Assembly: GCA_958295695.1 (NCBI GenBank)
Contig: OY282363.1
Coordinates: forward strand, 2,484,225-2,548,224
Direction of reading: 5' to 3'
DNA from: an uncultured Alphaproteobacteria bacterium
GTDB lineage: Bacteria; Pseudomonadota; Alphaproteobacteria; SP197
DNA length: 64,000 bases
Position 1 is the stretch's first letter; each line of letters begins with the position of its first letter. This document shows, one piece after another, positions 1 through 64,000 of this stretch. Under the pieces are notes generated by a model, which ran no database searches, was not told the origin of the DNA, and worked only from the letters and a program-made list of their open reading frames with translations. The translations under genes and the position numbers were made by a program.

Positions 1-40
1 TTGGAATCCCGGGCCGCGCGCCGCGCCGTGTCGGGCGCCC

Positions 41-162
41 CTTCGATACGCCCTCCTTCGGAGGGCTACCCGGGGTGAGGGAGTTTTTGGGATGGGAACG
101 AACACAACTCCCCTCGATACATTCCCTCATCCCGAGGTGGCGCGCCAGCGCCGTATCGAGGG
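41..162. repeat. intergenic palindromic repeat, two inverted half-units
   Basis: Two copies of one intergenic element lie head to head. The first (41-82) reads CTTCGATACG, then a small hairpin CCCTCCTTCGGAGGG, then TACCCGGGGTGAGGGA. The second (about 111-162) is the same unit inverted, ending in CGTATCGAGGG. The same paired arrangement recurs at 33371-33480 and single units occur at 47539, 54246 and 55229. It is non-coding and resembles the dispersed RNA-hairpin repeats common between genes of alphaproteobacteria. Nothing else is recognisable in positions 1-264. Confidence 0.7.
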
Positions 163-264
163 ACGCCGCTTGCGGGAAGCGCCGGACTTCAAACCGGGAC
201 ACGACCCAAACCGCCTGTATGCATGGAGCGAGTTCGCGTATATCGGCGCGGGAGACCGTCGGAC

Positions 265-2310
265 ATGAACACCGCTTCCGAGACATACGCTGGCGACGAG
301 CGCCTCGCCGAGCTACTGGCCCGGGCGCGGACGGGCAAGTCCGTGGCCGACGTCGGGAGCGTCGTCGCCGGCGTGCTGGCCGCGCCCGAGGGCTTCGAAC
401 CCGAGGGTTGGATGGCGCTGGTGGCGGACCGGCCCGGCGACGAGCTCCGCCGGCAACTCGCCGCGCTGAAGGGCCGGATGGCGGCCGTGGCCGAGGACGG
501 GCTGGAGGCCGGGCCGCCGGCCCCGGCGTGGCGGCTGAAGGCGCTCAGGCGGGAGCTCGCGGCGCGCGGGCTCGACGGCTTCGTCGTGCCGAGGGCCGAC
601 GAGCACCAGGGCGAATCGGTCGCCGCCCGCAGCGACCGGCTGAAGTGGCTGACCGGCTTCGGCGGCTCGGCGGGCGTGGCGCTGGCGCTGGCGGACAAGG
701 CCGCCATCTTCGTCGACGGACGCTACACCCTGCAGGTCGAGGATCAGGTCCGGACCGCCGATTGGGAGCGCCGCCATCTCATCGACGAGCCGCCGTCGGA
801 CTGGATCGCCGCGAATCTCTGCGCGGGCCGCCTGGGCTACGACCCCTGGCTTCACACGGCGCCGGATCTGGAGAAGCTGGCGGCGGCCGTCGGGAAGGCC
901 GGCGGCGCGCTGGCCGCCTGCGAGGCCAACCCGGTCGACGCGGTGTGGTCGAACCGGCCCGCCGCGCCGCTCTCGCCCATGCGGATCCATCCCCTGGAGC
1001 ACGCCGGCAGGGCCTCGGACGAGAAGATCGCGGAGATCGCCGCCGCCCTCGCCGAGGCGGGACGGGACGCCGCCGTGCTGTCGGACCCGGCCTCGATCGC
1101 CTGGCTGCTCAACATCCGGGGCGGCGACATCCCCGACACACCGGTCAGCCTGGGATTCGCCCTGGTCGAGGCGCCGGGCACCGTCACGCTGTTCACCGAC
1201 CGGCGCAAGGCGACGCCCGAGGTCCGCCGCTGGCTGCCGGACTGCGTCGCGGTCCAGCCCCGCGAGGCGATGGCGGGCGCGATCGACGCCGTCGCCGCCC
1301 GCGGCGCGAAGATCGTGGTCGATGCGCAGTCGGGTCCCGTCTGGTTCGCGAGCCGCATCGAGGCGGCGGGCGGCGAGGCGGTCGTGGCGGCCGATCCCTG
1401 CGCCCTGCCCAGGGCCTGCAAGAACGCCGCCGAGATCGCCGGCGCGCGGGCCGCCCATGTCCGCGACGGAGCGGCGCTCGCCGCCTTCCTGGCCTGGCTC
1501 GACAGGGCGGCGCGTCCGAACGGCGCCATCGAGGTCGACGAGCTCTCGGCGCGCGACAAGCTGGCCGAATACCGGCGCGAGGCCGAAGGCTATCGCGGCG
1601 GCAGCTTCGAGACGATCTCGGGCTTCGGCCCCAACGGCGCCGTCGTCCACTACCGCGCGAGCGAGCGGACCAACCGGCGTTTCGAGCCGGGCTCGCTCTA
1701 CCTCGTCGATTCCGGCGGCCAGTATCCCGACGGCACGACGGACGTGACCCGCACGGTCGCCATCGGCGAACCCGACGACGACCAGAAACGCCACTTCACC
1801 GCCGTGCTGAAGGGCCACATCGCGCTCGCCGCCGCGCGTTTCCCGGAGAACACGAGCGGCGCGCAGCTCGACGCCCTGGCCCGCGCGCCGCTCTGGGCCC
1901 AGGGCGCGGATTTCGACCACGGCACGGGCCATGGCGTGGGCAGCCACCTGGGCGTGCACGAAGGCCCGCAGCGGATCTCGAAGACGGGAGCCCAGCCGCT
2001 CAAGCCCGGCATGATCGTGTCGAACGAGCCGGGCTACTACCGCGCGGGCGCCTGGGGCGTCCGCATCGAGAACCTCGTCGCGGTCGAGGAGGACCGGAGC
2101 GGAACCGAACGGCCCATGCTGCGGTTTTCGACCCTCACGAAGGCCCCCATCGACCGGCGCCTCGTGGACGCCGGGGCCCTGACCGAGGCCGAGGAGCGCT
2201 GGCTCGACGCCTACCACGCCGACGTGCGCGAGACGCTGACGCCCCTGGTCGACGCCGAAACGGCGTCCTGGCTGGCCGAGGCGACCCGGCCCATCGGCGA
2301 GGGCGCGTGA
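265..2310 (+). CDS. Xaa-Pro aminopeptidase (aminopeptidase P), M24B family
   Basis: Metallopeptidase that removes the N-terminal residue before a proline; expected to be cytoplasmic because no signal peptide is visible. The C-terminal 'pita-bread' domain shows the full two-metal ligand set of the M24 family: Asp482 (in LVDSGG), Asp493 (in TTDVTRT), His556 (in GTGHGVGSHLG), Glu588 (in SNEPGYY) and Glu602 (in RIENL). At 681 residues it matches the long three-domain form (eukaryote-like, about 600-680 residues) rather than the 440-residue E. coli PepP. I chose ATG 265 because GGGAG lies about 10 nt upstream; a further in-frame ATG at 223 gives 14 more residues without family similarity. It is co-directional with the peptidase gene at 2533, 222 nt away. 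Confidence 0.93.
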   Translation: MNTASETYAGDERLAELLARARTGKSVADVGSVVAGVLAAPEGFEPEGWMALVADRPGDELRRQLAALKGRMAAVAEDGLEAGPPAPAWRLKALRRELAARGLDGFVVPRADEHQGESVAARSDRLKWLTGFGGSAGVALALADKAAIFVDGRYTLQVEDQVRTADWERRHLIDEPPSDWIAANLCAGRLGYDPWLHTAPDLEKLAAAVGKAGGALAACEANPVDAVWSNRPAAPLSPMRIHPLEHAGRASDEKIAEIAAALAEAGRDAAVLSDPASIAWLLNIRGGDIPDTPVSLGFALVEAPGTVTLFTDRRKATPEVRRWLPDCVAVQPREAMAGAIDAVAARGAKIVVDAQSGPVWFASRIEAAGGEAVVAADPCALPRACKNAAEIAGARAAHVRDGAALAAFLAWLDRAARPNGAIEVDELSARDKLAEYRREAEGYRGGSFETISGFGPNGAVVHYRASERTNRRFEPGSLYLVDSGGQYPDGTTDVTRTVAIGEPDDDQKRHFTAVLKGHIALAAARFPENTSGAQLDALARAPLWAQGADFDHGTGHGVGSHLGVHEGPQRISKTGAQPLKPGMIVSNEPGYYRAGAWGVRIENLVAVEEDRSGTERPMLRFSTLTKAPIDRRLVDAGALTEAEERWLDAYHADVRETLTPLVDAETASWLAEATRPIGEGA

Positions 2311-2532
2311 AGCGCGCGGGCGGCGTGAAGGAAAGGAGGCCCGGGGCGTTCTCCCTGAAATCGCGGGCGTTTCCGCGCTTCCACGAGGACCCGGCCGGGT
2401 CGTTCCGCGGCGTCGGGCTCGATCCCGGCGCCGGTTGCGAGCGTTTTCCGGTAAGTTCGCCGGACGAGCGCGACGCCTCGACGGCCGGGATCGCCGCGAC
2501 CCTGGAGCGCCGCGCCTGAGGAGGGCGGGTCC

Positions 2533-3669
2533 ATGCACAATCCTCTTCTCGAGACGCCGTCCGGCAAGCCGCGCGCGCGGGCGCTCGGCATTCCCTTCGA
2601 CGGCCGTCCCGGCCCCTTCAACGCGATCACCGACGTGCCCGGCGTGCAGGTCGGCTACCGCACCCTGATCGAGGGCGAGGCCGGGCCGCTGGCGGTCGGC
2701 AAGGGACCCGTGCGCACGGGCGTGACGGCCCTCCTGCCCCGCGGCAAGGCGCGGCCGGACGCTCCGGTCTGGGCCGGCCAGCACAGCCTCAACGGCAACG
2801 GCGAATTGACGGGCAGCTGGTGGATCGAGGAAGCGGGCAAGGCGGACGGCCCGATCACGATCACCAACACGCATTCCTGCGGCGTCGCCCGCGACGCCAC
2901 CATCGCGTGGCTCCACGCGAACGTGGACCGCTACGGCGACGGGCCGAGCTGGGGCCTGCCGGTGGCGGGCGAGACCTACGACGGCTGGCTCAACGACATC
3001 AACGGCTTCCATGTCACCAGGGAGCATGTCTTCCAGGCGATCGGGAACGCGGCGGGCGGACCCATCGAGGAGGGCAGCGTGGGCGGCGGCACGGGCATGA
3101 TGCTCTACGGCCACAAGGGCGGGTCCGGCGCCGCGTCGCGGCAGGTCGCATACCGCGGCGCGACCTACACCGTGGGCGTCTTCGTGCAGGCGAACTTCGG
3201 ACTCAGGAGCCAGCTCACCATCGCCGGCATCCCGATGGCCGAACACCTGCCGGGGACCGACCCCTACGACTTCGACACCGGTTCGATCATCGCCATCGTC
3301 GCCACGGACGCGCCGCTCATCCCGCACCAGTGCAAGCGGCTGGCCCGGCGCATCCCGCTGGGAGTCGGCAAGGGCGGCTCGATCTCGGGCCACGGCTCGG
3401 GCGACATCTTCATGGCGTTCTCGACCGCCGGCTCCGAGGCGCTCGACACCGATGCGCCTTACCTCGCGATCGAGGCCATCCCCGACCACCGACTCGATCC
3501 CTTCTTCGAGGCCGTCATCCAGGCCACCGACGAGGCCATCATGAACGTTCTCGCCGTGAGCGAGGAGATGGAAGGCGTCGACGGCCACAAGGCCGAGGCG
3601 CTGGACAGGCGGAAGGTCGCGGAGGTCCTCAAACGGCACGGCCGCTACCGCGAACCGCCGGGACTCTGA
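2533..3669 (+). CDS. P1/S58 family aminopeptidase, DmpA-like
   Basis: Self-processing N-terminal nucleophile hydrolase of the DmpA (L-aminopeptidase / D-Ala-esterase) family, which cleaves itself into alpha and beta chains. The fold signatures FNAITDVPGVQVGY near the N-terminus, NTHSCGVARDA, GSVGGGTGMMLYGHKGG and ISGHGSGDIFMAFSTA are all present. The predicted cleavage point is Gly250-Ser251 in TGSIIAIVATDAP, close to Gly249/Ser250 of DmpA; Ser251 would be the nucleophile. Length (378) is normal for the family. A good ribosome site (GAGG, 2520-2525 region) precedes the ATG. No signal peptide is evident. Following the aminopeptidase P gene, it suggests a small peptide-degradation unit, although the 222-nt gap leaves co-transcription unproven. 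Confidence 0.93.
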   Translation: MHNPLLETPSGKPRARALGIPFDGRPGPFNAITDVPGVQVGYRTLIEGEAGPLAVGKGPVRTGVTALLPRGKARPDAPVWAGQHSLNGNGELTGSWWIEEAGKADGPITITNTHSCGVARDATIAWLHANVDRYGDGPSWGLPVAGETYDGWLNDINGFHVTREHVFQAIGNAAGGPIEEGSVGGGTGMMLYGHKGGSGAASRQVAYRGATYTVGVFVQANFGLRSQLTIAGIPMAEHLPGTDPYDFDTGSIIAIVATDAPLIPHQCKRLARRIPLGVGKGGSISGHGSGDIFMAFSTAGSEALDTDAPYLAIEAIPDHRLDPFFEAVIQATDEAIMNVLAVSEEMEGVDGHKAEALDRRKVAEVLKRHGRYREPPGL

Positions 3670-3698
3670 CCGTCCGCTGGACGAACGAGGCGTGTGGG

Positions 3699-3960
3699 AT
3701 GAAACCTGTCGTCCATATCGAAACGTCGGTCGTCGGCATCCCACGGCGCGACCTTCGCGAGATGTCGTTGCCGCGGCCTATCGGGAGGCAGCGCGCGAGC
3801 GGTGGCGTGGAGTTCCGGGCAGATTCACTCCGGTCGCGTCCGAGCTTGTCGTCACGGACGCCGGCGCTGGAGACACCGCCGCCGCCCGCGCTCGCTTGGC
3901 GGCTTTGGAGTCCGTCACGCTTCTCGACGCGACAAACGATGCGATGTCCGGTATTCCCCG
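3699..3960 (+). pseudogene. PIN-domain toxin remnant (frameshifted, truncated)
   Basis: ATG 3699 opens with MKPVVHIETSVVG, the first beta strand and acidic residue of PIN ribonucleases (usually xxYIETSVVSYLTARPSR). The reading frame then moves by one nucleotide around 3738-3742 and continues in the frame starting at 3692 as HPTARPSRDVVAAAYREAAR, VASELVVTDAGAGDTAAARA and ALESVTLLDATNDAM, all typical of the VapC-like family. The C-terminal half with the later acidic residues and the usual WN/HI motif cannot be found, so the toxin is inactivated. No intact antitoxin gene is adjacent. From 3961 to 4212 I see no other gene. Confidence 0.7.
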
Positions 3961-4212
3961 CGCCGGACCATTTCCAGCTCGGAAGAATCGACGGCCACGT
4001 GACGCTCGGCCACGAGGTCCCGGACATTCTTCATCGTGCATCGCGGCGAGCAACTGGCCGTGAGAGCCAGACGCCGGCGTGAAAGGCGGAAAAGTCCAAA
4101 GGCGTCCTTCGAAGACTGTCCTCGTTCGTGAATCCGCCGCCTGAATGAGAGGCGAATCGGGGCCGCGGACGCGGCCCGCCATGGCGCGGCGCCAGCCGGC
4201 CGGGTGACGCCG

Positions 4213-8003
<3,791 letters not shown>

Positions 8004-8015
8004 CGGGCCGGCCGT

Positions 8016-8819
8016 CTAGCTTTCGGTCTCTTCGACGATCGGATCGTTGCTGCCGGAAGATTGCGGAATGAGGTCGTGCTGGCCCAGCAGCGCATGGGCG
8101 TCCCGGTACCACTCGCTGCCCGGGAAGTTGTGGCCCAGCACGGCCGCGGCGTTCTGCGCCTCCCGGACCACGCCGAGCGCCAGATAGGATTCGACGAGCC
8201 GCATGAGGGCCTCGGGCACATGCGACGTCGTCTGGTAGTCGACGACCACCGTGCGGAAACGGTTGATCGCCGCGACGTACTGCTCGCGCAGTTGATACCA
8301 GCGGCCGATATCCATTTCCTTGCCGGCGAGATGGTCCTCCGTCAGCTCCAGCTTGAGCCCGGCGTCACGGCCGTACTTGGACTCCGGGAACAACCGGAGA
8401 ACCTCACGGAAAGCGCCCCGCGCCAGCTCGCTCATGCGCTGGTCCCGCTTCACGTCCGAGATGCGCTCATAGTGCGACTGCCCGACCAGATAGTAGGCGT
8501 AGGCGACATCCTCGTGGCCCGGGTGAAGCTGGATGAAGCGTTCGGCCGCGAGAACCGCCCTGTCGTAATCGGCGTTCAGGTAATGGGCATAGGCCGTCAT
8601 GATCTGCGCGCGGGTGGCCCATTGCGAATAGGGATGCTGGCGTTCGACCTCGCCGAACTCGAGCACCGCGTCCGTGTAGTTTCCGGTCTGCAGAAGATCG
8701 GCCGCGCGGTTGTAGATGTTCTCGACCGGGCGTTCGACATAGGGATCCGGCTCGGCGCCGCAGGCGGCCAAGGCCACCGCGACCGCCAGGGCCGCCGCGC
8801 GTGCAACAGAACGCAACAT
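8016..8819 (-). CDS. bamD: outer membrane protein assembly factor BamD
   Basis: Lipoprotein subunit of the BAM complex that inserts beta-barrel proteins into the outer membrane. ATG 8819 gives 267 residues with a lipoprotein signal peptide ending in ALAAC, Cys20 being the acylated residue; GGAGAA lies just upstream. The mature part carries tetratricopeptide motifs (YNRAADLLQTGNYTDAVLEF, QWATRAQIMTAYAHYLNADY, AYAYYLVGQSHYERI, ESKYGRDAGLKLE). A longer in-frame extension to 9152 runs antisense through the HAD gene and has no similarity, so I rejected it. It sits 55 nt after the HAD gene and 12 nt before recN. Confidence 0.96.
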   Translation of the reverse strand: MLRSVARAAALAVAVALAACGAEPDPYVERPVENIYNRAADLLQTGNYTDAVLEFGEVERQHPYSQWATRAQIMTAYAHYLNADYDRAVLAAERFIQLHPGHEDVAYAYYLVGQSHYERISDVKRDQRMSELARGAFREVLRLFPESKYGRDAGLKLELTEDHLAGKEMDIGRWYQLREQYVAAINRFRTVVVDYQTTSHVPEALMRLVESYLALGVVREAQNAAAVLGHNFPGSEWYRDAHALLGQHDLIPQSSGSNDPIVEETES

Positions 8820-8874
8820 GCCGTCTTCTCCGCTCGGGAACCGGCCTCGAATCAGCGCCACGACAGCGCCCGTG

Positions 8875-9534
8875 TCAACCCGGCGTATCGACCAGCGCGG
8901 GCAGCGCGGCCATGTCGTCGAAGACGCGATGGGCGCCGCTCGAGGACAGCTTGGCGCCATGGCCGGGCGGGCAGTGGCGGCCTCCCGCAAAGCCCAGGAC
9001 ATGCATGCCCGCGGCGCGCCCGGCCTCGACGCCGGCGGGGCTGTCCTCGACCGCCACGCACCGAGCCGGTTCGACGCCGAGCGCCGATGCGGCGTGGAGG
9101 AAGAGATCCGGCGCCGGCTTGCCGTTTTCGACCTCCTCGGCGCTGAAGACATGCGGGGCGAACCTCTCGTAGAGCCCGACCAGGCGCAACGAGTGCTCCA
9201 GACGCGCCGGATCGCTCCCCGACGCCACGCAACGCGGCGCGGCCAAGGCGTCCAGCACGGCGTCGATTCCCGGAACGGCCTCCAGTTCGGTCTCGAACCT
9301 CCTGGCCGTCGTCCTCTTCAGGCGCCGCGCGAAACCGTCCGGAAGCAGGCGGCCGTGCTCGCGCTCGACCGCCGCCAGCATGGCGGTCAGCGAATGGCCC
9401 AGAAAGCGCTCGGCGATGTCTTCCGTCGTGTAGGGGAAGCCGGCCCGGGTGAGCTCCTCGGCGTCGCTCGAACACGAGATGATCTCGCTTTCGAGAATCA
9501 CGCCGTCGCAGTCGAAAATGATGAGGTCGGGCAA
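8875..9534 (-). CDS. HAD-superfamily phosphatase, beta-phosphoglucomutase-like
   Basis: Predicted haloacid dehalogenase-fold phosphohydrolase acting on a small phosphorylated metabolite; substrate unknown. Motif I is IIFDCDGVILE (nucleophile Asp8, acid/base Asp10), motif II lies in CVASGSDP, the conserved Lys is in ENGKPAPDLF and the motif IV acidic residues are in AVEDSPAGVEAG. A helical cap (residues about 15-80) places it in the beta-PGM/PGP-like subgroup. 219 residues, normal. It sits between lpxC (21 nt) and bamD (55 nt), an insertion into a usually contiguous pair. Alternative assignments include phosphoglycolate phosphatase or sugar phosphatase. Confidence 0.88.
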   Translation of the reverse strand: MPDLIIFDCDGVILESEIISCSSDAEELTRAGFPYTTEDIAERFLGHSLTAMLAAVEREHGRLLPDGFARRLKRTTARRFETELEAVPGIDAVLDALAAPRCVASGSDPARLEHSLRLVGLYERFAPHVFSAEEVENGKPAPDLFLHAASALGVEPARCVAVEDSPAGVEAGRAAGMHVLGFAGGRHCPPGHGAKLSSSGAHRVFDDMAALPALVDTPG

Positions 9535-9555
9535 GCTCCGCCGCCGAAGAGAGGA

Positions 9556-10506
9556 TCAGGCGAGCGCCGCCAGACGTTCGCCGTCGTCAGCGGCGGTTTC
9601 CCAGCGCCAAGCGTCGCCGTCCTCGAAGAGCGCCTTGAGCAGCCGGTTGTTGAGCGCATGGCCCGAGCAGTAACCTTCGAACGCGCCCAGAATGGGAGCG
9701 CCGGCCAAGGCAAGATCGCCGACCGCGTCGAGCACCTTGTGGCGGGCGAACTCGTTCTCGTAGCGCAGGCCGCCCTCGTTCAGCACCGTTTCGCCACTGA
9801 CGACAACGGCATTGTCCAGGGAGCCGCCCAACGCCAGACCCCGCGCCCTGAGACCGTCGACCTCCTCCATCAGGCCGAAGGTGCGCGCGCGGGCGATGGC
9901 GGATTTGAACGCTTCCCGGTCGAGATCGAGCGAGGCGCTCTGACGCGATATCCGCGGATTGTCGAAAACGATCTCGCAGCGGAAGCTGCGGCTTTCCGAG
10001 GGCGCGATGCGGGCGACGCGGTCGCCGTCGCGCACCTCGACCGCGCGCAGCACGCGGAGATGGCGGCGCGGCGTATCGAGCGCCACGACGCCGGCGCACT
10101 CGATCAGAAAGACGAAGGCCTCGGAGCTTCCGTCCATGATCGGCAACTCGGGGCCGTTCACCGCGATGAGAGCGTTGTCGACGCCGCAGCCGGCCAGCGC
10201 GGCCATGACATGCTCGACCGTCGACAGCGTCGCGCCGGAAGCGTTGCGCAGCGTGGTGCAAAGAAACGTGTCGGACACCATGTCGAACCGCGCCGGAAAA
10301 AAACGGCCGCCGTTGTTGAGGTCGGTTCGCTCGAAGACGATCCCCGTCCCCGCGGTCGCCGGCTTCAAGGTCATGGCGGCCTTTTCGCCCGCGTGCAGGC
10401 CGACGCCCGAACAGGAAATCCGTGTCTTCAGCGTGGTCTGATACACAACGATACGTTGCCCCTGGGTGTGGCGGCGGGAACCTTCGGCCGCGACGCAGAA
10501 AGCCAA
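9556..10506 (-). CDS. lpxC: UDP-3-O-acyl-N-acetylglucosamine deacetylase LpxC
   Basis: Zinc deacetylase catalysing the committed step of lipid A synthesis. Zinc ligands His99 (STVEHVMAAL), His256 and Asp260 (FARHKVLDAVGDL) and the catalytic His283 (YCSGHALNNRLL) are all present, as is the N-terminal TLKTRISCSGVGLHAG. The listed start is the longest frame; homologues begin just before QTTLK, so the GTG at 10446 (residue 21 here) is a plausible real start and would give 296 residues. The gene follows ftsZ after a 131-nt gap holding a perfect hairpin. Confidence 0.96.
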   Translation of the reverse strand: MAFCVAAEGSRRHTQGQRIVVYQTTLKTRISCSGVGLHAGEKAAMTLKPATAGTGIVFERTDLNNGGRFFPARFDMVSDTFLCTTLRNASGATLSTVEHVMAALAGCGVDNALIAVNGPELPIMDGSSEAFVFLIECAGVVALDTPRRHLRVLRAVEVRDGDRVARIAPSESRSFRCEIVFDNPRISRQSASLDLDREAFKSAIARARTFGLMEEVDGLRARGLALGGSLDNAVVVSGETVLNEGGLRYENEFARHKVLDAVGDLALAGAPILGAFEGYCSGHALNNRLLKALFEDGDAWRWETAADDGERLAALA

Positions 10507-10521
10507 ACATTCCGTTCCGGC

Positions 10522-10564
10522 GAACGTCCCGGAAGCGATCTAACAAGGCGCTTCCGGGACGTTC
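10522..10564. terminator. 16-bp perfect hairpin between ftsZ and lpxC
   Basis: Arms GAACGTCCCGGAAGCG (10522-10537) and CGCTTCCGGGACGTTC (10549-10564) are perfectly complementary around an 11-nt loop. It lies downstream of the ftsZ stop and upstream of lpxC on the minus strand. There is no U-run on the minus-strand side, so it may be a Rho-independent-like terminator, an mRNA 3'-end stabiliser for the long dcw transcript, or an attenuator before lpxC. Confidence 0.6.
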
Positions 10565-10637
10565 AAGTCACTCTTTATTGCAGGATGTTTCAGTCCGAAA
10601 ACACGACGGCGACGGCGCGCCGGAACATCCCTCTCCT

Positions 10638-12260
10638 CTAGTTCTTGTGACGGCGCAGAAAGGCCGGAATGTCGAGAATGTCGTCCTCTGCGCGCGCCAC
10701 CTCCATGGTCGCGATCCGCGGCGCCGCGATCGCGGCCGGCTCCGGCCCGGCGGAGGGTTCCGCCGCGGCCGACACAGGCGCCTCGGCGCGAACCGGCTCG
10801 ATCGCCGGTTCCTGACGCGGCGTCTCGCGCTGACCCCGGGCCGCGCCGGTCATCCGCTCGAACAATGACAGCCGCCTGGCCTCCTTGACGCCGCCGCTCG
10901 CCGGCTCGCTCGGGCCGGGGGCGTCCGGCCGCGGCGTGGACCGGACAGGCTTTTTCGGCGCCGCGACGGGAGGGGGCGCGATGAACGCGTCGCGACGGGC
11001 GGGTTCGACTTCCGCCGAAGCAGCTTCGACGCCGGACTCGGCGCGGGCCGGCAACACCATCGGGCGGTTCGGTTGCGCCTCCGGTTCGGGATCGAGCTCG
11101 ACCGGCTCCGGCGCGGGCTCCCCGGCCGGCTCGACCGTGAGGGCTTCCCCGGCGTGCGCCCGCATGTCGAGCGCCACGGCGCGACGGCCGGCGCGCGCCG
11201 CGATCGGCGCTCCCCCCGAGGCATGGCCGCGGGCGAGCTGGCCGCCTTCGATCGCGGTCAGCGACGGACGGACCGTGGGGTCCGCGGCGACGCCTTCGGC
11301 CTCGATGCCGGTCGCCACGAGCGAGACGCGCATGCTGCCGTTCATGTTCTCGTCGAAGGCGGCGCCGAAGATGATGTTGGCCCCGGCATCGACCTCCTCG
11401 CGGATCCGGTTCGCGGCCTCGTCGACCTCGAACAGGGTCATGTCGCTGCCGCCGGTGATGTTGATGAGGACGCCGCGCGCCCCCTTCATCGACACTTCGT
11501 CGAGCAGCGGGTTGGAGATGGCGGCCTCGGCCGCTTCCAGCGCGCGCCGCTCGCCGCCCGCCATGCCCGTGCCCATCATGGCCTTGCCCATCTCGCTCAT
11601 CGCCATCCGCACATCGGCGAAGTCGAGATTGATCAGGCCGGGCTGGACCATCAGGTCGGTCACGCCCCGCACGCCCGCGTACAGCACGTCGTCGGCCATC
11701 TTGAAGGCGTCCGCGAAGGTCGTCTTGTCGTTGGCCACCCGGAACAGATTCTGATTCGGGATCATGATGAGCGTGTCGACATACTGCTGCAGTTCGGCCA
11801 TGCCTTCCTCGGCGAGCCGCATGCGCTGCTGGCCCTCGAAGTGGAACGGCTTGGTCACGACGCCGACCGTGAGCATGCCCTGCTCGCGCGCCGCGCGCGC
11901 CACCACGGGCGTGGCGCCGGTGCCGGTGCCGCCGCCGAGACCGGCGGTGATGAAGACCATGTGCGAGCCGATGAGCTGCTCCATGATCTCTTCCATCGCC
12001 TCTTCGGCGGCGGCCTTGCCGATATCCGGACGCGAGCCCGCGCCCAGGCCCTGGGTGATCGACGCGCCGAGCTGAATCCTCCGCTCGGTCTGGGTCTGGT
12101 CGAGCGCCTGCGCGTCCGTGTTGGCGACGACGAAGTCGACGCCCTCGAGCCCGCTCTGGATCATGTTGTTCACGGCGTTTCCGCCAGCGCCGCCGACGCC
12201 GATGACGGCGATGCGCGGCTTCAGGCAATGGTTTTCGGGCAAGCCGAGTTGAATCGTCAT
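10638..12260 (-). CDS. ftsZ: cell division protein FtsZ
   Basis: Tubulin-like GTPase that forms the division ring. The nucleotide site has the tubulin signature GGGTGTG at residues 109-115, with [13 protein letters not shown] near the N-terminus and the T7 synergy loop around [10 protein letters not shown]. After the GTPase core (to about residue 320) comes a long Ala/Pro/Glu-rich linker and the C-terminal peptide [13 protein letters not shown], which binds FtsA and other ring partners. 540 residues is typical of alphaproteobacteria, whose linkers are long. ATG 12260 is preceded by GGAG at good spacing; 40 further in-frame upstream residues have no similarity. Confidence 0.98.
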
Positions 12261-12414
12261 GGGGAAGTCTCCAGTGCTAGAGTGACATCCGTGTTCCGGT
12301 GGTCCGTCCGCCCGCGCGAAGCCGCCGCCCGTCCGAACGAGAGGGCGGTCCCGCTTCGGCGGAGGCGGAGCCGCCGGCACCTCGGGGCGGCCCGCCGGAT
12401 CGCGCGAGCGCCCA

Positions 12415-13662
12415 CTACAAGTTCTCCCTCAGCCACTGGCCGAGCCTGCCGAAGCGGCCCAGAAGGCCGTCGGAGACCTGCCAGTCGCCGAGCCGCAGTT
12501 CGTTGCCGTCATGGTCGCGCGCGCCGTAGCGCAGCAGGCCGGCGCAGGTGGCGAAGGCCGGACCGGCCGTCGCCTGGGCCAGGCCCTTCAGCCAGATCGG
12601 CTTCCCTTGCCGAACCTGCTTGCCCAGCACGTGTCCGGCCATGTCGCGCACGCCGTGAAGCTGCGAGGCGCCGCCGGTCAGAACGAGGCGGCGACCGCCG
12701 AGTTTCTCGAGACCGACGGCGGCGAGCTGGCTCCTCGCCATCTCCAGGGTTTCCTCGATGCGCGGCCGGATGATGCTGGTCAGCATCGAGCGCGGGACCT
12801 GGGCGGTGTTGCCCTCGCCCTCTCCGATGATCGGGATGTCGATCATCTCGCGGTCGTCATCGGCGCAGCCGACGGCGCTGCCGTAGAGGGTCTTGATCCG
12901 CTCGGCCTTGTCGGCGGGCGTCGACAGAACGCCGGCGATGTCGTTGGTCACGTGCTGACCGCCGATGGGTATCGAGTCCACATGAACGCAATCCCCGTCG
13001 AAGAAGACCGCGACCGACGTCGTGCCGCCGCCCATGTCGACCACGGTGACGCCGAGAGCCATCTCGTCCTTGACCAGCGCGGCGAGCGCCGAGGCATAGG
13101 GCGCGCACGCCCACCCGGCGACGCCGAGATGGCAGTGCGAGATGCAGGTCTCGAGGTTGGCGAGAGGGCCGTCCGAGGCCGTTACCAGATGCACGTTGAC
13201 GCCCAGGCGGTCGCCCACCATGCCGCGGGGGTCGCGGATGCCCCTGTGGCCGTCGATGCTGTAGCCCACGGGCATGGCGTGAAGGATCGTCCGGTCGACC
13301 GTGTCGATGGCGTTCCGGCTCTGCTGCATCACACGGCGGAGGTCGGCGTCGCCCACCTCATGGCCGGCGATCGTGACGTCGACGGTCACCGACTTCGAGC
13401 GGGGCTGTCCGCCGGACACGTTGATCCAGACGCGGCGCAGGGTTTCGCCCGCCATCTCCTCGGCGCCGATGACGGCTCCGGCGATCGACTGTTCGGCCGC
13501 GTCCATGTCGACGATCGTGCCGGCCTGCACCCCTCGCGAAGCCTGGCAGCCGATGCCGACGACCCGCAGCCCGCCGTTGTCGTCGGACCGCGCGACGAAA
13601 CACGCGACCTTCGTGCTCCCGACGTCGACGGCGGCGATGAGGCTCGAGTGCGGCGCTGTCAT
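12415..13662 (-). CDS. ftsA: cell division protein FtsA
   Basis: Actin-like ATPase that tethers FtsZ to the membrane and recruits the late divisome. The actin-fold phosphate motifs are [15 protein letters not shown] near the N-terminus and [15 protein letters not shown] in the middle, with [13 protein letters not shown] as the adenosine motif. The C-terminus [15 protein letters not shown] is the amphipathic membrane-targeting helix. 415 residues, normal. The ATG overlaps the ftsQ stop as ATGA; 154 nt separate it from ftsZ, enough for an internal ftsZ promoter. Confidence 0.97.
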
Positions 13663-14456
13663 GTGTCTTCACCCTCGCTGTCGTCGTGGACCATGCGCGA
13701 GCGCGCGTCCGGGGTCAGGCGTACGACGAGGCGATCCGGCAGGCGCAGGTCGATCGCCTGGATGTCGCGGGCGAGCAGCCGCTCCGTGCGGTCCATGTCG
13801 GCCAGGGCGAGCCAGGCCCGTTCCAGGCCGCCCTCGGGAAGCTGAATGTCGATGCCGTCGTCGAGGCGGAGATTCCAGCGCCGCCCGCCGACACGGATGG
13901 CCGCCGCGACCCGCTCGCGCAGTTCCGGAACGCGGCTCATCACCGCAAGCAGCTCGGCGGCGTGACCGGGCGCATCCGGACCGACGACAAGCGGGAGGTC
14001 GGCGAAGCCGGCGGGCCGCGCGCCGTCGATGACGCCGCCTTCGGCGTCGATGACCGAAACGGCGCCCTCGTTCTGCCACAGCGCCAACGGACTGCGCTCG
14101 ATCAGGGTGACGATCACGGTTCCGGGAAGGTCCCGCCTGATCGCGACATCGCGAATCCATGGCAACGCCGCGACGCGTTCCCGCGCGATGGCGAGGTCGA
14201 GCGTCAGCATCGGATCGCCGATCTCGATGGCGAGCGCGTCGATCAGGGTCTGGCGGTCCGTCCGCTCGCGTCCGGCGACGAGGACGCCCTGCACGGAAAG
14301 ACCGGCGTCCGCGGCGTGCTTCACGAAGCTGTCGTGGAGCAACGCCGCGGCCAGGATGGGGATGGCCATGGGCAGGCAGCGCCGGACGATCCGCGCCCAG
14401 ACCGGCGTCGGCCGGCGTTCGCGGGGCGCGGCGCGCCTGGACTTCAGGCGTCGCAT
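13659..14456 (-). CDS. ftsQ: cell division protein FtsQ
   Basis: Single-pass divisome protein linking cytoplasmic and periplasmic parts of the division machinery. 265 residues: a basic cytoplasmic N-terminus (KSRRAAPRERRP), one membrane segment around residues 24-45 (LPMAIPILAAALL), a POTRA domain starting SVQGVLVAGRERTDRQTLIDAL and the FtsQ domain (ALPWIRDVAIRRDLPGTVIV, SPLALWQNEGAVSVID). ATG 14456 lies inside the ddl 3' end (13-nt overlap), and the stop overlaps ftsA by 4 nt. Confidence 0.93.
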   Translation of the reverse strand: MRRLKSRRAAPRERRPTPVWARIVRRCLPMAIPILAAALLHDSFVKHAADAGLSVQGVLVAGRERTDRQTLIDALAIEIGDPMLTLDLAIARERVAALPWIRDVAIRRDLPGTVIVTLIERSPLALWQNEGAVSVIDAEGGVIDGARPAGFADLPLVVGPDAPGHAAELLAVMSRVPELRERVAAAIRVGGRRWNLRLDDGIDIQLPEGGLERAWLALADMDRTERLLARDIQAIDLRLPDRLVVRLTPDARSRMVHDDSEGEDT

Positions 14457-15364
14457 CGCGCCTCCTCCACCATCCATGCGACGAGGTCGCCGAAGGAGAC
14501 GCCGATATGGGCGGCCTGTTCGGGCACGAGCGACAGCGGCGTCATGCCGGGCTGGGTGTTGACCTCGAGCATGTAGAGCTCGCCCGGTTCGCCGGACGTG
14601 TCGTCGTAACGGAAGTCCGCGCGCGTCACGCCACGGCAGCCGAGCGCCCGGTGGGCGCGCAAGGCGAGATCCCGGGCGCGCGCCGTCGCGTCGTCGCAGA
14701 TCGGAGCGGGGACGATGTGCCGGGACCCGCCCTCGGTGTACTTGTTGCGGTAGTCGTAGAAGCCCTCGCTGGTCCGGATCTCGGTGACGCCGAGCGACCG
14801 CTCGCCCATGACCGCGACCGTGAGCTCGCGGCCGGGAATGAACGTCTCCACCACGACCTCGCGGCCGTAGCGGAAATCGTCCTCGATCAGACGGTCGTCG
14901 TTGTCGTTCTTCTCGACGATGCGCACGCCGACGCTCGATCCCTCCCGGTTCGGCTTGACCACGAAGGGCCTGTCCATGCGCGCCGGGAGGCCGGCCTCGT
15001 CGCACGTCGCGAGGCGTCCCTCGGGACAGGGGATGCCCACGCCGGCGTAAAGGCGCTTAGCGACCACCTTGTTCATGGCCAGCGCCGACGCGAGCGGGCC
15101 CGAATGGGTGTAGGGCAGGCCCATGACCTCGAGCAGGCCCTGGACGCAGCCGTCCTCGCCGAACCGGCCGTGGAGCGCGTTGAACACGACATCCGGGCGC
15201 TCCGGCAGGGCCGCGATCGCCTGGGCGATGTCGCGGCCCGCGTCGATGCGGGTAACGCGGTAGCCCCGATCCTCGAGCGCGTCGGCGCAGCCGCGGCCCG
15301 ACACGAGGGAGACTTCGCGCTCGGAGTTCCAGCCTCCCATGAGGACGGCGACATGTTTGGTCAT
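14444..15364 (-). CDS. ddl: D-alanine--D-alanine ligase
   Basis: ATP-grasp ligase making the D-Ala-D-Ala dipeptide of peptidoglycan. Signatures: VLMGGWNSEREVSL, NALHGRFGEDG, the ATP-grasp loop PNREGSSVGV and the metal/substrate region MLEVNTQPGMTPLSLVPEQA. 306 residues is the normal DdlB length. The start ATG overlaps the murB stop by 4 nt and its end overlaps the ftsQ start by 13 nt, indicating tight coupling in the operon. Confidence 0.97.
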   Translation of the reverse strand: MTKHVAVLMGGWNSEREVSLVSGRGCADALEDRGYRVTRIDAGRDIAQAIAALPERPDVVFNALHGRFGEDGCVQGLLEVMGLPYTHSGPLASALAMNKVVAKRLYAGVGIPCPEGRLATCDEAGLPARMDRPFVVKPNREGSSVGVRIVEKNDNDDRLIEDDFRYGREVVVETFIPGRELTVAVMGERSLGVTEIRTSEGFYDYRNKYTEGGSRHIVPAPICDDATARARDLALRAHRALGCRGVTRADFRYDDTSGEPGELYMLEVNTQPGMTPLSLVPEQAAHIGVSFGDLVAWMVEEARCDA

Positions 15365-16292
15365 CGCGCCCTCCTCCGGCCCGCCGGGCGACGGCCGAGG
15401 CGGCGGATCTCCCATTCCAGGCGCACGCCCTGGGTCTCGAAGACGCGGCGGCGCACCTCCTCGCCCAACTCTTCCAGCTCCGTCGCCGAGGCGCGGCCGG
15501 TGTTGACGAGGAAGTTGCAGTGTCGCTCGGACACCATGGCGTCGCCGCGCCGCAACCCCCGGCAGCCCGCCCGGTCGATCGTTTCCCAGGCCTTCATGCC
15601 CGGCGGGTTCTTGAACGTGCTGCCGCCGGTGCGCTCGCGAACCGGCTGGCTCTCCTCGCGGATCGCCTGGATCTCGCCCATCCGCGCCATCACGTCCGCC
15701 GGAGGCCCGCTCTCGCCGCGCAGGCGGCAGTCGGTGAAGATCCAGCCCTCCGGCACGGCGCAATGGCGATAGCCGTGGCCCAGGTGCTCGGGCCGCAGAT
15801 CGTGGACGCCGCCGCGGGGATCGACGGCGCGGGCGTCGATCAGGACATCGCGGAACTCGCGTCGATAGGCGCCCGCGTTCATGCGCAACGCGCCGCCGGC
15901 GGTTCCGGGCACGCCGATCAGAAACTCCAGCCCCGCGACGCCGGCCCGCGCGGCGGCTTTCGCGACGTTGACATCCAGCGCGCCGGCGCCGGCTCGGATG
16001 TCGCGGCCCTCGACCTCGATCGCCGCGAAGCCGCGGCCCAGCCGGATCGTGACCCCGGCGAGGCCGCCATCGCGCACGAGCACGTTCGACCCGACCCCCA
16101 AGACCGTTACCGGCAGGTCCGGCGGGCGGTTGGCCATGAACTCCGCCAAGTCGTCCTCGTCGGCGGGCCGGAACAGCACGTCGGCCCGTCCGCCGGCGCG
16201 GAACCATGTCGTCTTCGACAGGTCCGCGTCGAACCTGTAGCCGCCGCGGACTTCGGGAAGCACGGCCATCGGATCCGCCTCCAGCGCCGCCA

Positions 16293-16293
<1 letters not shown>
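15361..16293 (-). CDS. murB: UDP-N-acetylenolpyruvoylglucosamine reductase MurB
   Basis: FAD-dependent reductase forming UDP-N-acetylmuramate. FAD-binding motifs TTWFRAGGRADVLF, TVLGVGSNVLVRDGG and GLEFLIGVPGTAGGALRMNAGAY are present; the catalytic Ser is in RTGGSTFKNPPG and the catalytic acid near the C-terminus. The lack of the Tyr-loop insertion and length of 310 fit the type II enzyme common outside enterobacteria. The ATG shares one base with the murC TGA (TGATG). Confidence 0.97.
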
Positions 16294-17722
<1,429 letters not shown>

Positions 17723-17726
<4 letters not shown>

Positions 17727-18850
17727 GCCGCCTGCTCCCTGAAGTCCCGCCCGCCGCGATGGCCGTTGCGTCCGGTCAGCCGGTCGATCGCGTCGGCGAG
17801 CGCGCGAGCGGCGTCGGGCCGGGCCGCCTTGCGCGCCGCCGCGGCGGCGGCGGCGAGCGTCGCCGGCCGGTCCGCGAGGGCTTCCAGACGCGCCGCGAGC
17901 GTCTCGGCCGTGAACGCGGCCTCGGACATGCGCCATCCGCCGCCCGCCGCCTCGACGAACCGGGCGTTCGCGCTCTGGTGGTCGTCGGCGGCATGTGGAT
18001 AGGGCACCAGGATGGCCGGGCGCCCCGCGGCGGCGAGCTCGGCGACGGTCGAGGCTCCGGACCGGCAGACGACCAGATGCGCGTCCGCGAGCCTGGCTCC
18101 CATGTCGTCGAAGAACGTCCCGACGTCGGCCTCGATCCCCAGTTCGTTATAGGCCGCGCCGACGGAATCGAGATCATCGGACCGGCATTGCTGGGCCACC
18201 GCGAAACGGTCCCGCAGGCCGGCGGGCAATCGTCGGAGGGCCGCGGGCACGACGCGACTCAGAACGCGGGCGCCCTGGCTTCCGCCGAACGCCAGAAGGC
18301 GGAAGGTCCCGCGAGGGTCCGGAGCGGCGTAGGTCCCGTCGGCCAGCGCGGCGATCGCCGAGCGGACCGGGTTGCCGCAAACGAGGGGTTGGGCGGCGCC
18401 GACGCCCTCGGTCCGTTCGAACGAGGTCGCGATTAGAGCGACACGGCGCGCGAGCAGGCGGTTGGCCCTGCCGAGCACCGCGTTCTGTTCGTGGATCAGC
18501 GAGGCCACGCCCAATCGATGGGCCGCGAACAGGGGCGGCACGGTCGGGTACCCGCCGAAACCCGCGACGACGGAGGCTCCGAGGCGGCGCAGCAGGCGCC
18601 GCGCCTCCAACGTGCCGCGCAGGAGATCGACCGCGCCGACGACCTTGCCCCCAAGGCTCCGTCCGCTGATGGCGGAGGCCCGCAGCCGGTGCACCGGCAC
18701 GCCTTCCAGGCGCGAGGCCAGATCGCCGCCCCGGCGATCGGTCACCGCCACCACCGTCCGGCCGCGAGAAAGCAGTTCCTCGGCGACGGCGACCGCCGGG
18801 AAGAGGTGGCCGCCGGTGCCGCCGGCCGCGATGACGATCGAGCCGGTCAT
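17723..18850 (-). CDS. murG: lipid II synthase MurG
   Basis: Peripheral membrane GT-B glycosyltransferase that adds GlcNAc to lipid I. The N-terminal loop [48 protein letters not shown] and the C-terminal donor site ([36 protein letters not shown]) are diagnostic. 375 residues. ATG 18850 overlaps the ftsW stop by 4 nt; the stop overlaps the murC GTG by 4 nt. Confidence 0.97.
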
Positions 18851-19971
18851 GGTGCGAGCCCGCGCTCGGGCCGGTGCCGGGTGAGCGCCAGCATCATGCC
18901 CATGCCGATCGACATCCCCAGGAGCGACGAACCTCCGTAGGAGACGAAGGGCAGGGTCATGCCGGTCGACGGCAGAAGGCGCAGCGACACGCCCATGTTG
19001 ACGATCGCCTGCACGGTGAACTGGATCAGCAGGCCGGCGACCGCGAGCATGACGAAGAGGTCGCGCTCGTGCGCCATGCGGTAGAATCCGCGCAGCGCGA
19101 CGAAGGCGAAGAACGCCATGAGAAGGAGACAGGCCAGAAGGCCGAACTCCTCGCCCGCGACGGCGAAGATGAAATCCGAATGGGCGTCGGGCAGCACGTC
19201 CTTGACGACCCCCTCGCCCGGACCGCGCCCCAGCAACCCGCCGGACTCGAAGGCGCGTATGGCGGTATCGGCCTGATAGCTGTCGCCGGAGGCCGGATCC
19301 AGAAACCGGTCGATGCGGTCGCGGACATGGGGCATGAAGCTGTAGCCCGCGGCTAGGCCCGCGAAGCCCAGAAGGCCCAGGCCCACGACGAAGACGAAGG
19401 GCAGACCGGCCAGGAAGAGCTGGCCGCCCCAGATCGTCGCGACGGTCGCGGCCATGCCGAAATCGGGTTGCCACACCAGCAGGCCGGCCACGGCGGCGGC
19501 CAGCGCCGCCGAAAGCCAGTAGCCCGGAAACGCGGGATTGCGCCTGGCTTCCGCAAGGAGCCAGGCCGCGACGACGGCCAGGGCGGGCTTCACGAACTCG
19601 GAAGCCTGGAACGAGAACATGCCTAGGGAAATCCACCGCCTCGCGCCCTTGATCTCGGGCCCGACGAGCGGCGTGATCGCGAGCAGGGCGATCGAGGCGA
19701 GCAACAGGAGCACGGCGACGCGCCGGACGCTCCTCGGCCCGAGCAACGACATGGCGAACATGGCGAGGACCGCGGGCGCCAGGGAGAGGACGTGGCGCCG
19801 GACGAAATGAAACCCGTCGACCCCGATGCGGTCGGCGACCGGCGGGCTGGCCGCCATGACCAACACCACGCCGGACAGCAGCAGCACGATCAGGACCGCC
19901 AGGGTCCATCGGTCGATGGTCCACCACCACCGTCCCAGGACGCTCCTGTCCGTTCGGGCAAAGGTCGTCAT
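18847..19971 (-). CDS. ftsW: septal peptidoglycan polymerase FtsW
   Basis: SEDS-family glycosyltransferase working with the ftsI product at the septum. About ten membrane segments are visible; SEDS signatures are GARRWISLGMFSFQASEFVKPAL, seen here as separated blocks, the catalytic-loop region (FMPHVRDRIDRFLDP, DSYQADTAIRAFESGG, GPGEGVVKDVLPDAHSDFIF) and the C-terminal LLPSTGMTLPFVSYGGSSL. 374 residues. Start ATG 19971 overlaps the murD stop by 4 nt. Confidence 0.97.
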   Translation of the reverse strand: MTTFARTDRSVLGRWWWTIDRWTLAVLIVLLLSGVVLVMAASPPVADRIGVDGFHFVRRHVLSLAPAVLAMFAMSLLGPRSVRRVAVLLLLASIALLAITPLVGPEIKGARRWISLGMFSFQASEFVKPALAVVAAWLLAEARRNPAFPGYWLSAALAAAVAGLLVWQPDFGMAATVATIWGGQLFLAGLPFVFVVGLGLLGFAGLAAGYSFMPHVRDRIDRFLDPASGDSYQADTAIRAFESGGLLGRGPGEGVVKDVLPDAHSDFIFAVAGEEFGLLACLLLMAFFAFVALRGFYRMAHERDLFVMLAVAGLLIQFTVQAIVNMGVSLRLLPSTGMTLPFVSYGGSSLLGMSIGMGMMLALTRHRPERGLAP

Positions 19972-21497
19972 GCGCCGCCGCGGCTCCCGCTCCGAGTCTT
20001 CTTCCCGGCCGGCGCCTTCTTCGGCGCGGCCTTCTTCGGGGCCGGTTTCTTCACCGCCTTTCCCCTCTTGCCGTTCGCGGGCCGCCCTTCGGCGCCGGTC
20101 CCGGCGCTCTCCTCGTGCCGCCGTTTCTTTTCGGCGAGGACGAGGTCCTTGAACCGGTCGCCCCGGCCCTCGAAGTCGTCGAACTGGTCGAACGAGGCGC
20201 AGGCCGGCGAAAGCAGCACGACCGGATGGGACCGGCGTCCGGTGAGCGCGCGCTCGGCGGCGGCGGCGACGGCCTTCTCCATGTCGCCGCAGACCGTGTA
20301 GGGAACGCGGCCGTCCAGCGTCTGGGCGAACGCGCCGGCCGCCTCTCCGATGAGGAAGGCGTGCGCCATGCTCGGGAAATACGGCGACAGCGTCGCGATG
20401 CCGCCTTCCTTGGCCCGCCCGCCGGCGATCCAGTAGATGTTGTCGTAGCAGGCCAGGCCGCGGGCCGACGCCGCCGCGTTCGTCGCCTTGCTGTCGTTGA
20501 TGAAGGTGGCCTTGCCGATCCTGGCGACCGCCTCCTGGCGGTGGGCGAGGCCGGGGAACGTCCTGAAAGCCTTGACGACGGCGTCGCCTGGGAGGCCCAG
20601 GGCCCGGACCGCGGCGTAGGCGGCGGCGGCGTTCTGCCAGTTGTGCGCGCCGAGCAGCGATCTGACCTTGTTGAGGTCGACGACCTCGAAGGGCTCTTTC
20701 GCGGTCTCGTCGATCAGGACGCCGTCGCGCACATGGACGCCGTCCGCGACGCGGCGCTGGACCGAGACCGGAACGATCGAACGGCCGCGCCGGCCGGCCA
20801 GCTCGGCATGGATGCGCCGGCAGACATCGTCGTCGACCCCGATAACGGAGGTCTGCGACGAAGCGCGGCGGGAGAAAATCCGCGTTTTCGAGGCGATGTA
20901 GTTGGAAAAGTCGCCGTGCCGCTCGATGTGGTCGGGCGAGACGTTCAACAGAACCGCGACATCGCTCACCAGGGTGCGGATGAGGTCGAGCTGGAAGGAC
21001 GAGAGCTCCAGAACGTAGACGCCGGCGGCCCCCATGGGGTCGAGATCGAGAACGGGCGTGCCGATGTTGCCGCCCAACTGGACCCGTTGGCCGGCGGCCT
21101 TCAACAGGTGGGCCGTCAGCGCCGAGGTCGTCGACTTGCCGTTGGTGCCGGTCACGCCGACCACGCGCCCCTTGGGGCGGGAGCGGGCGAAGAGCTCCAT
21201 GTCGCCCAGGATCTCGATCCTGGCGGCGAGCGCGCGGGCGACCAGGGGATGCGGCGCGGGATGGGCCAGGGGGACGCCGGGGCTGAGCACGAGGCCGCGG
21301 AAGCCCTCCCATTCGATGCGGTAGAGATCGTTGAGCGTCACGCCCAGTTCGGCCGCGTGGCGCCGCCGCGCCGGGTCGTCGTCCCACGCGCTGACCTCGG
21401 CTCCCCCGGCGGCGAGCGCCAGGGACGCGGAAACGCCGGACCGGCCCAGTCCGAAGACGGCCATGGAGCTTCCGGCATGCCGCGAGAGATCGATCAT
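19968..21497 (-). CDS. murD: UDP-N-acetylmuramoylalanine--D-glutamate ligase MurD with basic tail
   Basis: Adds D-Glu to the stem peptide. Family motifs: GLGRSGVSASLALAAGG, the ATP loop GVTGTNGKSTTSA, YVLELSSFQLD, NVSPDHIERHGDFSNY and FINDSKATNA. The core ends near residue 455, the usual MurD length (440-465). The remaining ~54 residues are Lys/Ala/Pro/Gly-rich with repeated KKPAPKK, KKAAPKK and KKAPAGKK blocks, like the tails of histone H1-type or DNA/RNA-binding proteins. The tail is in frame and ends only 4 nt into ftsW, so it is not a simple read-through into non-coding DNA. Its role is unknown. Confidence 0.96.
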   Translation of the reverse strand: MIDLSRHAGSSMAVFGLGRSGVSASLALAAGGAEVSAWDDDPARRRHAAELGVTLNDLYRIEWEGFRGLVLSPGVPLAHPAPHPLVARALAARIEILGDMELFARSRPKGRVVGVTGTNGKSTTSALTAHLLKAAGQRVQLGGNIGTPVLDLDPMGAAGVYVLELSSFQLDLIRTLVSDVAVLLNVSPDHIERHGDFSNYIASKTRIFSRRASSQTSVIGVDDDVCRRIHAELAGRRGRSIVPVSVQRRVADGVHVRDGVLIDETAKEPFEVVDLNKVRSLLGAHNWQNAAAAYAAVRALGLPGDAVVKAFRTFPGLAHRQEAVARIGKATFINDSKATNAAASARGLACYDNIYWIAGGRAKEGGIATLSPYFPSMAHAFLIGEAAGAFAQTLDGRVPYTVCGDMEKAVAAAAERALTGRRSHPVVLLSPACASFDQFDDFEGRGDRFKDLVLAEKKRRHEESAGTGAEGRPANGKRGKAVKKPAPKKAAPKKAPAGKKTRSGSRGGA

Positions 21498-21501
21498 CGC
21501 G

Positions 21502-22590
21502 CTATCTCAGCTTCAGCGTGGCGAGGCCGATGAGCGCCAAAACGATCGCGATGATCCAGAACCGGATCACGATCGTCGCCTCCGCCCAGTCCTTCTTCTC
21601 GAAGTGGTGGTGGATCGGCGCCATGCGGAACACGCGGCGACCGGTGAGCTTGAAGGACAAGACCTGGACGATCACGGACACGGTCTCGAGCACGAACAGG
21701 CCGCCGACGATGGCGAGCACCAGCTCGTGCTTGGTGACCACGCCGATGGCCCCCAGCGCGGCGCCGGCGGCGAGGCTGCCGGTATCGCCCATGAAGACCA
21801 TGGCGGGCGGCGCGTTGAACCACAGGAAGCCGAGTCCCGCGCCGACCAGCGCGCCGCAGAAGACCGAAAGCTCGCCGGCGCCCGGGACCGCCGGAAGCTG
21901 CAGGTAGTCGGAATAGAGCGCGTGCCCGCTCAGGTAGGCGACGACGCCGAAGGTCATCGCGCAGATGATGATCGGACCGATCGCGAGACCGTCGAGGCCG
22001 TCGGTCAGGTTGACCGCGTTCGAGGCGCCGACGATCACGAAGACGGAGAACGCGAGGAAGAACCAGCCGAGATCGATCAGCAGGTCCTTGAAGAACGGCA
22101 ACGCGAGGCTGGTGCCGAGTTCGGCGCCCGAAAGCGCGGCGATGGCGCTGGCCGCGGCCAGCGCCAGCACGACCTCGACGGCGATCCGGAACCGCCCCGA
22201 CAGACCGCCGTGCGTCCGGCGCGCGATCTTGGTGTAGTCGTCGGCGAACCCCAGCAGGCCGAAGCCCAGGGTCACCAGGAGAACGACCCAGACGAACCCG
22301 TTGCCGAGGTTCGACCACAGCAGGGTGCTGGCGGTGACCGACGTGAGGATCAGGAGGCCGCCCATCGTGGGCGTGCCGGCCTTGGCGACGATATGGGACG
22401 CGGGGCCGTCCTCGCGAATGGGCTGGCCCGCGCCCTGGATCGATTTCAGCCAGGCGATCATGCGCCCACCGAAGAGCAGGGAGATCAGCAGCGCCGTCAG
22501 GATGGCCCCGCCGGTGCGGAAGGTGATGAACGAGAAGAGGCGCAGGGCGCCGAACTCCTCGGCGAGGGCGGGGAGGAGATGGTAGAGCAC
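21502..22590 (-). CDS. mraY: phospho-N-acetylmuramoyl-pentapeptide transferase MraY
   Basis: Integral membrane enzyme making lipid I on undecaprenyl phosphate. Motifs: [20 protein letters not shown], the catalytic [39 protein letters not shown] and the [12 protein letters not shown] histidine loop. Start is GTG 22590 with the strong site GGGGAGGA upstream; 362 residues, about ten membrane segments. It lies 4 nt after murF and 4 nt before murD. Confidence 0.97.
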
Positions 22591-22594
22591 GGCC

Positions 22595-24019
22595 CTATCC
22601 TCCCCGCGCCGCGCGCGCCGGCCGGCCGTCGTCGAGCAGGGCCTCGACCACGGCCTCCAGTCCGATGCGGCGCGAGCCCTTGACCAGGACGACATCGCCG
22701 GGCCGGACCGCGTCCTTCAGCAGCAGCGCCATGGAGCGGGCGTCGCCCGCCGCGCCGCCGCGACGCGCCGGCGCAAGCTTGCCGTAGAGCCGGTTCATCA
22801 TCGGACCGACGGCGAAGAACAGGTCTATCCCCGCGGCCACGAGGTCGCCGGCCAGCCCGACATGGGCGTCGACGGCCGCGTCGCCCAGTTCGAGCATGTC
22901 GCCCAGCACCGCGATCCGCCGCCCCTCCGACCCGACCGGGGTGTCCGCCAGGACCTCCAGCGCGGCGCGCACGGCGACCGGGCTGGCGTTGTAGCTCTCG
23001 TCGAGGACCGTCGCGAACCCGCGGTCGAGCGACGCCGCGCGACGCCGGCCGCGGCCCGGCGACGCCTCGAGGCTCGCCAGGGCGTGCGCCGCCTCGGCGA
23101 CATCGGCGCCCAGATGGTGCGCGACAGCCAGCACCGCGACGCTGTTGAGCGCCTGATGGCGGCCGGCGAGACCCAGCCTGTAGGTGTGCGAAACGCCGTC
23201 GATCGACGCCGTCACGGCGCTCTCGCCATCGCCGCGCGTCCAATCGACCAGGCGGTGGTCGCAAGCCTCGCCGCTTCCGAAACGGGCGACGCGGCCCGCG
23301 GGCGACGCCTCGGCCCGGCGTGCGAGCGCGTCGGCGTGACGGTTGTCGGCATTGACGAGCGCGACGCCGCCCTCGTCGAGGCCGTCGTAGAGCGCGGCCT
23401 TTTCCCGCGCGATGGCGTCCTCGTCGGCGAAATTCCCGATGTGCACGGGTTCGACGGTCGTGACCAGCGCGACATGGGGGCGAACGAGCCCGGCCAGCGG
23501 ACGAATCTCGCCGGGCGCGTTGGCGCCCACCTCGAAGACGCCGAAATCCGTCGAGGCCGGCATCCGCGCCAGGCTGAGCGGCGTTCCGACGTGGTTGTTG
23601 AAACTCTTTTCGCTCACGTGGGTCGCGCCCTGCCGCGAGAGCGCATGGCGCAGGGCGTCCTTCGTCCCGGTCTTGCCCACGCTCCCCGTCACGGCGGCGA
23701 TCCGGGCCGCCGTCCCGCGCCGCGCGGCGCGCGCGAGATCGTCGAGACCGCGCTCGGTGTCGACGACCAGCAGGAGAGGCCCGGGGTCCGGCGCGCCCAC
23801 CGGCCGGCGTTCGACCATGGCGGCCGAGGCGCCCTGCTCGAACGCTTGGTCCACATGGCGGTGGCCGTCCGACTTTTCGCCCTTGAGCGCCACGAACAGG
23901 TCGCGGACGGCGACCTGCCGGCTGTCGAAGGCCACGCCATCGGCCTCGAAGGGCGCCGTGGCCTCGCCGTCCGTGGCGTCGGCGGCGGTCTTGTCGGTCC
24001 AGAGCGTGTCGCGCGTCAC
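22595..24019 (-). CDS. murF: UDP-N-acetylmuramoyl-tripeptide--D-alanyl-D-alanine ligase MurF
   Basis: Adds the D-Ala-D-Ala dipeptide. ATP loop [15 protein letters not shown], the loop [38 protein letters not shown] and the C-terminal [15 protein letters not shown] identify it. 474 residues, normal. The start ATG overlaps the murE stop by 4 nt. Substrates come from ddl (D-Ala-D-Ala) and murE in the same cluster. Confidence 0.96.
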
Positions 24020-25488
24020 GGTCCGCCTCCCAGATTCGCGAGGACGCGGCGCGCCTCGGCGGCGTCGTCGAACGGCAGCGTCGTATCGCCGACGACCTGG
24101 CCGCGTTCGTGGCCCTTGCCCGCGATCACCAGGACATCGCCCCGCGCAAGCGACGCGGCGGCGCTTTCGATGGCGCCGCGCCTGTCCGCGACCTCCCGCG
24201 CGTCGGGCGCTCCGGCGCGAATCTCACGCCGGATGGCCGCCGGATCCTCGGTGCGCGGGTTGTCGTCGGTTACGATGACGTCGTCGGCGAGCCGCCGCGC
24301 GATCGCGCCCATCAGCGGACGCTTGGCGCGGTCGCGGTCGCCGCCGCAGCCGAAGACGACGACGAGGCGCCCCTCGATCTCCGGCCTCAGGGCGGCGAGC
24401 ACGTTCTCGAGGGCGTCGGGCGTATGGGCGTAGTCGACGTAGACGCGCGCGCCCCCGGGATGGCCGGGGACCGCCTCGAGACGTCCGCGCACGCCGGTCA
24501 GCGTCCCGGCGTGGGCGAGAACCTCGGCGGCCGGACATTGCTCCACGGCGGCGATCATCGCCGCGGCGCACAGGACATTCATGGCCTGGAAGCGGCCGGC
24601 GAGAGACAGTTCGATGTCGATGTCCCGGCCGTCCGCCGCCACGGAGAGGCGTTGACGGCCGTCTCCGGAGCTCCGCCGCGCCGTCAGGCGGAGACCGGAG
24701 CCCGATGCGCCGTACGACACGACGGCGAGCCCCCGGTCGCGGCCGCGCGCGGCGAGAGCCGCGAATTCCGGGACGTCGGCGTTCAGGACGGCCGCGCCGC
24801 CGGGCGGCGCGAGATCGAACAGGCGCGCCTTCGCCTCGAGATAGGCTTCGACCGTGGGATGGTAGTCGAGGTGGTCCCGGGTCAGGTTCGTGAACCCGGC
24901 GGCGCGGAAGGCGACGCCATCGAGACGGCGCTGGTCGAGGCCGTGGCTGGACGCCTCGATCGCGACACGGTCGATCCCCCGGTCGGACAGCTCCCGCAGG
25001 CGGGCATGGAGCGTGACGGGATCGGGGGTGGTGTGCGCCAGGGCTTCGCCGTCCTCGGGCCCGACCACGCCGAGCGTTCCCATGGCCGCGCCATCGTGGC
25101 CCAGCGCGCGCCAGAACTGGCGGCAGAACTCGACGGTCGAGCTCTTGCCGTTCGTGCCCGTGACCCCGACGCAGACGCGCGGCCTCCGCTCGAAATAACG
25201 CGCGCACATCAGGGAGAAGCTGCGCCGCGGCTGCCGGGCGCCCACCACGGCGAGACCCGCGGCGTCGAGGCTGGAAAGGCCGTCCTCGCCCGTGAGCACG
25301 GCGACGCTGCCGCGGGCGGCGGCATCGGCGATGAAGCGCCGGCCGTCCGTTCGCGATCCCGGCAGCGCGGCGAACAGGAACCCCCGACCGCAACGCCGGG
25401 AATCGGCGGCAAGCCCGCGAATCTCGACCGCGCCCGACCCGCTCGCGAGGCGCGCGTCGCCGGCGTCAACGAGCGCTGAAAGCTGCAA
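24016..25488 (-). CDS. murE: UDP-MurNAc-L-Ala-D-Glu--meso-diaminopimelate ligase MurE
   Basis: Adds meso-DAP at the third stem-peptide position. ATP loop VGVTGTNGKSSTVEF, HTTPDPVTLHARL, EASSHGLDQRRLDGV and YAHTPDALENVL are standard; the specificity motif is TDDNPRTEDP, and DNPR marks the DAP-adding enzyme rather than the Lys-adding one. I propose a TTG start at 25488 because GGAGG lies 6 nt upstream and the next residues QLSALVDAG match the family N-terminus; the first ATG of the frame (25563) would overlap ftsI by 98 nt. 490 residues from TTG. Confidence 0.95.
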   Translation of the reverse strand: MQLSALVDAGDARLASGSGAVEIRGLAADSRRCGRGFLFAALPGSRTDGRRFIADAAARGSVAVLTGEDGLSSLDAAGLAVVGARQPRRSFSLMCARYFERRPRVCVGVTGTNGKSSTVEFCRQFWRALGHDGAAMGTLGVVGPEDGEALAHTTPDPVTLHARLRELSDRGIDRVAIEASSHGLDQRRLDGVAFRAAGFTNLTRDHLDYHPTVEAYLEAKARLFDLAPPGGAAVLNADVPEFAALAARGRDRGLAVVSYGASGSGLRLTARRSSGDGRQRLSVAADGRDIDIELSLAGRFQAMNVLCAAAMIAAVEQCPAAEVLAHAGTLTGVRGRLEAVPGHPGGARVYVDYAHTPDALENVLAALRPEIEGRLVVVFGCGGDRDRAKRPLMGAIARRLADDVIVTDDNPRTEDPAAIRREIRAGAPDAREVADRRGAIESAAASLARGDVLVIAGKGHERGQVVGDTTLPFDDAAEARRVLANLGGGP

Positions 25489-27247
25489 GGATGGCCTCCA
25501 GTCTTTCGTCCGCGTCGCCCCTGGCCGCGGGAAGGTTGGCGAGCACGCCGCCGCGCGGCGCAAGGCCGGCCAGCGGCCCGATGCGCGAGATGATCCGGCC
25601 CACGGTCGGCGCGGCCGTCCAGCCGCCGGTGGCGTAGCCGAAGCTTTCCTCGATGCCTTGCGGCTCGTCGATCGAGACCAGGATCACGTAGCGCGGATCG
25701 TCGATCGGAAAGGCGGCGACGAAGGACGACAGCAACCGGTCCTCGGCGTAGCCGCCCGCGGGATCGAGCTTCTCGGCGGTGCCCGTCTTGCCGCCGATCT
25801 GGTACTCCGCGACCCGCGCCTTGCGGCCGCTGCCGTATTCCACCACCAGATGGGTCAGCAGCCGCAGCGTGGCGGACGTCTCTTCGGAGATGACCCGCGT
25901 TCCCGGCGGAGGCCGCTCGGAGCGCCAACGCAGGACGGTCGGCCGGTGGAGCATGCCGCCGTTGACCATCGCGGCGAAGGCGGACGCCGTCTGGATCGGC
26001 GTCACGGCGAGGCCGTGGCCGAAGCCGATGGTCATCGTGTTGATCTCGCGCCAGGTCGACGGATAGATCGGCTGGCCGACCTCGGGCAGTTCGACGCCGG
26101 ACGGCGTCATCAGGCCGACCCGGCGCAGGAACTCCTGCTGCCGCGCCGCGCCGACATCGAGCGCCATGAGCGCGGCGCCGATGTTGGACGAGTAAACGAG
26201 GATTTCCGGCAACGAGAGCCAGCGGTTCTTCGGCTTGTAGTCGCGGATCGTGTACCGCGCCACCCGCAGCGGCGCGGACGCGTCGTATCCGCTCGCGAGA
26301 TCGACGAGGCCCGCGTCGAGCGCCATGCCCGCGGTGAAGACCTTGAAGACCGAGCCCAGCTCGTAGACGCCCAGGGTCGCCCGGTTGAAGCGGGCGTCGA
26401 CGTCGGCCTCTCCGGCGCGGTTGGGATCGAAATCGGGCAGCGAGACCATGGCCATGATCTCGCCGGTCCGGGCGTCGAGAACGATTCCGGTGCCGCCCAG
26501 CGCCTTGAAGGTCTCGATCGTGGCCGCGAGCTCCTCGCGCACGACCTGCTGGAAGCGCACATCGAGCGACAGGGCCAGCGGCGCGCCGTCCTCGGCGGCC
26601 CGGGCCTGGAGATCGGCCTCCAGCGCCCTTTCGGCGCCGGCCAGCCCCCGCCGGTCGATGTCGGTGAATCCGACGAGATGGGAAGTCAGCGCGCCTTGCG
26701 GATAGACCCTGCGCCCCTCGCGCCGGAAGGCGACGCCCGGCAGTCCCAGCGCATGGATCTCGGCCTGCTGGCCGGGGGTCAGACCGCGCTTGATCCAGAC
26801 GAAACCCCGGTCGCCGGCGAGGTCCCGTTCCAGCCCGGCGAGGTCGACCCCGGGCAGGACCGCCGCGAGAGCGCGCGCCGTCTCGGCCGCGTCGAGCACG
26901 CGGCGGGGTTCCGCGTAGAGCGACGCGGCGGGCAGGGTCGTGGCCAGCAGCACGCCGTTGCGGTCGACCACGTCGGCCCTGCCGGCCGGCAGGGCCATGC
27001 CGCTGTCGGACAACACGGCGCCGGGCGCGTCCGGCGCCGTCATGACCTCGACGAGGCGCCCGCCGACGATCGCGAAGGCGGCCACGAAACACGCCGCCAG
27101 GACCACCATGCGCGCCCGGCAGAGATCGGCCGCCTGCTTGACCGCCCCTTCCAGGCGCAGGGTCGCCGGACGCTCCCGCGAACCGGCGCGCCGGTCCGTC
27201 GCTGGCGCGGTATCCACGATGTCGCTCATGGCCGCGGCGTCGCTCAT
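25466..27247 (-). CDS. ftsI: septal peptidoglycan transpeptidase FtsI (PBP3)
   Basis: Monofunctional class B penicillin-binding protein partnering FtsW. One membrane segment at about residues 46-64 (ARMVVLAACFVAAFAIV), the dimerisation domain, then the transpeptidase: active Ser299 in ELGSVFK, SSN at 353-355 and KTGT at 487-490. 593 residues. The ATG at 27247 overlaps the ftsL stop by 4 nt; a second in-frame Met lies 6 residues on. The 3' end overlaps murE by 23 nt if murE uses the TTG start. Confidence 0.96.
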   Translation of the reverse strand: MSDAAAMSDIVDTAPATDRRAGSRERPATLRLEGAVKQAADLCRARMVVLAACFVAAFAIVGGRLVEVMTAPDAPGAVLSDSGMALPAGRADVVDRNGVLLATTLPAASLYAEPRRVLDAAETARALAAVLPGVDLAGLERDLAGDRGFVWIKRGLTPGQQAEIHALGLPGVAFRREGRRVYPQGALTSHLVGFTDIDRRGLAGAERALEADLQARAAEDGAPLALSLDVRFQQVVREELAATIETFKALGGTGIVLDARTGEIMAMVSLPDFDPNRAGEADVDARFNRATLGVYELGSVFKVFTAGMALDAGLVDLASGYDASAPLRVARYTIRDYKPKNRWLSLPEILVYSSNIGAALMALDVGAARQQEFLRRVGLMTPSGVELPEVGQPIYPSTWREINTMTIGFGHGLAVTPIQTASAFAAMVNGGMLHRPTVLRWRSERPPPGTRVISEETSATLRLLTHLVVEYGSGRKARVAEYQIGGKTGTAEKLDPAGGYAEDRLLSSFVAAFPIDDPRYVILVSIDEPQGIEESFGYATGGWTAAPTVGRIISRIGPLAGLAPRGGVLANLPAARGDADERLEAILAAFSAR

Positions 27248-27606
27248 GGCTGTCCGAGCTCCAGCGCGACCAGCGCGCTCCCGTCCGGCAGGGCCGCGAC
27301 ATCGCTCTCCGGCTCGGACCGGAGCGGGATATCGGCGATATGGCCCAACTGGCCGGCGGTCACCGGTTCGAGATCGAGGTGGCGTTCGGCGAGTTCGGAG
27401 AGGCGGCCGAGACGGCTGAGGTAGCTCCATTCCGCGCGCAGCACGCGGGCGGTCTCGCGGCTTCCGGCGTTCTCGGCCTCGAGCGCCGCCAGACTCTCCC
27501 TCAGGTCGCGGACCTCGTACTTCAGCGTGAAGACGACCGCGGCCGAGACCAGGGCCAGCGCCATCCAGATCATCCCCGCCCGCGCCCTCACGCCGCGGCC
27601 CTCCAT
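27244..27606 (-). CDS. ftsL: cell division protein FtsL
   Basis: Small bitopic protein of the FtsQLB divisome complex. 120 residues: a short basic N-terminus, one membrane helix at about 12-29 (MIWMALALVSAAVVFTL) and a periplasmic coiled coil with Leu/Ala heptads (RDLRESLAALEAEN, LRAEWSYLSRLGRLSELAERH). Sequence is weakly conserved in this family, so the call rests on topology and position between rsmH (19-nt overlap) and ftsI (4-nt overlap). Confidence 0.9.
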   Translation of the reverse strand: MEGRGVRARAGMIWMALALVSAAVVFTLKYEVRDLRESLAALEAENAGSRETARVLRAEWSYLSRLGRLSELAERHLDLEPVTAGQLGHIADIPLRSEPESDVAALPDGSALVALELGQP

Positions 27607-28553
27607 GCCGGCGCGGCGGTGCGCACGGCCGCGCGAAGGCGGGCGGAGCGGGCGCGCGGGTTGGCCGATGTTTCGTCGCCGCTCGGCCGCGCCGCCTTGC
27701 GGGACAGGAGGCGGAAGGTCGGCGCGGGGGCCTCATCGACCGGAGGCATGTGCCGGCCGGGCCTCGCCCCGGCGCCGCTTCGTTCGGTCAGGAAGCGCTT
27801 CACGATCCGGTCTTCGAGCGAATGGAAGGCGACCGCCACAAGGCGTCCGCCCTCGCGCAGCACGGTCTCGGCCGCGGCGAGCCCCCGCTCGAGCTCGCCC
27901 AGTTCGTCGTTCACCCACAGGCGAAGGGCCTGGAAGGTCCGGGTCGCCGGATCGACGCCGCCGGGCGACCGGCGGACGACGCCGCGCACGATCTCGGCAA
28001 GCTCGAAGGTCCTCGAGACCGGCGACCGGCGCCGCGCCGCGACGATGGCGCGGGCCACGGCCCGGGCCCGGCGTTCCTCCCCCAGCCGGCCGATCAGCTC
28101 CGCGAGCGCGTCCTCGTCGAGCCGGTTGACCGCATCGGCGGCGCTCTCGCCCCGCGCGCCCATGCGCATGTCGAGCGGACCGTCATGGCGGAACGAGAAG
28201 CCGCGGGCGGGTTCGTCGATCTGGAAGGACGAGACGCCGAGGTCGAACACGACGCCGTCCACCGGACCGGCGACATGGCGGTCGACGATCTCGCCCAGTC
28301 CGGAGAACCGGCCCTCGACCACCGACAGACGCTTGCCGTAGCGCGCCGAAAGCCCGCGGCCGCGCGCCACGGCGTCGGGGTCGCGGTCGAGCGCCAGGAC
28401 GCGACAGTCGGCGGCGTCGAGCAGGCCCGCGCTGTAGCCGCCGCCGCCGAACGTCGCGTCGACCAGGGTCTGGCCGGCCCGGGGGGCCAGGGCGGCGAGC
28501 GCCCGGTCGAGCAGCACGGGCGCATGTCCGCTTTCGGGGAGACGCGCCGTCAT
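27588..28553 (-). CDS. rsmH: 16S rRNA m4C1402 methyltransferase RsmH (MraW)
   Basis: SAM-dependent methyltransferase modifying C1402 in the ribosomal P site. Motifs: HAPVLLDRALAAL, the SAM loop LVDATFGGGGYSAGLL, VFDLGVSSFQIDEPARGFSF and the C-terminal VAFHSLEDRIVKRF. 321 residues, normal. ATG 28553 overlaps the mraZ stop by 4 nt. A longer in-frame extension to 29075 runs through mraZ and is spurious. Confidence 0.97.
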   Translation of the reverse strand: MTARLPESGHAPVLLDRALAALAPRAGQTLVDATFGGGGYSAGLLDAADCRVLALDRDPDAVARGRGLSARYGKRLSVVEGRFSGLGEIVDRHVAGPVDGVVFDLGVSSFQIDEPARGFSFRHDGPLDMRMGARGESAADAVNRLDEDALAELIGRLGEERRARAVARAIVAARRRSPVSRTFELAEIVRGVVRRSPGGVDPATRTFQALRLWVNDELGELERGLAAAETVLREGGRLVAVAFHSLEDRIVKRFLTERSGAGARPGRHMPPVDEAPAPTFRLLSRKAARPSGDETSANPRARSARLRAAVRTAAPAWRAAA

Positions 28554-29020
28554 GCCGCCCCCTCGCGGCGGTCCGAGAGCCGCAGGCGGATGTCGCCCCG
28601 GTTCTGGACGGCGCGCTGGATGGCCTCTTCCTGCCGCGCCAGGCCGGCCTCGGGCTCCCACATCTGGAAGTAGACGCCGCGCCCGATGAAGCAGACGCGG
28701 TCGGCGATGCCGGCGAAGGCGCGGAATCGATCGGGGACCACGACCCGGCCTTCCGCGTCGAAACCCAGATGCTGGGACGCGCCGAAGATCGCGTTGGTGA
28801 ACTCCTCGTGCTCCTCGGCGAACGGGTTGTCGATGCTGGCCGCGAGCCGGTCGATGGTGTCGGGCGCGAAGGCGTCGAGCGCCCTGGCGCCGGAGATCGA
28901 GCGCATCGCATAGGCGCCGCCCGTCGCCGCCCCGCCGAACGATGCGCGGAACGGGGCCGGAACGGACACCCGGCCCTTCCGGTCGATCCTGTTGATGTAT
29001 GTACCGACGAACACCGGCAC
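28550..29020 (-). CDS. mraZ: transcriptional regulator MraZ
   Basis: AbrB-like DNA-binding protein that represses its own dcw operon. Two swapped-hairpin halves are visible, each with a conserved core: FVGTYINRIDRKGRVSVPAPFR and, about 70 residues on, FDAEGRVVVPDRFRAFAGI. 156 residues. It is the first gene of the 25-kb minus-strand cluster and has TGGGA boxes about 80-110 nt upstream, matching the known MraZ recognition pattern. Confidence 0.96.
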   Translation of the reverse strand: MPVFVGTYINRIDRKGRVSVPAPFRASFGGAATGGAYAMRSISGARALDAFAPDTIDRLAASIDNPFAEEHEEFTNAIFGASQHLGFDAEGRVVVPDRFRAFAGIADRVCFIGRGVYFQMWEPEAGLARQEEAIQRAVQNRGDIRLRLSDRREGAA

Positions 29021-29095
29021 GACGTCGCCTCATCTCCCCCGTTCGCGTCCCGTGGCGATGACGGCCCGGCGTCACGGTCGGGACCGTCTCTTCAT

Positions 29096-29130
29096 TGGGA
29101 CGACATGGGATAACATGGGATTACATGGTC
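29096..29130. promoter_or_regulatory. MraZ operator boxes (TGGGA x3 + TGGTC)
   Basis: Four pentamers at exact 10-nt spacing upstream of mraZ: TGGGA 29096-29100, TGGGA 29106-29110, TGGGA 29116-29120 and a diverged TGGTC 29126-29130, with 5-nt AT-rich spacers. This is the TGGGN-N5 direct-repeat pattern bound by MraZ. The repeats read on the plus strand, opposite to mraZ transcription. Confidence 0.85.
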
Positions 29131-29138
29131 CACAACAA
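29110..29138 (-). promoter_or_regulatory. candidate promoter of the mraZ-dcw operon
   Basis: On the minus strand TTGTTG (complement of 29133-29138) and TGTTAT (complement of 29110-29115) are separated by 17 nt, about 90 nt before the mraZ ATG. The -10 overlaps the second MraZ box, a layout that fits repression. The upstream flank (29139-29300) is the most AT-rich intergenic stretch in this part of the window. The match to consensus is moderate. Confidence 0.45.
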
Positions 29139-29339
29139 CTTTTTTTGTCTAACTGTTTGGGATGACTTGGAAAACCCGGCCCAAGTTCGGGTATTCGATA
29201 AGAATCGAGCACAAACGACACAACATCTTCGGTTGGGAGCCGCCTCGACTACCAGATGAAGACGTTTTATTCGATCTTGTTTTGTTCTATTCTTGAAAAT
29301 GTCACCGGCCCGTCCCGCGACCGGATTCCGGGTTCGAGC

Positions 29340-29730
29340 GGGGATCGGGCGGCCTGTAAGCCGGGTTCTGTGACCGGCCGCGCGGGCCGGACGATGGCCA
29401 TTCGTCTGGGACGCCCGTCGCCGGACGCCTCGCGCGATCAACCCGGGCGGCTGGGCCGGGAACGGGCCCTGCCGGGGCGCGCCGCCCCTATTCGATCTTG
29501 CTCCCGGTGGGGTTTGCCCTGCCGCGTCCGTCGCCGGCCGCGCGGTGCGCTCTTGCCGCACCCTTTCACCCTTGCCTCCGGGCGGGCCCGAAGGCGGTTT
29601 GCTTTCTGTGGCACTTTCCCTGGGGTCGCCCCCGCCGGGCGTTACCCGGCACCGTGTTCCCGTGGAGCCCGGACTTTCCTCCCGCCGGCGCTACCGCGCC
29701 GGCGCGCGGCCATCCGGCCGCCCGATCCCC
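29340..29730 (-). ncRNA. rnpB: RNase P RNA, type A
   Basis: Catalytic RNA for tRNA 5' maturation. The minus strand carries the universal 5' box GAGGAAAGTCCGGGCTCC (around 29669-29687) and the 3' box ACAGAACCCGGCTTACAGGCC (around 29351-29372), plus the internal AGGGAAAGTGCCACAGAAA. The P1 helix is a 15-bp perfect pairing of 29716-29730 with 29340-29354, which defines the ends and a length of about 391 nt. rnpB next to mraZ is usual in alphaproteobacteria. Its first ~40 nt overlap the 3' end of the amidase gene. Confidence 0.95.
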
Positions 29731-30500
29731 GGCGCTAGGTAGTCCTTCCCCCGGCGGGGGTCAACGCATTGCGCCAGCACGCCCGCCAAGCGCGCGCGCG
29801 TGGCGCGGTCGGCCGCGCCGTCGATCCGGGCGGGCCTGAAGTGGCGCTGGAACGCCTCGACGGCCGCCCGGGTGGCCGGCCCGAAACGGCCGTCGGCGGC
29901 GACGCCGTAGCCGAAGGCGGCCAGCGCCGCCTGGAGCCGTTCGACATCCCCGCCCTCGTCGCCGGGGCGGCAGTCGCCGCCGGACGGGTCCGCGTCCCGG
30001 AGAGCCAGGCCCACGCCATGGGCGGCCAGCCGGCTCCAGTCGAACCGCTCGCCGGGGTCCCGCTTGCGCCCCGGCGCCACGTCGGAATGGCCCAGCACGT
30101 GGCGCGCGGGGATCGGATGGCGCGCCAGGATGTCGCGGCACAGGGCGAGCGCCGCCTCCATCTGCGCCTTCGGAAACGGCGGACAGCCCCCCGCGTGGCC
30201 CGGGTTCGCGAGCTCGATCCCGATCGAGACGCTGTTGATGTCGCGGCGTCCGCGCCAGCTCGCCGCGCCGGCGTGCCACGCGCGCCGGTCCTCGGGGACC
30301 AGCCGCCAGACGCCGCCCGCCTCGTCCACGAGGTAATGGGCGCCGACGGCGGCGGCGGGGTCGCACAGCCGGTCGAGCGCCGCCGCGGCGGTCGGCATCC
30401 CGGTGTAGTGCAGGACGAGCATGTCGACCGCGCCGTTCCCCCGCCGCTCGCCGTGGTTGGGCGAGGGCCGCTCGGCGATCCGCGGGCCGTGTCCGGTCAT
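29691..30500 (-). CDS. N-acetylmuramoyl-L-alanine amidase, AmpD/AmiD-like with peptidoglycan-binding domain
   Basis: Zinc amidase that cleaves the MurNAc-L-Ala bond, probably in muropeptide recycling. Amidase_2 motifs: LVLHYTGM (zinc His), SWRGRRDINSVSIGIEL, and VLGHSDVAPGRKRDPGERF (second His and Asp). A peptidoglycan_binding_1 domain follows (VERLQAALAAFGYGVAADGRFGPATRAAVEAF, about residues 180-225). No clear signal peptide, so a cytoplasmic AmpD role is more likely than periplasmic. The last ~18 residues (KDYLAPGIGRPDGRAPAR) are encoded by the rnpB promoter and 5' end, so that part of the protein is constrained by the RNA gene. Confidence 0.9.
   Translation of the reverse strand: MTGHGPRIAERPSPNHGERRGNGAVDMLVLHYTGMPTAAAALDRLCDPAAAVGAHYLVDEAGGVWRLVPEDRRAWHAGAASWRGRRDINSVSIGIELANPGHAGGCPPFPKAQMEAALALCRDILARHPIPARHVLGHSDVAPGRKRDPGERFDWSRLAAHGVGLALRDADPSGGDCRPGDEGGDVERLQAALAAFGYGVAADGRFGPATRAAVEAFQRHFRPARIDGAADRATRARLAGVLAQCVDPRRGKDYLAPGIGRPDGRAPAR
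29736..29764 (-). promoter_or_regulatory. rnpB promoter
   Basis: Minus-strand TTGACC (complement of 29759-29764) and TACCTA (complement of 29736-29741) are separated by exactly 17 nt. The -10 ends 5 nt before the base of the P1 helix, so initiation would fall at the RNA 5' end defined by pairing. The promoter lies wholly within the last codons of the amidase gene. Confidence 0.75.
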
Positions 30501-30530
30501 GGAGACTCGGTCAACCGCGGCGCTCCTCCG

Positions 30531-31094
30531 TCAGAAGCGGGCGTCGTTGAGCCGCCAGTAGGCGTCCGTCCCGACCAGCGCCTCGTTGTCGACCGCACGA
30601 TCGAAGGGGAGCTTGCCGTCTCCGTCCCGCGCCTTCGGGTCCGCACCGGCGTCGAGAAGCGCCGCGACGACCGACGGGTTCTCGTTCCACGCCGCCGCCG
30701 CGTGAAGCGGGGTCCAGCCGTTCTCGTCCCGCGCCTTCGGGTCCGCACCGGCGTCGAGAAGCGCCGCGACGACCGCAGGGTTCCCGTTCCACGCCGCCGC
30801 CGCGTGAAGCGGGGTCCAGCCGTTCTCGTCCCGCGCACCGAGCTCCGCTCTCGCATCCAGACAAATCGTCACGCCGTCGGCGACCTCTATTCTCATATCG
30901 CACAACCAAGATGTTGCTCCCGCATTCAGACAGGACGTCACGTCGGCGACCGTCGCGGCCTCGAAGAACTCCCGCGTGTTCCAGTCCGCGCAGTCCGCGG
31001 CGGGCGCGGGAGCGAGCGGCAGCGCGAGAGCCAGCGCCAAGGCCGCCGCTCCATGGCTCCCGCGGCGCGGCGCGGCTCTCTCTCCCCTCGGCAT
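30531..31094 (-). CDS. small secreted ankyrin-repeat protein
   Basis: 187 residues with an N-terminal signal peptide (HGAAALALALALPLAPAPAA, cleavage before DC). The mature N-terminus has the motif CADWNTREFFEAATVADVTSCL, shared with the two large ankyrin proteins at 48755 and 51237, followed by two ankyrin units, each with NGWTPLHAAAAWN and VVAALLDAGADPKARD, and a short tail. The repeats probably bind another protein in the periplasm or outside the cell; the partner is unknown. ATG 31094 has an excellent ribosome site (GGGAGGA). The gene diverges from the EF-G-like gene and lies 30 nt from the amidase start region. Confidence 0.85.
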   Translation of the reverse strand: MPRGERAAPRRGSHGAAALALALALPLAPAPAADCADWNTREFFEAATVADVTSCLNAGATSWLCDMRIEVADGVTICLDARAELGARDENGWTPLHAAAAWNGNPAVVAALLDAGADPKARDENGWTPLHAAAAWNENPSVVAALLDAGADPKARDGDGKLPFDRAVDNEALVGTDAYWRLNDARF

Positions 31095-31285
31095 CGCGAC
31101 TCCTCCCTGCGCCGCGCAGTCCGCCACCCGATCCGGGGCGTGTCAAGGCGGACGCGAGACCGCGCAAGGCCGTTTGGCGGTTCCATGCGGGCGCGATCCG
31201 CTCTACCGTCACGGAAAGCAAGACGCGCCCGTCCGCGGGGATCGGTCCGCGGGCGGAGACGGAGTCGGCCAACGCGGGAGGAGCC

Positions 31286-33310
31286 ATGCCGGACGTGAGG
31301 AATGTCGCCCTTGTCGGACCGTCGCTCGGCGGCAAGACGACGCTGCTCGAAAGCATGCTGTTCGCCGCCGGCGCGATCGGCCGCAAGGGATCGGTCAAGG
31401 AGGGCAACACGGTCGGCGACTCCGCGCCCGAGGCGCGCGAGCGCAACATGAGCACCGAGGTCAGCGCGGCGCGCGCCGCGTTCGAGGGCGTGACGATCAA
31501 CATTCTCGACTGCCCCGGCTCCATCGAGTTCCAGGCCGAGGCGCGCAACGCGCTCATGGGCGCGGACGCCGCGGTCGTGGTCTACGAGCCCGTCGTCGAG
31601 CGCGCCGCGACGCTGGGGCCGATCTTCAAGTTTCTCGAGGACAACGCCATCCCGCACATGGTGTTCGTCAACAAGATGGACCGCGCCTCGACCGCGATCC
31701 GGGACCTGCTACCCGCCATGCAGGAGGTCTCCCCCACGCCGCTCCTCATCGCCCAGGTGCCGATCCGCGACGGCGAGGAGGTCACGGGCTATGTCGACCT
31801 GATCGCCGAGAAGGCCCACGCCTACAAGCCCGGCGGGGCCTCCGACCCGATCGCCATGCCGGCGGGCGTGAAGGAGCGCGTGGACGAGGCGCGCCGGATG
31901 ATGCTGGAGGCGCTGGCCGATTTCGACGACGACCTCCTGATGAAGCTCCTGGAGGACGAAGTCCCCTCCATCGAGGAGGTCGTCGGCGACCTGCGCGCCG
32001 CCTTCCGCGACGGCAAGGTCGCGCCCGTCCTCATCGGCGCGGCCGAGCGGGAGAACGGCGTGCGCCGCCTGCTCCGGGAGATCGTAACGTGGACGCCGGA
32101 GCCCGGCGCGCGGGCCGCGCGCCACGGCCTCGAGGGCCCGCCCGCGGCCCAGGTGCTGAAGACCTTCAACACGCAGCACGGCGGCAAGCTGTCGCTCGTC
32201 CGCGTCTGGCGCGGCGCGATCGGGGACGGCGAGACCGTCAACGGCGAACGCATCGGCGGCATGTACCGCATGCAGGGCTCCGGCCAGGACAAGATCGACC
32301 GCGCGGAGGCCGGCGACATCGTCGCCCTGGCGCGGCTCGGGAACGCCCGCACCGGCGACACGCTCGCGGTCGGCGGCGCGGCGCCGTCCGGCGAGGCCGC
32401 CTATCCGCGCGCCGAGCCGCCGCCCCGGCTCTACGGCCTCTCGATCCACGCCGCCCGGCGCGACGACGAGGTCAAGATGGCGACCGCGCTGCAACGCATC
32501 GCCGAGGAGGACCCCTCGATCGGGCCCGAGCAGGATCCCGCGCTCAACCAGCTGGTGCTGTGGGGCCAGGGCGACATGCACCTCCAGGTCGCCTTCGCCA
32601 AGCTGCGGAACCGCTACGGCGTCGAGATCGCCTCCGGCCGGCCACGCGTGCCCTACCGCGAGGCGATCCGCAAGCCGACCGCCCAGCACGGCCGCTTCAA
32701 GCGCCAGACCGGCGGCAGCGGCATGTTCGGCGACGTGCGGATCAACATCAGGCCCCTGCCCCGCGGCGCGGGCTTCGAGTTCACCAACTCGGTGACCGGC
32801 GGCAACATCCCCAGGCAGTACATCCCCGCGGTCGAGGCGGGCGTGAAGGAGTACCTGGAGCGGGGACCGCTCGGCTTTCCCGTTGTCGACGTCGCCGTGG
32901 AGGTCTTCGACGGCAAGTACCACGATGTCGATTCGAACGAGATGGCGTTCAAGCTCGCCGCGCGCGTCGCCATGTCCGAGGGCATGCCGAACTGCGGGCC
33001 GATCCTGCTGGAGCCGATCATGGAGGTCCGGATCCACGCGCCCAACACCGCGACGTCCCGCGTGCAGCAGCTCGTGACCGGCCGCCGCGGACAGCTTCTG
33101 GGATTCGAGGCCCGCGAGGGCTGGCGGGGCTGGGACACGGTCACGGCCCACATGCCCCAGGGCGAGATCCAGGACCTGATCAGCGAGCTGCGCTCGCTGA
33201 CCCAGGGCGTGGGATACTTCAGCGTCGCGTTCGACCACCTCCAGGAGCTGACCGGCCGCAACGCCGACCGGGTCGTGGAGGACCGCAAGGGCGAGCTCGA
33301 AGCGGCATAG
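31286..33310 (+). CDS. elongation factor G-like translational GTPase
   Basis: 674-residue paralogue of EF-G. The G1 loop is GPSLGGKTT, unusual against the canonical AHIDAGKTT of FusA; G3 is DCPG and G4 NKMD. EF-G domains II-V follow (LVRVWRGAIGDGETVNGER, YGLSIHAARRDDEVKMATAL, QTGGSGMFGDVRINI, LLEPIMEVRIHAPNTATSRV). The altered G1 and shorter length place it in the 'EF-G-like' group found as a second copy in many alphaproteobacteria; whether it acts in translocation, ribosome recycling or stress is not known. ATG 31286 has GGGAGGAG upstream. An in-frame upstream extension to 30911 is antisense to the ankyrin gene and rejected. Confidence 0.92.
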   Translation: MPDVRNVALVGPSLGGKTTLLESMLFAAGAIGRKGSVKEGNTVGDSAPEARERNMSTEVSAARAAFEGVTINILDCPGSIEFQAEARNALMGADAAVVVYEPVVERAATLGPIFKFLEDNAIPHMVFVNKMDRASTAIRDLLPAMQEVSPTPLLIAQVPIRDGEEVTGYVDLIAEKAHAYKPGGASDPIAMPAGVKERVDEARRMMLEALADFDDDLLMKLLEDEVPSIEEVVGDLRAAFRDGKVAPVLIGAAERENGVRRLLREIVTWTPEPGARAARHGLEGPPAAQVLKTFNTQHGGKLSLVRVWRGAIGDGETVNGERIGGMYRMQGSGQDKIDRAEAGDIVALARLGNARTGDTLAVGGAAPSGEAAYPRAEPPPRLYGLSIHAARRDDEVKMATALQRIAEEDPSIGPEQDPALNQLVLWGQGDMHLQVAFAKLRNRYGVEIASGRPRVPYREAIRKPTAQHGRFKRQTGGSGMFGDVRINIRPLPRGAGFEFTNSVTGGNIPRQYIPAVEAGVKEYLERGPLGFPVVDVAVEVFDGKYHDVDSNEMAFKLAARVAMSEGMPNCGPILLEPIMEVRIHAPNTATSRVQQLVTGRRGQLLGFEAREGWRGWDTVTAHMPQGEIQDLISELRSLTQGVGYFSVAFDHLQELTGRNADRVVEDRKGELEAA

Positions 33311-33370
33311 AACGCTTCCGTCCCGCACGGAAACGCTCCGGCCCCCTTCGGCGGGCTCGGGACAGGCCCC

Positions 33371-33480
33371 CCTTCGATACGCGCCCCCCGCGGGGCGCTA
33401 CCCGGGGCGGGGGAGAGGTTGTGGCGGGGAACGGGACCCCCCGTCCCGAGCGGGCCCCGAAGGGGCCGTATCGGGGGACG
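33371..33480. repeat. intergenic palindromic repeat, paired inverted units
   Basis: Same element family as 41-162, again as two inverted units: CCTTCGATACGCG...GCTACCCGGGGCGGGGG at 33371-33413 and its inverted partner ending CCGTATCGGGGGACG near 33480. It fills most of the 401-nt gap after the EF-G-like gene. A short hairpin (TTCCGT / ACGGAA, near 33316-33331) just after the stop may terminate that gene. From 33481 to 33711 I see no convincing gene. Confidence 0.7.
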
Positions 33481-33660
33481 GCCGAACCCGGATCGGGACA
33501 TGGAACGCCCGTTCGCCGCAGCGGACGCGGAGGGCGACGCGCCCGCCTTCCCCGCCGGCCACCGCGTCGGCGAACCCGGCCGGCGTGGCGCCCTTGTCGC
33601 GGACCGCGGGGATCCGGATCGGATTTTTCGCGCCCGCGGCCCTTGCGGCGCGGGCCGGAC

Positions 33661-35142
33661 TCATGGTTCCTGCACGGGCCGACGCGGCGCAACGGCCCGA
33701 GGGGACCGGAGATGGCTTCCAACGCGCTGATTTCCGTCATCTGCCACGACCGCGGCGGGCTCGTCGCCGACCTCGCCGGGCTGATGTTCGACCTCAACAT
33801 CGACCTCTCCGACACGACCTTCGCCGTCCTCGGCGAGGCCGCCGAGTTCACCTGCCTCGCCGAGATCCCGGACGGCCTGGCGCTCGCCGCCGTGAAGCGC
33901 GAGATCGAGGGGCTGCGCGACATGGACGACGCCCGGGTCGCGGTCGCCGCCTTCGACATGCGGCCGGTCCACGACGACAGCGGCCGCATCACCCACCGCA
34001 TCGAGCTCGACGGCCGGGACCGGCCCGGCATCGTCGCCCGGGTCTCGGAGGTCTTCGGCCAGTTCGGCGGCAACATCGTGCGCATGAACTCCGAGCGCAT
34101 CCCGGAACGGGGCCACGACCGTTACGTCACCCGCTTTTCGGTCTTTCTGCCGGAGCGGCGCGCCGACGCCTGCCTGGCGACCGTCGCCAACACGGCCGGC
34201 GAGCTGCGCATGACGTTCCGTTTCGACGCCGTGGCGGGCTGAGGCTCGGTGCCGCTCCAGGTCCTCGACGCCCGCGGCCGCGGCCGCCCGGTAGCGCCCG
34301 CTCGCGGCCCGGTCGGCCGCCGCAAGGTCGTGGGCGCGCCGGATGCAATAGCGGGCGTAGCGGTAGGCGAAATACGGCCTCAGGACACCGAGCCGCGCCA
34401 CGGCGCCGTCATCGCCATAGGCCTCGAGGAAACGGGCCTCGTCCCCGGCGGACCACGGATCGAGCCCATAGACCGCCTGGAACGCCGGCGACAGGAAGCT
34501 CCAGAGGTCCTCGGCGGGATCGCCCATGCCCGGACACTGCCAGTCGATGATGTGGCCCCCGGCCGGCCCGGCGATCATGTTGCCGGCGTTGAAATCGCCG
34601 TGAACGAAGCGTCGTCGCGCAAGAGGCGGACCGTCGACCGGCGGCGGGCGCGTCGCGCCCAGCCGCATCGACAACGGGTCGCCGGCCGGCGGAGCGGGGA
34701 GCCTGTCGGCGTCGGCCAGCAGTTCGCGCGGGCTGGCGGGCATCGCGCGGAAGCCGGCGGTCTCGATGCGGTGGACCCCGCGCAGAAGAACCGCCGCCTC
34801 GACAGGGTCGCCGTTCCACGGCGCGCCCTCGACGAAACGGTAGACCAGCACGGCGCCGTGTCCGTCCGCCGCGGGCCAGTAGCCCACGAAATCGGGCGCG
34901 AGCCCCCGCCCCTCGAGCAGCCTCATGGCCCGCGCCTCGGACTCGGGCGCGATGGGAAAGAGGGTCCAGCCCCTGCTGCGTTCGCCGAAATGCTTGACCG
35001 CGAGATCCTCGCCGTCGCCGCGGACGCGCAGAACGTCGTTCCAGAACCCGCCGGCCAGGACCGTCGCGTCGGCGTCGCGGCCCGTCGCGAGCACGCCCCG
35101 GCGCACCAGAAAGGCGACGGCGTCGAACGTCATGGCGGACAT
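33661..35142 (-). CDS. aminoglycoside phosphotransferase / choline kinase-like protein with antisense C-terminal extension
   Basis: The first ~290 residues form a kinase-like APH fold: GGFWNDVLRVRGDGEDLAVKHF (N-lobe Lys in AVKHF), catalytic loop FVHGDFNAGNMI (Asp in HGDFN) and the metal site HIIDWQCPGMGDPAEDLW. Natural substrates of this group are usually small hydroxylated metabolites rather than antibiotics. Homologous sequence appears to end near GVEDLERH (about 34255), but the frame stays open for roughly 195 more codons through the ACT gene on the other strand, stopping at 33661. The extension looks like antisense coding sequence. The true C-terminus may therefore be a lost stop codon. 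The start (35142 or 35133) lacks a clear ribosome site. Confidence 0.75.
   Translation of the reverse strand: MSAMTFDAVAFLVRRGVLATGRDADATVLAGGFWNDVLRVRGDGEDLAVKHFGERSRGWTLFPIAPESEARAMRLLEGRGLAPDFVGYWPAADGHGAVLVYRFVEGAPWNGDPVEAAVLLRGVHRIETAGFRAMPASPRELLADADRLPAPPAGDPLSMRLGATRPPPVDGPPLARRRFVHGDFNAGNMIAGPAGGHIIDWQCPGMGDPAEDLWSFLSPAFQAVYGLDPWSAGDEARFLEAYGDDGAVARLGVLRPYFAYRYARYCIRRAHDLAAADRAASGRYRAAAAAGVEDLERHRASARHGVETERHAQLAGRVGDGRQAGVGAPLRQKDRKAGDVTVVAPFRDALGVHAHDVAAELAEDLRDPGDDAGPVPAVELDAVGDAAAVVVDRPHVEGGDRDPGVVHVAQPLDLALHGGERQAVRDLGEAGELGGLAEDGEGRVGEVDVEVEHQPGEVGDEPAAVVADDGNQRVGSHLRSPRAVAPRRPVQEP
33712..34242 (+). CDS. tandem ACT-domain protein, GcvR-like
   Basis: 176 residues with two ACT domains: the first begins LISVICHDRGGLVADLAGLM (about residues 4-75) and the second THRIELDGRDRPGIVARVSEVF (about 95-170). 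The arrangement is that of GcvR, the glycine-cleavage regulator, and related amino-acid sensors. It has no DNA-binding domain and would act through a partner. GGAG precedes the ATG. A one-carbon link is suggestive only, since fhs lies 11 kb away. The whole gene is antisense to an open extension of the neighbouring kinase gene. Confidence 0.85.
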   Translation: MASNALISVICHDRGGLVADLAGLMFDLNIDLSDTTFAVLGEAAEFTCLAEIPDGLALAAVKREIEGLRDMDDARVAVAAFDMRPVHDDSGRITHRIELDGRDRPGIVARVSEVFGQFGGNIVRMNSERIPERGHDRYVTRFSVFLPERRADACLATVANTAGELRMTFRFDAVAG

Positions 35143-35252
35143 ATAGGACGAACCCCCGACGATGGGAACGCCGACCGCGCCGCGCCGGCCGTTCCGGTCG
35201 GGCGGATCGCCGACGCTTCCGCCGGACGGGCGGGGCCGCCGCCACCCGCGCC

Positions 35253-35603
35253 ATGAGCCGGCGGGTCTGCTACAGCCTCGAGATCGACGGGGTCGAAGAG
35301 TCCTTCGCGTTCGAGTGCGACGACCCGCGGTATCGCCAGGTGGTCGGCAACCTGATGCGCGACGACGTCGACCTGGACCGCGCCCTGGAGACCTCCGTCG
35401 CCCTGCTGTCGGCCAACGTCCGGATGCACGACGACACGCTGACCCAGGATGCGATCGAGGCCCAGACGATCGCCGCGGCGACCGTCTGGTTCCTGTTCAA
35501 CGAAGCCGCCGATGACGAGGACCGCATCGACGGCGATGTCCTGCTGGTCGAGAAGGACGGCGAGCTCTTCGTCGCCGACGCGAAGGTCGAGAGCGGCGCC
35601 TGA
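35253..35603 (+). CDS. conserved-looking small acidic protein of unknown function
   Basis: 116 residues, strongly acidic (about a quarter Asp/Glu), no signal peptide or membrane segment. It opens MSRRVCYSLEIDGVEESFAFECDD and ends LLVEKDGELFVADAKVESGA; helical middle (LETSVALLSANVRMHDDTL, AQTIAAATVWFLFNEAADDED). I do not recognise a family. Codon use matches the neighbours, so it looks like a real gene. It diverges from the kinase gene (110 nt between starts) and converges on the aminotransferase gene with a strong hairpin between. Confidence 0.7.
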   Translation: MSRRVCYSLEIDGVEESFAFECDDPRYRQVVGNLMRDDVDLDRALETSVALLSANVRMHDDTLTQDAIEAQTIAAATVWFLFNEAADDEDRIDGDVLLVEKDGELFVADAKVESGA

Positions 35604-35642
35604 AGCGGGCGCGCCGGCAAGCCGACAGGGCCGCGGTCGCGT

Positions 35643-35681
35643 CCCCGGAGCGGTTCCGGCGAACCCGGAACCGCTCCGGGG
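35643..35681. terminator. bidirectional hairpin terminator
   Basis: CCCCGGAGCGGTTCCGG (35643-35659) pairs perfectly over 17 bp with 35665-35681 around the 5-nt loop CGAAC. It sits between convergent stop codons at 35603 and 35695. There is no T-run on either side, so it would act as a stable hairpin stop for both transcripts. Confidence 0.75.
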
Positions 35682-35694
35682 CGATGGCGTCCGG

Positions 35695-36624
35695 TCAGCC
35701 GTCCAGGAACCGCAGGTACTGCCGCTCGAAATCGAAATCGAGCAGGGCCTTGTAGCCGTCCATGACGCGGCGGGTGACCGGCCCCGGAATCCGCCCGCTG
35801 GCGGCTTCGCGGCCGTCGATCGAACGCACCGGACAGACGCACAGGCTGGTCGACGACAGGAACATCTCATCGGCGGTGTAGGCGTCGTAGAGGTCCAGAT
35901 CGGTCTCATGGACCGCGACGCCCAGGTCCGCCGCGATGTCGATCACCGTCTCGCGGCTGACGCCTTCCAGGATCATCTCGCGGCGCGGCGTGTAGAGCGC
36001 GCCGTCGCGCACCAGCCACAGGTTCTGTCCGGCGCCCTCGTTGAGATTGCCGTTGATGTCGAGCAGGCCCGCCCAGGCGTCGGGGTTCTGGGCCTTCACG
36101 TGCAGGTCGGCGAGTGTGACGTTGATGTAGTTGGTGAGCTTGGCGCGCGGGCTCTGGGCTTCCGGCGGCGTGCGCCGGAACGGCGCGATCGCGAGCGGGA
36201 TTCCGTCCCGGTAGAGCTTCGCGCGCGGCCGGAACGGAATGGGCTGGACATGCACGACCACGGTCGGCCCATCGCGCCTGTCGGGCTCGTCGCCCACCCA
36301 GTCCGCGCCGCGCGAGACGTTCTGGAACACCCAGTAGTCCTCGCCTTCGGGCAGGAGGGGCAGGTTGCGCTCCACCACCTCCTCGGTGATTCGCGCCATC
36401 TCGTCGGGCGTCTCGTCGATCTCGATCCGCAGGTAGCGCAGCGAGCGATAGAGACGGTCGATGTGCTCGGCCAGGCGGAAGAGCTTGCCGTTCACCGTGC
36501 GCTCGGTGTCGAACGCGCCGTCGCCGAAGCGAAAGCCGCGGTCGCGGAACGGAATCGCGACACGGCTCTCGGGCACGTAGTCGCCGTTGAAATAGGCGAT
36601 ACGTTCGTTCGGTCGACCGGTCAT
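35695..36624 (-). CDS. class IV PLP-dependent aminotransferase (branched-chain / D-amino acid type)
   Basis: 309-residue fold-type IV transaminase. The N-terminus is YFNGDYVPESRVAIPFRDRGFRFGDGAFDTER, here seen as the usual Class IV opening; the PLP Lys is in SPRAKLTNYINVTLADL, and the cofactor Glu lies in GNLNEGAGQNLWLV. The substrate loop residues do not clearly decide between IlvE, D-amino acid transaminase and the (R)-amine transaminase relatives; the FGDGAFDTER and YINVTLADL features recall the latter two. ATG 36624 has GAGGAG at good spacing. Confidence 0.85.
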   Translation of the reverse strand: MTGRPNERIAYFNGDYVPESRVAIPFRDRGFRFGDGAFDTERTVNGKLFRLAEHIDRLYRSLRYLRIEIDETPDEMARITEEVVERNLPLLPEGEDYWVFQNVSRGADWVGDEPDRRDGPTVVVHVQPIPFRPRAKLYRDGIPLAIAPFRRTPPEAQSPRAKLTNYINVTLADLHVKAQNPDAWAGLLDINGNLNEGAGQNLWLVRDGALYTPRREMILEGVSRETVIDIAADLGVAVHETDLDLYDAYTADEMFLSSTSLCVCPVRSIDGREAASGRIPGPVTRRVMDGYKALLDFDFERQYLRFLDG

Positions 36625-36790
36625 GCCTCCTCCCGCGCGGCGCGGCAAGGGCCAGCATGCCCGCCGCGCCGCCAAGGTCAAGGCGGTCGTCGGCCGCGAT
36701 GGCTTGACCTCGCACGAACCTTGTCCTTGAATAGTCCCGCAATCGTCCGGGGCTTGACCTTTCAGGCCGGCCGCCGAGGAGGGTGTGAGA

Positions 36791-37414
36791 GTGAAATGCG
36801 CGCGAACGTTGTCGGCCATCGCCAGTTTGTTCTGTTCATTCGGGATCGCGTTGGCCGACTGGGAAAACACCGATCCAGAAAATGGAAAAATGCGCCTTGC
36901 CTCTATCGGCGGAACAGCCGAAGGCTATTGGACCAGTGTGCAAACGAATTTCGGAGCGAACTTTCGCTGCGAATCCGGATGGTGGGAATCCAGCAGCTAC
37001 TCACACAGAGCTGAGGCAACTTTTTGTTGGTCGGACAACTTCACTCATTCAAGAATCGACGAGGGCGGTGGCGGATACGAGAAAACCAAGTCCGATACAT
37101 TTTTCAAACATTACAAAGCGACAAGACACAGCAAAACCAACTCTATAAACGGGCCGACCCTCGAGACTGCCGTGGGAGAGGTCCAAACGCATGCGTTCGA
37201 CATTCCCGAAACAGTGACCGGCAATCCACACAAAGAATGCATAGGGTTCAGCATCACGTTCGAGCGTGGCCTAGGCCACGCTTGGGGTCTCTACGGGAAG
37301 TACCTAGACTTCTACGCCTGCGCAAAGAACGGCAGCACGATATCGCACGGAATGTTCCGGCGCATTCTCTCCGGCTTCAGCATCGCGGGCGAGTTCGAGG
37401 CGTTCATGGAGTGA
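36791..37414 (+). CDS. secreted protein of unknown function, low GC, probably acquired
   Basis: 207 residues from GTG 36791, which has GAGGAGGG 7 nt upstream (GTG 36785 is too close). N-terminal signal peptide CARTLSAIASLFCSFGIALA is followed by DWENTDPENGKMRLASIGG. The mature part is rich in aromatic, Ser, Thr and Cys residues (CESGWWESSSYSH, ATFCWSDNFTHS) and has four or so Cys, suggesting disulphides. I recognise no family. Base composition is visibly lower in GC than either neighbour (runs such as TTTTTCAAACATTACAAAG), and codon use differs, so it looks horizontally acquired. TTGACC (36704) and TGAATA (36728) with an 18-nt spacer form a possible promoter. Confidence 0.75.
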   Translation: MKCARTLSAIASLFCSFGIALADWENTDPENGKMRLASIGGTAEGYWTSVQTNFGANFRCESGWWESSSYSHRAEATFCWSDNFTHSRIDEGGGGYEKTKSDTFFKHYKATRHSKTNSINGPTLETAVGEVQTHAFDIPETVTGNPHKECIGFSITFERGLGHAWGLYGKYLDFYACAKNGSTISHGMFRRILSGFSIAGEFEAFME

Positions 37415-37545
37415 GCGCCCGGACCGTGTCGCGGTGGATGACGTAGACGCCCGCGCCCACAATCATCGCCGTGTCGGCCACAGGAAACGATGGCCGTTCC
37501 GGAGCGCCGAATATCGACCGGGGAAGCTTCGTCTGTCGTCATCAG
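37404..37545 (-). pseudogene. remnant of an EamA/DMT-type transporter C-terminus
   Basis: A short minus-strand frame reads IFGAPERPSFPVADTAMIVG, AGVYVIHRDTVRA and then stops at 37404. The pattern xxGAxIIVGAGLYVLHRExxR is the last membrane helix and cytoplasmic end of EamA (DMT) permeases. Stop codons lie immediately upstream and no earlier helices can be found, so only the tail survives. Its last codons overlap the end of the secreted-protein gene on the other strand. The fragment is short, so the family call is tentative. Confidence 0.45.
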
Positions 37546-38044
37546 GCGCTCCCCGATGGCGCGATTCACCGCCGTGCGGCCGTGTCGCGGAGCCCGGCCG
37601 CCGGAAGCGGAAGCCGTCGTCTTGGCAGGACGCCAGCCTTGCGGCACAATGCGGGATGCGGTCATGGCGGAACGGCGGAGCAAGACATTCAACGTTTCCC
37701 GGGACCGGCTTCACCGGGACGCCGAGGCCCTGTCGCGGCGGCTCTCCGAACCGGGGCCGTGGCGGCGCCGGTAGCGCCGGAAGCCGCGCTCCACCTCCCC
37801 GGCAACGCCGCCGCGTCCATCGCCGGCAGCCGCTTCGCCGCGAAGCGCCCCGGCACATCCTCGAACTTCCGCATCCCGCGTTCCCGTGGCCATGTCGTCC
37901 GGGTCATCGAGACACTCCCTCCCGGAGGCGCGGAACCGGACAACCCGTGCGCTACCCGAACCGGACACCGCATGCGCCAGCGACACGGCCGGCCGGCCGC
38001 GACGGCCCTTGTCTTCCGTCGGCGCGGTTCCTATGATTCGAGCC
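37546..38044. other. intergenic stretch without a confident gene
   Basis: About 500 nt between the transporter remnant and the coiled-coil gene. Several overlapping short frames exist on both strands, but none shows a recognisable domain or a ribosome site, and their composition (Arg/Pro/Gly-rich) is that of random high-GC frames. One 36-codon segment (37666-37774, starting MAERRSKTFNVSRDRLHRDA) could be a small protein but I cannot support it. Confidence 0.4.
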
Positions 38045-38461
38045 ATGAACGAGGCCATCGCGTTCGACACCCACCGCTTCGTCAAGCGCCTGACGAAAAA
38101 CGGCTTCACCCAGCAGCAGGCCGAGACCCTGGCCGACGAGCACGTCGCCCTGCTCAACGGCAACTTGGCGACCAAGGCCGACATCGAAGCCCTGCAACAA
38201 GCGACCAAGGCCGGCATCGAGGCCCTGCGGCAGGCGACCAAGGCCGACATCGAAGCCCTGCAACAGGCGACCAAGGCCGACATCGAAGCCCTGCGGCAGG
38301 CGACCAAGGCCGACATCGAAGCCCTGCGGCAGGCGACCAAGGCCGACATCGCGGCGGTCGAGGCCAAGATCGAGGCGGCCAAGACGGACCTTTTGAAATG
38401 GATGTTCGGAGCGCTGATCGCGCAGGGCGGCGTGATCGTCGCGCTGGTCAAGCTGCTGTGA
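38045..38461 (+). CDS. coiled-coil membrane protein, DUF1640-like
   Basis: 138 residues. The N-terminus AFDTHRFVKRLTKNGFTQQQAETLADEH matches the opening of the DUF1640 (mitochondrial CCDC90/MCUR1-related) family. It is followed by six copies of an 11-residue unit ATKADIEALQQ/RQ forming a long coiled coil, and one C-terminal membrane helix (MFGALIAQGGVIVALVKLL). The 11-residue periodicity fits a hendecad coiled coil. Function in bacteria is unknown. ATG 38045 is chosen for the family N-terminus; ATG 38033 is an alternative. Confidence 0.8.
   Translation: MNEAIAFDTHRFVKRLTKNGFTQQQAETLADEHVALLNGNLATKADIEALQQATKAGIEALRQATKADIEALQQATKADIEALRQATKADIEALRQATKADIAAVEAKIEAAKTDLLKWMFGALIAQGGVIVALVKLL
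38168..38365 (+). repeat. 33-nt tandem repeat inside the coiled-coil gene
   Basis: Six consecutive 33-nt units starting GCGACCAAGGCC at 38168, 38201, 38234, 38267, 38300 and 38333; the fourth and fifth are identical and the sixth diverges in its second half. Each encodes one 11-residue coiled-coil unit. Near-identity at the DNA level means copy number can change by slippage or recombination. Confidence 0.9.
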
Positions 38462-38537
38462 CGCGCCATCCGCTCCGGATCGCGGGAAGGCCGCGTCCGA
38501 CGACCGACTGCCCATACCACCCGCCATGGAGGTGAAC

Positions 38538-39284
38538 ATGCACCGGACCGTTCGACCGCTTGCGGCAGCGACAACCGCATGTCTCTGTCTTGTCGTCGCG
38601 GCAACCGGCGCGACCGCCGACGAAGGGTTCTATGTCGGTCTCGGCGCCGGTCTTTCGATCATGAAGGACGCCGGCGTCAAGGGACACGCCAGCGAGCTCT
38701 ATTCCCCTCCGATGGACGCCACGAGCGAGGTCGATCGGGGGGGCGCCTTCAGCGGCGCGGTCGGCTACCGCTTCGCCAACGGCCTGCGCGTCGAGGGCGA
38801 GCTGGGCTATCGCGAGAACGATCTCAAGGAGCTCACCGTGCGGGAGCCCGGCAGCCTCGCCGCCCTCCTCCCCCTCCCCTTGCGGCAGGCGCCGGCCGCC
38901 CTGGATCGCCTGAGGGGGACCCGCTCCATCGAGGGGGACATTTCGGCGCTCTCGTTCATGGCCAACCTCTACTACGATTTCGACTTGGATTTCGGATTGA
39001 GGCCCTATGTCGGCGGCGGCGTCGGATTGACCCGCCTCTCCCTGTCGGCGGAGACCTCCGGCAGGAAAGTCGTCGACGGCACCGATACCGTGTTCGCCTA
39101 CCAGATCGGCGCCGGCGTCGGCTACGGGATCGGCGGGACGGACGGCCGCCCCGTCGTCGTCAGCCTGGACTACCGGGTCTACGGAACCGCCGACCCGACC
39201 TTCGAGGGTTCCCTGACGGGAACGCCGTTCGACACCGAAGTGAGAGGATCCTACGTGGGCGTCGGTCTCAGGTTCGGGCTCTGA
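38538..39284 (+). CDS. outer-membrane beta-barrel protein, OmpA/Omp25-like
   Basis: 248 residues from ATG 38538, which has GGAGG 6 nt upstream (ATG 38526 lies inside that site). Signal peptide CLCLVVAATGATA is followed by DEGFYVGLGAGLSIM. Alternating hydrophobic strands such as FSGAVGYRFANGLRVEGELGY, LRPYVGGGVGLTRLSL and YQIGAGVGYGI, and the C-terminal strand YVGVGLRFGL with a final aromatic-x-Leu pattern, mark an 8-stranded barrel. No periplasmic OmpA domain follows. It would be a BamD client. The gene is followed at 58 nt by the NCS2 permease gene. Confidence 0.85.
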   Translation: MHRTVRPLAAATTACLCLVVAATGATADEGFYVGLGAGLSIMKDAGVKGHASELYSPPMDATSEVDRGGAFSGAVGYRFANGLRVEGELGYRENDLKELTVREPGSLAALLPLPLRQAPAALDRLRGTRSIEGDISALSFMANLYYDFDLDFGLRPYVGGGVGLTRLSLSAETSGRKVVDGTDTVFAYQIGAGVGYGIGGTDGRPVVVSLDYRVYGTADPTFEGSLTGTPFDTEVRGSYVGVGLRFGL

Positions 39285-39342
39285 ACGGCCCTGGGAACCG
39301 GACGGCGCGAATGGAGTCGCTCCCCAGGACAGGAGGCGTGGC

Positions 39343-41115
39343 GTGACGGTCGGCGACGCCGACCGGAGCACGAACATACGCTACGAGGCGGACGAGAAGC
39401 CTCCGGCGTCGCTCGCGTTCGGCCTCGGTCTCCAGCTCGCCATCCTCATCGCGGGCGGGATCGTGCTCACCCCGGCGGTCGTGGTGCGGGCCGCCGGAGG
39501 AACCGAGGATTACCTGTCGTGGGCCGTCTTCGCCGCGGTCGTCATCAGCGGCGCGACGACGGTGCTCCAGGCCGTCCGGGTCGGTCGGCTGGGCGCGGGA
39601 TACGTCCTGGCCATGGGCACCTCGGGAGCGTTCATCGCGATCTGCGTCGCGGCGCTCGCGAAGGGCGGTCCGGCGATGCTGGCGACGCTGGTCGTCGCCT
39701 CCGCGCTGTTCCAGTTCGCGCTCGCCGCGCGGCTCTCGCTGTTCCGGCGGATCCTGACTCCCACCGTGGCGGGAACGGTCATCATGCTGATCCCCGTCAC
39801 CGTGATGCCCATCGTCTTCGGACTGCTGGAGGACGTCCCCGAGAGCGGCCCGGAACTGGGCGCTCCGCTGAGCGCCTTGGCGACCATGGCTGCGATCGTC
39901 GGCGTCGCGCTCAAGGCGACGGGCGCGCTGCGCCTGTGGGCGCCGGTCGTCGGCGTGGCCGTCGGTTCCACCGTGGCCGGCTTCTACGGTCTCTACGACG
40001 TGGACCGCGTCGCGGCGGCGTCCTGGATCGGCCTTCCCGACGGTTCGTGGCCGGGCCTCGACCTCGGCTTCGGACCGGTGTTCTGGGCGCTTCTGCCCGG
40101 CTTCGTCTTCGTGACGCTCGTGGGCGCGATCGAGACGATCGGCGATGCGGTCGCCATCCAGGGGGTGTCCTGGCGCCGGCCCCGCGCGGCGGACTTCCGC
40201 GCCGTGCAGGGCGCGGTGGCTGCGGACGGCATAGGCAACCTGCTGTCCGGCCTCGCCGCGACCGTGCCCAACACGACCTACTCGTCGAGCGTGGCCGTGA
40301 CCGAGCTCACCGGGGTCGCCGCCCGCCGCGTGGGGGTCGCCCTCGGCCTCGTGGTCATCGCCGCGGCGTTCCTGCCCAAGGCGCTCGCCGTGGTGCTGGC
40401 GATCCCGGGTCCGGTCGCGGCGGCCTACATCACCGTGCTGCTGGCCATGCTCTTCGTTCTGGGCATGAAGATCGTGGTCAAGGACGGGGTCGATTACCGC
40501 AAGGGGCTGATCGCCGGCGTGGCGTTCTGGGCCGGGGTCGGCTTCCAGAACGGATTGATCTTCCCCGAGTACTTCTCGGAGTTCGCCGGCGGCCTGCTGG
40601 AGAACGGCATGACGGCCGGCGGCCTCGTGGCCATCCTCATGACCCTGTTCGTGGAGATGACGACGCCCCGGCGGCGGCGCATCCAGGTGACGTCCGGGGT
40701 CTCCTCGTTGCCCAGGATCGGGGCGTTCCTCAAGGCGTTCGCCTCCCGCGGCGGCTGGGACGACGCGATGGCGAGCCGCCTCGACGCCGCGGCCGAGGAG
40801 ACGCTTCTGGCGCTCCTGCGGCCTGGCGAGGGAGAAGGGGGCGAGGCGAAACAGCAGCGGCGCCTGATGCTGACCGCCTACCGGGAGGGCGGCGGCGCGG
40901 TCCTGGAGTTCGTCGCCGCGCCCGGCGAGGAGAACCTGCAGGACCGGATCGCTCTGCTTGGGGAGCGGGCCGCCGAGATTCCGGCCGAGAGCGAGATGTC
41001 GCTGCGGCTGTTGCGGCATCTGGCGTCCTCGGTCCACCACCAGCAGTACCACGACACGGACATCGTGACCGTCCGGGTCGAGGCTCCCGCGGCGGACCGG
41101 ACCGGGCCGGCGTAG
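39343..41115 (+). CDS. NCS2-family nucleobase permease with C-terminal cytosolic domain
   Basis: About the first 440 residues are a xanthine/uracil permease: TPAVVVRAAGG, GTSGAFIAICVAAL, the signature region FVTLVGAIETIGDAVAIQ and the NCS2 motif around LLSGLAATVPNTTYSSSVAV. Roughly 150 further residues, absent from ordinary NCS2 carriers, follow the last helix; their end (EMSLRLLRHLASSVHHQQYH then DIVTVRVE) resembles a HATPase/anti-sigma-type domain, so a regulated transporter is possible. Substrate probably a purine or pyrimidine. Start GTG 39343 has AGGAGG 6 nt upstream. 590 residues. Confidence 0.88.
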   Translation: MTVGDADRSTNIRYEADEKPPASLAFGLGLQLAILIAGGIVLTPAVVVRAAGGTEDYLSWAVFAAVVISGATTVLQAVRVGRLGAGYVLAMGTSGAFIAICVAALAKGGPAMLATLVVASALFQFALAARLSLFRRILTPTVAGTVIMLIPVTVMPIVFGLLEDVPESGPELGAPLSALATMAAIVGVALKATGALRLWAPVVGVAVGSTVAGFYGLYDVDRVAAASWIGLPDGSWPGLDLGFGPVFWALLPGFVFVTLVGAIETIGDAVAIQGVSWRRPRAADFRAVQGAVAADGIGNLLSGLAATVPNTTYSSSVAVTELTGVAARRVGVALGLVVIAAAFLPKALAVVLAIPGPVAAAYITVLLAMLFVLGMKIVVKDGVDYRKGLIAGVAFWAGVGFQNGLIFPEYFSEFAGGLLENGMTAGGLVAILMTLFVEMTTPRRRRIQVTSGVSSLPRIGAFLKAFASRGGWDDAMASRLDAAAEETLLALLRPGEGEGGEAKQQRRLMLTAYREGGGAVLEFVAAPGEENLQDRIALLGERAAEIPAESEMSLRLLRHLASSVHHQQYHDTDIVTVRVEAPAADRTGPA

Positions 41116-41122
41116 CGGACCG

Positions 41123-41518
41123 TCAGTCCTTCGGCCGGTAGGCCACGACCTCGATCTCGACCCTCACGTCCACCAGGAGATCGGAGAGCACGGCCGACCG
41201 GGCCGGCGGCTCGCTGGGGAAGTACTCGCCATAGACGGCGTTGAAGCCGGGAAAGTCGGCCCGGTCGCGCAGCCACACCATGGCCTTCACGACATCGCCG
41301 AGCCCGCAGCCCGCCTCGGCCAGCGTGTCGCGGATGAGCTCGATCGCGACCCGCGTCTGGTCCTCGATCGCGCCGTCGGTCATCGGCGCGCCGTCCTTCA
41401 TCGGCACCTGCCCCGTCAGATAGACGAAATCGCCCGCCCGGATGGCCCGGGAGAGCGACAGTGTCCTCCCGCCGATCGTCAACGGACCGCCCACGACCTC
41501 CTTCTTCCTCGACGCCAT
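41123..41518 (-). CDS. RidA family protein (YjgF/UK114)
   Basis: 131-residue reactive enamine/imine deaminase family member. Core motifs: LSRAIRAGDFVYLTGQVP, MTDGAIEDQTRVAIELI, ACGLGDVVKAMVWLRDRADF is seen as the usual helix-strand unit, and the C-terminal substrate region ARSAVLSDLLVDVRVEIEVV. The catalytic Arg of RidA (RxxV near PPARSAV) is conserved as Arg in PPARSAV. ATG 41518 follows GGGAGGA. The 3' end lies 7 nt from the end of the permease gene and it diverges from the aldehyde dehydrogenase gene; housekeeping or catabolic use is undecided. Confidence 0.88.
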   Translation of the reverse strand: MASRKKEVVGGPLTIGGRTLSLSRAIRAGDFVYLTGQVPMKDGAPMTDGAIEDQTRVAIELIRDTLAEAGCGLGDVVKAMVWLRDRADFPGFNAVYGEYFPSEPPARSAVLSDLLVDVRVEIEVVAYRPKD

Positions 41519-41621
41519 GTCATCGTCCTCCCGACCCCGGTTCCGGCACTGTGAACGGTTGCGCTCGCCGCGCAAGCCCCGTTGAATGCGCGCGGCGGGG
41601 GATCGCGGTCGGGAGGACGCC

Positions 41622-43106
41622 ATGCCGGAGCTGAAGCGCTACAGGATGCTGATCGACGGCGCATGGACCGACGCGGGCGACGGCAAGACCTTCGAGAGCG
41701 TCAACCCGACGACGGGCCGGCCCTGGGCCGAGATTCCGGCGGCCACCGAGGACGATGTCGACCGGGCCGTGCGCGCCGCCCATCGCGCCTTCGCCGAGGG
41801 CGAATGGGCCGCGATGCTGCCCACGGGCCGCGGCAAGCTGCTGCGCGGGCTCGCCGACCTGCTGGCGGACAAATCCGAGGACCTCGGCCGGACCGAGTGC
41901 GTCGACACCGGCAAGATGTTCAAGGAGACGCGCTGGCAGGCGAAGTACATCGCCGAGTTCTTCCACTTCTACGCCGGGCTCGCCGACAAGGTCGTGGGCG
42001 AGACCCTGCCGATCGACAAGCCCGACATGATGACGGTCACCACGCGCGAGCCGCTGGGGGTGGTCGCCGCCGTCGTGCCGTGGAACAGCCAGCTCTTCCT
42101 GGTCGCCGTGAAGATCGGTCCCGCGCTCGCGGCGGGCAACACCGTGGTGCTGAAAGCCAGCGAGCACGCCTCCGCCGCCATGCTGGAGTTCGGCGAGCTG
42201 ATCGAGCGGGCCGGATTCCCGCCCGGCGTGGTCAACATCGTGACCGGCTTCGGCGAGCCTTGCGGCCGCGCGCTCACGACCCATCCCCTGGTCGCGCGCA
42301 TCAGTTTCACCGGCGGACCCGCCACGGCGCGCCACATCGTGCGCAACTCGGCCGAGAACTTCGCCGAGGTCTCGCTGGAGCTCGGCGGCAAGTCGCCCGT
42401 GATCGTCTTCGAGGACGCCGATCTCGAAAGCGCGGTCAACGGATCGATGGCGAGCATTTTCGGCGCGAGCGGCCAGAGCTGCGTCGCGGGAAGCCGCATC
42501 TATCTCCACGAGAAGATTTACGACGCCTTCCTCTCCGAGATTGCGAGCCGCGCCGGGAAGATCGTGATCGGCGACCCGCTGGCCGAGGAGACCCAGATGG
42601 GCCCGCTCTGCACGCTGGGTCAGCTCGACGCCTGCGAGACCCAGGTCGCCAGAGCCAGGGAGCAGGGCGGCGCGGTGCGGCACGGCGGCCGACGGCCGGC
42701 CCATCTCAACGCCGGGTGGTTCTACGAGCCCACCATCGTCGAATGTCCCGACCAGACGATGGAGATCGTGGACACCGAGATGTTCGGCCCCGTGCTTTCG
42801 GTCCTGCGCTTCAGGGACGAGGACGAGGCGGTCCGCAAGGCCAACGACACGAGGTACGGCCTCGCCTCCGGCATCTTCACCAGGGACATCGGCCGGGCGC
42901 TGCGCGTCCAGAAGCGGATCCGTTCCGGCATCGTCTGGATCAACACCTACCGCGTGGTCTCGCCCATCGCCGAGTTCGGCGGCTTCAAGGATTCCGGCTA
43001 CGGCCGCGAGGCCGGCGCCCAGGCGATCTACGACTACACCCGGCCCAAGACCGTGTGGATCAACACCTCCGACGCGCCGATGGGGAACCCGTTCGTGATG
43101 CGATAG
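41622..43106 (+). CDS. NAD(P)+-dependent aldehyde dehydrogenase
   Basis: 494 residues of the ALDH superfamily. Catalytic residues are visible: Asn155 (VPWNSQLF), Glu253 (SLELGGKSP) and the nucleophile Cys287 (GASGQSCVAGS). Cofactor motif FTGGPATARHIV and the C-terminal EFGGFKDSGYGREAG are standard. Substrate is not decided; paired divergently with a RidA gene it resembles aminomuconate/betaine-aldehyde-type loci. ATG 41622 has GGGAGGA. It converges with the MFS gene, 45 nt away. Confidence 0.92.
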   Translation: MPELKRYRMLIDGAWTDAGDGKTFESVNPTTGRPWAEIPAATEDDVDRAVRAAHRAFAEGEWAAMLPTGRGKLLRGLADLLADKSEDLGRTECVDTGKMFKETRWQAKYIAEFFHFYAGLADKVVGETLPIDKPDMMTVTTREPLGVVAAVVPWNSQLFLVAVKIGPALAAGNTVVLKASEHASAAMLEFGELIERAGFPPGVVNIVTGFGEPCGRALTTHPLVARISFTGGPATARHIVRNSAENFAEVSLELGGKSPVIVFEDADLESAVNGSMASIFGASGQSCVAGSRIYLHEKIYDAFLSEIASRAGKIVIGDPLAEETQMGPLCTLGQLDACETQVARAREQGGAVRHGGRRPAHLNAGWFYEPTIVECPDQTMEIVDTEMFGPVLSVLRFRDEDEAVRKANDTRYGLASGIFTRDIGRALRVQKRIRSGIVWINTYRVVSPIAEFGGFKDSGYGREAGAQAIYDYTRPKTVWINTSDAPMGNPFVMR

Positions 43107-43151
43107 GCGCGCCGCTCGGGCGAGGGCGGGCCGCGGCTCGTATCCGGGATC

Positions 43152-44327
43152 TCATGGGCCGCTCCGGTTCCGCCACCAGTCTCGGCCGACCATCGGCACG
43201 AACGCGGCCGCGAACAGCGCGAGCGAGACGGGCAGGCCCGCGGGCCCGAGAAGATCGTTGACGGCACCGACCACGGGCGGGCCGACCAGCGCGCCGACGC
43301 TCCACATCAGCGTGAAGGTCGTGACCGCCGCGGACAGCCCCGCTCCCCGGAAGGTCGCGCCGATGATGGTGAGCGCCACCACGTAGAGACCGCTCGCGGC
43401 GCCTCCCAGCACGAAGAAATAGGCGAGGTCGAGCAGCGGGTCGCGGACGAAGAGGTCGAGCGTCGCGACCGCCGCGAGGGTGGCGACGAGCAACAACAGG
43501 CCGGTCAGCCGGCTGCTGCCCCGGTCGATGGCCCAGCCTATGGGAAGCTGCAGGACGATCGAGCCGATGGCGAAGGCCGTGAGCTGACGGTAGGCGCGGC
43601 CGACGTCGTAGCCGGTGTCGGCCGCATAGACCGGCATGAAGGTCCAGAGCGCCATGAAGACCAGCGCGAAGGCGAGGTTCAGGGCCATCGGCACGGGAGA
43701 ACGGCGCAGGGGCGTGGCGAGCATCCCGATCGAAGGACGGGGGCCGGCCTCCGTCATGGCCGGAGCGAGACGCCGCGCCCAGATCACCGGGATGGCGGAC
43801 ACGACGAGAAGGACCGCGGCGGCGACGAACGGAAGCGCGCCCGCGGGTCCCACCCAGTCGAGAAAGAGCGGCCCCCCGGCCGTGCCGGCCGCGAAGCAGG
43901 AATTGTAGACCGCGAGCACGCGGCCCCGCATGGCGGCGGGCGCCGCCGCGGCGATCCAGACCTCGCCCGCGACCCAGCTCACGCCGCCGATGGCCCCCAT
44001 CGCGAGACGGATGGCCGACCAGCCCCAGAACCCCGGCGCCTCGATGCAGGCCAGGAACAGAACGGCCTCCAGGAAGGCCGCGACGATCATCACCCTCGGA
44101 AGGCCCCAGCGCGCCAGGATGGCCGGCGCGAGCGGAGCCATGAAGAAAGGGGCGATGGCGTTGGCCGCCGCGTTCCAGCCGATCAGCGAATCGCTGTAGC
44201 CCATGGCGTCGAGGCGGGTCGAGAACAGGGGCGCGTTGTAGCCGGCCGTCACGGCGGCGACCGTCAGCCCGCCGATCACGGCGACGAGGCTCGCCACCGG
44301 CGGCTTTTCCGCCGCGCTGTCCCCCAT
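43152..44327 (-). CDS. MFS transporter
   Basis: About 391 residues with twelve predicted membrane segments in two halves. The MFS loop 2-3 signature is degenerate (APLAPAILARWGLPRVMIV) and the second-half copy is AIDRGSSRLTGLLLLV. FAAGTAGGPLFLDW and LMWSVGALVGPPVVGAVND are helix-packing Gly/Pro motifs. The subfamily resembles YfkF/CynX-like small-molecule exporters, but substrate cannot be assigned. I use ATG 44327; the frame runs 21 codons further upstream without signal. Divergent from the binding-protein gene with an inverted repeat between. Confidence 0.85.
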   Translation of the reverse strand: MGDSAAEKPPVASLVAVIGGLTVAAVTAGYNAPLFSTRLDAMGYSDSLIGWNAAANAIAPFFMAPLAPAILARWGLPRVMIVAAFLEAVLFLACIEAPGFWGWSAIRLAMGAIGGVSWVAGEVWIAAAAPAAMRGRVLAVYNSCFAAGTAGGPLFLDWVGPAGALPFVAAAVLLVVSAIPVIWARRLAPAMTEAGPRPSIGMLATPLRRSPVPMALNLAFALVFMALWTFMPVYAADTGYDVGRAYRQLTAFAIGSIVLQLPIGWAIDRGSSRLTGLLLLVATLAAVATLDLFVRDPLLDLAYFFVLGGAASGLYVVALTIIGATFRGAGLSAAVTTFTLMWSVGALVGPPVVGAVNDLLGPAGLPVSLALFAAAFVPMVGRDWWRNRSGP

Positions 44328-44393
44328 GACGCCCGCGCCCCCGAAACGACGGCGCAGCCTACGACGCGCGCCCATGGCGGCGCCAGCCAATCC

Positions 44394-44411
44394 CGTGATG
44401 TTTCGATCACG
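44394..44411. promoter_or_regulatory. inverted repeat between divergent MFS and binding-protein genes
   Basis: CGTGAT (44394-44399) and ATCACG (44406-44411) form a perfect 6-bp dyad with a 6-nt spacer, placed between the divergent genes at 44327 and 44497. The size fits an operator for a dimeric regulator, but no regulator gene is adjacent. Confidence 0.4.
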
Positions 44412-44496
44412 AAAAGGCGACGATTTGTTCTCTTCATGGTCCCCCGCCTCTGCGGCCTAATGGGGTCAACAAAGCCACCGTCGGGGGGAGGATTCG

Positions 44497-45582
44497 ATGA
44501 CGACCTTGAACATGACACGGCGCGAGCTGGCCGCGGCCATGGCGGCCGTCGGCGTCGTGGCCGTGCCTGTCGTTCCGCGCGGCGCCGCCGCGGCCGGCGA
44601 GATCATGGGCCACACCTGGGTGGGCTACGACCTGCCCGAGCTGATGGGCGGCTACATCGAGAAGTACGGCGGGCCGCCCGAGTTCAGCTACATCGGGTCC
44701 GACGACGAATCGTTCGAGAAGATCCGGGCCGGGTTCGCGCCCGACTTCATCCATCCCGGCAACTACATGATCCGGCGCTATCACGACGCCGGCCTGATCC
44801 AGCCGGTCGACACCGGCCGCCTGGAGAACTGGTCGACCATCGCGCCGGGCATCCGGGATATCGACGGCGCGGTCATCGACGGCGCGCGCTACTTCGTGCC
44901 CGCCGAGTTCGGCAACTCGTCGCTGATCTACCGCACGGACATGATCGACGAGGCCTATCTGACCGAGAACTCGTGGGGCATCCTCTACGACGACGCCTAT
45001 GCCGGCCGCCTGGCCTGGTACGACACGTCGGCGGCGACGGTCGCCGTCGCCGCGCTGATGATGGGCTTCGACAACATCTGGACGCTGTCGGACGAGCAAC
45101 TCAAGGCGGTCCAGCCGCTCATGTCGAAGCAGCGGGATCTGACGCGCTTCTACTGGACCGACATCACGCAGATGGAACAGGCCATCGCGGCCGGCGAGGT
45201 CGTCGCCGCCTACTCGTGGAACCAGTCCTTCGTGAGCCTGCGGGACGAGGGCGTCCCCGTGGGCTACATGGTGCCGAAGGAGGGCCTTTTCGCTTGGGGA
45301 TCGGGCTTCATCATCCACAGGGACGCGACCGACCTGGAGGCCGTCTACACCTATATCGACGCCTGGATCGCGCCCGAATCCGGGGCCTGGCTGATCGACA
45401 ACTACGGCTACGGCAGCGCCAACCTCGCGGCCTACGACCTGTTGCCGCAGGAGCGTCTCGACCAGCTCGGCTTCTCGGACCCGGAGGCGCTGATCGCCAA
45501 CACCATCTTCTTCCCGGCGATGGACCCGGACTACGAGGCGAAGTACGAAACGCTCTATCAGGAAGTTCGCGCGGGCCTGTGA
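44497..45582 (+). CDS. extracellular solute-binding protein, polyamine (PotD/PotF) type
   Basis: 361-residue periplasmic binding protein of the spermidine/putrescine cluster. The N-terminus MTRRELAAAMAAVGVVAVP with a twin-arginine and a hydrophobic stretch is a Tat-like signal. The mature part has the domain motifs FAPDFIHPGNYMIRRYHDAG, FVPAEFGNSSLIYRTD, WGILYDDAYAGRLAWYD, EVVAAYSWNQSFVSL and VPKEGLFAWGSGFIIH. No permease or ATPase gene is nearby, so it is an orphan component whose partners lie elsewhere. GGGGAGGA precedes the ATG. Confidence 0.88.
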   Translation: MTTLNMTRRELAAAMAAVGVVAVPVVPRGAAAAGEIMGHTWVGYDLPELMGGYIEKYGGPPEFSYIGSDDESFEKIRAGFAPDFIHPGNYMIRRYHDAGLIQPVDTGRLENWSTIAPGIRDIDGAVIDGARYFVPAEFGNSSLIYRTDMIDEAYLTENSWGILYDDAYAGRLAWYDTSAATVAVAALMMGFDNIWTLSDEQLKAVQPLMSKQRDLTRFYWTDITQMEQAIAAGEVVAAYSWNQSFVSLRDEGVPVGYMVPKEGLFAWGSGFIIHRDATDLEAVYTYIDAWIAPESGAWLIDNYGYGSANLAAYDLLPQERLDQLGFSDPEALIANTIFFPAMDPDYEAKYETLYQEVRAGL

Positions 45583-45603
45583 GCGCGGACGGTTCCTCGG
45601 CTC

Positions 45604-45628
45604 GGGCCGGCGCGAGCGACGCCGGCCC
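45604..45628 (+). terminator. hairpin terminator after the binding-protein gene
   Basis: GGGCCGGCG (45604-45612) pairs over 9 bp with CGCCGGCCC (45620-45628), loop 7 nt, 21 nt after the stop codon. A second perfect 9-bp hairpin (CATGCGCCG at 45661 with CGGCGCATG at 45674) follows. No T-run. The remaining leader to fhs (45683-45845) shows no recognisable riboswitch. Confidence 0.55.
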
Positions 45629-45845
45629 GTCTCCTGTGCGCCCGTCCGCCGCAGAGCCGACATGCGCCGCCTCCGGCGCATGCCGGGCGACGGCGCTTTC
45701 CGGACCGATTCCCGACCCTTCCGGCCAACCGGGACCCTGAACGACACGCCCTTGTCGAATCCATGCGTGACACCGCGATCGCCATGGCTAAAGTCCCGCC
45801 CGTCCCAATGACGTCCGATCGAGGTTGCGCCCCGGGGGAGCAGCG

Positions 45846-47528
45846 ATGGCGACGCCCAAATCCGATATCGAGATTGCCCAGGCCGCGACCCTGCGACCGA
45901 TCGTCGAATTGGCCGGGGACCGGCTCGGCATCGACGCGCGCCATCTGGAGCCTTATGGCCACGACAAGGCCAAGCTCTCGTTCGACTACATCGACGGCCT
46001 CGGGGACAAACCCCGCGGCAAGCTGGTCCTGGTCACCGCCATCACGCCGACGCCCGCCGGCGAAGGCAAGACAACCACCACGGTGGGTCTGGGCGACGCG
46101 CTCAACCGCATCGGCAAGAACGCGCTGATCTGCCTGCGCGAACCCTCGCTCGGGCCGAGTTTCGGCGTGAAGGGCGGGGCGGCCGGCGGCGGCTATGCGC
46201 AGATCGTGCCCATGGAGGACATCAACCTCCACTTCACGGGCGATTTCCACGCCATCGGCGTCGCCAACAACCTGCTCGCCGCCATGGTCGACAACCACAT
46301 CTACTGGGGCAACGGCCTGGGGCTCGACGAGCGCCGGATCGCCTGGCGCCGCGTGGTCGACATGAACGACCGCGCGCTCCGCTCGATCGTCAATTCGCTC
46401 GGCGGCGTCGCCAACGGTTTCCCGCGCGAGGACGGCTTCGACATCACCGTGGCCTCGGAGGTGATGGCGATCTTCTGCCTCGCCACCGATCTCGAGGACC
46501 TGAAGCGCCGCCTGGGCAACATCGTCGTCGGCTACACCCGCGAGCGCGCGCCGGTGCGCGCCGGCGACCTCAACGCCCAGGGATCGATGGCCACCCTGCT
46601 CAAGGACGCGATCAAGCCGAATCTCGTCCAGACCCTGGAGAACAACCCGGCCTTCGTCCACGGCGGCCCCTTCGCCAACATCGCGCACGGCTGCAACTCG
46701 GTGCTCGCCACGACCACGGCGCTCGGTATGGCCGACTACGTCGTCACCGAGGCCGGCTTCGGCGCCGACCTGGGCGCGGAGAAGTTCTTCGACATCAAGT
46801 GCCGCAAGGCCGGCCTCGCCCCCGAGGCCGTCGTCATCGTCGCCACCATCCGCGCGCTCAAGATGCACGGCGGCGTCGCCAGGGACGACCTCGGAGAGGA
46901 GAACGTCGCCGCCGTCGAGGCGGGCTTCGCCAACCTCGGGCGCCACGTCGAGAACGTCGCCAAGTTCGGCGTCCCGGCCGTGGTCTCGGTCAACCGCTTC
47001 ACCGCCGACACGAACGCCGAGATGGCCAGGCTGATCGAGCTCTGCGACGCCGCGGGCGTCAGATGCGTCGAGGCCAACCACTGGGCCGAAGGCGGCGCGG
47101 GCGCCGAGGACGTGGCCCGCGCGGTGGTCGAGATCGTCGAAAGCGGCGCGGCGAACTTCAGGCCGCTCTACCCCGACGACATGCCGCTCGAGGAAAAGAT
47201 CCGGACCGTGTCGCGCGAGATTTACCGGGCCGACGACATCCAGGTCACGCCGGCGGTCTCCAGGCGGCTCGCCGAACTCGACGAGACCGAGGCCGGCGCG
47301 TTCCCGGTCTGCATGGCCAAGACCCAGTACAGCTTCTCCACCGATCCGGCGCTCAAGGCCGCGCCCACCGGCTTCGACATCCCGATCCGCGAGGTGAAGC
47401 TCTCGGCGGGCGCCGAGTTCCTCGTGGCGATCGCCGGCGCCATCATGACCATGCCGGGACTGCCCCGGACGCCGGCCGCCGACAGGATCGACGTCGACGG
47501 CGACGGAGTCGTTTCCGGCCTGTTCTAA
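45846..47528 (+). CDS. fhs: formate--tetrahydrofolate ligase
   Basis: ATP-dependent enzyme making 10-formyl-THF from formate, feeding one-carbon metabolism. The P-loop is [16 protein letters not shown], followed by [20 protein letters not shown] and [20 protein letters not shown], all highly conserved; C-terminal [19 protein letters not shown] is the second FTHFS signature. 560 residues, full length. ATG 45846 has GGGGGAG upstream. It stands alone on the plus strand, converging with the ribokinase gene. Confidence 0.97.
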
Positions 47529-47538
47529 AGCGCGGCCG

Positions 47539-47640
47539 TTCCTCGATACGGTCCTTCGGACCGCCTCGGGATGAGGGAAGTGCTTTGTTTGCGCTCTCGC
47601 CCCGAGCCTGCCGAAGGGAACGTCCCTTCGACAGGCTCGA
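47539..47640. repeat. intergenic repeat unit plus hairpin between fhs and ribokinase
   Basis: One unit of the dispersed palindrome (CCTCGATACGGTCCTTCGG then ACCGCCTCGGGATGAGGGA, 47541-47578) is followed by a second hairpin: CGAGCCTGCCGAAGGGA (47603-47619) against TCCCTTCGACAGGCTCG (47623-47639), nearly perfect. The second stem resembles another widespread intergenic repeat (CCTTCGACAGGCTC). Together they fill the gap between convergent genes and could terminate both. Confidence 0.65.
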
Positions 47641-47693
47641 GGACCGCCGCCGCTCCCGGTTCGGGACGATGGGACAAGCTCCCGGTCCGGCCG

Positions 47694-48605
47694 TCAGGAC
47701 GCCTCCGCCGGCGCCAGCTCCTCCAGCCTGGCGTCGACCGCCGCGGCGTCGGGCAGGGCGGGCATGGCGCCGCGCGCGAGGCAGGCGAGCCCGCCCGCGA
47801 CCGAGGCTCGGCGCAGGGCGCCGGGCAGCGCCATGCCGTTGTCGAGGGCGGCGGCCAGCGCGCCCGTGAAGGCGTCGCCGGCGCCCGTCGTGTCGACCGG
47901 CGCGACCGCGAGGCCGCCGATCCGCCAGCGTCCGCCGGGACCGGCCGCCAGCGCGCCGTCGCTTCCCAGGGTGACGACCGTCGCGAGGCCATGGTCGGCG
48001 GCGAGGCGCGCGGCGACATCGCCGGCGGCCCGTTCGGCCATGCCGAGGCCGTCCGCCACCCGGGCGGCCTCGCCCTCGTTGACGACCAGCAGGTCGAGGA
48101 CCTCGGGCCGGATCGGCCTGGCCGGCGCGGCGTTCAGGACGACCCGCTTGCCCGCCTCCTTCGCCCGCCGGGCCAGCGCGAAGGTCTCGCGCGGCGGGAC
48201 CTCCAGTTGCAGCAGCAGGGTGGAGCAGCCGGCGAGCAGGCCGTCCGTCACCATGCCGTGGACCGGCGCCGTGTTGGCGCCGCTGGCGACGACGATCTGG
48301 TTCTCGCCGTCGCCGGCCACGGCGACGACGGCGAGGCCGGTGGGCGCGTCGACGGACGCGACCGGGCCCGTGTCGACCCCGGCCGCCGAGACGGTCTCGA
48401 GCAGCTCGTCGCCGAAGCCGTCGCGGCCGACGCAGCCGGCCATCGCGACCCCGGCCCCGGCGCGCGCCGCCGCCACCGCCTGGTTCGCGCCCTTGCCGCC
48501 GGGCGCCCTGGCGTGGCCCGGCGCGAGCACGGTCTCCCCCGGACCCGGCAGCGTCGGCACCGGCACGATGAGGTCCATGTTGAGCGATCCGAAGACAACG
48601 ATCAT
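47694..48605 (-). CDS. rbsK: ribokinase (PfkB family sugar kinase)
   Basis: 303 residues. The N-terminus IVVFGSLNMDLIVPVPTLP and ARAPGGKGANQAVAAARAGA are typical of ribokinase (GG hinge and substrate loop), and the C-terminal PfkB signature DTTGAGDAFTGALAAAL carries the catalytic Asp. The oxyanion motif is VTLGSDGAL. ATG 48605 is the family start; 13 extra upstream codons are unsupported. No ribose transporter is adjacent, so the physiological sugar or nucleoside-derived substrate is open. Confidence 0.9.
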   Translation of the reverse strand: MIVVFGSLNMDLIVPVPTLPGPGETVLAPGHARAPGGKGANQAVAAARAGAGVAMAGCVGRDGFGDELLETVSAAGVDTGPVASVDAPTGLAVVAVAGDGENQIVVASGANTAPVHGMVTDGLLAGCSTLLLQLEVPPRETFALARRAKEAGKRVVLNAAPARPIRPEVLDLLVVNEGEAARVADGLGMAERAAGDVAARLAADHGLATVVTLGSDGALAAGPGGRWRIGGLAVAPVDTTGAGDAFTGALAAALDNGMALPGALRRASVAGGLACLARGAMPALPDAAAVDARLEELAPAEAS

Positions 48606-48754
48606 GGCGGCGCAGAAAAGCACAACCCCCCGGCGCCCCGCCATACTTCGCGGGAGGAAAGCGCGATCGTGTGTCCTCGTTCGGAACGTTGAACGGCGCC
48701 CGCGGGGCCGGTAGCTTTCCGCGCGATGGGTCGACGATCGTGGGAGGGCGCCGG

Positions 48755-50716
48755 ATGACGGGGGCCGCGAGAATGTGCATGAAGCCCGATAGATGGCGTC
48801 GAGGCCGGCTCGCCAGCAGCGCCGCCCTGCTGGCGTTCGCGCTCGCGGCCTCCCCGTCTTGGGCGGGCGGCTGCGACAGCTGGAACACGGCGAGTTTCTT
48901 CCGCCTCTATACAGCGGACGAGGTGCGCGACTGCCTGGCCGCCGGCGCCGATCCCATGGCGAGGGACGACAAGGGTTTCATGCCGCTTCACGTGGCGGCG
49001 ATAGTGGCCGGCCGCGACGCCGTCGCGGCCCTGCTGGCCGCCGGCGCCGATCCGAACGCGCGGACCTATGGCGGCGCGACGCCGCTTCATGCGGCGGCGA
49101 TCATGTTGGGCGATCCCGCCGCCGCCGCGGCGTTGCTCGACGGCGGCGCCGACCCGGACGCGCGGGACGATGACGGCCTGGCGCCTCTTCACATGATGGC
49201 GGTGGGCGTGGGCTCCGCCTCCCCGGTCATGGAGCTGATGTCGGACTGGCTGCCCGACTGGGCGGGGGACTGGCTGCCCGACTGGGCGAGGGCGTCCCCG
49301 CGCGGTCCGGCCCTCGTCGCCGTTCTGGTGGAGGCGGGCGCCGATCCGAACGCGCGGGACGAAGTGGGCTGGACGCCGCTTCACCATGCATCGTGGTTCG
49401 CGCCCGCCGCCGTCGTCGCGGCGCTGGTGGAAGGCGGGGCCGATCCGAACGCGCGGGATGTGGGCGGCGATACGCCGCTCCACACCGCGGCGGTGTTGGC
49501 GCAGAACTCCGCCATGGTCGAGGCCTTGCTGGAGGCCGGGGCCGATCCGAGTGCAAGGAACGAAGACGGCCTGACGCCGCTTCATGCGATGGCGTTGGGT
49601 GTGGAAGTTGTCTCCCCGGTCACGGGGCGGATGTCGGACTGGCTGGCCGATTGGGCGTGGGCGTCCCCGCGCGACCGGGCCCTCGTCGCCGTTCTGGTGG
49701 GGGCGGGCGTCGATCCGAACGCGCGGGACGAAGTGGGCCGGACGCCGCTTCACTGGGCGGCGGGGTTCGCGCCGGACTCCGCCATGGTCGAGGCCTTGCT
49801 GGAGGCGGGCGCCGATCCGGCGGCGCGGGCCAACGATGGCTGGACGCCGCTTCATGACGCCGTGGCGAGAACGGTGAACGCCGACCTTTTTCGTGACGAG
49901 GCGTCGCGATGGCGTTCGTTCCGAGGGGACGCGCGGGAGATCGCGGACGATCCCGCCATTGTCGAGGCCTTGCTGGAGGCCGGGGCCGATCCCGAGGCGC
50001 GGGATGAGGATGAATGGACGCCGCTGCACTGGGCGGCGCGGCAGGCGACCGACCCCGCCGTCGCCACGATGTTGCTCGACGCCGGGGCCGATCCGGACGC
50101 GCGCGGCGACAAGGGCGGGACTCCGCTTCACTGGGCGGCGACCTTCAACGACAATCCCGCCGTGATCGTCGCGCTCGTCGACGCCGGGGCCGATCCGGAC
50201 GCGCGTGACGACAACGTCTGGGCGCCGCTGCACTGGGTGGCGGCGGTGAAGAACAGCAATCCCTCCTCGGTCGCCGTGCTCGTCGACGCCGGAGCGGATC
50301 CGAACGCACAGACGGATGCCGATCTGACGCCGCTTCACGTGGCGGCGATACGCGCGACCGATCCCGCTGTCGCCTTGGCGCTGCTGGAGGCCGGGGCGGA
50401 CCCGATGGCGCGGGCGGATCTCGATACGACACCGCTTCATATGGCGGCGATACGCGCGACCGATCCGGCCGTCGCCATGGCGTTGTTGAATGCCGGCGCC
50501 GATCCCATGGCGCGAGCGGACGGTGGCTCGACGCCGCTTCATGCGGCGGCGATGCATGCGACCGATCCCGCCGTCGCCATGGCGCTGCTGGAGGCCGGCG
50601 CCGATCCCGAAATTCGGGACGACGAGGGCAAGACCGCATGGGACCTGCTCCAGGGCAACCTCGCCCTCCGCGATACGGCGGTTTACGAACGGTTGCGCGC
50701 CCTGGCGGGGGAGTGA
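48755..50716 (+). CDS. large secreted ankyrin-repeat protein (copy 1)
   Basis: 653 residues. Signal peptide SSAALLAFALAASPSWA is followed by GGCDSWNTASFFRLYTADEV and DCLAAGADPMAR, a mature N-terminus also seen in the proteins at 30531 and 51237. Fourteen ankyrin units of the form DxxGxTPLHxAA...LLEAGADPxAR follow; three carry long insertions (for example SDWLPDWAGDWLPDWARASP after unit 3). The short tail DDEGKTAWDLLQGNLA resembles a capping repeat. The Cys pair in the N-terminal motif could form a disulphide. Likely a periplasmic or exported protein-binding scaffold; partner unknown. ATG 48755 has GGGAGGG 6 nt upstream. Confidence 0.88.
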   Translation: MTGAARMCMKPDRWRRGRLASSAALLAFALAASPSWAGGCDSWNTASFFRLYTADEVRDCLAAGADPMARDDKGFMPLHVAAIVAGRDAVAALLAAGADPNARTYGGATPLHAAAIMLGDPAAAAALLDGGADPDARDDDGLAPLHMMAVGVGSASPVMELMSDWLPDWAGDWLPDWARASPRGPALVAVLVEAGADPNARDEVGWTPLHHASWFAPAAVVAALVEGGADPNARDVGGDTPLHTAAVLAQNSAMVEALLEAGADPSARNEDGLTPLHAMALGVEVVSPVTGRMSDWLADWAWASPRDRALVAVLVGAGVDPNARDEVGRTPLHWAAGFAPDSAMVEALLEAGADPAARANDGWTPLHDAVARTVNADLFRDEASRWRSFRGDAREIADDPAIVEALLEAGADPEARDEDEWTPLHWAARQATDPAVATMLLDAGADPDARGDKGGTPLHWAATFNDNPAVIVALVDAGADPDARDDNVWAPLHWVAAVKNSNPSSVAVLVDAGADPNAQTDADLTPLHVAAIRATDPAVALALLEAGADPMARADLDTTPLHMAAIRATDPAVAMALLNAGADPMARADGGSTPLHAAAMHATDPAVAMALLEAGADPEIRDDEGKTAWDLLQGNLALRDTAVYERLRALAGE

Positions 50717-50857
50717 GCGTCGCGAACCGCGCGATATGAGCTTGGGACCGCGGACGGAGGTTGACCGCGCCATACGGCCCGTCGTTTAGCTCGCGCGCAA
50801 GGATTTTGTTTGACTGGGGAGCATGCGCGCGCCGCCGCCGGGGGATAGGATGGCGTC

Positions 50858-51136
50858 ATGGACGCCAATCTCGTCGGCTTTGTCGCTCTCGCGGCCCTGA
50901 TCCTCGGCCTGTTCGCTTGGCTGCGCCAGGACATCCGCGCCTTGCGCGGCGAGATGCACGGGCTGCGCGACGAGATGAGCGGCCGGATCGACGCCTTGCG
51001 CGACGAGATGGGGGAGTTGCGCGAGCGGGTGGCGCGCATCGAGGGTCTTCTGGAGGCGGTGTTCATGCGCCGCGACCTGACGCCCCTGCCCGATCCCCCG
51101 GCCCCCGAGCCTCCGGGCAAGTCCGAAGCGGCATGA
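50858..51136 (+). CDS. small membrane-anchored coiled-coil protein
   Basis: 92 residues: an N-terminal membrane helix (VGFVALAALILGLFAWL), then a charged coiled coil (RQDIRALRGEMHGLRDEM, DALRDEMGELRERVARIEGL) and a Pro-rich tail (PLPDPPAPEPPGKSEAA). No family is assignable beyond this common architecture. It lies between the two duplicated ankyrin genes, 141 nt after the first and 100 nt before the second, and may be an accessory of the ankyrin unit or simply caught within it. Confidence 0.7.
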   Translation: MDANLVGFVALAALILGLFAWLRQDIRALRGEMHGLRDEMSGRIDALRDEMGELRERVARIEGLLEAVFMRRDLTPLPDPPAPEPPGKSEAA

Positions 51137-51236
51137 AGCCCGCGACGGCCTTGGCGTCGGGCGACGATGTGCTGCTGTTCGGCGCGGGTCCGGTAGCTTT
51201 CCGCGCGATGGGTCGATGATCGTGGGAGGGCGCCGG

Positions 51237-52751
51237 ATGACGGGGGCCGCGAGAATGTGCATGAAGCCCGATAGATGGCGTCGAGGCCGGCTCGCCAGCA
51301 GCGCCGCCCTGCTGGCGTTCGCGCTCGCGGCCTCCCCGTCCTGGGCGGGCGGCTGCGACGACTGGAACACGGCGAGTTTCTTCCGTCTCTATACGGCGGA
51401 CGAGGTGCGCGACTGCCTGGCCGCCGGCGCCGATCCCATGGCGAGGGACGACAAGGGTTTCATGCCGCTTCACATGGCGGCGGTAGTGGCCGGCCGGGAC
51501 GCCGTCGCGGCCCTGCTGGCCGCCGGCGCCGATCCGAACGCGCGGGCCCATGACGGCATGACGCCGCTTCATGGGGCGGCGATCATGTTGGGCGATCCCG
51601 TCACCGCCGCGGCGTTGCTCGACGGCGGCGCCGACCCGAACGCGCGGGCCGCCGGCGGTCTGACGCCTCTTCACATGATGGCGGCGTATGCGGAAGACGT
51701 CTCCCCGGTCATGGAGCTGATGTCGGACTGGCTGCCCGACTGGGCGGGGGACTGGCTGCCCGATCGGGCGGGGGCGTCCCCGCGCGGTCCGGCCCTCGTC
51801 GTCGTGCTGGTGGAGGCGGGCGCCGATCCGAACGCGCGGGACGAAGAGGGCTGGACGCCGCTCCACTATGCGCCGGGGTTCGCGCCCGCCGCCGTCGTCT
51901 CGGCGCTGGTGGAAAGCGGGGCCGATCCGAACGCGCGGGATGTGGACGGCGATACGCCACTCCACACCGGGGCGGTGTTGGCGCAGAACTCCGCCATGGT
52001 CGAGGCCTTGCTGGAGGCCGGGGCCGATCCGGACGCGCGCGGCGACAAGGGCGGGACTCCGCTTTACTGGGCGGCGGCCCACAACGACAATCCCGCCGTG
52101 ATCGTCGCGCTCGTCGAGGCCGGGTCGGACCCGATGGCGCGAGCGGACGGTGGCTCGACGCCGCTTCATGCGGCGGCGGCCCACAACGACAATCCCGCCG
52201 TGATCGTCGCGCTCGTCGAGGCCGGGGCCGATCCGGACGCACGCGGCGACAAGGGCGGGACTCCGCTTCACTGGGCGGCGGTGAAGAACAGCAATCCCGC
52301 CACGGTCGTCGCGCTCGTCGAGGCCGGGGCCGATCCCATGGCGCGCGCGGATGTTGGTCTAACGCCGCTCCATATGTCGGCCGCGCGGGGGACCGACCCT
52401 GCCGTCGCCATGGCGCTGCTGGAGGCCGGGGCGGACCCGATGGCGCGGGCGGATGCCGATCTGACGCCGCTTCATATGGCGGCGATACGCGCGACCGATC
52501 CGGCCGTCGCCATGGCGTTGTTGAATGCCGGCGCCGATCCCATGGCGCGAGCGGACGGTGGCTCGACGCCGCTTCATGCGGCGGCGATGCATGCGACCGA
52601 TCCCGCCGTCGCCATGGCGCTGCTGGAGGCCGGCGCCGATCCCGAAATTCGGGACGACGAGGGCAAGACCGCATGGGACCTGATCCAGGACAACGCCACT
52701 CTCCGCGACACGGCGGTCTACGAGCGGTTGCGCGCCCTGGCGGGGGAGTGA
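51237..52751 (+). CDS. large secreted ankyrin-repeat protein (copy 2)
   Basis: 504 residues, closely related to the protein at 48755. The first ~70 residues are almost identical (Ser to Asp in GGCDDWNTASFF). Eleven ankyrin units follow; the insertion SDWLPDWAGDWLPDRAGASP is kept in unit 3. Units in the middle (DKGGTPLYWAAAHNDNPAVI, DGGSTPLHAAAAHNDNPAVI, DKGGTPLHWAAVKNSNPATV) are near copies of one another and of units in copy 1, suggesting shuffling within and between the two genes. The C-terminus is shared with copy 1. Same ribosome site and start context. Confidence 0.88.
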   Translation: MTGAARMCMKPDRWRRGRLASSAALLAFALAASPSWAGGCDDWNTASFFRLYTADEVRDCLAAGADPMARDDKGFMPLHMAAVVAGRDAVAALLAAGADPNARAHDGMTPLHGAAIMLGDPVTAAALLDGGADPNARAAGGLTPLHMMAAYAEDVSPVMELMSDWLPDWAGDWLPDRAGASPRGPALVVVLVEAGADPNARDEEGWTPLHYAPGFAPAAVVSALVESGADPNARDVDGDTPLHTGAVLAQNSAMVEALLEAGADPDARGDKGGTPLYWAAAHNDNPAVIVALVEAGSDPMARADGGSTPLHAAAAHNDNPAVIVALVEAGADPDARGDKGGTPLHWAAVKNSNPATVVALVEAGADPMARADVGLTPLHMSAARGTDPAVAMALLEAGADPMARADADLTPLHMAAIRATDPAVAMALLNAGADPMARADGGSTPLHAAAMHATDPAVAMALLEAGADPEIRDDEGKTAWDLIQDNATLRDTAVYERLRALAGE

Positions 52752-52818
52752 ACGTCCGCGTCCTGTCTTGCGGAGTCCGCGAACGGCGGTCGACCGCGCG
52801 GCGCGCCTTTCGCCGGCC

Positions 52819-54153
52819 TCAGCAGTCGAGGGTGGTGTCGCGCTCCCACTGGGTCAGGTGGCGGGCGTAGTCGTCCCACTCGCGCTCCTTCAGGCGCAGG
52901 AAGGCGGTCACGGTCTCCTCGCCCAGATACTCGCGCAGCATCCGGCACTTGCCGGTCAGCCGCAGGGCGTCCAGCAGGTTGAGCGGCAGGCGCTTGACCT
53001 TGAGCTTCCCGAGCTCGGCGTCGCCGGCGACCTCGTACATGTTGATGTCGAGCCGCTTGCCCGGGTCGGTCTCCTTCTCGATGCCGTCGAGGCCGGCCGC
53101 CAGAAGCGCCGCCTGGGCCAGATACGGGTTCGTCGCGCCGTCCATCAGGCGGAACTCGAAGCGGCCCTCGTCGGGGATACGCACCATGTGGGTCCGGTTG
53201 TTGCCGGTGTAGCTCACCGTGTTGGGCGCCCAGGTCGCGCCCGAGGCCGTGACCCGGCCGTTGATGCGCTTGTAGCTGTTGACCGTGGGATTGAAGATCG
53301 AGGCGAGCGCCCCGGCGTGGTTCAGCACGCCGCCCAGGAAGCGGTAGCCCAGCTTCGAGACGCCGAGCTCGCCCCCGGGGTCGTGGAACAGGTTCTTCCG
53401 CCCCGCCTCGTTCCACAGGCTGGCGTGGGTGTGGCAGCCGTTGCCCGTGATGTGGCCGAACGGCTTGGGCATGAAGGTCGCGCGCAGGCCGTGCTTCTCG
53501 GCGATCGACTTCACCATGAACTTGAAGAAGGTGTGCCGGTCGGCCGTCACGAGGACGTCGTCGTAGTCCCAGTTCATCTCGAACTGGCCGTTGGCGTCCT
53601 CGTGGTCGTTCTGGTAGGGCCCCCAGCCCAGCTCCAGCATGGCGTCGCAGATCTCCGAGACCACGTCGTAGCGGCGCATCAGCGCCTGCTGGTCGTAGCA
53701 GGGCTTGGCCATGGTGTCGCGCGGGTCGGAAATGTCGGCGCCGTCCTCGCTGAGCAGGTGGTATTCGCACTCCACGCCGGTCTTGAGCCGGTAGCCGCGC
53801 CCGGCCGCGAGGCCGACCATGCGCCGCAGCGCGTTGCGCGGGGCGTGATCGACCTCCGCGCCGTCCATCACCAGGTTGGCGGCCATCCAGCCGACCTCGG
53901 GCTTCCAGGGGAGCTGGACGAGCGAAGCCGTATCGGGCACGGCGAACATGTCCGGGTGCGCCGGGGTCATGTCGAGATGGGTGGCGAAGCCCGCGAAGCC
54001 CGCGCCGTCCCCGACCATGTCGTCGATCGCCCGGGCCGGAACCAGCTTCGAGCGCGAGACGCCCGCGAGATCCGAAAAGCTGATGAGGAAATACTTGAGA
54101 CCCTTGTCCCTGGCGATCTGCGAAACCGTCTTCCCCGCCGTCTGTCGCGCCAT
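52819..54153 (-). CDS. glnT: GlnT-type (class III-like) glutamine synthetase / gamma-glutamylmethylamide synthetase family
   Basis: 444 residues of the glutamine synthetase superfamily. Catalytic-domain motifs: TGVECEYHLLSEDG, NDHEDANGQFEMNWDY (metal Glu residues), MPKPFGHITGNGCHTHASLW (ATP/metal His) and VSYTGNNRTHMVRIPDEGRFEFRLMDG. The N-terminal beta-grasp domain starts KYFLISFSDLAGVSRSKLVP. This subgroup contains GlnT and GmaS (glutamate-methylamine ligase), both about 435-445 residues; without methylamine genes nearby I cannot choose. The gene is monocistronic here, bounded by the ankyrin duplication and an intergenic repeat. Confidence 0.88.
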   Translation of the reverse strand: MARQTAGKTVSQIARDKGLKYFLISFSDLAGVSRSKLVPARAIDDMVGDGAGFAGFATHLDMTPAHPDMFAVPDTASLVQLPWKPEVGWMAANLVMDGAEVDHAPRNALRRMVGLAAGRGYRLKTGVECEYHLLSEDGADISDPRDTMAKPCYDQQALMRRYDVVSEICDAMLELGWGPYQNDHEDANGQFEMNWDYDDVLVTADRHTFFKFMVKSIAEKHGLRATFMPKPFGHITGNGCHTHASLWNEAGRKNLFHDPGGELGVSKLGYRFLGGVLNHAGALASIFNPTVNSYKRINGRVTASGATWAPNTVSYTGNNRTHMVRIPDEGRFEFRLMDGATNPYLAQAALLAAGLDGIEKETDPGKRLDINMYEVAGDAELGKLKVKRLPLNLLDALRLTGKCRMLREYLGEETVTAFLRLKEREWDDYARHLTQWERDTTLDC

Positions 54154-54245
54154 GGATACCCCCGCTTGCCTGACGTGAAGGATGTGGCGGCGGACTCTAG
54201 AGCATTATCCCGCCGTCTTGAACCGGGAGCGGCTCGGGGCAGGCG

Positions 54246-54290
54246 CCCTCGATACGCGCCCCCACGGGGCCGCCCGCCGCGGGCGACAAG
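54246..54290. repeat. intergenic palindromic repeat, single degenerate unit
   Basis: CCCTCGATACGCGCCCCCAC followed by a GC-rich inverted segment (CCGCCCGCCGCGGGCGAC), a diverged unit of the family at 41 and 33371. It lies in the 227-nt gap between the divergent glnT and hydrolase genes, in which I see nothing else. Confidence 0.5.
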
Positions 54291-54380
54291 CAAGTCATGG
54301 CGTCCCGCGCGCTCTTGCCCGCGGTTTGCGGCGGGTCCCCGGCGCTCTATCGTCGCGCCGGCAACGCCGGAGCAGGCCCC

Positions 54381-55220
54381 GTGATCCCCTTCGAAGAGCT
54401 CGCCGTCGTCACCTTCCACGAAGCGCGGGGCGCGCGTTTCCGCGTCGCCCAAGCCGGCCGCGGACCCGACATCATCTGGGCGCCCGGCGGCGACAGCCCG
54501 GCGAGCTACTGGGCCGAGCAGTTCGACTTCTTCCACCGCGACTTCCGCTGCACGTCCTTCGACCCGCGCGGCGCGGGCGAGACGACGAGCGCGCCGCCGC
54601 CCTGGTCGATGAAGCAGTTCGGCGCCGACTGCGCGGCGATCGTCGAGGCCTTCTGCGACCCGCCGGTGATCCTGGCCGGGCTCTCCATGGGCGCGCTCAT
54701 CGTCCAGCAGGTCGCGATCGACTTCCCCCATCTCGTCCGCCTCGCGATCCCCATGGGGACGGCGGCGAAGATCACCGGCTTCACGCGCGACTGGATGGAG
54801 GCCGAGATCGCGGCGCGCGCCGGCGGCGCGCTCCGGATGCCGGCCGATTTCGCGGCCTGCCACTACGCCGCCTTCGCCTATCCCGCCCGGGCGCTGGCCG
54901 ACGACGCGCTCTGGGCGCGGATCAAGGCCGCCTACACGCCGCGCTTCGCGGAGCGCGACCCGGAGATGCTGATCGCCCAGTGGCGGCCCTGCCTCGACTA
55001 CGACGTCACCGAGGCCCTCGGGACCTGTCCCGTCCCGATCCACGCCGTCGCCTTCTCGGAGGACGTCCAGACACCGCCCCGGCTCGTTCGGAAGGTCGCC
55101 GAGGCGGCGATGAACGGCCACTACCACGAGCTCCCGGGCCTGGGCCACGTCTCGCTCAACCGCCACGATCCCGGTTCGGTCAACGCCTGCCTCGCCAGGA
55201 TCGTCGCGGAACACGGCTAG
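54381..55220 (+). CDS. alpha/beta hydrolase
   Basis: 279 residues from GTG 54381 (GGAG 8 nt upstream). The catalytic triad is readable: nucleophile Ser in AGLSMGALIVQQ, Asp in AFSEDVQTPP and His in GLGHVSLNRH; the oxyanion-loop motif is IIWAPGGDSPASYW. The sequence FDPRGAGETTS is typical of the fold. Substrate unknown; it could be an ester or C-C hydrolase. 54297 gives a longer frame without similarity. It is a single gene ahead of the toxin-antitoxin locus. Confidence 0.82.
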   Translation: MIPFEELAVVTFHEARGARFRVAQAGRGPDIIWAPGGDSPASYWAEQFDFFHRDFRCTSFDPRGAGETTSAPPPWSMKQFGADCAAIVEAFCDPPVILAGLSMGALIVQQVAIDFPHLVRLAIPMGTAAKITGFTRDWMEAEIAARAGGALRMPADFAACHYAAFAYPARALADDALWARIKAAYTPRFAERDPEMLIAQWRPCLDYDVTEALGTCPVPIHAVAFSEDVQTPPRLVRKVAEAAMNGHYHELPGLGHVSLNRHDPGSVNACLARIVAEHG

Positions 55221-55228
55221 GAGGGGCC

Positions 55229-55255
55229 GTCCCTCGATACGGTCCTACTTCGGCG
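55229..55255. repeat. intergenic palindromic repeat, truncated unit
   Basis: CGTCCCTCGATACGGTCCTA is the left part of the same dispersed element, cut off after the first hairpin. It lies between the hydrolase stop and the HigBA promoter. Confidence 0.45.
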
Positions 55256-55269
55256 CCCGCGCGCCGGTT

Positions 55270-55300
55270 TTGGCTTCTGATAAGATATCATGCTATGATA
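55270..55300 (+). promoter_or_regulatory. higBA promoter with overlapping operator palindrome
   Basis: TTGGCT (55270-55275) and TATGAT (55294-55299) form a promoter with an 18-nt spacer in a locally AT-rich patch. The palindrome TATCAT-GCT-ATGATA (55286-55300) covers the -10 region, the expected place for autorepression by the HigA antitoxin. Confidence 0.65.
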
Positions 55301-55311
55301 CATGCCTTGTC

Positions 55312-55607
55312 ATGATCGTCGGTACCAAGGGCAAGCTCGCGGCGGGTGCGGTTCGGGACCGTTACGGCAAGGGCTTCCCGGCGGATCTGATCAGGCGCAC
55401 ACGCGTCATTTTATCCGCAATGGACGCGGCCACGGTTCTCGACGACCTCAGGTTCCCTCCTGGAAACCATCTCGAAAAACTCGGGGCGACAGAGCCGGCC
55501 AGCACTCGATCCGCATCAACGACCAATGGCGTCTTTGCTTTGTGTGGACCGATTGGGGACCGACGGACGTCGAGATCGTGGACTACCATCGAAGGGGCAG
55601 AAGATGA
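55312..55607 (+). pseudogene. higB: HigB-type toxin, frameshifted
   Basis: Toxin of the RelE/ParE superfamily that cleaves mRNA on ribosomes. ATG 55312 gives the N-terminal two thirds in one frame (FPADLIRRTRVILSAMDAAT, VLDDLRFPPGNHLEKL). The conserved C-terminal part, GDRAGQHSIRINDQWRLCFV and WTDWGPTDVEIVDYH, continues in the -1 frame and ends at 55607. The break is at about 55480-55486 (CTCGAAAAACTCGGGGCGAC), where one base of the expected Leu-Lys-Gly codons appears missing. All other parts match the family well, so the mutation is recent, an assembly error, or rarely bypassed by slippage. The stop overlaps the higA ATG. Confidence 0.8.
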
Positions 55608-55894
55608 CGCTGATGAAGAACCCTTCCCACCCTGGCGATGTGCTCGCCCAACTCTATCTGGAACCTCTCGGGATGAGCTCGATCGCGCTTGCGAAACGCC
55701 TGAACGTGCCCAGGACGCGGATCGAACGGCTCATGAAGGGCGAAACGTCCGTCACGGTGGATACCGCAATGCGGCTTTCGAAGTTTTTCGGCAATACTGC
55801 GGAGTTCTGGATGAACCTGCAGCGGGCGCACGATCTCGCCCAGGCCCGGGCCACTGTCGACCTTTCGAACATCACGCCCTTGGAGGCGGCCTGA
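55604..55894 (+). CDS. higA: HigA-type antitoxin, XRE family
   Basis: 96-residue helix-turn-helix antitoxin. NPSHPGDVLAQLYLEPLGMS is the HigA signature opening, followed by the HTH (IALAKRLNVPRTRIERLMKG) and the dimer region TAMRLSKFFGNTAEFWMNLQ. It neutralises HigB and represses the operon, probably at the palindrome 55286-55300. Start ATG overlaps the higB stop as ATGA. The antitoxin frame is intact although the toxin is broken, which is the tolerable combination. Confidence 0.92.
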   Translation: MTLMKNPSHPGDVLAQLYLEPLGMSSIALAKRLNVPRTRIERLMKGETSVTVDTAMRLSKFFGNTAEFWMNLQRAHDLAQARATVDLSNITPLEAA

Positions 55895-55962
55895 GACTCT
55901 CCTTACTCTTCACTCCCGCCTTGAGCGAGGCCCAGACGTGGTAGATGTCCATGGTTCCGCTC

Positions 55963-57636
55963 CTACTCCGGCGCGCCGGCCCCGGCCCGCTGCCTTGCCC
56001 TTCTCGCGGGCGGGGCCACGCGCGTCAGCGCCCATTCCACCACCGTGCGTTCGCCGTTGAGGCCGCCGGAGACGACGACTTGCCTGCAGCGCTTCATCCG
56101 GCCGGCGCCGAGATAGACGCTGTCGGTCAGCTCGAGCACGCCGCCCGTCATGCGCAGGCGCCAGCCCTTGCCCGACGGCAGGCGCAGGAGCGCGCTCTGG
56201 CCGTCCTGCGTCACGGCGGCCCGGACGCCGGGGTGGAGGTGGAAGCGCAGGGCAAACCGTTCGCCGCCGGGCCCCGCCAGCGCGTCCTCGCCGCGCACCT
56301 CCTCTCCATCGGCCGAGAGGCGGAGCGAACGGCGGTGCCGGAGCCGTCCCGGAGACCTGTAGCCGTCGTGGCTCATGGTGAGCAGGACGGCGCCCTCCCG
56401 CTCGTCCCGCTCGACGGAGACCTTGCGCGGGACGCGGCCCAGGCCGCCGTCCCCGCGGATCTCGGCCGCGCTCCTGTCGTCGACGGTCACGGTCGAGTGC
56501 GCCGCGGTCTCGCGCGCGGCGAGCCGCCAGGAGGCGTCGGCCCCGCGCCAGGCGCCCATGGAGACGATCAGCCGCTCGGGGCCGACGCTCATCTCGAAGG
56601 CGAGCGGCGCGGCGTGCGCGTTGGCGGCGAAGTCGGCCGGCGGCGGCGGGCCGGCGTCGACGAGGACCAGCGTCTTCCGCGCGGCGAGCCGCTCGTAGCC
56701 GGTGTGCCGGGCGCTGCTCGCCGGCTTGCCCGTGGCCCGGCCCATGGCGAGCACGTTGTCGATCAGCTCCGCGCTCTCCTCCGCCGCGCCGTTGAAGAGC
56801 GTCAACGCGCCGTCGCCGTGACGGTAGAAGCGCAGCATGGCGGCGGCCCGGTCGATCGTCCGGTCGAGCCATTCGGGCGCGGGTTTCCTGGCCTGGATCA
56901 GCGCGAGCCGGACCTCGACGAGGTCGCGCAACAGGCGGAACTGGACGGAGGGGTTGCGCTCGCGCTGGCCGCCGTCGGGCAGCATCTGCCGGTCGAGCTC
57001 GTGCTCCAGAAGCCGCATCGCCTGGGCGAAGCGTTTCTCCTCGCCCGGCAGCGCGAGGCCGGCGTAGAGCAGCGCCTTCACGGCGGCGATCCGGCCCAGG
57101 CCCTCGGGTCCCGCGGTCACGGTCCGCGCGAGATGGCGGGTCTGCTCGGCGAGGCTCTGGAGGAAGCGGCGGCGGAAGAGCGCGTCGGCGCCGTTCAGCA
57201 GGAACGGGCCGTGCGCGATCCAGGCGGCGAGCCGCCGGCCCAGGATGTCGGGCCGCCAGGCGAAGCGGTCCCAGTGCGCGCAGTCGGCCATCCAGCCCGC
57301 CACGGCGTGGCGGGCGGCCTGGCGCGCGTCGCCGCCGGCCTCGCGCAGGTCGCGCAACCAGGAAAAACCGTGCGCCTCCTCCAGCCACCCGGTCCAGGCG
57401 GCGTCGGGATACCATTCGGGCGCCCCGTCCCTGGGGTCGAACCGCAACGTCTGGCCGGCCAGACGCCAGACGCCGTCGGCGAGGTCGCGGCCGCGCGCGG
57501 CGTCGCCCGGCCAGGGATCGGTCGGCGCCTGCAACACCTTGTCGGGCGCGTGGCCCAGCAGCATCAGCCGGTAGAAGGGGCTGCCGTAGTAGAGCGCCTT
57601 GACGCTCGCGACCGGCCCGGCGAGGAGACCGCTCAC
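55963..57636 (-). CDS. heparinase II/III-like protein
   Basis: 557 residues. The N-terminal alpha/alpha toroid includes WRLAGQTLRFDPRDGAPEWY, SWLRDLREAGGDARQAARHAV and LLPDGGQRERNPSVQFRLL as RQMLPDGGQRERNPS; the C-terminal beta-sandwich starts around SARHTGYERLAARKTLVLVD. The Heparinase_II_III family cleaves acidic polysaccharides, but members in this genomic position in alphaproteobacteria have no proven substrate. No signal peptide is seen. It lies 9 nt after rpe and is probably co-transcribed with it. Confidence 0.85.
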   Translation of the reverse strand: MSGLLAGPVASVKALYYGSPFYRLMLLGHAPDKVLQAPTDPWPGDAARGRDLADGVWRLAGQTLRFDPRDGAPEWYPDAAWTGWLEEAHGFSWLRDLREAGGDARQAARHAVAGWMADCAHWDRFAWRPDILGRRLAAWIAHGPFLLNGADALFRRRFLQSLAEQTRHLARTVTAGPEGLGRIAAVKALLYAGLALPGEEKRFAQAMRLLEHELDRQMLPDGGQRERNPSVQFRLLRDLVEVRLALIQARKPAPEWLDRTIDRAAAMLRFYRHGDGALTLFNGAAEESAELIDNVLAMGRATGKPASSARHTGYERLAARKTLVLVDAGPPPPADFAANAHAAPLAFEMSVGPERLIVSMGAWRGADASWRLAARETAAHSTVTVDDRSAAEIRGDGGLGRVPRKVSVERDEREGAVLLTMSHDGYRSPGRLRHRRSLRLSADGEEVRGEDALAGPGGERFALRFHLHPGVRAAVTQDGQSALLRLPSGKGWRLRMTGGVLELTDSVYLGAGRMKRCRQVVVSGGLNGERTVVEWALTRVAPPARRARQRAGAGAPE

Positions 57637-57645
57637 GGGCCGGCC

Positions 57646-58305
57646 TCAGCCGCGCAGGGCGGCGATGTTGGCGGCATAGCCCGCCGGGCCGTCCTTGAAG
57701 ACGGCGGTGCCGGCGACCAGCACGTCGGCGCCCGCCTCGACCGCGCGGCGCGCGGTCTCGGGCGTGATCCCGCCGTCGACCTCGAGGTCGATCGCGCGCC
57801 CGGAGCCGTCGATCATGGCGCGCAGCTCGGCGATCTTCCGCGGCGTGTCCTCGATGAAGTCCTGTCCGCCGAAGCCCGGGTTGACGCTCATGACGAGGAC
57901 CAGGTCGACGAGGTCCATGACGTGCGCGACGGCGCCGGCGGGCGTGCGCGGATTGAGCGAGACGCCGGCCCTGAGGCCGGCCTCCTTGATCGCCCGCAGG
58001 GTCCGGTGGACGCGGGTCGCGGCCTCGACATGGACCGTGACGATGTCGCTGCCGGCTTCGACGAAGGCGGCCAGCAGCGGATCGACCGGCCGGATCATCA
58101 GGTGCACGTCGAAGGGCTTGGCGCTGTGGGGCTTCATCCTCGCGATCGCGGGCGGGCCCAGCGTCAGGTTCGGCACGAAGTGGCCGTCCATCACGTCGAT
58201 GTGGATGTAGTCGCAGCCGGCCCGGTCGATGGCGCGGATTTCCTCGCCCAGCCTCGCGAGGTCGGCGGAGAGAAGGGAGGGAGCGATGCGGACCGGCTGC
58301 TGCAC
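57646..58305 (-). CDS. rpe: ribulose-phosphate 3-epimerase
   Basis: TIM-barrel enzyme of the pentose phosphate pathway interconverting ribulose-5-P and xylulose-5-P. Motifs: IAPSLLSADLARLGEEI, YIHIDVMDGHFVPNLTLGP (metal His/Asp), FDVHLMI, MSVNPGFGGQDFIEDT and LEVDGGITPETA. I take GTG 58305 because homologues begin just before IAPS; the frame extends to a TTG at 58341. 219 residues from GTG. Neither start has a clear ribosome site. A 10-bp hairpin (58343-58369) separates it from the divergent cas13a. Confidence 0.95.
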   Translation of the reverse strand: MQQPVRIAPSLLSADLARLGEEIRAIDRAGCDYIHIDVMDGHFVPNLTLGPPAIARMKPHSAKPFDVHLMIRPVDPLLAAFVEAGSDIVTVHVEAATRVHRTLRAIKEAGLRAGVSLNPRTPAGAVAHVMDLVDLVLVMSVNPGFGGQDFIEDTPRKIAELRAMIDGSGRAIDLEVDGGITPETARRAVEAGADVLVAGTAVFKDGPAGYAANIAALRG

Positions 58306-58439
58306 GGGCGGTGGCGTAACAGGTTCCGGGCCTCGCCTCAACGCCGGACGGCGATTCGGGCCGTCCGGCGCTTGTCCGACGCCGGCCGGGCCACCACATG
58401 TGCAACCGTCCCGGCGCGGACCGGGCGAGGAGTTTCCCC

Positions 58440-61400
58440 ATGCGCATCGTCAAACCCCATGGCCGGACGGAGACGGCGCCGAACGCGGAAGGCCGTCCGA
58501 AGCGCCGGATCCACCGGCATCCGGGAGACGGCGACGTCAGGGACATCGAGGCGTTCGCGGCGGAGCATCCCGAACTGGTCCTCGCGCAATGGGTGTCGGC
58601 CATCGACAAGATCGCCGCCAAGCCGCGCGGGAGCGCGAAGCCGACGCGGGAACAGCGCGACTTGCGCGACAAGCTCGGCGAGGCCGCCTGGGACGCGCTG
58701 AAGCGCCGGCTCCCGCTCGACCGGCTGGACGAACTCGAAACGCTGTGGCGGCGGAAAATCCACCCCTACGGCGAGGACGTGGACAAGGAGCGGAGCGGCC
58801 GGGCGAAAGGCCGCTGGTACGGGCGCTTCGCGGGGAAGGACGGCCCCGGCGCCGTCGACGCCGCCGGCGTCGCCCGGAAGATCGAAGAGCACTTGCACGA
58901 CAAGGAATACCGCATCGGCGGCGGACGGCCGGACAGGCGCGAGGGCCGGATCGCCGCGCGGGCCGCCAGCATCGCCGGCAATGTCGTCACACCCGTCGAC
59001 CGGCTTCCGAGGGCCGCATGGACGGACGACGACCGCGAACGCTACCGGAAAGCGGGCGACGTGGCGGCGGAGATACGGCGCGAGGCGGAAGCGCTGGAAG
59101 CGGGCGAACGCCGCGTCGGCCCGAGGGTCGCCGCCGAGGCGCTCCATGCGCATTACGCGAAGCTGTTTCCAGGCGAGGACGGCAAGGCGCTCTCCATCGC
59201 CGAGGCCGGGAACCGAGCGCCCGGCCCGTTCGCCCTGCACATGGCCGTGCGCGGCGCCTATTCGCGCATCCTGAAGAACCACGGCAAGGACCGGAAGGAG
59301 CACGGAGACAGGAGGAGGCCCGTCTCCGGGCTGCTGCCGGCGGACATGGACGCGCTGTTCCGGCTTGTCGAGGCGATGGGGCGCAACCGCGACCTCAACG
59401 CGCTGGTCCGGCTGGGCAAGCTGATCCACTACGAAGCCGCGCCGGTCCCGAACATGGAGACCGCGGCCGGGGACGAGCCGGAGCACGCCATCGACCGCTG
59501 GCCGGACGAAACGAAGATCGAGCGCGGCCGTTACCGGACTTCGGCGGGGCAGTCGGACATCAAGCGCAACGAGGCGTTCGTGCGCGTCTGGCGCGGCGCG
59601 GTCGCGCTGGCCCAGCGGACGCTGACGGACTGGGCGGACCCGGACGGCAAGATCGACCGTGATATTTTCCTGGGCAGGTCGATCAAGGAAGCGGTTGGGA
59701 AGAGTTTCGACGAAGACGCCCATACCGCCAAGCTGCGGGTCCTGTTCGGCGGCCGGGCGCGGCTGTTCGACGAGAAGGCCGATGGAAGGAACGTGCTGGG
59801 CTTCGCGCTGACGGGCTGGGCCAGGTTGCGCAACGGGTCCTTCCACTTCAAGGGGCGCGGCGGCTTCGCCCGCGCCCTGAAGCTCGGGGCCGAGGACAAG
59901 GACGTGGACGAGCGGGTTCTCGAAGCGGCCCGCGAGCTCCTCGAAACAGACCGGAACGAGCGTCACGGCCGTCTGGTCGAAGCCTTGCGCGCCGCCCATG
60001 TCGAGTTCTGTTACGGCCGGAAGCAGCTCGGGGCGCTGTTCGACGCTCTCGTGCGCGGGGCGCCGGCGCGACCGCCCCTGCCGCGCTTCCGCCGCGTGCT
60101 CGACCGGGCGAAGAAGGCGTGGCGCCTCGACAAGCGATACAGACTCCGGCTGCCGGACCCCGAAAACCGGCCGACTCTGGAAGCGAATCCCGGTCGGCTG
60201 TGCCGCTCCATCGTCCTCAAGACTCTCTACGAACGCGCCTTTCCCGCTTGGCTCGAGGCGCGGGACGCCGCGGCGTTCAACGGCTGGATCGCCCGTGCTG
60301 TCGAACGCGCGACCGAGGCGGCGCGCGAGATCAACAAGGACCCGGACGCCGCCGCCAGGGCCGCCGGTCTTGTCCGCCTGAAGGACGGCGAGGGAATCGC
60401 GGCCTTCGCGGACCGGCTGACCGCCCTGACGGCGACCGAATACCGCGTCCAGCGCGGCTACGCGAGCGACGCCGACAACGCGCGCAAGCAGGCGGGTCAT
60501 ATCGAGAAGCTTCGATGCGACGTGGTGGCGCAGGCGTTCGAGGCGTATCTGGAGGCCGAAGGTCTCGACTGGACGCTGGAAGACCCGGCCGACGGGCCGC
60601 TTCCCGAGGAGAAGAAAGCCGATCTGGGCGCGATCGCCGCGCCGCCGGCGAACGGCGACGAACCGGAGGACTGGCGGGCCGCGCTCTATGTCCTCCTCCA
60701 CACGGTCCCGGTGGAGACGGCCGGGCGGCTACGCCATCAGCTTCGCAAATGGGCGGTCCTCGAAGGCAAGGCGCGGACCGAGGCGCCGTCGGCGGAAGCG
60801 CGGGCGGTCGAGGACCTGCTCGACCTCTATCTCGACATGCACGACGCCAAGTTCGAGGGCGGCGGGGGCGTCGCCGGGGCCGAGGCGCTGGCCGGGCTGT
60901 TCGAGAACCGCGCCGTCTTCCGCCGGGCCTGCCCGGTCGAGCCCGGCGCGGCGGCGAACCGCCATGTGCCTTGGCGCGGCCTGCGGGAGATGCTGCGCTT
61001 CGGCGCCGGCGAACCGCGGCTCAAGCCGGTCTTCGAGAGTCGTCCTATCGCCGCCACGAAGGTGGACGAACTGGAGCGCTTGGAGACCGTGCAGGACGAC
61101 GGCGGCGTTTCGCCCATCGCCGCGGCGCAGGCGCGGCGCGAGGACCTGCACGCGACATGGGCGAAGAAAAAGCGGCTGTCACCGGACGACCTGACGGCTT
61201 ACCGCGCCGCGCTCGACACGGTGATCCGGCACCGGCATCTGGCGGCCCATGTCCGTCTCGTCAACCACGCCAAGCTGCACCGGCTGGCGATGGATGTGCT
61301 CGGCCGTCTGGCCGACTACGCCGGCCTGTGGGAGCGCGACCTCTACTTCGCGACCCTGGCGCTCGTTCGGCTGGAGGGAAAGACGCCGGAGAGCGTTTTC

Positions 61401-62255
61401 TCGGAGAAGGACCTCGGCGACCTGAAGAACGGCCAAATAATCCAAGCGCTCCGGATCGACGCGAAGAAGAGCGGCGAAGGCGAATCCGCAGCCAAACACG
61501 CTATCAAGGAGGAATTGCGAAAGCTGTTCGGCCAGGATTTTCTGGGCGATACCGGCGCCGCTGGCGTACGCAACCGTCTGGCTCATTTCAGGATGCTCCG
61601 GGGTCGGGAGAACAAGCCGTTCGACCTGACCGGAGCGGTCAACGACGCACGCCGGCTGATGGCTTACGACCGCAAGCTGAAGAACGCGGTCTCCCGGTCG
61701 ATCGTCGAACTGCTCGCCCGCGAGGGGCTCGACCTCGCCTGGGACATGCGGGACCACGAACTCACCCGCGCGACGGTGGCCTCCCGGCGGGCCGTCCATC
61801 TGGGCGGCGTGAAGATCGACAAAGAGAAAATCGTCGAGGACCTGCACGGCGAACCCTTCGTCGCCATGGCGGCGGCGCTCTTCGGCGGCGAGGCGCGCGG
61901 AGCGGCGCGGAAAGGCGGGCCGCCGGACCGGGGCCGGCCGGCGCCGGGCTCTCCGCCGCCGCGGCCGGCCGTCTTGCCCGTTGCGGGCCAGCGGGTGCGG
62001 GCGGTGCTGATCGACGAGAAGACGAAACGGGGCGGCTGGAAGGCCGAGACGGTGGGGACAACGCGGGTCGTCGGCCACATCCTCAACTCGGACGAGGTTC
62101 CGCCCGACGCCGGGCCCGGACTGGAAGAGGAGCTTGTCGTGAAGGTCTCCAATCCGGCGAACGCCAGTTTCGAGTGGCCGTCGCCAGCCGTGGAGGCGCG
62201 GCTGGCGAAGCCGGCGGCCCGTCGCGAAGGACGGCCGAAGGGCAGACGGCGGTGA
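58440..62255 (+). CDS. cas13a: CRISPR-associated RNA-guided ribonuclease Cas13a (C2c2), type VI-A
   Basis: 1271 residues. Cas13a processes its own crRNA and, on binding complementary RNA, activates a composite HEPN nuclease. Both HEPN motifs are present: R464-N-G-S-F-H469 and R1044-N-R-L-A-H1049, spaced as in the family. From memory, blocks match the Rhodobacter capsulatus protein of 1285 residues: QWVSAIDKI, GRWYG, TSAGQSDIK, YASDADNARKQAGHIEKL, AMDVLGRLADYAGLWERD and MAYDRKLKNAVSRSIVELLA. After HEPN2 comes a Pro/Gly/Arg-rich linker (about 1155-1177) and a C-terminal OB-like domain (about 1178-1250) ending in a basic tail. ATG 58440 has GCGAGGAG upstream; an in-frame ATG at 58398 adds 14 residues without similarity. 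The CRISPR array follows 126 nt downstream on the same strand. No cas1/cas2 nearby. Confidence 0.95.
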   Translation: MRIVKPHGRTETAPNAEGRPKRRIHRHPGDGDVRDIEAFAAEHPELVLAQWVSAIDKIAAKPRGSAKPTREQRDLRDKLGEAAWDALKRRLPLDRLDELETLWRRKIHPYGEDVDKERSGRAKGRWYGRFAGKDGPGAVDAAGVARKIEEHLHDKEYRIGGGRPDRREGRIAARAASIAGNVVTPVDRLPRAAWTDDDRERYRKAGDVAAEIRREAEALEAGERRVGPRVAAEALHAHYAKLFPGEDGKALSIAEAGNRAPGPFALHMAVRGAYSRILKNHGKDRKEHGDRRRPVSGLLPADMDALFRLVEAMGRNRDLNALVRLGKLIHYEAAPVPNMETAAGDEPEHAIDRWPDETKIERGRYRTSAGQSDIKRNEAFVRVWRGAVALAQRTLTDWADPDGKIDRDIFLGRSIKEAVGKSFDEDAHTAKLRVLFGGRARLFDEKADGRNVLGFALTGWARLRNGSFHFKGRGGFARALKLGAEDKDVDERVLEAARELLETDRNERHGRLVEALRAAHVEFCYGRKQLGALFDALVRGAPARPPLPRFRRVLDRAKKAWRLDKRYRLRLPDPENRPTLEANPGRLCRSIVLKTLYERAFPAWLEARDAAAFNGWIARAVERATEAAREINKDPDAAARAAGLVRLKDGEGIAAFADRLTALTATEYRVQRGYASDADNARKQAGHIEKLRCDVVAQAFEAYLEAEGLDWTLEDPADGPLPEEKKADLGAIAAPPANGDEPEDWRAALYVLLHTVPVETAGRLRHQLRKWAVLEGKARTEAPSAEARAVEDLLDLYLDMHDAKFEGGGGVAGAEALAGLFENRAVFRRACPVEPGAAANRHVPWRGLREMLRFGAGEPRLKPVFESRPIAATKVDELERLETVQDDGGVSPIAAAQARREDLHATWAKKKRLSPDDLTAYRAALDTVIRHRHLAAHVRLVNHAKLHRLAMDVLGRLADYAGLWERDLYFATLALVRLEGKTPESVFSEKDLGDLKNGQIIQALRIDAKKSGEGESAAKHAIKEELRKLFGQDFLGDTGAAGVRNRLAHFRMLRGRENKPFDLTGAVNDARRLMAYDRKLKNAVSRSIVELLAREGLDLAWDMRDHELTRATVASRRAVHLGGVKIDKEKIVEDLHGEPFVAMAAALFGGEARGAARKGGPPDRGRPAPGSPPPRPAVLPVAGQRVRAVLIDEKTKRGGWKAETVGTTRVVGHILNSDEVPPDAGPGLEEELVVKVSNPANASFEWPSPAVEARLAKPAARREGRPKGRRR

Positions 62256-62381
62256 CGGGGGCGAAGAGCGAACGGAAGCCGGAAAACGGCGCGAACCGGA
62301 CGCCGCGCCGTTCCGACCCGCCGGTTTCCACCGGCGCGGCGAACGAATTCTTGCCGTGGCCTGCCGGTTTGCGCTAAAGGT
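62256..62381 (+). promoter_or_regulatory. CRISPR leader region
   Basis: 126 nt between the cas13a stop and the first repeat, on the leader side as judged from the degenerate last repeat. A weak promoter candidate is TTGCCG (62351) and CTAAAG (62374) with a 17-nt spacer, but it would start inside repeat 1. Transcription from cas13a into the array is equally possible. No AT-rich leader typical of other types is seen. Confidence 0.4.
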
Positions 62382-63275
62382 AGCGAACATCACCCCCACA
62401 TGAAGGGGGACTGCACCCGCCCATGATGGCGGCAACGAGGCTCGGCGAGCGAACATCACCCCCACATGAAGGGGGACTGCACCGGTGCTTGAAACGACTT
62501 CAAGTTCCAGCCCAGCGAACATCACCCCCACATGAAGGGGGACTGCACCGGGAATCGTAACGGACCCGCGCCGGTTTTCAGCGAACATCACCCCCACATG
62601 AAGGGGGACTGCACCCGGCGTCCAGGACGAGCCGCTCGCTGTCGCAGCGAACATCACCCCCACATGAAGGGGGACTGCACCGGCCACACCTCGCGCCACC
62701 CGTCGCGACAGAGCGAACATCACCCCCACATGAAGGGGGACTGCACCTAGGGAGCCTCCATTTTCATGTCCGGGGTCAGCGAACATCACCCCCACATGAA
62801 GGGGGACTGCACCAGCTCTCGCCATCGGTCCACTTCTCTTCGGAGCGAACATCACCCCCACATGAAGGGGGACTGCACCTCCCAGCACCTCGGAAAGCGG
62901 CAGGGCAACAGCGAACATCACCCCCACATGAAGGGGGACTGCACCAAAAGTGCTGCCAATACTCGCAGCTGTCGCAGCGAACATCACCCCCACATGAAGG
63001 GGGACTGCACCCAAGGGTTCGATGCGATGCCTGCAAGCCTGAGCGAACATCACCCCCACATGAAGGGGGACTGCACCAGCCGCGATGCCGATTCTGACGG
63101 GCGGGGGAGCGAACATCACCCCCACATGAAGGGGGACTGCACCGACATGGCGAGCCTCTAGAGTGGATCGCCGAGCGAACATCACCCCCACATGAAGGGG
63201 GACTGCACCCGATCCCAGCTACCCATCGCTTTGCGTAGTGGCGAACATCACCCTCACATGAAGGAGGGCGGCATC
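62382..63275 (+). CRISPR. type VI-A CRISPR array: 14 repeats of 36 nt, 13 spacers of 30 nt
   Basis: Repeats start every 66 nt from 62382 to 63240. The unit begins AGCGAACATCACCCCC, has the loop ACATGAA and ends GGGGGACTGCACC; C5/G5 pairing makes the 5-bp stem of Cas13a crRNAs, leaving an unpaired 5' flank (AGCGAACATCAC... part) and 3' ACTGCACC before the spacer. Repeats 1-13 are identical. The 14th (63240-63275) has several substitutions (GGCGAACATCACCCTCACAT, then GAAGGAGGGCGGCATC), marking the distal end. All 13 spacers are exactly 30 nt and unique; several (2, 6, 7, 9) are visibly less GC-rich than the genome. Orientation follows cas13a, giving crRNAs with the repeat 5' of the spacer. Confidence 0.98.
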
Positions 63276-63370
63276 TCCGTTCCCCGCCGTGCTCGCCGCG
63301 AGGCTCTCGCCGGGTTGTCCCTGGCTGCGCGGGCCCGAGATCCGGCGATTCGGAGGCCCGGCGCCGTCGG

Positions 63371-64000
63371 TCAGCCGTCCCGCCCGAGGCGCATGGCGAA
63401 GAAGCCGTCCATGCCGCCCTCGCCGGCCATGTGGCAGGGCAGCGTGCGCAGGCGACCGGAGCGGTCGACGGCCTCCCCGAACCCGCCGATCTCGGCGGCG
63501 GCGACCGGAACCGGGCGGATGTCGGCGTGGCGCTCCAGGACGCGCGCGAACTGGGCTTCGCCCTCCTCGGGCTGGAGCGAGCAGACCGCGTAGACGAGCA
63601 CGCCGCCGGGCTTCAGGCAGGCGATCGCGTTGTCGATCGTGCGCGCCTGGAGCCGGGCGAGCCTCGCCGGATCGTCCGGCCGTTTCGTCCAGGCGATGTC
63701 GGGATGGCGGCGGATCGCGCCGGTGCCGCTGCACGGCGCGTCGAGCAGGACCGCGTCGGCCGGATCGTCCGGCCGCCAGGCCGTCGCGTCGGCCACGACG
63801 GTCTCCACGGCGAAGCCGAGCCTCGCCATGTTCGCCGTCAGCCGCCCGAGGCGGCGTTCCGAGAGGTCGACGGCGGTGACCCGCGCGCCGGCGGCGGCGA
63901 GTTGGGCGGTCTTGCCGCCCGGCGCGGCGCACAGGTCGACGACCCGCTTGCCCGCGACATCGCCCAGGAGCCTCGCGGGCAGCGAGGCCGCCGCGTCCTG
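63371..64000 (-). CDS. rsmB: 16S rRNA m5C methyltransferase RsmB-like (3' part; runs off the window)
   Basis: The last 210 residues of an RsmB/NOP-family methyltransferase; the start lies beyond position 64000. SAM-binding motif VVDLCAAPGGKTAQLAAAGA, catalytic motifs DAPCSGTGAIRRHPDI and AVCSLQPEEGE (the two conserved Cys) and the C-terminal GGMDGFFAMRLGRDG are present. The NusB-like N-terminal domain that distinguishes RsmB is outside the window, so RsmF-type or other NOP enzymes remain possible; the link with rpe favours RsmB. It ends 95 nt after the CRISPR array on the opposite strand. Confidence 0.88.
   Translation of the reverse strand, partial: QDAAASLPARLLGDVAGKRVVDLCAAPGGKTAQLAAAGARVTAVDLSERRLGRLTANMARLGFAVETVVADATAWRPDDPADAVLLDAPCSGTGAIRRHPDIAWTKRPDDPARLARLQARTIDNAIACLKPGGVLVYAVCSLQPEEGEAQFARVLERHADIRPVPVAAAEIGGFGEAVDRSGRLRTLPCHMAGEGGMDGFFAMRLGRDG

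Follow-up and report, generated by a model that had tools for sequence, protein, structure and literature searches.

An intact type VI-A cas13a gene and guide array between rpe and rsmB in an alphaproteobacterial genome

The window, the whole stretch of 64,000 nucleotides that was analyzed, contains a cas13a gene and a CRISPR array that separate rpe from rsmB and run on the strand opposite to both. The features discussed here are given below in window coordinates, except for the last, which is situated elsewhere in the same genome.

57646..58305, minus strand: rpe, the left neighbor, which adjoins rsmB in relatives
58440..62255, plus strand: cas13a, type VI-A effector of 1271 aa (NCBIfam, PADLOC, phmmer, Foldseek)
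59829..59846, plus strand: HEPN1 motif RNGSFH (residues 464–469, with R464 and H469), Arg and His identical in 10 relatives
61569..61586, plus strand: HEPN2 motif RNRLAH (residues 1044–1049, with R1044 and H1049), Arg and His identical in 10 relatives
61671..61757, plus strand: predicted pre-crRNA-processing residues R1078, N1082, and H1106, from alignment to RcCas13a
61950..62252, plus strand: C-terminal extension, residues 1171–1271 (~100 aa), absent from compared relatives
62256..62381, plus strand: leader-side intergenic region of 126 nt; the repeats next to it are perfect and the degenerate one is at the far end
62382..63275, plus strand: CRISPR array of 14 repeats of 36 nt and 13 spacers of 30 nt
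63240..63275, plus strand: degenerate terminal (14th) repeat with 6 mismatches, trailer end
63371..64000, minus strand: rsmB (16S rRNA m5C methyltransferase), the right neighbor, which runs beyond the window
G000:C1:231725-238600: type II-C locus (L021, L022) with an anti-repeat-like sequence, cas9, cas1, cas2, and an array

The window also contains a bacterial RNase P class A RNA (29341-29725, minus strand) and a 511-aa open frame (51216-52751) that by eye has near-identical ankyrin-type repeat units and a signal-like N terminus.

The open reading frame of cas13a (58440-62255, plus strand) is intact and encodes 1271 residues, as the original prediction had it, with the stop codon ending at 62255. 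The ATG start at 58440 is backed by an alignment of relatives, in which all homologues begin with M[RLK][IV][IV][KR]PYG. The label "compact" suits the locus, which is one gene plus an array, but not the protein, which is full-sized. Of the checks that the original prediction had named, the profile searches place the protein inside Cas13, and the predicted fold agrees. Residues 1–1148 match the NCBIfam cas13A equivalog NF038188 over the whole profile (1–1192 of 1192) with 747.5 bits, far above the cut-off of 150, and the PADLOC profile Cas13a gives 6e-204. In a phmmer search of the Protein Data Bank, the top match is Rhodobacter capsulatus Cas13a (RcCas13a; 7os0) at 6e-104, and the remaining matches are mainly chains named Cas13a. 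An AlphaFold model of residues 1–1175, built with nine relatives, has a pLDDT of 76 and a pTM of 0.67. Foldseek finds 7os0 as the closest structure to this model (E 1.3e-47, TM-score 0.74/0.77); there are 18 matches at E<=0.001, in which 7os0 is followed by other Cas13a structures and then by Cas13d.

The two R-N-x3-H motifs are found where they were predicted, at R464/H469 and R1044/H1049, and are invariant in the 10 relatives. Because the modeled fold matches Cas13a, one would expect the two motifs to come together in a single composite site; RcCas13a itself adopts an open state until it binds its target (PMC8776769). Residues R1078, N1082, and H1106 align with R1085, N1089, and H1113, on which pre-crRNA processing by R. 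capsulatus Cas13a depends (PMC8776769), and are invariant in the ten relatives compared. By profile, fold, catalytic and processing residues, and array, the window protein is a type VI-A Cas13a.

The first repeat of the array starts at 62382, so that the gap to cas13a is exactly 126 nt. Both this distance and the number of 14 repeats on the same strand agree with the original prediction, with the addition that the last repeat is degenerate. Thirteen identical 36-nt repeats (AGCGAACATCACCCCCACATGAAGGGGGACTGCACC) are separated by spacers that are all exactly 30 nt (13/13), and thirteen perfect 36-mers at a constant spacing of 66 nt cannot have arisen by chance. The VI-A repeat is confined to this array, with 14 forward sites in the 3.45-Mb genome and 0 for a control pattern. 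The degenerate repeat lies at the far end, which puts the leader, and hence the most recent spacers, at the end near cas13a; a scan of the 126-nt leader-side region gave no match to the sigma-70 promoter consensus. The repeat folds into the predicted Cas13a-type hairpin, CCCCC-ACATGAA-GGGGG, with a 5-bp stem and a 7-nt loop. Among 8 distinct repeats from related loci, the stem is paired in 100% of cells, and compensatory changes are present: two of the five pairs are changed on both sides, with both-side changes in 5 cells. The covariation score of the hairpin was reached by none of 500 shuffles, and slid structures fail as well. The mean spacer GC of 64% is below the 71% of the window, a difference that is consistent with foreign DNA but is no proof of it. 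Comparison of the array with phage and plasmid collections (E up to 10) and with the 16 family genomes, and of 20-mers of six spacers with IMG/VR, gave no credible protospacer.

One scan of GTDB genomes yielded eleven loci with related Cas13a proteins, and IMG/VR yielded four more. In a placement tree that excludes L027, L028, and RcCas13a fragments, which have very long branches, the window Cas13a forms a clade, supported at 100/100, with L001 (Nitrospirota) and with L003 and L008 (both Binatota). This clade sits inside a set that otherwise comes from alphaproteobacteria and viral contigs; L004, "Micavibrio sp. UBA6147", which belongs to the same set, is filed under Bdellovibrionota by taxonomy lookup. 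The window protein is 53–55% identical to L001, L003, and L008, 41–49% to the others aligned, and 29% to RcCas13a. Judged by sequence, it is divergent from RcCas13a, as predicted, yet not isolated; the nearest relatives found are from Nitrospirota and Binatota, not Rhodobacter. Nor is R. capsulatus, the one example in the original prediction, the sole alphaproteobacterium with Cas13a: several further genomes were retrieved, and a mostly alphaproteobacterial Cas13a clade has already been described (PMC6753606).

The Nitrospirota and Binatota loci, all from metagenome-assembled genomes, resemble the window locus in their effector and repeat. Their arrays, too, follow cas13a immediately and share its strand, with repeats of 36 nt and, for the most part, spacers of 30 nt. 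They differ in coming from other phyla and in lacking the ~100-aa C-terminal extension. RcCas13a (PMC8776769, PMC11089165) shares the fold, the HEPN residues, and the processing residues, but the R. capsulatus locus has cas1 and two arrays, of four and two spacers (PMC11089165). Among the other relatives, the G286 Cas13a is identical to that of locus L007 (Alphaproteobacteria bacterium), and G286 is rated as belonging to the same class as the genome of the window, which makes the host an alphaproteobacterium. In the plasmid collection, the best 16S match of the host is Tistrella, at 87.9%. Two named Rhodovulum species (L005 and L009) have identical Cas13a proteins but different array spacers. 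In Rhodomicrobium sp. Az07 (L010:5902-8911), the Cas13a coding sequence is divided between two frames, and the match ends around query residue 921; as this is near a contig end, the gene may be broken or the split may be an assembly-edge effect.

In all 14 family relatives where rpe was located, rsmB, rpe, and a heparinase-like gene (hep) are contiguous, with L041 covering only the rsmB-rpe part because its contig ends before hep. Cas13a is present in one of 16 family genomes and in 4 of 385 genomes sampled from the class. With a GC3 of 0.87, cas13a lies below rpe and hep (0.95). The split of rsmB from rpe, the rare occurrence, and the lower GC3 together indicate, on these genome comparisons, that cas13a and the array were gained as a horizontally acquired cassette. 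An 11-bp direct repeat, CGGCGATTCGG, flanks the insert at 58349-58359 and 63343-63353. A target-site duplication is not claimed, as such a repeat is near chance in GC-rich DNA and is absent from empty sites. Between rpe and cas13a there is also a perfect 11-bp inverted repeat, CGCCGGACGGC/GCCGTCCGGCG (58342-58370), with no T-run on either side.

The C terminus sets the window protein apart from its relatives. In the alignment, 121 residues follow column 1150 in the window Cas13a, against 0–55 in the ten relatives. The GC by codon position of the extension looks coding. The extension had no match in Pfam, NCBIfam, PADLOC, the Protein Data Bank, or plasmids, and no credible match in its own genome or in 398 phylum genomes; three weak genome matches were dismissed, as they overlap unrelated, mostly off-frame genes. 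A single-sequence AlphaFold prediction gives a few strands at low confidence (pLDDT 46.6). RcCas13a likewise extends past the common core at its C terminus, by about 120 aa that have been regarded as cold-shock-like (PMC8776769), but no sequence similarity between the two extensions was detected.

The whole is very probably best explained as a type VI-A effector and array with crRNA processing and RNA cleavage by the HEPN domains; the source of new spacers is weighed separately. The array would be transcribed in the direction of cas13a, and Cas13a would bind the repeat hairpin. By analogy with RcCas13a, R1078, N1082, and H1106 would cut the precursor 4–5 nt 5' of the stem, which would leave a 29–30-nt handle and yield crRNAs of about 59–66 nt. 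A crRNA would then pair with a phage or plasmid mRNA, upon which the two HEPN domains would form one site that, as in RcCas13a, cuts target and bystander RNA, so that growth halts. We infer processing, cleavage, and growth arrest from the function of RcCas13a (PMC8776769, PMC11089165); established at the locus itself are the integrity of the gene, its family membership and fold, the invariant residues, the covariation of the hairpin, and the insertion site.

Generic Rx4H motifs, of which several are present in the protein by chance, would also be expected of a HEPN protein outside Cas13 that lies beside an unrelated array. The probability of this is negligible: the protein matches Cas13a over its whole length in profile, in sequence, and in fold, and the array repeat is kept together with cas13a in relatives, which rules such a protein out. 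The origin of the spacers is less clear-cut. The cas13a locus has no cas1, cas2, or RT, its neighbors being rpe and rsmB, and the sole Cas1 of the genome, which is rated 100% complete, lies 2.3 Mb away in the complete type II-C locus. The II-C array consists of 31 36-nt repeats, and all its spacers but one, of 29 nt, are 30 nt long, which gives it the same 36+30 geometry as the VI-A array. Because the only cas1 is II-C and the geometry is the same, we lean towards a supply of spacers in trans by the II-C Cas1-Cas2, perhaps a common arrangement in this Cas13a clade. Such use of a II-C Cas1 has been proven for type VI-B in Flavobacterium columnare (PMC8092290), where an RNA-targeting effector likewise has no cas1 and a complete II-C system is present in the genome, and it has been proposed for Cas13an (PMC12165695). 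The F. columnare system differs in being VI-B rather than VI-A. Of the 11 alphaproteobacterial Cas13a carriers, 6 have a Cas9 above cut-off, against 55 of 381 other genomes of the class (Fisher p 0.003), but the carriers form a small set of related genomes that was sampled differently from the background. Geometry was rejected as proof of shared adaptation, as the VI-A arrays of L003 and L007 are also 36+30, and the search of these two genomes turned up neither cas1 nor cas9 of type II. The similarity of the leader-repeat junctions was set aside as too weak, being modest and over a length picked after the fact. Supply in trans is the weakest step of the mechanism.

The array could instead be frozen, the effector and spacers having arrived by horizontal transfer and no longer adapting, so that immunity is fixed or lacking. 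This is a real possibility, though we hold it to be improbable on balance. It accords with the missing adaptation genes, with the failure to find protospacers in phages, plasmids, family genomes, and IMG/VR, with the rarity of the effector in the family, and with the foreign-like GC3 of cas13a. On the other hand, all repeats but the terminal one are perfect and there are 13 different spacers, so there is no decay, and the genome does have a cas1-cas2 with a matching array geometry. A system of the type VI-A/RT1 kind of Rhodovulum, which would take spacers from RNA through an RT-Cas1 fusion, is suggested by kinship, as the window Cas13a appears to belong to the same broad, mostly alphaproteobacterial clade (PMC6753606). 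It is contradicted by the absence of RT-Cas1 from a genome rated as complete and is very improbable: the only Cas1 is that of the II-C locus, whose gene (306 aa) has no room for a fused RT, the window locus has no cas2, and the spacers are uniformly 30 nt compared with 30–49 nt in VI-A/RT systems (PMC6753606). Our preferred reading remains that the spacers probably come in trans from the II-C cas1-cas2.

Related effectors are also found on viral contigs. A 39.8-kb IMG/VR contig (UViG_2889914905_000002; L093:5001-9082) encodes a 1225-aa Cas13a that is 47% identical to the window protein and has a six-repeat array. It is situated inside a phage head cluster, with terminase, portal, and minor head protein upstream and head maturation protease and major head protein downstream. 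A search of the deposited phage collection gave no match, and the literature searched yielded no account of Cas13a in phages of this kind. A second contig of 38.4 kb (UViG_2886876212_000002; L095:1120-9986) encodes a distant Cas13a of 1379 aa (32% identity). Its gene immediately precedes those for portal, minor head, and head protease proteins, and no repeat array was detected within the 10.3 kb examined.

A broader picture, in which a mobile VI-A cassette lacking adaptation genes moves between phyla and on phages, drawing on the II-C Cas1-Cas2 of each genome that it enters, and in which the C-terminal extension has recently been acquired as an RNA-binding module, is speculative and rather unlikely to hold in full.

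The locus is a genuine, intact Cas13a and guide array, an added member of the known type VI-A. Its Cas13a is well preserved and comes from a lineage remote from the characterized enzymes, and its array is longer than both described R. capsulatus arrays. The C-terminal extension offers a starting point for work on accessory parts of Cas13a. Among type VI systems, acquisition in trans has been experimentally shown for VI-B (PMC8092290), and the clean empty site together with a single cas1 in a near-complete genome provides a test case for spacer acquisition by a system without its own cas1. The family is already known; it is the cross-phylum relatives, the clean insertion, the single II-C cas1, and the orphan extension that make this locus a useful test case.
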